From positions 1 to 28,686 of IMG/VR virus record IMGVR_UViG_3300009068_000144: a stretch of 28,686 nucleotides of DNA; one strand, given 5' to 3'. The position numbers were made by a program, and so were the translations under genes. The DNA comes from a virus. Of this stretch, positions 1 to 28,686 are shown one piece after another (within the stretch, counting starts at the first letter, position 1; every line of letters begins with the position of its first letter). The notes below the pieces were generated by a model. The model was not told the origin of the DNA. It ran no database searches and worked only from the letters and a program-made list of their open reading frames with translations.

Positions 1-341
1 AATATTTCAGCTTTGGCTTCTCGCACAAATTTCAAATCGTGTTCGCGATAATAATCGTCACTGTTGTTGCCAAAGAAGAATCCACCCGTAGCAGGCAACT
101 GTTTGTGTGTGACTGCACGTTCAAGTTCCTCAAGATCTTCCCACGTGAGTTCTAGTTCAGTACCATTGAACTGATCTTCAGGATGGCCGTTTGGACAGCC
201 TTTGTGTTCCCACAGTCGATGCATCCATCCGTGCAGGTTAGGATGCTTGCGCCAGTATGCAATCTTACGCTGTACCAATTTGCCTTGCGTGGCACTGTCG
301 TTGGCCTGTGTGGCTGCATACGCATACATATCTAGACCCAT
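1..341 (-). CDS. Conserved phage protein of unknown function (3' end outside window)
   Basis: The reading frame starts at ATG 341-339 and stays open to the left edge, giving at least 113 residues, so the C-terminus is missing. It begins MGLDMYAYA and has a YWRKHPNLHGWMHRLW segment. This start and the tryptophan/histidine-rich segment remind me of a common small phage protein family without known function. An AAGGAG ribosome binding site sits about 6 bases upstream and fixes the start. It is the last gene of a minus-strand run whose visible promoter is at 1640-1668. No catalytic motif is evident. Confidence 0.8.
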   Translation of the reverse strand, partial: MGLDMYAYAATQANDSATQGKLVQRKIAYWRKHPNLHGWMHRLWEHKGCPNGHPEDQFNGTELELTWEDLEELERAVTHKQLPATGGFFFGNNSDDYYREHDLKFVREAKAEI

Positions 342-351
342 GTGTTTCTCC

Positions 352-642
352 TTATATTGCTCGAGCTTGTAATTTAACCCAGACAAATTCTTTCATATAT
401 TCTTCGTTGGTGGTTACATATCCATAACCATCAACCTTGCGATTCTTGATAATCTTTACACCACCACGTGGTCTTTCTCGCCAAACTTTGCTACTACTCT
501 GAATAAGTGTGCGAACGTCAGGTATGCGGCCAACGAAGACGTACTGGTGGTTGTGCTCAGATCTATATGCATACACACCTGCCTTGATTCCTGCAGCAGG
601 ATTTTCTCTATCTACTCGGCAGTAAAATGTAAACTTGGCCAT
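352..642 (-). CDS. Hypothetical protein, 96 residues
   Basis: I do not recognise this protein. It is small and basic, with many Arg and Lys, begins MAKFTFYCRV and contains a KIIKNRKVDGYGYVTT stretch that is probably beta-rich. There is no signal peptide, membrane segment or metal-binding motif. It starts one base after the stop of the gene at 644 and ends 10 bases before the next gene, so it is likely translated from the same message. The ribosome binding site is weak, so translational coupling to the upstream gene is plausible (inference). Confidence 0.7.
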   Translation of the reverse strand: MAKFTFYCRVDRENPAAGIKAGVYAYRSEHNHQYVFVGRIPDVRTLIQSSSKVWRERPRGGVKIIKNRKVDGYGYVTTNEEYMKEFVWVKLQARAI

Positions 643-643
643 G

Positions 644-997
644 TTAGGTCTGTACTAGGTTAGGCATTACGCCATCTTTGAGTGTGCGCAGTAGAATACG
701 ATTGCGTTCATCTTGTTCTTTGCGTTCACGCTTTTCATCCATCTTCCTATCAATAACCATGCGATCATAATCACGTGCCCACTCAACACCTCGCATGAAA
801 TACTCAGCACCTTCCAACGTGCCCGAAAACAATTGCGCATCACGGATATAGATAGGTAGAGCATCGTTATCCTTGGGAATCAATGCTACATTGCTACCAA
901 ACTCATTATCATACTTGTATGCGGCAAACTGCATTCCAAGTTTATCTGCTTGTGCTTCTAGTGTGCGAATCTGACGAATTGTATTCCATCCTGCCAT
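644..997 (-). CDS. Conserved phage hypothetical protein, 117 residues
   Basis: The start at 997 is supported by an AGGAA ribosome binding site about 6 bases upstream. The middle (LPIYIRDAQLFSGTLEGAE followed by FMRGVEWARDYD) resembles a protein I associate with T4-like phages that has no assigned role. The last 35 residues are highly charged (repeated Lys, Arg, Glu) and probably form one long helix. There are no catalytic residues, signal peptide or membrane segment. It belongs to the same left-arm transcript as its neighbours, separated by a few bases on each side. Confidence 0.75.
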   Translation of the reverse strand: MAGWNTIRQIRTLEAQADKLGMQFAAYKYDNEFGSNVALIPKDNDALPIYIRDAQLFSGTLEGAEYFMRGVEWARDYDRMVIDRKMDEKRERKEQDERNRILLRTLKDGVMPNLVQT

Positions 998-1005
998 GAC
1001 TATTC

Positions 1006-1149
1006 CTACGTGAGCAAATTGTTAATAGTATCCAGTGCAAGTTGCACCATTTCCATACTGATATTGAGTTTAGCTGCCATATCTGACACTGTGAAATGTC
1101 TGTCCATCAGCTCGCGCACTGCCTGAATGATGTCGCGTTTGATAAACAT
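1006..1149 (-). CDS. Small helix-turn-helix-like protein, 47 residues
   Basis: A 47-residue frame runs from ATG 1149-1147 to TAG at 1008-1006 and fills the gap between its neighbours. The segment FTVSDMAAKLNISMEMVQLA has the spacing of a helix-turn-helix: a helix with DMAAKL, a turn near NIS, then a second helix. This could be a tiny DNA-binding regulator of the early region. No good Shine-Dalgarno sequence precedes the ATG. A G+C-rich hairpin (1159-1179) lies just upstream. The coding call rests on position, frame and the motif, so confidence is moderate. Confidence 0.55.
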   Translation of the reverse strand: MFIKRDIIQAVRELMDRHFTVSDMAAKLNISMEMVQLALDTINNLLT

Positions 1150-1158
1150 ATTAGGAGC

Positions 1159-1179
1159 GGGCAGGCATTGCACCTGCCC
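1159..1179 (-). other. G+C-rich hairpin before the small HTH gene
   Basis: A 7-bp perfect inverted repeat (GGGCAGG and CCTGCCC, 7-base loop) lies between the stop of the 139-residue gene and the small HTH-like gene. On the minus strand it is not followed by a T run, so it does not look like a standard intrinsic terminator. It could be an mRNA-processing or attenuation element, or a weak terminator. The role is unknown. Confidence 0.4.
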
Positions 1180-1191
1180 TGTGGACGTTGA

Positions 1192-1611
1192 TTATTTGGT
1201 ACCAAACACAGCCATCATCAGGCTGTCAACTTCAGCTTCGGTTACCGTCACTTCGGCTGCTGCGGCACGAGCCCGTGCTGCTTTGGCACGTATGGAATCC
1301 ATAGTAGGACGGGCCTTGACTGTGACAGTCTTGGAAACTTTCTGCTTGGCAGGTTTAGCAGCCTTGACAGGACGAGTCTTCACTGCCACTTCTGCTTGCA
1401 GTGCTTCACGCACAGCATTAGTGTCGGCAAAACCTGCTAGCCCCAACAGATAAGCCACGGCACCTGCCTTGTCCATGGTAGACGGCAGCGGCACAATATT
1501 CACATCGGTGTCACCCAGTTTGGCCAGTTGTTTGGCACGAGCCTCAGAGTTGGCAAAACGAACTTTGAGAACACCTTTGAGAACAGAAGTACCAGCGAAA
1601 GTGTAAGACAT
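1192..1611 (-). CDS. Hypothetical protein with basic Ala/Lys linker, 139 residues
   Basis: The start at 1611 has an excellent TAGGAG ribosome binding site. Residues 1-75 form a compact-looking domain that I do not recognise. Residues 78-102 are a Lys/Ala/Thr/Val-rich basic linker reminiscent of histone tails or nucleic-acid-binding linkers. Residues 105-132 are an Ala-rich, partly acidic helix. No enzyme motif is visible. A sigma70 promoter (1640-1668) lies directly upstream, so this is the first gene of a transcript that continues leftwards through the small HTH gene. A DNA- or RNA-binding role is only inferred from the linker. Confidence 0.8.
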   Translation of the reverse strand: MSYTFAGTSVLKGVLKVRFANSEARAKQLAKLGDTDVNIVPLPSTMDKAGAVAYLLGLAGFADTNAVREALQAEVAVKTRPVKAAKPAKQKVSKTVTVKARPTMDSIRAKAARARAAAAEVTVTEAEVDSLMMAVFGTK

Positions 1612-1639
1612 AAAAACTCCTAAGTTAAATTAAAAATGT

Positions 1640-1668
1640 ATTATAACCGAAAACTCAATATCAGTCAA
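1640..1668 (-). promoter_or_regulatory. Sigma70 promoter P1 (copy of repeated cassette)
   Basis: On the minus strand: -35 TTGACT (1668-1663), a 17-base spacer, and a perfect -10 TATAAT (1645-1640). The -35 box overlaps the TGA stop of the DUF7448-like gene. Most of the spacer and -10 flank is identical to the promoter at 2467-2495. It drives the 139-residue gene and probably the genes further left. Confidence 0.9.
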
Positions 1669-2047
1669 CCAGCTCGCGTCCCAGGCTTACACCTTCACTG
1701 TAGTAACCGTTGGACTCACCCAACCAACGAACATCCACATAGCCCTTGCGGGTAGCGAACTTGTAGAAGGTATAGGTATAGCTCTCGTAGTGCTCTACAT
1801 CTGGCTCAGCAGCACCTGAAACTTGCTCAGCAATCAACAAGGGTTCGCCTACCAAGTCCTCGAGATCACCAACGATGTCATTGATGTCCACGGACTCGCA
1901 ACAATCCTGTGAGTGGAAGAACACAAAGCGTTCGGTTGCGTTCTCAAACACCATCTCACGGTAGCCCACTCCACCCGTCACGCGAGTGAATACCCGGCCA
2001 ATCATGTCTTCAATCTTTGCTGATGCTTGCCAATCATCGTATGCCAT
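1661..2047 (-). CDS. DUF7448-like phage protein, 128 residues
   Basis: I place the start at ATG 2047-2045 (MAYDDWQ), because AAAGGAG lies about 6 bases upstream. The longer in-frame version from 2107 would begin inside the promoter. The protein has the pattern I associate with DUF7448: a beta-rich N-terminus, FFHSQDCCESVDINDIVGDL, and near the C-terminus FYKFATRKGYVDVRW followed by NGYYS. The function of the family is unknown. The tandem cysteines are characteristic and could bind metal (inference). It has its own sigma70 promoter (2075-2103), and its stop overlaps the next promoter downstream. Confidence 0.85.
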   Translation of the reverse strand: MAYDDWQASAKIEDMIGRVFTRVTGGVGYREMVFENATERFVFFHSQDCCESVDINDIVGDLEDLVGEPLLIAEQVSGAAEPDVEHYESYTYTFYKFATRKGYVDVRWLGESNGYYSEGVSLGRELVD

Positions 2048-2074
2048 TGTATGCTCCTTTGTGTTCATGTATAT

Positions 2075-2103
2075 ATTATAGTAGTTTGGGAAATACCAGT
2101 CAA
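2075..2103 (-). promoter_or_regulatory. Sigma70 promoter P2
   Basis: Minus strand -35 TTGACT (2103-2098), 17-base spacer, -10 TATAAT (2080-2075). It serves the DUF7448-like gene, whose ATG lies 27 bases after the -10. The spacer differs from the other three cassette copies, but the boxes and the spacing are the same. Confidence 0.9.
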
Positions 2104-2110
2104 CCAATAC

Positions 2111-2440
2111 TTAGTCTACCCGGCTTCCTGCATAGGCCTTCTCGATACCAAATTTGCGTAGCACATCAGCGTAGGCGCGGGCACCTTCTTCCTTGGCGGT
2201 GATGCATTGGGTCCAACTGCCTGATGGGTTCCACAGTTGAAGGCCACCACCATATGCTGGCTTAAAGCCCACGGCCTTCAGCGCACGGCCCAACTTGGTA
2301 GAACCTTTTTCGTAGACCGTGACCCAAGCAAATCCGCAAGCATCTCGATCACCGTGTTTGGCCAGGAAGTCTTCAGTGGTCTTACGGGCTGCGGCTGTTG
2401 CGGTGTTATGGATGCTTTCAATATTAACTAGTGCTTGCAT
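2111..2440 (-). CDS. Conserved phage hypothetical protein, 109 residues
   Basis: The start at 2440 has an AAGGAA ribosome binding site 8 bases upstream. The protein has an N-terminal helix (VNIESIHNTATAAARKTTED), then DACGFAWVTVYEKGSTK, LGRALKAVGFKPAYGGGLQL and a WNPSG turn. I associate this layout with a widespread phage family of unknown function. There is no clear catalytic set; the conserved-looking Cys, Trp and Gly residues suggest a small alpha/beta domain. It is transcribed from its own promoter (2467-2495). Confidence 0.78.
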   Translation of the reverse strand: MQALVNIESIHNTATAAARKTTEDFLAKHGDRDACGFAWVTVYEKGSTKLGRALKAVGFKPAYGGGLQLWNPSGSWTQCITAKEEGARAYADVLRKFGIEKAYAGSRVD

Positions 2441-2447
2441 AGTGTGT

Positions 2448-2477
2448 TCCTTGTTGCGATGTATGTATTATAACCGA
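2448..2477. repeat. 30-bp direct repeat, copy 1 (promoter and leader)
   Basis: A 30-base segment spanning the -10 box and 5' leader of promoter P3 is identical to 3134-3163 in promoter P4. Both copies have the same position relative to the following gene, showing that a promoter-leader cassette was duplicated. Confidence 0.9.
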
Positions 2478-2495
2478 AAACTCAATTCCGGTCAA
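2467..2495 (-). promoter_or_regulatory. Sigma70 promoter P3 (repeated cassette)
   Basis: Minus strand -35 TTGACC (2495-2490), 17-base spacer, -10 TATAAT (2472-2467). The TGA stop of the DUF6011-like gene (2494-2492) lies inside the -35 box. It drives the 109-residue gene. Confidence 0.9.
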
Positions 2496-3127
2496 CCCCA
2501 TACTAGACCAAAGTTGCGAGCGCATACCGGACCGTATCCAACTTGCACAGAACGGTTGTCTTTCAACCCGTGATTGCAAAAACTGCAACCACCAGTGAGA
2601 CGTCCGTAACGTCCTGCGGTTGCGGATGGGTCATCTGCAAACTCTTTTACCAGGTCACACACTTCTTGTGTGGCACTGCGGGTGGCAAAGAACTCGCCAG
2701 TAACATCCACACGTCCAAAGAACTTGTTGTTACCAAACGGTCCGCCGTCAGTGATCAGAATCTGACCCGCGTATTTGCTGTTAGCCCCTGCACGGGCAAA
2801 CGCCACTGGCTGTCCTTGTGCGGTTTGCAATTTGACTTTGACACGGCGCAGTTTCTTAGCAGCCAGATCAAACAGATCTTGGATCTTTTGAAAATTCACT
2901 TGGATCTGCGCAACAGGTGCGGACTGCGTGGCACGTTGGGTCAAAGTATCAACCCAGGTCAGCTGTTTGGGAGACAAGGTACCATAACGATAGAAGTTCT
3001 GGATCAAACTGGAAGCAAAGTTGCCATCGCTGTTGCTCAGTTTACCTAATACAGAACTCAGTGCTTCTACCTGAGTTTGTTGTACCGAATTCAGTTGCAC
3101 AGTCTTACGAGTTTGGGTAGCGAACAT
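2492..3127 (-). CDS. DUF6011-like protein with C-terminal Cys cluster, 211 residues
   Basis: I choose the start MFATQTRK at 3127, because AAGGAG lies just upstream and the promoter at 3153-3181 would cut any longer version. Residues 1-90 look helical. Residues 95-150 are beta-rich. The C-terminal 40 residues contain GGCSFCNHGLKDNRS and then VGYGPVCARNFGL, that is CxxC plus a later Cys and a His. This matches my memory of DUF6011, a small probable zinc-binding module common in phage and bacterial proteins. A nucleic-acid-linked role is often supposed for such modules but is not shown. Single-gene early transcript. Confidence 0.82.
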   Translation of the reverse strand: MFATQTRKTVQLNSVQQTQVEALSSVLGKLSNSDGNFASSLIQNFYRYGTLSPKQLTWVDTLTQRATQSAPVAQIQVNFQKIQDLFDLAAKKLRRVKVKLQTAQGQPVAFARAGANSKYAGQILITDGGPFGNNKFFGRVDVTGEFFATRSATQEVCDLVKEFADDPSATAGRYGRLTGGCSFCNHGLKDNRSVQVGYGPVCARNFGLVWG

Positions 3128-3133
3128 AAACAC

Positions 3134-3163
3134 TCCTTGTTGCGATGTATGTATTATAACCGA
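3134..3163. repeat. 30-bp direct repeat, copy 2 (promoter and leader)
   Basis: Identical to 2448-2477. It covers the -10 region and 5' leader, including the start of the ribosome binding site, of promoter P4. Confidence 0.9.
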
Positions 3164-3181
3164 TCTTGTAATTCTGGTCAA
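3153..3181 (-). promoter_or_regulatory. Sigma70 promoter P4 (repeated cassette)
   Basis: Minus strand -35 TTGACC (3181-3176), 17-base spacer, -10 TATAAT (3158-3153). It drives the DUF6011-like gene. It lies 27 bases beyond the porin terminator, so the two transcripts are insulated from each other. Confidence 0.9.
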
Positions 3182-3208
3182 CCACGATAATTGTGGGGTT
3201 TTTACAAC

Positions 3209-3237
3209 AAAAAACCCTGCACAGGGCAGGGTTTTTG
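3209..3237 (-). terminator. Intrinsic terminator of the porin gene (probably bidirectional)
   Basis: An 11-bp perfect stem (3210-3220 with 3226-3236) encloses a 5-base loop. The core CCCTGC/GCAGGG is flanked by an A run on one side and a T run on the other, so it can act on both strands. It lies 44 bases after the porin stop codon and before promoter P4. Confidence 0.9.
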
Positions 3238-3280
3238 TGGGTATTTTGCGACAAAATATCGCAAAATTAAGTTGACTCAA

Positions 3281-4180
3281 TTAGAAGTTGTATTCAACAC
3301 CAACGCCATATTGTGTAACGTCAGCGGCTGTGTCAACAAAACTCCAACGTCCATGCACAGTAAGTGCCTTGCTCATGGCATACGCTACACCAACAGCCTT
3401 GGCAGTTACACCAGTATTGGTTTCACCGTAGCTGCCTAATAGTGCAAGTTGTGAGTTAACGGGTTGACGAACACCCACGCTCTTGCCTGTGGTGCTTGCA
3501 CCAGACACTGTGTCATCGCTGTAGATACCAAACACTGTGGTACCTGTAGCAGCCACGGTATACTTGGCACCAAGGATGGTGCTTGCGCTGTTTGTGCTGC
3601 TGTCGTAACGTGCCAGGGTGGCAGACAATGGACCTGCTGCATAATCAATGCTGGCCGTTTGTACATTGGTCACACCAGCGGTTTCGCTGTTGGCCATCAC
3701 ATAGTTGCCTTTGAATCCGGCCACTGTTGCTGTGCTCAAGAACACTGCGTTTTGTAAACGGCTACCTTGTGCGCTGTGGATAGCAGATACGGTAGTACCA
3801 TAAGCATTTTCCAATGCGTCAAAGTTATCCAACACACGAGTTACTGAGTGCTTGTCGCGTCCCACACCCAGTGATCCCATGCTGTTGCTCAAGCTGAACA
3901 CTGAAATGCGATCACCAAGTGTGGTGGCACTGGGTGCGTCCAGGGCAACACCAGTTTCAATCACAGCACTGGCAGCGATACCGTTGCCAACATCGGCTGT
4001 GGCTTTAACGCCCAGGCGACTGGAATCATTGGTCAAACGTGTCAATGCATTAGCAGTACCCAAGGTATAAGATTCTTGATACTCACGCACTTTGCCATAG
4101 ACGCTGACTTGAGGGGTGGTTTGTGCCTGAACAAAACCTGCGGCCAATGCCAGGGCCAGTAGTAAAGCATATTTCTTCAT
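3281..4180 (-). CDS. Outer-membrane porin, Gram-negative (betaproteobacterial) type, 299 residues
   Basis: It begins with a clear Sec signal peptide: two Lys, a Leu/Ala core and a likely VQA cleavage site after residue 19. The mature start VSVYGKV, an SSRLGVKATADVGNG segment around residues 53-67, GSLGVGRD, alternating polar/hydrophobic strands and a final YNF with terminal Phe (recognised by the BAM complex) are hallmarks of betaproteobacterial general porins. At 299 residues it is somewhat shorter than typical members, which suggests trimmed loops. A good AAGGAAA site fixes the start. The gene has its own promoter (4239-4267) and terminator (3209-3237), a moron-like arrangement. Possible roles: altering outer-membrane permeability or nutrient uptake, or masking receptors against superinfection (all inference). 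Confidence 0.9.
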   Translation of the reverse strand: MKKYALLLALALAAGFVQAQTTPQVSVYGKVREYQESYTLGTANALTRLTNDSSRLGVKATADVGNGIAASAVIETGVALDAPSATTLGDRISVFSLSNSMGSLGVGRDKHSVTRVLDNFDALENAYGTTVSAIHSAQGSRLQNAVFLSTATVAGFKGNYVMANSETAGVTNVQTASIDYAAGPLSATLARYDSSTNSASTILGAKYTVAATGTTVFGIYSDDTVSGASTTGKSVGVRQPVNSQLALLGSYGETNTGVTAKAVGVAYAMSKALTVHGRWSFVDTAADVTQYGVGVEYNF

Positions 4181-4238
4181 GAAGTTTTCCTTTTAAAAAA
4201 TTGTTGTTATGTACCAAAAGGCACATTCTTACTTAGCT

Positions 4239-4267
4239 AGTATAGCACTATAACTGCTATTTTACAA
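4239..4267 (-). promoter_or_regulatory. Sigma70 promoter of the porin gene
   Basis: Minus strand -35 TTGTAA (4267-4262), 17-base spacer, -10 TATACT (4244-4239). The -35 overlaps the last codons of the 641-residue structural gene. No terminator was seen between that gene and the porin, so late read-through is also possible. Confidence 0.8.
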
Positions 4268-6182
4268 CTAAATTGGCTGCTTCTGCGTCGGTGTATGTGC
4301 TCGGAATCAAGTTTGCACGTGGAGGAACCGAACTGGGTGTGCTGGGAATCACTGTGTCTTGTCCAGCACCAGAGGCATCCAGCGCCGATACATTTTTACC
4401 TTCTCTCAAACAGGCCACTATGGCTTGCCCACCTTGTGTGTTGAGATCAGCTACTGATTCAAGAAACTGAGTTGGACCGTTTTGTTCCGTGTTGATTCCA
4501 TAATCGGGCAGGCTCTGTACAAAGCTCATGACAGGACCACGACCGGTTGTTGACAAATTGGCTATGTCTATGCTGGCCAATGATAGATTGGTAAGTTCTG
4601 AACTGAGATTAGCAGCCATGGCAATGAAATTGCTGTTCAGCACGCCGGACTGTGTGGGATAAGAACTTTCAATACTGGCCACTTGCACTGCTGCGTTGCT
4701 GATCAATGCATTCAATGCAGCATCTGCATTGCCATACGTGCCTTGGCCTGGGCCGGGTGGGATAACAACATTTCCAGAAAGATCAGTGTAAACACCGTTC
4801 ACTGTGTTTTCCATTCTCACATAAGTGCCGGTCAATGTGGTCAATATTCCATCTGAAGTCATGCTGTTGATTGTGGTAGTAACATTGGTAAGGTCACTGG
4901 TAAATGGTACTCCCACTGCTGCTCCCAACAGATCTGTTATGACCAATGTTCCATTGGGACCTGATCCAGTTGCATATGTACTGGAATAAAATGCTGCTAC
5001 AGATGCAGGTACTGCTTCCGGCAACGAACTGATGAGATCAAGATCTCGAGTGGTCTGCATGTTGGTGAACGCTGCGGCCAACTGTGTCAAACTCATGTTA
5101 TTGATGTTCTTGATCTGTTGCAAGCTGACTTGAATAGCCTTGGACGCTAATGCTTGGTCTGGTGGTACAATCAAACTCAGTCGTTGATATGTGATCATAT
5201 CGCTGCTGCCAGTGACCAAAATATATTGTGGCAAATAAATCAACAGTTTTGAATTTACAGTTGCTTGATTGTTATCGTAAATTGCTCGCAATACACTTGA
5301 TGTATCTTGACTGTAAGTTCTCACTGTGAGACTGGGATAACTGTTGGGGAAAATCTTCACAGGATTTAACAAATCAGCCATGGTGTTTATGTTAGGCGTT
5401 TTTACGCCAAATACTGCCAACACTTGCTCTAGATCTGTACCTGTGACATTTAGCATGCCCAAGTAAGCCAGTCGTTGTAAATTATCAGCAACATTGACAT
5501 TTGGATCTACTATGTCGTTGATGTTGGCTTGATTGATCCCGGCTTGTGTTAATGCGTTGCTCACTCCAGGAGTGATATTGGTCAGTGTGGCCAATCGACG
5601 TAGCAATGCAGCAGGTGATCCAAAGTTACCAAGATTGTCAAGATCAATCATTTGTCCCAATGCAGTTAGATCTGTACCAAATGATCGCATGGCCAATGTG
5701 GCATCGCTGAGATTGCCAGTGATCAAACTATTCATGCTGGTGAATGTTGATCCCAAATAAGTTTGACTATTGATACTGCTGTTGATATAACTATTTGTGG
5801 CAACCACATATCCCTGTGCTGCTGGGAATACTTGTGCAAATACAGTGTTGTTGCCATTGCCAAGATAACTGTTGCCTCGAGTGGTTACTATTCCAGTAAA
5901 TCCAGTAGAAATATTTGTTCCAAGTCCGCTGTATGCCGCAGGAGTATTGTCAGCCAGTGCCGGCACAGTACTGGCACAAAATGTAAACATACTGGTCAAT
6001 GTATTAGCACTGATATTGGCTGCTGATGAGTTGGCCACAGCAGCAAAGAATGGTGTGAGTAATGTTGTACCAGTATATGAATTGACTGCGGCAGTCCAGG
6101 TGTTGGCAATTCTGACACCGCTATTGCTGCTCAGTGCAGCACCGGCAATCATTTGTAAAGGAGTTAATATACCAGTGGCCAT
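4257..6182 (-). CDS. Putative virion structural protein next to the PAAR gene, 641 residues
   Basis: A large protein rich in Asn, Thr, Ser, Ala and Leu with almost no charged clusters, typical of phage tail or baseplate proteins. It starts MATGILTPLQMIAGAAL, 3 bases after the PAAR stop; the end of the PAAR gene supplies AGGATAA as ribosome binding site. No signal peptide, enzyme motif or collagen-like repeat is visible. The middle (residues about 170-300) contains several NLGNF / NINDIV / NINTMADLL-type leucine-rich helices. The context (PAAR tip gene, late promoter at 6668-6675) suggests a baseplate hub or spike-associated protein, but I do not recognise the family. Confidence 0.75.
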   Translation of the reverse strand: MATGILTPLQMIAGAALSSNSGVRIANTWTAAVNSYTGTTLLTPFFAAVANSSAANISANTLTSMFTFCASTVPALADNTPAAYSGLGTNISTGFTGIVTTRGNSYLGNGNNTVFAQVFPAAQGYVVATNSYINSSINSQTYLGSTFTSMNSLITGNLSDATLAMRSFGTDLTALGQMIDLDNLGNFGSPAALLRRLATLTNITPGVSNALTQAGINQANINDIVDPNVNVADNLQRLAYLGMLNVTGTDLEQVLAVFGVKTPNINTMADLLNPVKIFPNSYPSLTVRTYSQDTSSVLRAIYDNNQATVNSKLLIYLPQYILVTGSSDMITYQRLSLIVPPDQALASKAIQVSLQQIKNINNMSLTQLAAAFTNMQTTRDLDLISSLPEAVPASVAAFYSSTYATGSGPNGTLVITDLLGAAVGVPFTSDLTNVTTTINSMTSDGILTTLTGTYVRMENTVNGVYTDLSGNVVIPPGPGQGTYGNADAALNALISNAAVQVASIESSYPTQSGVLNSNFIAMAANLSSELTNLSLASIDIANLSTTGRGPVMSFVQSLPDYGINTEQNGPTQFLESVADLNTQGGQAIVACLREGKNVSALDASGAGQDTVIPSTPSSVPPRANLIPSTYTDAEAANLVVK

Positions 6183-6185
6183 GTG

Positions 6186-6473
6186 TTATCCTGCAAATAC
6201 ATCTGAACTGCCTGTGGCCACTGCGGTACAACCAGCCAGTCCATCGCCCACTCTTGCCAACGCAATGCCATCAACAAACACACTAGAACTTCCACTAGAA
6301 ATAGGAGCAACATGTGCAGGGCACGGGTTACCAGGGCGTAGATGAGGAGTGCTCTGATCCCCAACTCTGGCTGCAGGTTTTGAATTCACAAATACTGTAG
6401 CACTGCCCTGTGCAATGGTAAATCCACTGCAATGAGGAACTCCTTGATCACCCAATCTTGCCACTGGTCGCAT
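6186..6473 (-). CDS. PAAR-domain spike-tip protein, 95 residues
   Basis: PAAR proteins cap the central spike of contractile tails and bind zinc at the tip. The sequence shows the repeated pattern ARLGDQGVPHC (from residue 5), AARVGDQSTPHL (from residue 34) and ALARVGDG (from residue 71), with GSxxVFVN/D turns. His14, His44, Cys51 and His54 are candidate zinc ligands. The length is normal for the family. GGAGAAA before ATG 6473 fixes the start, which overlaps the end of the 71-residue gene by 26 bases. It is probably co-expressed late with the 641-residue protein. Confidence 0.93.
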   Translation of the reverse strand: MRPVARLGDQGVPHCSGFTIAQGSATVFVNSKPAARVGDQSTPHLRPGNPCPAHVAPISSGSSSVFVDGIALARVGDGLAGCTAVATGSSDVFAG

Positions 6474-6663
6474 ATGCTTTCTCCATGAGTCTATTAAAGA
6501 GACCTAGCCAAGCATCTATCTCTTGGTGCTGCTGTTTAGTATGCGGCTCCGGAGGTATTTCCGGAACAAATTCTATCACATGGTCTAGGTCATCGGGGAT
6601 ATCGTCATAGCAATCATACACTTCAATCTCATCATGCCGCATGATTACAAATCTATGTCCCAT
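6448..6663 (-). CDS. Conserved phage protein, 71 residues
   Basis: A small acidic protein: after MGHRFVIMRHDEIEVYD come DDIPDDLDHVIEFVPEIPPEPHT and a C-terminal helix. I recall similar proteins in T4-like cyanophages, with no known function. There is no Shine-Dalgarno sequence. Instead a perfect T4 late promoter motif ends 4 bases before the ATG, so the transcript may be leaderless or nearly so. The gene overlaps PAAR by 26 bases, and the two are probably translated together. Confidence 0.75.
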   Translation of the reverse strand: MGHRFVIMRHDEIEVYDCYDDIPDDLDHVIEFVPEIPPEPHTKQQHQEIDAWLGLFNRLMEKAYATSGKIG

Positions 6664-6667
6664 AATG

Positions 6668-6675
6668 TATTTATA
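6668..6675 (-). promoter_or_regulatory. T4-type late promoter motif TATAAATA
   Basis: A perfect TATAAATA on the minus strand, 4 bases before the ATG of the 71-residue gene and upstream of PAAR and the 641-residue virion gene. T4-like phages use this -10-like motif with gp55-modified RNA polymerase for late genes. The expected start site is at or beside the ATG. Confidence 0.7.
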
Positions 6676-6685
6676 GGAGCAAAAA

Positions 6686-6976
6686 TCAGATCAATTGTAT
6701 GTTGGTTGTGCTTTGCATGTATTGGTCAGCAAACGTTTTGTCGCTGGCCACTGCCACAGTCACGGTGCTTTTGTTCAATGAAATATCCTTGTCCGGTGCC
6801 ACTGTAAACAAGTATGGCATGAGTCCAGGACCTTTAGCCCCCATAGCAATCACCATGGGTTTTGATAGTTTGTAATGTGTGGCAGTTTCTTCATTGAGTC
6901 TTGCTACCAATTCCTCACCTGATGTGAGCTTGAGTGTGACCACTTCGCCTGCGCTAACGCCTTTGTCTATTAACAT
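6686..6976 (-). CDS. Conserved phage protein, possible Sm-like fold, 96 residues
   Basis: The sequence GEVVTLKLTSGEELVARL (from residue 10) followed by a KLSKPMVI strand resembles the Sm1/Sm2 strand pattern of small Sm-like beta-barrels. The C-terminus continues with SLNKSTVTVAV and FADQYMQSTTNIQL. I associate this layout with small T4-like phage proteins of unknown role. The start ATG follows the glutaredoxin stop directly, with GGAGAT of the glutaredoxin end serving as ribosome binding site. An RNA-binding role is speculation from the fold impression only. Confidence 0.75.
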   Translation of the reverse strand: MLIDKGVSAGEVVTLKLTSGEELVARLNEETATHYKLSKPMVIAMGAKGPGLMPYLFTVAPDKDISLNKSTVTVAVASDKTFADQYMQSTTNIQLI

Positions 6977-7228
6977 TTAATCTCCATATCCGCCGGCGGT
7001 TTCTTCAATGTATTTTCTCAGCTCTGTGAATCCGCCAACGTGATTGTTGTTCACAAAAATCTGTGGTACTGTTCTTGCTGTGGGCACTGCTTCCAACAAG
7101 TCTTCTCGACTGTATCCGTGCCCAATTTTTCGTTCTTCATATGCAATGTTCCGCTGCTCCAATAGAGCCTTGGCTTGGTCGCAGAATGTGCAATTGTCTT
7201 TTGACCATACTATGGCTGTAGCGTTCAT
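6977..7228 (-). CDS. Glutaredoxin, 83 residues
   Basis: A small thiol-disulfide oxidoreductase that reduces ribonucleotide reductase using glutathione. The active site CTFC (Cys13, Cys16), the cis-proline motif TVPQIFV (Pro55) and the glutathione-binding GGFTEL are all present. The length is normal for a single-domain glutaredoxin. AAAGGAA precedes the ATG, 9 bases after the nrdB stop. Linkage to nrdB and nrdA makes it the probable dedicated electron donor for the phage RNR, as T4 NrdC is. Confidence 0.95.
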   Translation of the reverse strand: MNATAIVWSKDNCTFCDQAKALLEQRNIAYEERKIGHGYSREDLLEAVPTARTVPQIFVNNNHVGGFTELRKYIEETAGGYGD

Positions 7229-7237
7229 GGTGTTCCT

Positions 7238-8341
7238 TTATAGATTAGGTAGTTGATCGTAGTCCAGGCTTTCGCTCATGACTCCAATAACATAGTTAGT
7301 TGATTCGTTCTCTTGCAGTGCAGTTTGTTTCTTCGACGTGTCTGAATGCTTGTTAAACCAAGGGATAGGAGTGCTACGCGGTGCCGCTGCTTGATATTTG
7401 ATGCCAATATCTTTGAGCGCACCAACTGCTGTGTAATCCACAAAGTCTTTGAGAATGTTGGCATTGAGTCCAATCACCGGGCCCATTTTAAACAAGTAAT
7501 CAGCCCAGGCTTTTTCTTCACGAATCACATCCTGGTACAAGGCATATACTTCCTGTTCACACTCTACTTTAATGTCAGCAAAACGGTTGTCTTCTTTGAT
7601 AACCTGGTTGATAAGATAGGCAGTCCATCCTTTGTGCAACAGCTCGTCTTGAAGAATCAACCCAATGATGTTGCCATTGCCAATGAAGATTTTGTTCTCA
7701 ACCATGGCAAGGCTTGTGGCAAACGAAACCATGAACCGGAATGCTTCTAGTGCATAGCTGGCATGCAATGCCATCCAGATTGCCTTGATATGTTGTTTCT
7801 CATTGACGGTTTTTGGACTGATCTCTTTGAAACAATTGAGTTCGTGAAGTTTATCATAATACTGGCCTACGCTAGAAGCCATGTCTACGATTTCAGCTGT
7901 GTCATGAATGGTATTGAAAACATCTTTAGGCACGTTGTAGATATTACGGATGATGTGACTGTAACTCTTTGAATGAATATTTGTTTCAAAGAATCCCCAG
8001 TTGTACATCAATGCTTCCACTTCTGGCAGGCTGCATACTGGAGTGAATACTTGTGTAGGCCCACGACCTTGCAAACTATCCAGAGCTGTTTGACGCAGCA
8101 GATTGCTGGTAAAGATATGCTTGACTGCATCGCTGGCATCCTTGAAGTCATTGGCATCTTTGCTGAGACTGATCTCTTCAGGTTGCCAAAAGAATCCACG
8201 TGCAGTGGCTTCAAAGTCTGCAATCTTTTTATACTTGACTTCTTCAAAACGTTGGACAGTAACCGGACCTGCTGGATCCAGAAACATCTTACGATTCAAG
8301 TAATCTGTTTTTGTGGTTAGGTTGTATTGTGCTTGGCTCAT
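7238..8341 (-). CDS. nrdB: Class I ribonucleotide reductase beta subunit, 367 residues
   Basis: The small subunit houses the di-iron/tyrosyl radical cofactor that starts NDP reduction. Visible equivalents of the E. coli residues are Asp88 (in ALDSLQGRG), Glu119, His123, radical Tyr127 (in HSKSYSHIIRN), Glu199 (in ALEAFRF), and Glu233/His236 (in DELLH). The C-terminal tail carries NYVIG with the Tyr used in radical transfer. The length is close to E. coli NrdB. One oddity: an extra Asn between Glu119 and His123 makes ExxxH instead of ExxH. The start codon overlaps the lipoprotein stop as ATGA, so the two are coupled. It pairs with nrdA further upstream. Confidence 0.96.
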   Translation of the reverse strand: MSQAQYNLTTKTDYLNRKMFLDPAGPVTVQRFEEVKYKKIADFEATARGFFWQPEEISLSKDANDFKDASDAVKHIFTSNLLRQTALDSLQGRGPTQVFTPVCSLPEVEALMYNWGFFETNIHSKSYSHIIRNIYNVPKDVFNTIHDTAEIVDMASSVGQYYDKLHELNCFKEISPKTVNEKQHIKAIWMALHASYALEAFRFMVSFATSLAMVENKIFIGNGNIIGLILQDELLHKGWTAYLINQVIKEDNRFADIKVECEQEVYALYQDVIREEKAWADYLFKMGPVIGLNANILKDFVDYTAVGALKDIGIKYQAAAPRSTPIPWFNKHSDTSKKQTALQENESTNYVIGVMSESLDYDQLPNL

Positions 8342-9249
8342 TGTATAATGCTGTCGGCGGTGACTTGAATATTGCTAATGCTCCAGTATGATCCTGTGCT
8401 GTTGCACAATGCACCCCATGCACAACTGTTGTTCCACCATGGTGCAGAACCAGGTCCTGTTGGGCTGTAACCTTGCCAAAATGCTAGATTCAACCAGTAA
8501 CCATTTTTCATACTAGTGACCAATGCAGTCATATCCACAGTACCACTACCTTCTGCACCTGTGCCAATCAAACTATTATATACTACCACGCTCTTGCCAT
8601 CTTGTGAATAAGTCACTGTCATGGTAGGAGTTGTTCCGTATGTGAAATTGGTTACCATATCAAATGGTCGGGTCATGTCGATAACACCAACCATGTTATG
8701 CAACCCGTTGGTAGCAGTGGTTGAACTGGTCATTGACGAATAGTTAAAGCAACTGTTGTTGGCAGTTTCTGCAAATGCATACTCAAATCGTTGTGGAGCA
8801 CCAGACCCACCTGTTCCCAAATGCACAGTAGATTGTGTAATCTTGTTGCCATTGGTTTCTAAGAAATCAATCTCTTGGCAGTTCCATTGATTGTTATTTC
8901 CACCTGCATCACAATAGTTGGTGCCTTTTGGTTGAACGCCAGGCTGAACTGGATTTGATATCATATAGAAACTGGCATTAACATAGTTCTGTGCAAGTTT
9001 TGACAAATCAATAGTTGCTGTGATTTGGCTGATGTTTACATATCCGTGTTGTGATACAAGTCTTCCTGCTTCACAGTTTGTTCCTTCACCAAAGGTGACC
9101 GAGTTTCCAGAGATGACCGGATCAGTTCCACACTTGTTGTAGTCTACTACAAACGAAGGAGTAAATGTGTTTGCTGTTGCAGTAGGAGCAGGTGCTTTAT
9201 TGCAAGCCGCCAATACCAATATGCTTAATATAACTAGCAATTTTTTCAT
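8338..9249 (-). CDS. Lipoprotein with glycoside hydrolase clan-B (GH16/GH7-like) motif, 303 residues
   Basis: The N-terminus is a lipoprotein signal (two Lys, hydrophobic stretch, lipobox LAAC with Cys16). Asn at position +2 fits sorting to the outer membrane. Residues 124-133 read CQEIDFLETN, matching the ExDxxE catalytic signature of clan GH-B jelly-roll enzymes: Glu126 nucleophile, Asp128, Glu131 acid/base. The rest is Asn/Thr/Ser/Gly-rich and beta-strand-like, with aromatic residues (QWNC, FWQGY, PWWNN) that could line a sugar groove, and several cysteines. AAAGGAA precedes the ATG. It lies inside the nrd operon and overlaps nrdB by ATGA. It may be a glycan hydrolase or only a carbohydrate-binding jelly roll; the family call is from the motif alone. 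Confidence 0.75.
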   Translation of the reverse strand: MKKLLVILSILVLAACNKAPAPTATANTFTPSFVVDYNKCGTDPVISGNSVTFGEGTNCEAGRLVSQHGYVNISQITATIDLSKLAQNYVNASFYMISNPVQPGVQPKGTNYCDAGGNNNQWNCQEIDFLETNGNKITQSTVHLGTGGSGAPQRFEYAFAETANNSCFNYSSMTSSTTATNGLHNMVGVIDMTRPFDMVTNFTYGTTPTMTVTYSQDGKSVVVYNSLIGTGAEGSGTVDMTALVTSMKNGYWLNLAFWQGYSPTGPGSAPWWNNSCAWGALCNSTGSYWSISNIQVTADSIIQ

Positions 9250-9252
9250 GCG

Positions 9253-9287
9253 TTTTTTCCTTTAAAGTTTACACCATTTTCAATCTT
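9253..9287. repeat. 35-bp imperfect direct repeat of the nrdA 3' end, copy B
   Basis: 32 of 35 bases match 9629-9663, which encodes the end of NrdA plus its stop and the following ribosome binding site. Here the copy is non-coding and supplies the ribosome binding site of the lipoprotein gene. The first 22 bases are identical. Confidence 0.88.
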
Positions 9288-9297
9288 GTTTTTTGAC

Positions 9298-9627
9298 TTA
9301 GATCTCAGACACATCGACAGTAACTTGTACACCAGTTTCATTGATCCATCTATTCCAATATACATACCAGGTGGGATCATTTGGTTTGCCTATATCTAAA
9401 GCCTCTTGATTTATCCAGGTATATCCAATGTCAGTACCTTCGGAGTTGATAGGAGATAGTTCTAATACTCCTTCATCTATAACTTGTTGCCTAAATGCAA
9501 GTTGTCTAGCTTGAGCTAGAGCATATTCATCTTGTTCTGCTTGTGATAAGGTGCCAATCCAATCTTGAAATGTAATTGGTGTGGTCCCTTCCGGCCATGT
9601 GTATATCCAAATTTGTGTTACAGTCAT
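9298..9627 (-). CDS. Hypothetical protein between nrdA and the lipoprotein gene, 109 residues
   Basis: I take the start MTVTQIWIY at 9627, because AAAGGAA lies just upstream; an in-frame extension to 9705 would run through the nrdA end. The protein is not recognised. It has a Trp-rich N-terminus, a central helix (DEYALAQARQLAFRQQVIDE) and a C-terminal TWYVYWNRWINETG segment. The many Trp/Tyr and moderate size resemble small phage structural or chaperone proteins, but nothing decisive is visible. The gene lies between two copies of a 35-bp repeat derived from the nrdA end, suggesting it was inserted into the nrd operon. Confidence 0.75.
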   Translation of the reverse strand: MTVTQIWIYTWPEGTTPITFQDWIGTLSQAEQDEYALAQARQLAFRQQVIDEGVLELSPINSEGTDIGYTWINQEALDIGKPNDPTWYVYWNRWINETGVQVTVDVSEI

Positions 9628-9628
9628 T

Positions 9629-9663
9629 TTTTTTCCTTTAAAGTTTACACGATTCACAATCTT
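9629..9663. repeat. 35-bp imperfect direct repeat, copy A (nrdA 3' end)
   Basis: This is the source copy of the repeat also found at 9253-9287. On the minus strand it encodes the last NrdA codons and stop, and provides the AAAGGAA site for the 109-residue gene. Confidence 0.88.
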
Positions 9664-11962
9664 CTTCATTATCAAAGTTGATTGGTTCCAACATTGTGGG
9701 AGCATCTTCTGCTGTTGCTTTACTACCTGCTTTGTTGATCAAGCTGTAGTAAAAGGTCTTCAATCCCCACGCATGTGATTGCATGAGATTCTTTGATATC
9801 AATGTGACAGGTACTTTACGATCTTCCCAGTGTGCAGGATTGTAGAACGTATTAGTGCTAATACTTTGATCTACATACGCTGCAATCACCGCGGCTGTTT
9901 TAAGGTAACTCTCACAATCTTTCTGTTCCCACATCAATTGGTATTTATTTCTAAGTTTATGATATTCAGGAACTACCTGCACAAAACTGCCAGCTTTGGA
10001 TTCTTTAACACTGATCAAACTCATTGGCATTTCAATACCATTGGTTGAATTGATTACCACACTGCTAGATTCCACTGGTGCAATTGCCATCTGTGTGGCA
10101 TTTCGAACTCCGTGTGTTTTCATATTAGAACGCAGGGTTTCCCAATCTAACTCAGGCACAAAGTCTGTGAGTTCGTTCACACCTGTTGCACGTAGTTCCC
10201 AGGGAAATGTTCCTTTGCCATACCGTGTGTGTGCACTGCCCAAACAAGCGCCGCGCTCTTGTGCCAGCTCAACACTGGCTTCGGTGAGATAGAATGCCAT
10301 GTGTTCCATCCAAGTTTTGACTTCAGCTAGGCTATCCTTCTCACCGTATTTTAGTCCTCTTTTTGCATGCCAGTATGCAAGATTGGTGATACCAATACCC
10401 AGTGGTCTAATTTCATCATTGCTTAGTTTAGACTGTATAGATAAAAAGTCCTGATAATCAAGAATATTGTTAAGACTGCGATGCAAAATACGGGCAGCAC
10501 GTCTAATATCTTCTGGATTACGGAAGGCACCCCAGTTGAGCGATCCCAATGTGCATAAAGCGATACGCCCGTTACTATCATCCAGGCGCTTAAAAGAGCG
10601 AGTAGGTAATAAGATTTCACAGCATAAGTTACTCTGGTAAATGGTATGATATTCAGGATCAAATGGTCCTTGTTTCATCACGTTGTCAATGAATACCAAG
10701 TAGATACGTCCGGTGTCGGTGCGTTCTTTTAGTATGCCCGATTTGAATACCTCTTCGGCACTCATGGTCTTTTTGCGTAGACCTTTTTGTTTTTCATACT
10801 TCACATAAAGTTCTTCAAATAGTTCTGTATTCTTGTAGAACGCTTCATACAAGTCCGGGACTTCATTGGGATCAAAGAATGTTATGTTCTCTTTGTTCTT
10901 GAATCTGCGCCAGAAAAATGCGGATAGAACCACACCATAGTCCATGTGTCTAACACGGGTTTCTTCTGTGCCTTGGTTGTTTTTAAGAACAATAAGGTCA
11001 TCAAACTGATGATGCCAAATAGGATAAAATACAGAAGCACTTGCATTGCGGATTCCTCCTTGTGAGCAACTTCTAAGGTCGCCAAACCACTTCTTTAAAA
11101 AAGGTATCATGCCAGTGTGCATGATTTCGCCTCCACGTATGGGTGATCCCAATGGTCGCAGTCGGCCAATCTCTAATCCAATGCCAGCACGTTTGCTGGC
11201 ATACTTGGCCATCATTTCTCCACTAGCAAAGATACTGTCCAAATCATCGTCACTGCGAATAAGTACACAACTACTGAATTGCTTGGTCGGAGTTCCCAAG
11301 CCAGCCAACACAGGGGTAGCCAATGTAAAAAGACCATCACTAGCAGCATTGTAGTATTCTTTGATGTATCGCATTCGGGCTGTGTTGGGTTCTTCCGAGT
11401 GAAAAACTGTGGCTGCTGCAACCATGTAACGAACTTGGGGAGTTTCATAAGTTTCCTTTGTGGCACGATTCTTTACTAGATACTTTTCAATCAACTGCTC
11501 AATAGCAGCATAGCCGTATTGTTCGTCCTTGGAATGATCTATCATGTCATGCATGCGATTCCAGTCGGCTTCGTCGTACCATTCCAACAGTTCCGGGGTG
11601 TACAAGCCTGTGGATACGTTTTTCTTCACAATCTCATACAGGTGGGGAACCTCATAAGATCCATATACGTCTTTGCGCAACATGCTGAGACGTTGCTTGC
11701 CTGCTACATATTGATAGTTGGTATGACCAACATCCGGATTGTGTTCAATATCAATTAGATCCACAATGGCTCGGAGCGTAACGCCGTCGATCTCTTTGGT
11801 AGTGATGCCATCATAAAAGTGCATCTGGGCTTTGATCTCCACCATGCTTTGGCTTACATCTGCTATGCCTGAACATACTTTGGCAATTTGGGTTTGCCAC
11901 TTTTCTAGGCTTAATTGTTCTTTTCTTCCGTTACGTTTAATAACTGTGATTTGTGTCGTCAT
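9638..11962 (-). CDS. nrdA: Class I ribonucleotide reductase alpha subunit, 774 residues
   Basis: The catalytic subunit reduces ribonucleoside diphosphates to deoxyribonucleotides. Residues 1-95 form an ATP-cone (VIKRNGRKEQLSLEKW onwards). Active-site residues are Cys232 (SSCVL), Asn445/Cys447/Glu449 (NLCCEI; Cys447 would carry the thiyl radical) and Cys470 (ALCTLGSLN). The C-terminal CESC pair (Cys769, Cys772) is the shuttle reduced by glutaredoxin. The length matches the family (E. coli 761). The ribosome binding site is weak; the start lies 4 bases after the upstream stop. nrdB lies downstream, separated by two non-RNR genes. Confidence 0.97.
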   Translation of the reverse strand: MTTQITVIKRNGRKEQLSLEKWQTQIAKVCSGIADVSQSMVEIKAQMHFYDGITTKEIDGVTLRAIVDLIDIEHNPDVGHTNYQYVAGKQRLSMLRKDVYGSYEVPHLYEIVKKNVSTGLYTPELLEWYDEADWNRMHDMIDHSKDEQYGYAAIEQLIEKYLVKNRATKETYETPQVRYMVAAATVFHSEEPNTARMRYIKEYYNAASDGLFTLATPVLAGLGTPTKQFSSCVLIRSDDDLDSIFASGEMMAKYASKRAGIGLEIGRLRPLGSPIRGGEIMHTGMIPFLKKWFGDLRSCSQGGIRNASASVFYPIWHHQFDDLIVLKNNQGTEETRVRHMDYGVVLSAFFWRRFKNKENITFFDPNEVPDLYEAFYKNTELFEELYVKYEKQKGLRKKTMSAEEVFKSGILKERTDTGRIYLVFIDNVMKQGPFDPEYHTIYQSNLCCEILLPTRSFKRLDDSNGRIALCTLGSLNWGAFRNPEDIRRAARILHRSLNNILDYQDFLSIQSKLSNDEIRPLGIGITNLAYWHAKRGLKYGEKDSLAEVKTWMEHMAFYLTEASVELAQERGACLGSAHTRYGKGTFPWELRATGVNELTDFVPELDWETLRSNMKTHGVRNATQMAIAPVESSSVVINSTNGIEMPMSLISVKESKAGSFVQVVPEYHKLRNKYQLMWEQKDCESYLKTAAVIAAYVDQSISTNTFYNPAHWEDRKVPVTLISKNLMQSHAWGLKTFYYSLINKAGSKATAEDAPTMLEPINFDNEEDCESCKL

Positions 11963-11966
11963 ATAC

Positions 11967-12389
11967 TCAATATAGTTGTTGTTTTACATCGCGCTGTGCG
12001 ATTTGATGTTTGTTGTGCTGTAGGTTGATATTTAACCCTATAGACTGATCCCAATTCAATATATATTTTCCATCCTCTACCAGGACTAAATTGCCCTGAT
12101 CTGAGTCTACCAGCACAGCATCCTGAAGATCATCACGATCTAACACAGTGACAGTATACAGGATTCCCAGCCCGCGAGCAAGATCACAATAGATGTTGTC
12201 GCTCAGCAGTTGCCATGGATCTGGCCAATCAGATCGATCATCCCAGTGTAAATGATAAGCACGCCAAGGAGTTTGTTGCCACCAGGCGTTGATCTCTGCC
12301 AAGGCATTCGGTTTGGGCTGATTGCGAACACGATCACGCAATGAGTTCCACGCCGCAAGGCGTTGTTCAAAGGTTGAACACCACATCAA
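11967..12389 (-). CDS. Conserved phage protein, 140 residues
   Basis: Residues 57-85 contain PDPWQLLSDNIYCDLARGLG followed by ILYTVTVLDR, and the C-terminal part reads GNLVLVEDGKYILNWD. I associate this pattern with a protein family of T4-like phages with no assigned function. The N-terminus is Trp/Arg-rich (FEQRLAAWNSLRDRV). No signal peptide, membrane segment or catalytic motif is visible. The start overlaps the stop of the upstream fibre-like gene as ATGA, and nrdA begins 4 bases after its stop, so the three form one transcript. Confidence 0.8.
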   Translation of the reverse strand: MMWCSTFEQRLAAWNSLRDRVRNQPKPNALAEINAWWQQTPWRAYHLHWDDRSDWPDPWQLLSDNIYCDLARGLGILYTVTVLDRDDLQDAVLVDSDQGNLVLVEDGKYILNWDQSIGLNINLQHNKHQIAQRDVKQQLY

Positions 12390-12919
12390 TCAAGTCTTGT
12401 TATTGAATAACTTATAGTGGCATTTGTGCCGGTGCTAGTGGTTGACGCTAGCCAACTCACAATGTTTGATGTTTCAGTCTGACTAAATGTTACACCAGTT
12501 GATGCGTTTTGATAACCAGTATCATTTCCGGTCAACCCAGTGCCTGAAGAATCTGTTCCTGCAACAATGGTATATAAACCAGTTCTGGTGTTGACTCCTC
12601 TGGTTATGGTATAGTTGATCTGCACTGCTCTGATCACAGCAGCATCAAAAGTTGAAATGACCTGGCTAGCTGTGTTATCCAATAATGTGCGTTGTACCCC
12701 GTTTTCACGTACATAGGTACCTTGTTGCAGGGTGATGGTAGAAAATTCAGTGAGAATTTCTGTATTGCCTATTACCGGGGCACCATCTTGCAAGGTACCA
12801 TTGCCAATGTATAATCGGCGTTCATCAATTGCCCAGCCTAATTCGGCGCCAGCCAATTGCGGTAGGTTTTCTGCCAGACCTTTGCGATTTGTGATGCGAC
12901 TAACTTGTACAATTGCCAT
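12386..12919 (-). CDS. Tail-fibre-like structural protein, 177 residues
   Basis: The first 45 residues (AENLPQLAGAELGWAIDERR then LYIGNGTLQDGAPVIGN) match the N-terminal module seen in many phage fibre and receptor-binding proteins, similar to the Mtd N-terminal domain: a small fold with LxxGExGWxxDxxRLYIGNG. The rest is Thr/Ser/Asn-rich beta structure. It is short for a whole fibre, so it may be a fibre adaptor or minor virion protein. A T4-type late promoter (12941-12948) lies 21 bases upstream, with an AGGATT ribosome binding site, which fits late structural expression. Confidence 0.8.
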   Translation of the reverse strand: MAIVQVSRITNRKGLAENLPQLAGAELGWAIDERRLYIGNGTLQDGAPVIGNTEILTEFSTITLQQGTYVRENGVQRTLLDNTASQVISTFDAAVIRAVQINYTITRGVNTRTGLYTIVAGTDSSGTGLTGNDTGYQNASTGVTFSQTETSNIVSWLASTTSTGTNATISYSITRLD

Positions 12920-12940
12920 ATGAATCCTAATCCTGTGCTG

Positions 12941-12948
12941 TATTTATG
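12941..12948 (-). promoter_or_regulatory. T4-type late promoter motif CATAAATA
   Basis: Minus strand, 21 bases before the ATG of the fibre-like gene and outside coding sequence, differing from TATAAATA only at the first base. The implied leader contains AGGATT. Confidence 0.65.
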
Positions 12949-12965
12949 CAGAATCCATCAGGCAA

Positions 12966-13727
12966 CTAAATGTACTTGGTGTAGTATTCTTCTACTTTGC
13001 GCCACCACAGATCACAATAATGATCATATTCTGTACCTTCAAGTATAAATTCTTGATATTGTGGTGGGGTGATAATATTATGATCAGCGTCAAGATCGGG
13101 TTTGACACACATTAGAATTACACCTTTGCGTATTTTTGTACCGTGCAATTCGTTATGTGCTTCTGCATAAGCACACAGTTGAACAAAGTAATCATCAATC
13201 CACTCACGCTTTTTAGGCTTGTTGGATTGTTTGTAATCCAGGATGGCTTCCTCATTTAGGTGTAATCCAGCACCATCAGTTGTGCCTGCATAGATCTTGG
13301 GAAAGTATAGCGGAACCTCTATGCCCCAGAACTCGTTCACATGCTTCAATCCATCACGTATCACAGTCTTGGCCATTTCGTGACTGCTCCAGCTAAACGG
13401 ATTTGTGCCACGTTCTTTGATTGAGCCTTTTTTCACATAATCTTCAAGATAAGTGTGCATACGTGTGCCGCGATTGGCAGCTTCGGTGGTTATTTGTTGT
13501 GCTTTTTCCGCTCCCACTGCACGTCGCCAATTATGCAGTGCTGCTTTGCTTTCTTCACTTTTGGTTTTATCAAGTATGGTGGTTACAGATGGTAAGTTGT
13601 TGCCGTCCGGTGTGGAATAGAATCGTTTGCCTTCTATAGTGATTCGAGGAATGGGTTGGTAATTAAATTTTGGGTTGTACAAATTAAACTCTAAAACTTT
13701 CTCCGCAACCGCAGCGGTCACGTTCAT
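12966..13727 (-). CDS. PD-(D/E)XK nuclease, RecB/MGME1-like, 253 residues
   Basis: A probable DNA exonuclease acting in replication or recombination. Motifs in order: PSVTTILDKTK (46-56), RGTRMH plus Glu95 (motif I), Asp151 (TTDG), Asp164-Tyr-Lys166 (the D-x-K of the nuclease core), and QLCAYAEA (Gln183, Tyr187), typical of RecB-like nucleases. Similar proteins are annotated as exonucleases in T4-like phages. The ATG at 13727 makes a 44-base overlap with iscA. A start nearer LEFNLYNPKFNYQP cannot be excluded, because conservation as I recall it begins there. Confidence 0.85.
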   Translation of the reverse strand: MNVTAAVAEKVLEFNLYNPKFNYQPIPRITIEGKRFYSTPDGNNLPSVTTILDKTKSEESKAALHNWRRAVGAEKAQQITTEAANRGTRMHTYLEDYVKKGSIKERGTNPFSWSSHEMAKTVIRDGLKHVNEFWGIEVPLYFPKIYAGTTDGAGLHLNEEAILDYKQSNKPKKREWIDDYFVQLCAYAEAHNELHGTKIRKGVILMCVKPDLDADHNIITPPQYQEFILEGTEYDHYCDLWWRKVEEYYTKYI

Positions 13728-14004
13728 TGGGATTGTTGAATTGAAATCCTTCGTTGAGTCCTTGTCTTGCGTAATCCACTTCTAATCCTTGTAGATATGC
13801 ACAGCTTTTGGGATCAACAAATAATTTACAGTTATTGCAGTCGATACAAATATCTTCCGGTTGTTCAGCATCTACGTATTCTAACACATAAGCAAGCCCA
13901 GAGCAACCGGTTGTTTTGACTCCTACACGAATACCAATGCCATGCCCACGACGTTGAATAGTTTGAGTTATTTTTCGAGCAGCAGTTTCAGTTAGTTTTA
14001 TCAT
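13684..14004 (-). CDS. iscA: A-type Fe-S carrier (IscA/ErpA family), 106 residues
   Basis: It receives iron or Fe-S clusters and passes them to target proteins. The three conserved cysteines are Cys34 (TTGCSGLAY), Cys98 and Cys100 (CGCGESF at the C-terminus). Length and ends (GLNEGFQFNNPNERDRCGCG) match E. coli IscA closely. Unusually, residues 53-68 add four more cysteines (CIDCNNC, then Cys68) where E. coli IscA has none. The start overlaps the radical SAM stop as ATGA. It is the last Fe-S gene of the iscU promoter transcript and overlaps the nuclease gene downstream. Confidence 0.93.
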   Translation of the reverse strand: MIKLTETAARKITQTIQRRGHGIGIRVGVKTTGCSGLAYVLEYVDAEQPEDICIDCNNCKLFVDPKSCAYLQGLEVDYARQGLNEGFQFNNPNERDRCGCGESFRV

Positions 14005-15254
14005 TTGATATGCCGATAATAAGAGTTTTTATCTTCTTCACACAGCAGGTCCCAGAATTTTTTATTGTTGACACTGAGATTGGTGTTGGTTAGTTTGTCC
14101 CATCTTGCAGTGGTTGACATATAAGTGGCCCAATTGGTCTCAGAAAAATCATTGCTAGTTAATTGGACTAAGAATGAATGTATGCTTTTTTTAAATATCG
14201 GATTTTGAATGAATAAGGCATATTCATGTGACAATATCTCTTGAATCTGTTCACTTAATTTTTTACGCAAATACAATGGTAATGCCAACAATGATAAATG
14301 ATCACATCGTGACAACGTATTGTCAAATATCCTAATGTTACGATCTAATATCGTAAACTTTTCAAAATAATCTAAAAATTCTTTAAGATATGCTATGTTA
14401 TTAATGTAAAAAGTTGGGCGGATATCAAAATCAACATTTGAATGTGTTTCTGTTAACAATTTAAATTTTTGTAAATTATTATGTATTTTTTCAAATTTTA
14501 CTGGATATCTCACATATACAAAATTATCTTCATCAGTTGAATCAACACTTATGGCAAACGTTAAACTTTTAAAATTATTGCACCAACTGCTGAAAGTCTC
14601 TTCAAGAAAAACAGATCCATTGGTGCCTATTTGCAAATCAATCTTGCTACTGAGATTTTCTTCTTGTAACCAGTTGGTCAGCATGTACAGGTCCGATTGA
14701 ACAGTTCCTTCACCACCCATGATGATTAGTTTGAAAAATGTATACTGATCAATGGTTTTTCTTATGTCAGATTTTACCATTTCAAAATACGTTGGGTCAT
14801 CGCTGATGGATTTGGGTTCATTTTTATTGTTGTTCCATATAGAATCATATAGACTGCTGGTATCACTATTGCATATCCTACATGCCATGTTACATTTATT
14901 GCTAAATGTAACAAACATAAAAAAAGTATCAATTTTTTTAGTTGCTAAAAATTTAGGCAACTCGTGCGGATTCAATTGAGCCAACCCCCGTTGTCGACCG
15001 CTAAATTGATTGTTAGCTTCTTGTGTATGACATAACTGACAATTTTTATCAATCTGTCCTGATTCAATATTTTTCTTTACCTCGGCAATAGGATTATCAC
15101 TTTGATCTGACCTATACCAACAACAAGGATCTCGTTTTGTTGCACCAAAATAAACACCCAAATTAGAATATGGTATTACACATAGATGTTGGTTATCCAT
15201 TGACCATTTATCAAACTCAGAAATATAGTCAAATGTTGTACTATTTGGAATCAT
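14001..15254 (-). CDS. Radical SAM protein with N-terminal twitch-like Cys region, 417 residues
   Basis: Radical SAM enzymes use a [4Fe-4S] cluster and SAM for radical chemistry. The cluster motif CNMACRIC (Cys121, Cys125, Cys128; CxxxCxxC) is intact, followed by MGGEGT (the GGE motif) and TNGS. The N-terminal third carries Cys44-Cys45 and CQLC (Cys72, Cys75), the pattern of twitch/SPASM-type proteins I know from phages. The substrate is unknown. The gene lies between iscU (no gap) and iscA (ATGA overlap), so cluster supply and use are probably coupled (inference). It is visibly more A+T-rich than neighbouring genes, which suggests separate acquisition. Confidence 0.9.
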   Translation of the reverse strand: MIPNSTTFDYISEFDKWSMDNQHLCVIPYSNLGVYFGATKRDPCCWYRSDQSDNPIAEVKKNIESGQIDKNCQLCHTQEANNQFSGRQRGLAQLNPHELPKFLATKKIDTFFMFVTFSNKCNMACRICNSDTSSLYDSIWNNNKNEPKSISDDPTYFEMVKSDIRKTIDQYTFFKLIIMGGEGTVQSDLYMLTNWLQEENLSSKIDLQIGTNGSVFLEETFSSWCNNFKSLTFAISVDSTDEDNFVYVRYPVKFEKIHNNLQKFKLLTETHSNVDFDIRPTFYINNIAYLKEFLDYFEKFTILDRNIRIFDNTLSRCDHLSLLALPLYLRKKLSEQIQEILSHEYALFIQNPIFKKSIHSFLVQLTSNDFSETNWATYMSTTARWDKLTNTNLSVNNKKFWDLLCEEDKNSYYRHIK

Positions 15255-15629
15255 TTAATGCTTGCTTTTGTAATCGATTACCGCTGCCTTTATGGCATCT
15301 TCGGCCAATATGCTACAATGTATCTTCACAGGAGGCAATGCCAGATGTTCGGCAATTTCTGAATTCTTGAGAGCTGCTGCTTGATCTAGAGTTTTGCCCT
15401 TGACCCATTCAGTTACCAAACTACTTGAAGCAATAGCACTGCCGCATCCATATGTTTTGAATCTTGCGTCGGTGATGATTCCATCTTGTACTTTGATTTG
15501 TAGTTTCATCACATCTCCGCAGGCAGGTGCTCCTACCATACCTGTTCCAATGTCTGTGTCGTCCTTGGCAAACGACCCTACATTGCGGGGGTTTTCATAA
15601 TGATCGATTACTTGATTTGAATATGCCAT
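15255..15629 (-). CDS. iscU: Fe-S cluster scaffold protein IscU, 124 residues
   Basis: It is the scaffold on which [2Fe-2S] clusters are built. All ligands are present: Cys37 and Asp39 (GAPACGDVM), Cys62 (YGCGSAIASSS), and His104-Cys105 (KIHCSILAEDA). The LPPVK motif (98-102), which E. coli HscA binds, is intact, so the phage protein probably plugs into the host IscS/HscA/HscB machinery; no cysteine desulfurase is seen in this window. The length is near E. coli (128). AAGGAA precedes the ATG, and a near-consensus sigma70 promoter sits directly upstream. Confidence 0.97.
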   Translation of the reverse strand: MAYSNQVIDHYENPRNVGSFAKDDTDIGTGMVGAPACGDVMKLQIKVQDGIITDARFKTYGCGSAIASSSLVTEWVKGKTLDQAAALKNSEIAEHLALPPVKIHCSILAEDAIKAAVIDYKSKH

Positions 15630-15646
15630 AATATGTTCCTTACTAT

Positions 15647-15675
15647 ATTGTAAGGTATTTACTCCAGCATGTCAA
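15647..15675 (-). promoter_or_regulatory. Sigma70 promoter of the iscU - radical SAM - iscA unit
   Basis: Minus strand -35 TTGACA (15675-15670, perfect), 17-base spacer, -10 TACAAT (15652-15647). The iscU ATG lies about 17 bases after the -10. The spacer also contains an AGTAAATA that loosely resembles a late motif. Confidence 0.9.
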
Positions 15676-15685
15676 TTGCAATGGA

Positions 15686-16033
15686 TTAGATACCGCGGTC
15701 TTTTTTCAGCGCAGATTGTGCTGCTGCTGCCACAATGTCCTGGGCTTGATTGACTGGCATAGTGACTGGTCCGGGCTTGTCGCCACCTTTGAATGTTAAT
15801 TCTGTAGCATTGGGATTCATAGGCTCAATCAGGCCACTAAGTGGTGGTTGCCCAACTAGAGTTTGCAAAGTGTCTGGAGTAATGTCTATACCCATACTTT
15901 GTGCTCGATTGATAAATGCCTGTACTGGCATTTGCATTTTGGCAGAAGTATCCTGTGCTCTGCCCACAGCAAACTTGGCCAAGGCCATGAGTTTGTCTGC
16001 GGTAGCGTCTGCTTCTACTTCATTGATTCTCAT
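15686..16033 (-). CDS. Conserved phage protein, 115 residues
   Basis: It begins MRINEVEADATADKLMALAK and contains AFINRAQSMGIDITPDTLQ followed by LVGQPPLSGLI. I recall a T4-like phage family with this helical layout and a QPPLS turn, of unknown function. A Gly/Pro-rich turn (KGGDKPGPVTMP) precedes a C-terminal Ala-rich helix. There are no catalytic or membrane features. The start overlaps the stop of the 292-residue gene (TAATG), so the two are co-translated and probably act together, perhaps in the virion. Confidence 0.78.
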   Translation of the reverse strand: MRINEVEADATADKLMALAKFAVGRAQDTSAKMQMPVQAFINRAQSMGIDITPDTLQTLVGQPPLSGLIEPMNPNATELTFKGGDKPGPVTMPVNQAQDIVAAAAQSALKKDRGI

Positions 16034-16911
16034 TATCTACGCTCACGGCCCAGTGCTGCTGCTGGACCACCAATTGCTGGTTCTTCAGGAGGAAGTTCGG
16101 CACCCGGAGGAGGTCCAGCTAACCCTTGATCGCCGCCCGGGGGAGTCATACCCATATCAGCACCAGGAGTAGGTGCTTGTCCGGTAACTACACCAAGAGC
16201 CTGCTCTAGCTGTTGTTTGCTGCCTTGCAAGTTCTGTACCAGGCCACTGAGTGCTGCTTGTGCATCATTGTTGAATTGAGCTGCTTGGTCTGGACCAATT
16301 TGATTCTTGATTGAATCAACCAGTGCTGGCAATTCTTTGAATTGCATCTCGGTGCTGTCTTCAATCATGTCTTGCATTTTGTCAACCATGTCTTGTGCGG
16401 CCAATACTACTTGGGCTTGTTGTACTTCGCCTTCGCTGAGATAGTAACCACCGGCTTGAGCACGACGACGCCATTCTTGCACTGTGGCGCTGGTATTGAG
16501 ACTGTTGAGTTCGTTCTGCTTATCAGTCACTTGTTTTTTGAGATCTTCAAGTTCTTTTGTTGCTCGTGCTTTGTCATCTACTTTTTGTTTAGCAGCCATA
16601 GCAGCAGCTTGTTGTGGATTCATACCAGCAGTAGGTGCTGTTCCACCAGGAGCAGCAGTTTCATCTTCATAGATCTTTTCAGCAAGTGCTTGTTCCATCA
16701 TCATCAGCTTGAGATATGCAGGATTTTTTTCGCTAGTGTGGCGGGCAGGGCCGCTGCGCACTTCGCCCAGCATGCCGCGCACTTGACGATACATGTTGTG
16801 CAGTTGTTTGCGATTCAGCGAATCAAATTGTACACGTTGGTCAAAATGACTTTCGAATACTTTAGCGATTTGTCGGGTAGGGCGTGTTACGGCCAGTTCG
16901 TTTAGTTTCAT
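16033..16911 (-). CDS. Putative virion-associated coiled-coil protein, 292 residues
   Basis: The N-terminal 75 residues (RQIAKVFESHFDQRVQFDS, then GMLGEVRSGPARHTSEKNPA) match a conserved module I associate with T4-like phages. Residues about 110-155 form a Lys/Glu/Gln-rich coiled coil (KELEDLKKQVTDKQNELNSL). Residues about 190-245 are further Gln/Asp-rich helices, and the last 50 residues are a Pro/Gly-rich disordered tail. No enzyme motif is visible. A GAGGAAAC ribosome binding site supports the start. It overlaps the 163-residue gene by 50 bases. Scaffold or internal virion protein is a guess. Confidence 0.8.
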   Translation of the reverse strand: MKLNELAVTRPTRQIAKVFESHFDQRVQFDSLNRKQLHNMYRQVRGMLGEVRSGPARHTSEKNPAYLKLMMMEQALAEKIYEDETAAPGGTAPTAGMNPQQAAAMAAKQKVDDKARATKELEDLKKQVTDKQNELNSLNTSATVQEWRRRAQAGGYYLSEGEVQQAQVVLAAQDMVDKMQDMIEDSTEMQFKELPALVDSIKNQIGPDQAAQFNNDAQAALSGLVQNLQGSKQQLEQALGVVTGQAPTPGADMGMTPPGGDQGLAGPPPGAELPPEEPAIGGPAAALGRERR

Positions 16912-17353
16912 CTGAGTTTCCTCGTAGTTGCCAGTATTTAGCCAAATTTATACATTTCGCTAGTTCTTTTTCTAGGATCAAGTTCTGCTCTTGCCTAGCA
17001 TTTGTTTTGTTAATTAAATTTTCCCAAGTTTGCCCAGATGCACGATCAGCAATACCACGGCGGATGTATATGTCATTACGCATTCTGACCACGGATTGAT
17101 CAAGTTCATGTATTTGTCTAGCCAGATTGAGACGATTTTGATTGTCGGCTATGCACCAAGCCAATGCAGATTTGGTATTTGAAAAAATACCAATGTTGTC
17201 ATCTCTGAGGAACACTCTAAATCCATCAGCTACAGGATGTATGGTATATTTGCCAAACACACGATACTTTTTTCCATCCTCTATGATTACTTTATCCAAG
17301 AGTTTTGGCAATTCCTGGGCGGCCAATTCAGCCAGTTTCTCACTAGTTTTCAT
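16862..17353 (-). CDS. Conserved phage protein, 163 residues
   Basis: The N-terminal half (KKYRVFGKYTIHPVADGFRV then FLRDDNIGIFSNTKSALAWC) looks like a small beta-rich domain that may recognise a ligand. The C-terminal half is a long helical region with many Gln/Asn/Arg residues (residues 75-145). I do not recognise a function, though similar genes occur beside the 292-residue type in T4-like phages as far as I recall. The start overlaps the stop of the 89-residue membrane protein as ATGA, and the 3' end overlaps the next gene by 50 bases, showing tight packing. Confidence 0.78.
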   Translation of the reverse strand: MKTSEKLAELAAQELPKLLDKVIIEDGKKYRVFGKYTIHPVADGFRVFLRDDNIGIFSNTKSALAWCIADNQNRLNLARQIHELDQSVVRMRNDIYIRRGIADRASGQTWENLINKTNARQEQNLILEKELAKCINLAKYWQLRGNSDETKRTGRNTPYPTNR

Positions 17354-17619
17354 ATTAATACATAGCGAGTTACCATCCAGCCCACTGTGGCCACAAGGAA
17401 TCCAATTAGTCCTATGCCCCAGTTTATCAATTGATCATTGCGTTTAGCTGCCATTGCATGCACCATTTCATGCACTTCTACTACCATGGATTTTAAACTA
17501 CCTATGCTGGAGTTGGCTGCTTCCAGTTGGAATTCTAAATGTCGATAGCGTTCGGCACAAAGCTCTACATGTGCCTCAAGGCTCTTTTTTTCAACATCAG
17601 TGGTGTGAGTGTCTATCAT
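17350..17619 (-). CDS. Small coiled-coil membrane protein (holin/lysis-like?), 89 residues
   Basis: Residues 10-55 form a predicted coiled coil (KKSLEAHVELCAERYRHLEF onwards). Residues about 67-88 are one hydrophobic transmembrane segment (IGLIGFLVATVGWMV). Topology and size resemble XhlA-type or holin-related phage proteins, but a single membrane segment with a long N-terminal coiled coil is not decisive. No Shine-Dalgarno sequence is present; a late promoter motif CATAAATA ends 4 bases before the ATG, so a leaderless late transcript is possible. It overlaps the next gene by ATGA. Confidence 0.75.
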   Translation of the reverse strand: MIDTHTTDVEKKSLEAHVELCAERYRHLEFQLEAANSSIGSLKSMVVEVHEMVHAMAAKRNDQLINWGIGLIGFLVATVGWMVTRYVLI

Positions 17620-17622
17620 GAG

Positions 17623-18033
17623 TTATTTATGGTTGATTGCGTCGAACCATATGTTCACTCCAGGATGTAATAATGTAGTTAATTGTTGTTCAACATAATT
17701 GATTACTGGTACACCATCACATGCTTGCAGTAGTCTACCCACAGGATCATCATTGATGGCAAACACATCATCAAAATCTGTGTCAAATTCAAATTGCCAA
17801 CGTTGATCCTTGACACGCACTTGAGAAACACGAACTGGTTGTGTGTAAAGACTTATCAATTGCATAATAGTCTCCCAATTGCGTTGTTGATTGCGACTGC
17901 GTACCCAGGTGGTCATATTTGTAACCAATTGCCCCAGCTGATCTGTGAACGGCAGTAGATTTTCTCGATAGTGCCCGGTGACTCCAGTAGGTCTGCAATC
18001 AAAGTCTGTGGTTATTTGTATACTCATGGTCAT
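17623..18033 (-). CDS. Hypothetical protein, possibly baseplate-related, 136 residues
   Basis: The sequence begins MTMSIQITTDFDCRPTGVTG; a second ATG two codons later is an alternative start. It contains LPFTDQLGQLVTNMTTWVRS, IMQLISLYTQPVRVSQVRVK and WQFEFDTDFDDVFAINDDP. The mix of amphipathic helices and an acidic beta segment reminds me of small tail or baseplate proteins, but this is weak. No enzyme motif is visible. The ribosome binding site is poor. It lies just downstream of a strong terminator (18047-18081), so it needs its own promoter; CGTAAATA, an imperfect late motif, lies 4 bases before the ATG. Confidence 0.75.
   Translation of the reverse strand: MTMSIQITTDFDCRPTGVTGHYRENLLPFTDQLGQLVTNMTTWVRSRNQQRNWETIMQLISLYTQPVRVSQVRVKDQRWQFEFDTDFDDVFAINDDPVGRLLQACDGVPVINYVEQQLTTLLHPGVNIWFDAINHK
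17624..17631 (-). promoter_or_regulatory. T4-type late promoter motif CATAAATA
   Basis: Minus strand; it overlaps the stop codon of the 136-residue gene and ends 4 bases before the ATG of the coiled-coil membrane protein. Same spacing as at 6668-6675. Confidence 0.5.
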
Positions 18034-18046
18034 ACGGTATTTACGG

Positions 18047-18081
18047 CCAAAAAAAAGCCTTGGAAATTAATCCAAGGCTTT
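18047..18081 (-). terminator. Strong intrinsic terminator
   Basis: An 11-bp perfect stem (18054-18064 with 18071-18081, core AAGCCTTGGA) and 6-base loop, followed on the minus strand by a run of 8 T. It ends the transcript of the 141-residue structural protein, 19 bases after its stop. Confidence 0.93.
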
Positions 18082-18099
18082 GATTTTCTACCTAGTAGA

Positions 18100-18525
18100 T
18101 TAGATGTTTACGTTAGGGCTAGAAGTAAACACAGCGTTACCAGCTGAGCTGCTTAACTGTATGTTCTGACCGCCCGAAGCCACTGTAGCACTGGTATTAG
18201 CAGTGGCCAGCAATGATGCAGCATCGTAAGCACCTGTTGGATACAGTGCCAAGTTCAATATCGTTGGTGATGCTGGGCTAACTTGATACATGGCCACGGT
18301 GGCTTTGGTCTGAATAGCTTGCATCAAGTTGTTGATGTAACCATTCACGTTGCCAGATGTGGTCAAAGAACCATTAGCTACCAAGCTGAAAAAGTCCAGC
18401 TTGGGACCTTGGAAGTTAACTGAACCGCCTGCTGCGATGTTTGATGTACCTTGAACGTTACCGTTCGCAGTGTCCATGTGGAATACCGGTTGGGTAGTTC
18501 CGTTTGTTTTTGTAAATCCTGCCAT
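18100..18525 (-). CDS. Small virion structural protein, 141 residues
   Basis: It begins MAGFTKTNGTTQPVFHMDTA and contains NFQGPKLDFFSLVANGS. I associate this arrangement with small, abundant structural proteins of T4-like marine phages. The rest is Ala/Thr/Ser/Asn-rich with few charges; no signal peptide or enzyme motif. Expression signals are unusually clean: late promoter CATAAATA (18564-18571), a 38-base interval with TAGGAG, and a strong terminator directly after the stop. This single-gene late unit suggests a product needed in many copies per virion, such as a capsid decoration or tail component (inference). Confidence 0.82.
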   Translation of the reverse strand: MAGFTKTNGTTQPVFHMDTANGNVQGTSNIAAGGSVNFQGPKLDFFSLVANGSLTTSGNVNGYINNLMQAIQTKATVAMYQVSPASPTILNLALYPTGAYDAASLLATANTSATVASGGQNIQLSSSAGNAVFTSSPNVNI

Positions 18526-18563
18526 TTTAATATCTCCTAAAAAGTGGGTTTCTGCCCTACACT

Positions 18564-18571
18564 TATTTATG
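18564..18571 (-). promoter_or_regulatory. T4-type late promoter motif CATAAATA
   Basis: Minus strand, 38 bases before the ATG of the 141-residue structural protein, in the 60-base gap after the NTase-ligase gene. Together with the terminator at 18047-18081 it defines a single-gene late transcript. Confidence 0.65.
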
Positions 18572-18585
18572 AATCTGGCAAAAAA

Positions 18586-20562
18586 TCATCGAGTTGGCGG
18601 GTTGTTTCGTGCTTTGTTTCTGGCAGTGAAATCAAATCTATTCACTGCTTTGCCATAGCCTGCAGGGGTGGCAAACACCCATCCTTCATTGCCGGGCACT
18701 TGTGCATCCAACTGCCCTAACAAATCTAACTTCAAATCGTGCAACAATTCAAACAACAGGAACGACGCAGCCAGTGCTTGCTCGTTGCTAGTAGGACTGC
18801 GCAGATATTGTGCTATATTGTTGACTTTTTGTGATGTTTGTGTTTGTTGTAGCCAAGCCATGAATCCTGGAACTAGATCACCAAAATCTCCAGTGTACGC
18901 AGCATGATTAGGATCCACACGCTTGTTGATGTAATCAATTGCTAACTTGGCCAAATCAGTAATCTTCATGGCCCGCAATTCTGCAGGATTAAACAAAGTA
19001 TCCAGTGCTGCTCGATTTTGACGCAACAACAATTTAATCTGCTTGACTATTGCATCATTCTTGGGTACAGGTTTGGCATAGATGGGTTCTATCAGCAGCA
19101 GTCCTTCCACAGGATTAAATTTAACTCTGCTGAGTGGTTGTTTAGGAGCATCTACATCTGCATACATGGTATGTACTGCTACCCCCACGTTACTGTTGGA
19201 AATTTGTTGACCCAGTTTGCTGGTTACAGGAATACGATACTGCACAGTGTTGGGTTGGAATACCAGATTGCCTGCTTCCACTGTGGGTGTTGCAGTATAC
19301 AACAAATCACCTTTGACATACCCACGGAAGTTGGTAGGTGTGGCAGCTTCAAGATACGGCCACACCGTTTCATACGTAGGCAATAAAGTCTGGACTCTAG
19401 TGGCTTTGTTGCCTTTAGCAGTGGCATTGGCATCTCGACGAGCCATATCGTCGGCAATAGCATCCGGGCTGGTAAACAACCCATCATATCCTGCGGCAGT
19501 GAATCCTGCGTCATCCGTGAGCACAAACTCACCTGTGTCGGGTTTACGTCCAAATACCAATGCAGGAACTCCATCCCATTTTACTGAACCTGTTTTGGAA
19601 TTGTCATAAAACGCATCCGCTATGGCCAATGCCTTGTCTACTCCGGCACTGCCACTACGGAAAATATAATCTTCCAGGTGCTCAATGCCCTTGGCTTTGC
19701 CCCCCACAGCCGCAGGTTCTTGTTCATACAGCTGGTATGTTTTTTTAGTTTCAATCAACGGCATCATACCTTGATTTACAATTCTATCACGCAGGCGAGC
19801 TAAAAAGTTAGTGTCACTTTCCTTCATGGTCATATCAGGTTCTTGTAGCCCTTCACCAGCTAGATATTCACGGAAATCTTTTACTTTGGTGTCGCGATCA
19901 GGATCGGAAGCCAATGCAGCATATATTGATTCTACATTCTTTAGATTCTCACGTGTGGCGCCTTGCCCAAGCAACACTGTGGCCACATAGTCGGGATTCA
20001 TACCATCTCTAACTAATTCATTTGTGGCTCGAGAGAACATGCCATTGGCACCCACTTTGAGTCCCAGTTGTTTGGCTATGCTGCTCATTAGCACATTGCG
20101 ATTCATACCTTTGTATGCTGAATCTACACCGCCACCATAATAAAACTGTCCCCAATCCAGGTTAGGAAAGAACATAAAGTCAGTCTGTACAAATCCACGA
20201 TTGGTATCGCCGGCAATGGGCGTACGAAAGTGCACCTCACCGGACTTTTTAACCCATTCTCTAGGATCTAGTGCTTGACTTTGCACAAATTGTGTAAGTA
20301 TCCCGGCCAATTGTTCTTTGCTTATTTGGCTGAGATCCACAGCAAGGTCTAGATCACCCGATGTGGGTTTCTTACCAGTTGATCCCAACCAACGCAAGGG
20401 GATGCCATCATCACCTACATCAGAAGTAAAATCCAATCCTGTCACTTGTTCTAACCATTGTATTGTGGCAGGTATATCACGTTGATCAATGCGTTGGGTA
20501 AGAGATTCCCCAGATTTGTTTTTAAATACGTTGCCACCTTCAAGTAGCTTTTTAATTTGCAT
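18586..20562 (-). CDS. Fusion of Pol-beta-type nucleotidyltransferase and ligase-like domain (DUF6267-like), 658 residues
   Basis: The N-terminal domain (about 30-230) has a nucleotidyltransferase signature: LGSTGKKPTSGDLDLAVDL with Gly60-Ser61, the metal pair Asp70/Asp72, and a third Asp128 in FVQTDFMFF. The C-terminal part (about 290-560) has SVKWDGVPALVFGRK, matching ligase motif I KxDG (Lys328 would be the adenylated lysine), GYVKGDLLY (414-422, like motif III), VEGLLLIEP (485-493, like motif IV) and later lysines at VKQIKLL (like motif V). I recall related C-terminal regions as DUF6267 in T4-like phages. The combination suggests end-modification and sealing of nucleic acid, perhaps RNA repair, but substrate and activity are unknown. 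It overlaps the small 81-residue gene by 11 bases. Confidence 0.82.
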   Translation of the reverse strand: MQIKKLLEGGNVFKNKSGESLTQRIDQRDIPATIQWLEQVTGLDFTSDVGDDGIPLRWLGSTGKKPTSGDLDLAVDLSQISKEQLAGILTQFVQSQALDPREWVKKSGEVHFRTPIAGDTNRGFVQTDFMFFPNLDWGQFYYGGGVDSAYKGMNRNVLMSSIAKQLGLKVGANGMFSRATNELVRDGMNPDYVATVLLGQGATRENLKNVESIYAALASDPDRDTKVKDFREYLAGEGLQEPDMTMKESDTNFLARLRDRIVNQGMMPLIETKKTYQLYEQEPAAVGGKAKGIEHLEDYIFRSGSAGVDKALAIADAFYDNSKTGSVKWDGVPALVFGRKPDTGEFVLTDDAGFTAAGYDGLFTSPDAIADDMARRDANATAKGNKATRVQTLLPTYETVWPYLEAATPTNFRGYVKGDLLYTATPTVEAGNLVFQPNTVQYRIPVTSKLGQQISNSNVGVAVHTMYADVDAPKQPLSRVKFNPVEGLLLIEPIYAKPVPKNDAIVKQIKLLLRQNRAALDTLFNPAELRAMKITDLAKLAIDYINKRVDPNHAAYTGDFGDLVPGFMAWLQQTQTSQKVNNIAQYLRSPTSNEQALAASFLLFELLHDLKLDLLGQLDAQVPGNEGWVFATPAGYGKAVNRFDFTARNKARNNPPTR

Positions 20563-20797
20563 TGCTGCGCCTCACTGTTCTGGCAAATTTTCCTGTATCA
20601 CGAGTACGGATAGCATTGAGTAATTTGCGTGTTAAATTGTCTGCTTGGTCTGGAGTGTAAGAAGCGTCAATCTGTTCCAGCAAGTTAATCGCACCGGCAA
20701 TGATGTTTACGGCGCGGCTTTCTATCACTAGATCACGTTCGCGCTCAATATACATTGAGTCCAGTTCGTCTAAAATACTACGAGTACGCTTTTGCAT
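20552..20797 (-). CDS. Conserved phage helical protein, 81 residues
   Basis: It begins MQKRTRSILDELDSMYIERE and continues VIESRAVNIIAGAINLLEQI, with a basic C-terminus (FARTVRRSNAN). I recognise the layout (SILDEL, ESRAxNIIxxAINLLE) from T4-like phages, function unknown. It is entirely helical-looking, without membrane or catalytic features. It lies between the helicase gene and the NTase-ligase fusion, which it overlaps by 11 bases, and a late-type motif lies 19 bases upstream. A partner of the fusion protein is possible but unproven. Confidence 0.8.
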   Translation of the reverse strand: MQKRTRSILDELDSMYIERERDLVIESRAVNIIAGAINLLEQIDASYTPDQADNLTRKLLNAIRTRDTGKFARTVRRSNAN

Positions 20798-20816
20798 GTG
20801 GAGAAGGCCTTTGACT

Positions 20817-20824
20817 TATTTATT
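20817..20824 (-). promoter_or_regulatory. T4-type late promoter motif AATAAATA
   Basis: Minus strand, between the helicase stop and the 81-residue gene, 19 bases before its ATG. It may switch the 81-residue and NTase-ligase genes to late expression, separately from helicase and primase. Confidence 0.5.
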
Positions 20825-20828
20825 GGTT

Positions 20829-22256
20829 TTAAGTTGTTTTGATCTTTCCCAACAACTGCTTGAGCTTGGTACTTTGCACATCTGCAGAAATCTTTGGATC
20901 CAATGGGTCATGCCCATCTTTGGGTTGTGGTCGTTCCCACCCGCCGGTAGATTCAGCTGGAGTAACTGATGTTTTTGCTTTGATAGAATCCATCAAACTG
21001 GGTTTGCGGAATGAGTTTTCATTATCGTCTCCACCAGCGTCGGTGATACGCATGGTGTCAATGTTGTATTCAAGATCAATCTTTTGCCCTACACCTGTTG
21101 AACTACGGCTCTTCATACACTGAATTTGATACTTACCACGCTCTTTCATTTGTCTACTGGTAAAGATACCAAACACATTGTCTGCTGTGTTGATCTTTGA
21201 GATACCACCTGAAATATGACTGTGATCAAACTCTACTTCTTCTACCGCCGATCGATTCAACTGACTTGCTGTTACCATAAGCACACCTAGCTCTTTGGCC
21301 AAGTTACGTAGTTCTTCACTCACATACTTGTCTTTCACAAACAAATCATTCGGGCTTACTTTTGCACTCACAGGCATCAACAAATCCAAATAATCAATCA
21401 TCACAAAGTCCACTCGCTTGCCGGTTTGTATTTGATATTCTTTCAAATACGCACGAATGTCATTGATATTGCTTTGTGCAGGCAATCCTTTCACTTGATA
21501 GTTGCCGGACTTTTTAGCTACCAGTTTGACTTTGAGTTCTGCTGTGTCAATATCTTTGCGAATGTCCTTGGTGCTCATGTTGGTAAGCATGGCGTCAGTT
21601 CTCAAACTTGTTAGTTCTTCTGAGAGTTCTAAAGTAATGTATACTCCGCTTAGTCCTGTTTGTACCCAGTTTAATGCTATGTTCATCATCACAAGACTCT
21701 TGCCCGAGCCCGATCCACCTGCAAAGATGTTTAGTTCACCGCGACTGAATCCACCATACAACAATCGATCCATCTGTGGCCATCCTGTTGATACTTGTCC
21801 ACCACTGTTGAAATACTTTTCAATACGTCCTTTGGGATCAGCAAAGTAATCTGTGCCCATGTCCTTGGTCAATGATATTTGTACAGCATCTTTGATCAAC
21901 TTTTCCACAGGATCGTAATCACCCTTTTCCAACAAGTCTGCTGCTTTGAGAATTGCACGTTCTAATTCTTGACGTCGAGTAAATGCTTCGAACTCAGTCA
22001 TGAACCATTCAAAATGTCCTTCGTTGAGTTCTGGAACTGGTTGTAGTTTGACTCCGGTTGTGGCCGATATCTGTGTGCGGTCCGGCAATGTTTTATATTT
22101 GTCACCGTGCTCTTTGAGAAATGCAGCAGCTGGACGTAGACTTCGATCAAAGTTCTCTGGGTTATAGATGTTCTGCACACGTACATATCCCTGTGCATCC
22201 TCCAACATCATTTCCAAGAATAACTTTTGTACTTCAATTCCGTATTCTTTTAACAA
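20829..22256 (-). CDS. Replicative DNA helicase, T4 gp41/DnaB type, 475 residues
   Basis: A hexameric helicase that unwinds the fork ahead of the phage polymerase. Walker A GGSGSGKS (180-187), Walker B FVMIDYLDLL (Asp288), and the DnaB-like SQLNRSAVEE and SHISGGISKINTADNV segments are all present. The N-terminal domain (1-130) includes TEFEAFTRRQELERAIL. The C-terminal tail (about 400-475) is polar and ends KLKQLLGKIK, possibly a partner-binding tail. The length equals T4 gp41. The start overlaps the primase gene end by 23 bases, mirroring the helicase-primase partnership of T4. Confidence 0.95.
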   Translation of the reverse strand: MLKEYGIEVQKLFLEMMLEDAQGYVRVQNIYNPENFDRSLRPAAAFLKEHGDKYKTLPDRTQISATTGVKLQPVPELNEGHFEWFMTEFEAFTRRQELERAILKAADLLEKGDYDPVEKLIKDAVQISLTKDMGTDYFADPKGRIEKYFNSGGQVSTGWPQMDRLLYGGFSRGELNIFAGGSGSGKSLVMMNIALNWVQTGLSGVYITLELSEELTSLRTDAMLTNMSTKDIRKDIDTAELKVKLVAKKSGNYQVKGLPAQSNINDIRAYLKEYQIQTGKRVDFVMIDYLDLLMPVSAKVSPNDLFVKDKYVSEELRNLAKELGVLMVTASQLNRSAVEEVEFDHSHISGGISKINTADNVFGIFTSRQMKERGKYQIQCMKSRSSTGVGQKIDLEYNIDTMRITDAGGDDNENSFRKPSLMDSIKAKTSVTPAESTGGWERPQPKDGHDPLDPKISADVQSTKLKQLLGKIKTT

Positions 22257-23208
22257 GATTTTTCTTCCTTAGTTCTATTTTAATTCTGCTGGTTTCACGA
22301 TTTTCAAATATAGTTAGCAGGGTTGCCAAGCGTCCGTAACGAACCACACTGTCGTTCACATCTTTGACATCATTGGGCCAAGGTGGCATGCTTACTGCCC
22401 ATCCTAGTTCCACAGCACGATCTACCAGTTCCATACCTGCCGAATCTTGGTCGGGCACCACTGTAATCTCCCGGCCCAGGCTGCGAATCAATCGTGCTTG
22501 CTGATCAGATATGGTGCTGTGCATCACAGCAAGGCCCCCAATACACAGTGCATCAAACACACCCTCTACCACAATTGTGTTGGTCCAATCCGCATGTTGC
22601 AAGTCTGTACCAAACACATACCCCGGTTGACTACTGCTGATATATTTGGGTTTCCTGTTATCTAAGTATCGTTCAGTGTGCCCTACCACACGGTCGTGAT
22701 GTGTAAATGGAATGATCACCGCAGGGCGATGGTTCTGATGATTCATAAAAATCAACGCAGGATAATCTTCAGGTACTTGTCGATGTCGTAGATAATCTCT
22801 AAATTGATTTTGTTCGGTCAACAACTCGCACAATGGCGGCAATTCTTGTTCTTCAAACGTGATATTTGCTAAAATATCAAATGTACGTTGCCGATCATCA
22901 ATAATACCGTATATGCCTCGATGCCTTAGACTTTCTAAGTTCAGCATATCAATTTCAGCATCGGGCACACCCATCCAACTCAAGAGCCTGCGGGCCTTAT
23001 AACTTAATGTACGGCCAAGGATAAAGCTAGCGGTGTAGTTGCAATTGAAGCAGTGATAACTCCAACCTTGTTCAGATGTTTTGATCCCACCACGATTACG
23101 ATGGTCTCGTGTACTGCCGTTGTGTTGGCAACATACTGCATTGAAACTAGTCCAGCCCGACGGCGTAATTTTTCGTTTTGCAGGCAAGTACCCAAGGATG
23201 TCTAGCAT
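22234..23208 (-). CDS. DNA primase, T4 gp61 type, 324 residues
   Basis: It makes RNA primers for lagging-strand synthesis. The N-terminal zinc ribbon has a Cys/His pair (Cys26 or Cys27 and His29) and CFNC (Cys53, Cys56). The catalytic TOPRIM core has VVEGVFDAL (Glu215) and VVPDQDSAG (Asp253, Asp255). The length is close to T4 gp61 (342). GTAAGG precedes the ATG, 2 bases after the upstream stop. It overlaps the helicase gene, its primosome partner, by 23 bases. The C-terminus is rich in Arg/Lys (RIKIELRKKNLVKRIRN), possibly for DNA or helicase binding. Confidence 0.94.
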   Translation of the reverse strand: MLDILGYLPAKRKITPSGWTSFNAVCCQHNGSTRDHRNRGGIKTSEQGWSYHCFNCNYTASFILGRTLSYKARRLLSWMGVPDAEIDMLNLESLRHRGIYGIIDDRQRTFDILANITFEEQELPPLCELLTEQNQFRDYLRHRQVPEDYPALIFMNHQNHRPAVIIPFTHHDRVVGHTERYLDNRKPKYISSSQPGYVFGTDLQHADWTNTIVVEGVFDALCIGGLAVMHSTISDQQARLIRSLGREITVVPDQDSAGMELVDRAVELGWAVSMPPWPNDVKDVNDSVVRYGRLATLLTIFENRETSRIKIELRKKNLVKRIRN

Positions 23209-23210
23209 CC

Positions 23211-23945
23211 TTACATTGTAGCAGAGTCTATGGTAGAAATCAACTTTTCAGCAATCATTACATGCCCAATCTCGTTGGGATGACCACCGGGCTTGATCAG
23301 TTCGCGACGTTGGTTATCTGGATGATCGCGGAACCAAAGTGTAGTTGCAAAGTTGGGCCAGATTATTGTGGGTGTGTTTTTCATTTCGCAGTCACCGGGC
23401 ATGACATGAAATTGCATCATGGGTATGTTGTGTCTAGCAGCAACCCCATCAAAAAACATCACGGTTTGTTGATAATTTAATCGTGATAGTTCAGTGCAAT
23501 TGGTCAATACCAGTTGTTGTTTGACCATTGTTCTGAATTCTTCAGGTATCACACTGCTACCGTATTCGACCCAGGTTGAATGAATGAACCGGTTCCACGG
23601 AGCATCATTGCCATAACTACGATGACCTGGATTGTAAAAGCTAAGCCTGTCAGAATCAGTATGCCCTACCAGTACCAAACAGTTTTCTGGATCGGGTTCA
23701 TGATCCAACCACCACTGGAATGTCCAAATTGAGCTTTGCATCGACCCGCCTGGAATACCAAAGTTTTCAACGGGTACATTGTAATGTTTACCGACCAGGC
23801 CTAGAAAGTTATGATTATTTCGATATGTTTCATTCTGTGTCCAACATGAATGTGCATCGGCATTTTTGAGAACCAGATCTGGATCCAGCAACTCATCACC
23901 ATACATCCAGGAATCGCCAAACCCTACAATTTTTTTATATTTCAT
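23211..23945 (-). CDS. SGNH/GDSL-type hydrolase (DUF6071-like), 244 residues
   Basis: It starts with KIVGFGDSWMYGDELL, a GDS block I with Ser12 as probable nucleophile, and ends with GGHPNEIGHVMIAEKL, where the first His fits the catalytic GxxHPN block V. FGIPGGSMQ (like block II) and LVLVGHTDSDR lie between. SGNH enzymes remove esters from glycans or lipids. I recall related phage proteins grouped as DUF6071, without a proven substrate. There is no signal peptide, so it acts in the cytoplasm or is built into the virion. The start overlaps the stop of the fibre-like gene (ATGA). Confidence 0.8.
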   Translation of the reverse strand: MKYKKIVGFGDSWMYGDELLDPDLVLKNADAHSCWTQNETYRNNHNFLGLVGKHYNVPVENFGIPGGSMQSSIWTFQWWLDHEPDPENCLVLVGHTDSDRLSFYNPGHRSYGNDAPWNRFIHSTWVEYGSSVIPEEFRTMVKQQLVLTNCTELSRLNYQQTVMFFDGVAARHNIPMMQFHVMPGDCEMKNTPTIIWPNFATTLWFRDHPDNQRRELIKPGGHPNEIGHVMIAEKLISTIDSATM

Positions 23946-25033
23946 CTAACTAGTATGCTTACAATGGCTCCACGATTAAGGCTGATTGCAGCAATCTGCG
24001 TGCCGCGCTGTGGATCTAACACATAGCCTTGTCCACCATTAATAACATTTATGACACTTACACTGTTGCCTTCAATTTCCGCTTCGGCCACTGCTCCGGC
24101 TCCCAATCCAATGATGTTCACACGTGGTGGTGCCAAATATCCATATCCTGATTCAGTCACAGTGATTGCAGTGATTACTCCATTAGCACCAGTGGCAGTG
24201 GCAGTGGCCAACTGTACTTGTTCTGTACCGGGCCATTGGTCAGATACCAGTCTGAGCAAAGGATGATATCCCAATACATTGATGTAGTCTGTACCAGTTT
24301 TATTGTAATAGCTTTGCTGTGTGGTAACATCTACCCAGGGCGATTCATACGTTTGAGCACCTTGTGCTTTGACATTGCCAGTATAGTGATCCATTTCCAT
24401 TTGGAATGTGGTTAGACTGGTTCCATTGGTAGGAACATGACTGCTGAATCGTTGCGGATCTTGATAAACATTTCCGTATGGCCCTGGAGGATTTAATGCC
24501 CAATCAGGATAGTTGGCATTGTACACTGGATCTAGAAATGCGTCTGGGCCATAGATAGTAGGAATAGTTACCAAGTGGCTGGGCACAAACGCCGGCTTCA
24601 CACTATCCACAATATCTACATCACCACGAGCTTGTGCTTGTGCATCTACAAATACTGCTTCAATTAAATTACCAGACAATCTTTCTATAGCATAGCTAGA
24701 TGGGTCTGGTGGAAATTCAGAAGTTTCTGCCGACGTTAACGTAACTTTGGCACGTCCGTACTGTGCATTGATTATGACCATGTCTTTTTCAATTAACTGT
24801 GCAGTGCCAGCCAAGTTGATCAATTTAAATCGTAATTCTGATCCTGTGATGTTCACGGGTTTTTGATCTTGATTGATAAATTCAAACAAAATCACATTGT
24901 CAACACCTTTGTTGATGGTTAATTTTTTAGCATACACAGGGTTCCACCTCCGGTCAAAAACATCACCATCCGTGGTATCCAAGACTAACACTCGCTGAAT
25001 CTGTTGATAGATATAAATCTGGGTTGAATACAT
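23942..25033 (-). CDS. Fibre or baseplate-like structural protein, 363 residues
   Basis: I choose ATG 25033-25031 (MYSTQIYIYQQIQRVLVLD), because GGAG lies 6 bases before it; an ATG four codons further upstream lacks this. Residues about 35-150 (KLTINKGVDNVILFEFINQD onwards) form a beta-sandwich-like domain. The last 90 residues hold two copies of a short repeat (VITAITVTESGYGYLAPPRV and a second around NVINGGQGYVLDP), a pattern I know from T4-like virion proteins. It overlaps the SGNH hydrolase gene by ATGA, so the hydrolase may modify the fibre or its target (inference). Confidence 0.82.
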   Translation of the reverse strand: MYSTQIYIYQQIQRVLVLDTTDGDVFDRRWNPVYAKKLTINKGVDNVILFEFINQDQKPVNITGSELRFKLINLAGTAQLIEKDMVIINAQYGRAKVTLTSAETSEFPPDPSSYAIERLSGNLIEAVFVDAQAQARGDVDIVDSVKPAFVPSHLVTIPTIYGPDAFLDPVYNANYPDWALNPPGPYGNVYQDPQRFSSHVPTNGTSLTTFQMEMDHYTGNVKAQGAQTYESPWVDVTTQQSYYNKTGTDYINVLGYHPLLRLVSDQWPGTEQVQLATATATGANGVITAITVTESGYGYLAPPRVNIIGLGAGAVAEAEIEGNSVSVINVINGGQGYVLDPQRGTQIAAISLNRGAIVSILVR

Positions 25034-25069
25034 ATGGTGCTCCAATGATATTTACCTTAAGTCTTGAGG

Positions 25070-25077
25070 TATAAATA
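25070..25077 (+). promoter_or_regulatory. T4-type late promoter motif TATAAATA, plus strand
   Basis: A perfect match on the plus strand, 16 bases before the ATG of the only plus-strand gene, in the divergent region between it and the fibre-like gene. Confidence 0.65.
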
Positions 25078-25093
25078 TCCAAACCAATACAAT

Positions 25094-25471
25094 ATGGGCA
25101 TAGTCTTATTTCAAAAACTTGCTGACAAATATCCGTTTATTACGCTGTGCATGTATGCCACCAACGAATATGTAGGCATTGTACAAAATCGTGATGATAT
25201 AATCACCACAATCTATGACTTTGGAAATGTAAAAGATCTAGAACAAAAACGTAGATATCTTGATCTAGCCAACACCTGGTGGTGGGAATCAAATCGCAGC
25301 ATACCCATCAACATATTTCTGCGCGGTGAATGGGATGAATTCCGCAGTTGCTTGAGAACCTTTGTGAACAAAGATTTAGAAATACTGCACGGTCCTGTGT
25401 GCAGTTTAAACGATATTGCCCGACGAAAAGGCAAACGTAAATCAATTACACTGGTTAGGCGTATTGAGTAG
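25094..25471 (+). CDS. Conserved phage protein, the only plus-strand gene, 125 residues
   Basis: I choose ATG 25094 (MGIVLFQKLADKYP); a TTG at 25064 would extend the frame across the late promoter motif. Residues 19-45 read LCMYATNEYVGIVQNRDDII, then come LDLANTWWWESNRSIPINIF and LRGEWDEFR. I recall similar proteins in T4-like cyanophages without a known role. The C-terminus is strongly basic (IARRKGKRKSITLVRRIE), which suggests nucleic-acid or membrane contact. The gene is divergent from the fibre-like gene and convergent with the GCS-type SGNH gene, which it overlaps by 30 bases. Confidence 0.8.
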   Translation: MGIVLFQKLADKYPFITLCMYATNEYVGIVQNRDDIITTIYDFGNVKDLEQKRRYLDLANTWWWESNRSIPINIFLRGEWDEFRSCLRTFVNKDLEILHGPVCSLNDIARRKGKRKSITLVRRIE

Positions 25472-26140
25472 GTCCGATATCACATCTGCAGCATGAGCAT
25501 GTCCAGCTTGATTTAAATGTCCTTGCGGCCATGGATCATAAGTCCAATTCCCCGGGCGTAATCTTTGGTATAAACTATCGTGCAACAAATTGACAACCTG
25601 CGGGTCATGACTCAATGCTTGAAATACTGGATGTGACTCTAGCACTGATACAAGATTTTTTTCTTTCTTTGGAAACAAGTCAAGATGAGCATATATCAGA
25701 TATGGTATGTTTCGGATCCTAAAATGCGAAGTCAGTGCCAACACATCTGTTGCCAAATTAATAACTTCTCCGTATGAGTTAAAATTTCTCACCCAGGATT
25801 CACGATAGTCTCTAAACTGATTTCCTGTGTTGGTGCTTTTGATGCCTTGAAACCAATCTTCGCCCGGCATTCTGGGATCAGTTGGGTCCCAATTATCATA
25901 CACATTGATCTCCGTTCTGTCAATAACAGATAACCCTACCACAACCTGTGTACTGCTGTCAAACTCCAAGGAATGTTTTAATGTATTGCGTATGATACGA
26001 CGGTTGCAACTGCCTGGCCAAGCGGCATTGGTGTGTGTCCAGCCAAATCTTTGTGCCATGTGATTAACAAAATGCTCGTTTAACGGAATACTATTATCAC
26101 GAACAAATGAACACCCATTTACATATAAATGCTTTATCAT
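25442..26140 (-). CDS. SGNH-like protein with GCS instead of GDS (DUF6071-like), 232 residues
   Basis: It begins MIKHLYVNGCSFVRDN, where GCS takes the place of the GDS block I (Ser11 candidate nucleophile). AAWPGSCNRRIIRNT resembles block II, and QGHLNQAGHAHAADVI near the C-terminus supplies the histidine block. Many phage SGNH-like proteins start with NGCSF, so this is probably a family feature rather than damage. Substrate unknown; no signal peptide. The ATGA overlap with the mini-DnaE gene places it at the end of a five-gene transcript that begins with the glycosyltransferase-like genes. Confidence 0.8.
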   Translation of the reverse strand: MIKHLYVNGCSFVRDNSIPLNEHFVNHMAQRFGWTHTNAAWPGSCNRRIIRNTLKHSLEFDSSTQVVVGLSVIDRTEINVYDNWDPTDPRMPGEDWFQGIKSTNTGNQFRDYRESWVRNFNSYGEVINLATDVLALTSHFRIRNIPYLIYAHLDLFPKKEKNLVSVLESHPVFQALSHDPQVVNLLHDSLYQRLRPGNWTYDPWPQGHLNQAGHAHAADVISDLLNTPNQCN

Positions 26141-26691
26141 AGATCTATTAGATTCATGTGTAATGCCACCAGGGCTGCATATCCCACAGCATGAGCTTTC
26201 TTGAATGTGTATCCTCTGCTGAGATCACCGTCCCACACCGATTTAAAAACATCCAGCCAAGACTGGTTCTGTAAGTGTGCCTTGCCTGGACGTATCACAC
26301 TGATAAATGCTGCCATTCTGGGTATACTGTCCGGCTGCATAGTTTTCAACAAATCAGTATAGTTGCCGATATGAACTAATTTTTTAGCCCATTCAGTATC
26401 CTTCCACAATCTATCCCAAGGTGGCGTGGCTGCTAACATCTGTTCATAATGTGCAGGATCTTTAATCAACTGATACACACTCATGTTTAACAAGTCAATT
26501 TTAAAGTAACCACGAGATTCAGCTGTTTCATAATCTATAGCAGCACATCTCATTACAGGATCACGTGGTATGTCTGTGACATAGATGCCGGAGTTATGTT
26601 TCTTTCCGTTGCTTTGCCGTGCCACTGTGTGCTGTATCAACGCCAGCACAGCATCCCTATTGGGCATGTCAATGTCAATGTCTGCACTCAT
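26137..26691 (-). CDS. Miniature DnaE-like (C-family polymerase motif) protein, 184 residues
   Basis: In order, the sequence carries the landmark motifs of the DNA polymerase III alpha palm. DIDIDMPNRD (4-13) matches the DxD pair region. KKHNSGIYV (30-38) matches the GKHAGGVVI segment. GYFKIDLLNMSVYQLI (61-76) matches VKFDFLGLRTLTII with the third catalytic Asp (Asp66). LLKTMQPDSIPRMAAFIS followed by RPG (134-136) matches the LQPD...ALFRPG segment, and FKKAHAVGYA (163-172) matches FNKSHSAAYA. E. coli DnaE is 1160 residues, so fingers, PHP, beta-binding and OB regions are absent. It may be a nucleotidyltransferase, a regulator or a repurposed remnant. ATGA overlaps link it to both neighbours. 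Confidence 0.8.
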   Translation of the reverse strand: MSADIDIDMPNRDAVLALIQHTVARQSNGKKHNSGIYVTDIPRDPVMRCAAIDYETAESRGYFKIDLLNMSVYQLIKDPAHYEQMLAATPPWDRLWKDTEWAKKLVHIGNYTDLLKTMQPDSIPRMAAFISVIRPGKAHLQNQSWLDVFKSVWDGDLSRGYTFKKAHAVGYAALVALHMNLIDL

Positions 26692-27038
26692 ATTTTTACC
26701 AATGCTGCTGTCATTCGCAGTTGTTCTTCAGCTTTGTCTACTGCATCCACTAGATCAGCAATTGCTGGATGTTTTTCAGCTAATGCTTGTATTTCTTTTT
26801 CTTTTTGCATCTTCTTTGCAGCCCATTCTAGCACAACGGCATATTCTGGTTTAAGCATCACTGTTGCATAGCTGGTATTCATGGTCATCCATTTTGTTCC
26901 ATCAAATGCTTCCATGAGATTCCCGTTGATCCTTATCATACCTTGCATGGGATTTTGTGTGTTTTGTGTCACATACGGTACCGCAGTGTCGCCACCACTA
27001 ACAAATATGTACGAGTCACCTTGCAAACCTTTGATCAT
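26688..27038 (-). CDS. Conserved phage protein, 116 residues
   Basis: It starts MIKGLQGDSYIFVSGGDTAV, followed by PMQGMIRINGNLMEAFDGTK, then a charged helical tail (residues 65-116). The N-terminal part resembles short beta-hairpin attachment modules of phage fibre or head proteins (MxRxN...xEvYDGxxW); I recall this protein type from T4-like phages. The tail (EWAAKKMQKEKEIQALAEKH) is probably a coiled coil. No enzyme motif. ATGA overlaps on both sides bind it to the mini-DnaE and glycosyltransferase-like genes, so these products are probably made together. Confidence 0.8.
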   Translation of the reverse strand: MIKGLQGDSYIFVSGGDTAVPYVTQNTQNPMQGMIRINGNLMEAFDGTKWMTMNTSYATVMLKPEYAVVLEWAAKKMQKEKEIQALAEKHPAIADLVDAVDKAEEQLRMTAALVKI

Positions 27039-27630
27039 CCTACTAACTCCAATATAGCTTGTTCAAATTGTCGGAATTCAGCATCAATGACCCAATTTAA
27101 ATTTAGAAAATTAGATCTATTTTTCAGTGCAATCAACTCCAATGCCGACTGATTTGCTTGCCAATCAAATGAGTCAAGATTATTACATAGATCAACTATT
27201 TTGTCAATGCGTTTGGTATAGACTAATTCGTCATCATAACTTTCATCCCATAACTGACTGTAGGTATGGAATCCTAACTCTTTAAGATACTTTAAAAAAT
27301 ACGGAGTGGCAACTAGTACAAATGGAATTCCGGTGATTAGACATTTGAATACTTTTTCAGTCGGAAAAAATCCATACTCATAGTCAATATCTGTTTCTAC
27401 CACAAGATTAAAATCAGCTTGGTTATACATGTGTATAGGCAGTGTCTGACTCACTGTGTGATAATTATATTTTTCTTTTTCTAATATTGCTGTGTAAGGA
27501 TCAAATTCTCCTGGCACAAATTTTTTCACATCAAATTGATCTGCCGGCATTCCAAAATCAACACCGCTATATCTAAAAATAAAATTTTTATATTTGATTT
27601 TTTCTAGTAACTGATTTTTAAAATAGGTTC
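27035..27630. repeat. Tandem duplication, unit 1 (3' half of GT-like gene)
   Basis: Matches 28092-28686 at an offset of 1075 (left part) or 1072 bases (right part). Identical runs include 27153-27250 (98 bases), 27353-27444 (92 bases) and 27494-27604 (111 bases). The segment 27445-27493 between the last two is clearly divergent. Confidence 0.92.
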
Positions 27631-28105
27631 GTTCTGCTCGCACATTGCCGGTGGTAGAAACAAATCTCATTGGCTTAGTGGTGTTGAATTTGTATTCCTT
27701 GTCAAGATAAAAACTTAGTTCCCAGGGAGAGTTGTACACGTCAGCCATAAGAAATAAAAAAAGATAATGCATGATCCAGGTGTAGTTTATTTTTAAATCA
27801 AGATCAGTTTTACTAAAATGAGATTCATTGGCAAATATAATATAGTGTTTGTCTGTGTTGTATTGATAAAATTGAGGAGTTGAATGCTTGCCCTCGGACA
27901 CACAATCAATTGCTACAATTGGATTCTTGCACTGATTTATAGAGTCTATATCTGTGTAGTGGAAACAAGGTATGCCGGTTTTACTTTTTTGTATGTTAAT
28001 AATTCCAGGATCTTGATTGTAAAAATTATTATAGTCTTTCCAAATTTGATATTGATCAAGGAATTCTGTTACCTGCCCATTGGTATTAATTTCAAATGTT
28101 TTCAT
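27035..28105 (-). CDS. Glycosyltransferase-like protein, tandem copy 1, 356 residues
   Basis: The C-terminal half contains DIDYEYGFFPTEKVFKCLIT, then GIPFVLVATPYFLKYLKELG and LWDESYD. The FxTEKxxKxLxxGxPF pattern resembles the donor-binding half of GT-B enzymes such as GT10 fucosyltransferases. Residues about 150-190 (MRFVSTTGNVRAERTYFKNQ) could be another conserved loop. The N-terminal half is not recognised. The gene is A+T-rich, and its DNA is largely repeated in copy 2. It starts inside the end of copy 2 (14-base overlap). The likely role is adding sugar to a phage or host molecule; the family call is tentative. Confidence 0.75.
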   Translation of the reverse strand: MKTFEINTNGQVTEFLDQYQIWKDYNNFYNQDPGIINIQKSKTGIPCFHYTDIDSINQCKNPIVAIDCVSEGKHSTPQFYQYNTDKHYIIFANESHFSKTDLDLKINYTWIMHYLFLFLMADVYNSPWELSFYLDKEYKFNTTKPMRFVSTTGNVRAERTYFKNQLLEKIKYKNFIFRYSGVDFGMPADQFDVKKFVPGEFDPYTAILEKEKYNYHTVSQTLPIHMYNQADFNLVVETDIDYEYGFFPTEKVFKCLITGIPFVLVATPYFLKYLKELGFHTYSQLWDESYDDELVYTKRIDKIVDLCNNLDSFDWQANQSALELIALKNRSNFLNLNWVIDAEFRQFEQAILELVG

Positions 28106-28686
28106 TGGTATCCCCTACTAACTCCAGTATAGCTTGTTCAAATTGTTGGAATTGCGCATCAATGACCCGATTTAGATTTAGGAAATTACATTTATTTTTC
28201 AACGCAATCAACTCCAGTGCTGATTGGTTTGCTTGCCAATCAAATGAGTCAAGATTATTACATAGATCAACTATTTTGTCAATGCGTTTGGTATAGACTA
28301 ATTCGTCATCATAACTTTCATCCCAGAGATCATTGTAGGTATGGAATCCTAACTCTTTAAGATATTTTAAAAAATACGGAGTGGCAACTAGTACAAATGG
28401 AATTCCGGATATCAAGCACTTGAGGATTTTTTCAGTCGGAAAAAATCCATACTCATAGTCAATATCTGTTTCTACCACAAGATTAAAATCAGCTTGGTTA
28501 TACATGTGTATAGGCAGTGACCAACCTAGACTATGATTATATTTTTTTAATGTTGACATTCCTGCGTAAGGATCAAATTCTCCTGGCACAAATTTTTTCA
28601 CATCAAATTGATCTGCCGGCATTCCAAAATCAACACCGCTATATCTAAAAATAAAATTTTTATATTTGATTTTTTCCAATAACTGA
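28092..28686 (-). CDS. Glycosyltransferase-like protein, tandem copy 2 (5' end outside window)
   Basis: The frame is open to the right edge, so the true start lies beyond it; about 197 C-terminal residues are visible. It is nearly identical to copy 1 over GFFPTEKILKCLISGIPF and the following 100 residues. It differs sharply over about 16 residues after FDPY (AGMSTLKKYNHSLGWS against TAILEKEKYNYHTVSQT, one residue longer in copy 1). It ends with a few extra residues (DTNENI). The stop overlaps the ATG of copy 1 by 14 bases. The duplication and patchy divergence suggest diversification of acceptor or donor choice (inference). Confidence 0.8.
   Translation of the reverse strand, partial: QLLEKIKYKNFIFRYSGVDFGMPADQFDVKKFVPGEFDPYAGMSTLKKYNHSLGWSLPIHMYNQADFNLVVETDIDYEYGFFPTEKILKCLISGIPFVLVATPYFLKYLKELGFHTYNDLWDESYDDELVYTKRIDKIVDLCNNLDSFDWQANQSALELIALKNKCNFLNLNRVIDAQFQQFEQAILELVGDTNENI
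28092..28686. repeat. Tandem duplication, unit 2 (continues past window edge)
   Basis: Second unit of the duplication described at 27035-27630, with identical runs at 28228-28325, 28428-28519 and 28566-28676. Similarity is still strong at the last base, so the repeated region extends beyond the window. Confidence 0.92.

Follow-up and report, generated by a model that had tools for sequence, protein, structure and literature searches.

Why a phage should carry, inside the operon for its class I ribonucleotide reductase (RNR), a gene for an exported lipoprotein with the catalytic motif of a glycoside hydrolase is the question raised by this locus, which lies in a viral DNA stretch of 28,686 nucleotides (IMG/VR record IMGVR_UViG_3300009068_000144, positions 1 to 28,686; hereafter the window). 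The 303-codon open reading frame at 8338-9249 on the minus strand, its lipobox LAAC and the motif CQEIDFLETN were all present as first described, and the ATGA junction with nrdB is likewise seen in the sequence, where the TGA of the lipoprotein gene (8340-8338) overlaps the nrdB ATG (8341-8339) by 4 nt (Table 1). The original prediction placed the gene between nrdA and nrdB; Pfam and PHROGs matches confirm that both flank it, but a second, small ORF (9298-9627) shares the interval. The nrdA tail sequence GTGTAAACTTTAAAGGAAAAAA stands upstream of each of these two genes in the window, and the small ORF looks as though it had been brought in by a duplication of the nrdA tail; in L008, L010 and most sister loci the lipoprotein gene lies directly behind nrdA with no small ORF between them. 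A promoter scan of the window gave matches at or below chance level, and the T4-type late promoter TATAAATA occurs twice in the window, no more often than expected by chance, and not once upstream of the lipoprotein gene.

Table 1. Features of the lipoprotein locus and of a protein found beside its relatives. Positions refer to the window unless another locus is named.
Feature	Position	Strand	Basis or remark
GH7-like exported lipoprotein gene, 303 aa	8338..9249	-	ORF, 56 homologues, fold matches, hhalign to GH7
nrdB, class I RNR small subunit	7238..8341	-	PF00268 1.3e-39; phrog_86 5e-109
nrdA, class I RNR large subunit	9638..11962	-	PF02867 6.9e-111; phrog_84 3.5e-261
Glutaredoxin gene, downstream, same operon	6977..7228	-	PF00462 7.1e-14
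ATGA overlap, lipoprotein-gene stop and nrdB start	8338..8341	-	sequence; same spacing in most L001-L020 loci
Small cargo ORF (109 aa family) between nrdA and lipoprotein gene	9298..9627	-	family also found between nrdA and nrdB in other phages
Second copy of nrdA tail/RBS GTGTAAACTTTAAAGGAAAAAA	9253..9274	-	serves the lipoprotein gene as ribosome-binding region; first copy 9629-9650
Lipobox L13-A-A-C16, predicted lipid-modified Cys16; residues 1-15 signal peptide	9202..9213	-	sequence
Catalytic motif E126-I-D128-F-L-E131	8857..8874	-	predicted nucleophile, assisting Asp and acid/base; aligned with Cel7A E212/D214/E217
Y112-C113-D114	8908..8916	-	opposite Cel7A Y171-C172-D173 (hhalign, MAFFT)
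C124	8878..8880	-	opposite Cel7A C210; predicted disulfide with C113; invariant; spacing to the nucleophile (two residues) as in GH7
H143	8821..8823	-	probable counterpart of Cel7A H228; invariant in A2; motif in 55/56
W258 of FWQ motif	8476..8478	-	opposite Cel7A W367 (SLWDD); invariant in A2
Secreted cysteine-rich protein	L034 6912-7514; L046; L025 2453-3052; L022 11840-12409 (-)		

Contig scans recovered homologues of the protein in 56 distinct viral contigs (~45-100% identical). Loss of Glu126 and Glu131 among such homologues had been named beforehand as a result that should overturn the prediction, and both residues are kept in all 56, as are the whole ExDxxE motif (counting the ELDFME of L137, which escaped a stricter script pattern) and YCD[AS]GG. 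The ratio dN/dS was 0.08-0.11 against the window copy and 0.03-0.07 between close pairs, and the gene is single-copy in each of 22 records. Judged from these homologues, their conserved motifs, the low dN/dS and the single copy, purifying selection acts on the ORF, which is a functional gene. The copy in L049 (1-584) is broken over two frames and represents either a decayed gene or a sequencing error.

The N-terminus conforms to the bacterial-lipoprotein pattern [LVI][ASTVI][GAS]C, with LAAC at residues 13-16, and a lipobox-like N-terminus was found in 49 of the 54 homologues in which this end is intact. The other five (L021, L022, L025, L026 and L051) have cleavable-looking or anchor-like signals instead, and since some relatives replace the lipobox in this way, predicted export, rather than one particular anchor, is the constant of the family. 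The residue at +2 is T, S, N, Q or G and in no homologue Asp, which is compatible with outer-membrane sorting under the rule, established mainly in E. coli, that Asp at +2 leads to avoidance of the Lol pathway. The default orientation of outer-membrane lipoproteins in Proteobacteria is towards the periplasm. The earlier description of an outer-membrane-anchored enzyme is accordingly upheld by sequence as far as the lipid anchor goes, while sorting to the outer membrane may be supposed from the +2 rule and surface exposure is unsupported, given the periplasm-facing default.

Whether the protein would fold as a jelly roll or otherwise had been put forward as a further test, and structure prediction returned a jelly roll of clan GH-B (AlphaFold2, Foldseek, VIA-align). 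An AlphaFold2 model built from 30 family members (pLDDT 85.4, pTM 0.85) superseded an earlier one from 17 close sequences, which was weak (pLDDT 62) yet already pointed to GH7. The newer model has the beta-jelly-roll common to GH7 and GH16, with Z scores of 15-18 to members of both, and carries ExDxxE on a single strand (125-133), as in clan GH-B. GH7 folds come closer to it than GH16 folds: in a Foldseek search of the PDB, ranks 1-43 were all GH7 cellulases, with Trichoderma reesei EG I (1eg1) the best at E 3.5e-10, and the first GH16 enzymes appeared at rank 44. VIA-align 2 likewise gave GH7 at ranks 1-46, led by the small GH7 endoglucanase RsSymEG1 (8pof; Z 18.1, rmsd 3.5, 242 residues, 23% identity) and followed by other GH7 enzymes at Z 16.5-17.7. 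BFVD held weak matches only, the best being a Pithovirus 'GH16' at E 4.4e-6.

The same division was found at the level of sequence profiles. With a GH7 profile made from five sequences confirmed in PDB searches (both query seeds matched their PDB chains), hhalign scored the phage family at 58.8 (probability 93.8, P 1.8e-7) with the catalytic motifs in register; the profile is small and the exact score is not to be over-read, but its distance from the control maxima is nonetheless wide (25.0 for column-shuffled GH7 in 200 runs, 33.9 for block-shuffled and 20.3 for reversed). A GH16-family enzyme of the laminarinase/lichenase type would share the fold and ExDxxE, and the best GH16 structure, VvEG16 (5dze), aligns at Z 15.5 over 189 residues with higher target coverage. 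We nevertheless give this reading hardly any probability, because GH7 outranks GH16 in both structural comparisons, because the score against a GH16 profile (seven sequences; small and lichenase-type) was 20.6, at background level, and because the YCD...C pair and CxExDxxExN are of GH7 type. The original 'GH16/GH7-type' reading therefore holds for the clan fold and motif and narrows to GH7-like, the GH16 half being dropped. PF00840 fails to detect the family, and for this reason we name the protein GH7-like: it is a candidate for an outlying GH7 branch, and we refrain from counting it among the members of GH7.

Residue by residue, counterparts were found for the entire GH7 active-site set of Cel7A (Y145, Y171-C172-D173, C210, E212, D214, E217, H228 and W367). 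In addition to the pairings in Table 1, the alignments place Y95 and N133 opposite Cel7A Y145 and N219, and the positions Y95, Y112-C113-D114, C124, E126, D128, E131, N133, H143 and W258 are all invariant in alignment A2; the pairing of H143 with H228 is one residue off and approximate. Cel7A C172 and C210 form a disulfide, and their two positions are taken in the phage protein by C113 and C124. The N-terminal ~60 residues and most of the long loops of fungal GH7 are missing from the phage protein, so that its cleft may be open and its action of the endo type, and its substrate specificity may differ from that of the fungal enzymes.

Single-sequence and profile searches with the family (Pfam, NCBIfam, PHROGs, and the PDB by phmmer/hmmsearch) gave nothing useful, and PF00840 was without a match both in hmmscan of 30 family members at E 10 and in 11 phage records at E 10. 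An azurin match in the PDB (E 0.2) was dismissed as chance or signal peptide, and the PHROG matches of the lipoprotein were set aside as chance or signal peptide only. In tblastn, none of three family members matched any of 50,697 phage records and the window protein matched no plasmid, and the classical GH7 enzyme EG I likewise had no match in 50,697 phage and 72,556 plasmid records. Nor did a relative appear in two pattern scans of GTDB genomes, although these needed short exact peptide patterns and distant bacterial relatives could escape them, and literature searches on GH7 in phages or viruses yielded nothing relevant. These negatives hold for the phage, plasmid and GTDB collections covered and should not be read as absence.

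The position of the gene was compared across loci. The order nrdA-GH7-nrdB holds in L001-L020 and also, though interrupted by inserts, in L035-L040; in others (L028-L034, L041-L046) it is nrdA-nrdB-GH7-grx; and nine loci (L021, L022, L024-L026, L047, L048, L050 and L052) have the GH7-like gene with no RNR genes nearby. Conversely, among loci drawn by nrdB similarity, the 64 with both nrdA and nrdB have gaps ranging from an overlap to more than 3 kb with varied inserts, and just 1 of 77 contains the GH7-like gene. The junction between nrdA and nrdB is thus a hotspot for cargo, and a place inside the RNR operon tells little of function. Across L062-L138, an aldolase-like ORF starting MLETICDIMVDAYKRNWITSRDGN recurs in this gap in many loci, and the 109-aa family of the window's small ORF occurs there in L076, L080, L083, L094, L119 and L131, with two copies in L076 and in L080. 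Away from the RNR genes, the GH7-like gene of L021 starts right after a holin gene (phrog_3427, 4e-8), with an endolysin gene (phrog_181, 3.8e-80) ~1.2 kb upstream, and in L026 the stretch 2.5-3.7 kb upstream contains genes for a secreted nuclease and a secreted SLT transglycosylase. A secreted cysteine-rich protein without a Pfam match accompanies the GH7-like gene on four contigs (Table 1).

As for the phages themselves, which are uncultivated and T4-like, gp23-type capsid genes are present on three large contigs of the window's group, and the window's nrdA is nearest, among isolates, to those of T4-like phages of Xanthomonas and Stenotrophomonas. The window also encodes a 299-aa porin-like outer-membrane protein (3281-4180, minus strand) with no match in phage isolates; it weakly matches PorB (E 4.5e-4) and an Azoarcus porin, a likeness that weakly suggests a betaproteobacterial host. 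Other features of these genomes include nrdA genes split by inserts of 1.4-2 kb, possibly introns or homing endonuclease genes (L010 447-1823, L011 2513-4562), and a GIY-YIG-like ORF on the opposite strand between nrdB and glutaredoxin (L008 7994-8581, minus strand). IscA-like, radical-SAM-like and IscU-like genes stand in a row at 13684-15629 (minus strand) of the window, the IscU- and IscA-like genes being kept in sister phages, and tandem near-duplicate genes with the common stretch EKIKYKNFIFRYSGVDFGMPADQFDVKKFVPGEFDPY lie at 27035-28105 and 28092-28679 (minus strand).

Taken together, sequence and model point to a Sec-exported, lipid-anchored GH7 relative, most like the small GH7 endoglucanases, that would cut a beta-1,4 glycan of the host envelope or exopolysaccharide, a reading to which we give about an even chance. 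In such a retaining endo-hydrolase for beta-1,4-linked glycan, Glu126 would act as nucleophile and Glu131 as acid/base. The lipoprotein would be made together with the nucleotide-metabolism enzymes and, once exported, would sit on the host outer membrane, facing either the periplasm or the outside. From there it may cut an exopolysaccharide resembling cellulose, or some other envelope polymer with beta-1,4 links, and so ease the release and spread of progeny; the gene would be moron-type cargo at the nrdA-nrdB junction with no part in nucleotide reduction. Of the roles first suggested, which were trimming of surface glycans, help in lysis and blocking of re-adsorption, the holin-adjacent relative in one record (L021) favours a lysis or envelope role. 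Against such an envelope glycanase count the limitation of that lysis context to this one record, the failure of PF00840 to detect the family, and the place of the window copy among RNR genes, whose operon T4-like phages usually express early or in the middle period and not with late lysis genes.

The holin and endolysin genes near the GH7-like gene in L021, the secreted SLT transglycosylase in L026 and the periplasm-facing default would suit a helper of lysis that cuts peptidoglycan or another periplasmic glycan; the window copy lies outside any lysis cassette and GH7 and GH16 enzymes are not known to cleave peptidoglycan, which makes this quite improbable. The same default topology speaks against the idea that an anchored glucanase cuts environmental beta-glucan of algae or plants and that the nearby porin imports the oligosaccharides, feeding the infected cell. 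Sister-group contigs (e.g. L003-L008, L010-L012) do carry a porin-like gene 74-95% identical to that of the window, and the likeness to PorB-type porins and the Azoarcus porin is in keeping with uptake, but most other GH7-like loci have no porin gene in their flanks and no transporter or glycosidase partner was seen, so that we consider nutrient scavenging unlikely. Finally, the lipoprotein form, expression from an RNR operon and a weak match to PHROG 1119 'Cor' (E 0.073), confined to the signal peptide, would fit a superinfection-exclusion lipoprotein that blocks a receptor in the manner of T5 Llp or Cor, with the hydrolase fold serving as a glycan-binding lectin only. Retention of ExDxxE in every homologue is unexpected for a lectin and several relatives are without a lipobox, and we regard this explanation as very improbable.

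The preferred reading, a glycan-cutting GH7 relative in the host envelope, bears on the known range of the family. GH7 is the workhorse of fungal cellulose breakdown and is described as eukaryotic: one account sets fungal GH7 against the GH48 of prokaryotes and notes that GH7 occurs in 'other eukaryotic kingdoms' (PMC7571853), and another finds it almost exclusively in fungi, plus a few animals (PMC3490864). A bolder version, which we put forward tentatively and hold to be doubtful, is that phages possess a true GH7-lineage cellulase, a compact lipid-anchored branch that digests bacterial beta-1,4-glucan (e.g. a cellulose matrix) from the infected cell and is possibly an ancient or source lineage of GH7. 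A compact, conserved phage branch with its active site complete would carry GH7 into the viruses that infect bacteria, provide a minimal GH7 scaffold, and point to an attack on host glycans anchored to the infected cell, distinct from tail-borne depolymerases.

Among known phages, Xanthomonas phage X1 and Stenotrophomonas phage Moby have nrdA genes 53-58% identical to that of the window and, as here, adjacent nrdA and nrdB, but their operons, like all phage records searched, are without a match to the GH7-like gene. The phage lipoprotein morons T5 Llp and Cor are small exported lipoproteins produced in infection, as the GH7-like protein would be, but act without a hydrolase domain. GH16 enzymes such as VvEG16 have the clan fold and catalytic motif of the phage protein but differ in their lower Z, shorter alignment and lack of profile-level sequence similarity to the phage family. 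The GH7 endoglucanases RsSymEG1 and EG I, in contrast, have the same jelly-roll over 238-242 aligned residues and also share the ExDxxE triad, YCD, the Cys two residues before the nucleophile and the active-site His and Trp, with PFDMVTNF/PFTVVTQF and SNI motifs that are alike. At ~18-23% identity, the phage protein departs from them in having fewer loops and disulfides and no N-terminal ~60 residues, in being PF00840-negative, and in being encoded by a phage gene with a bacterial lipoprotein signal.
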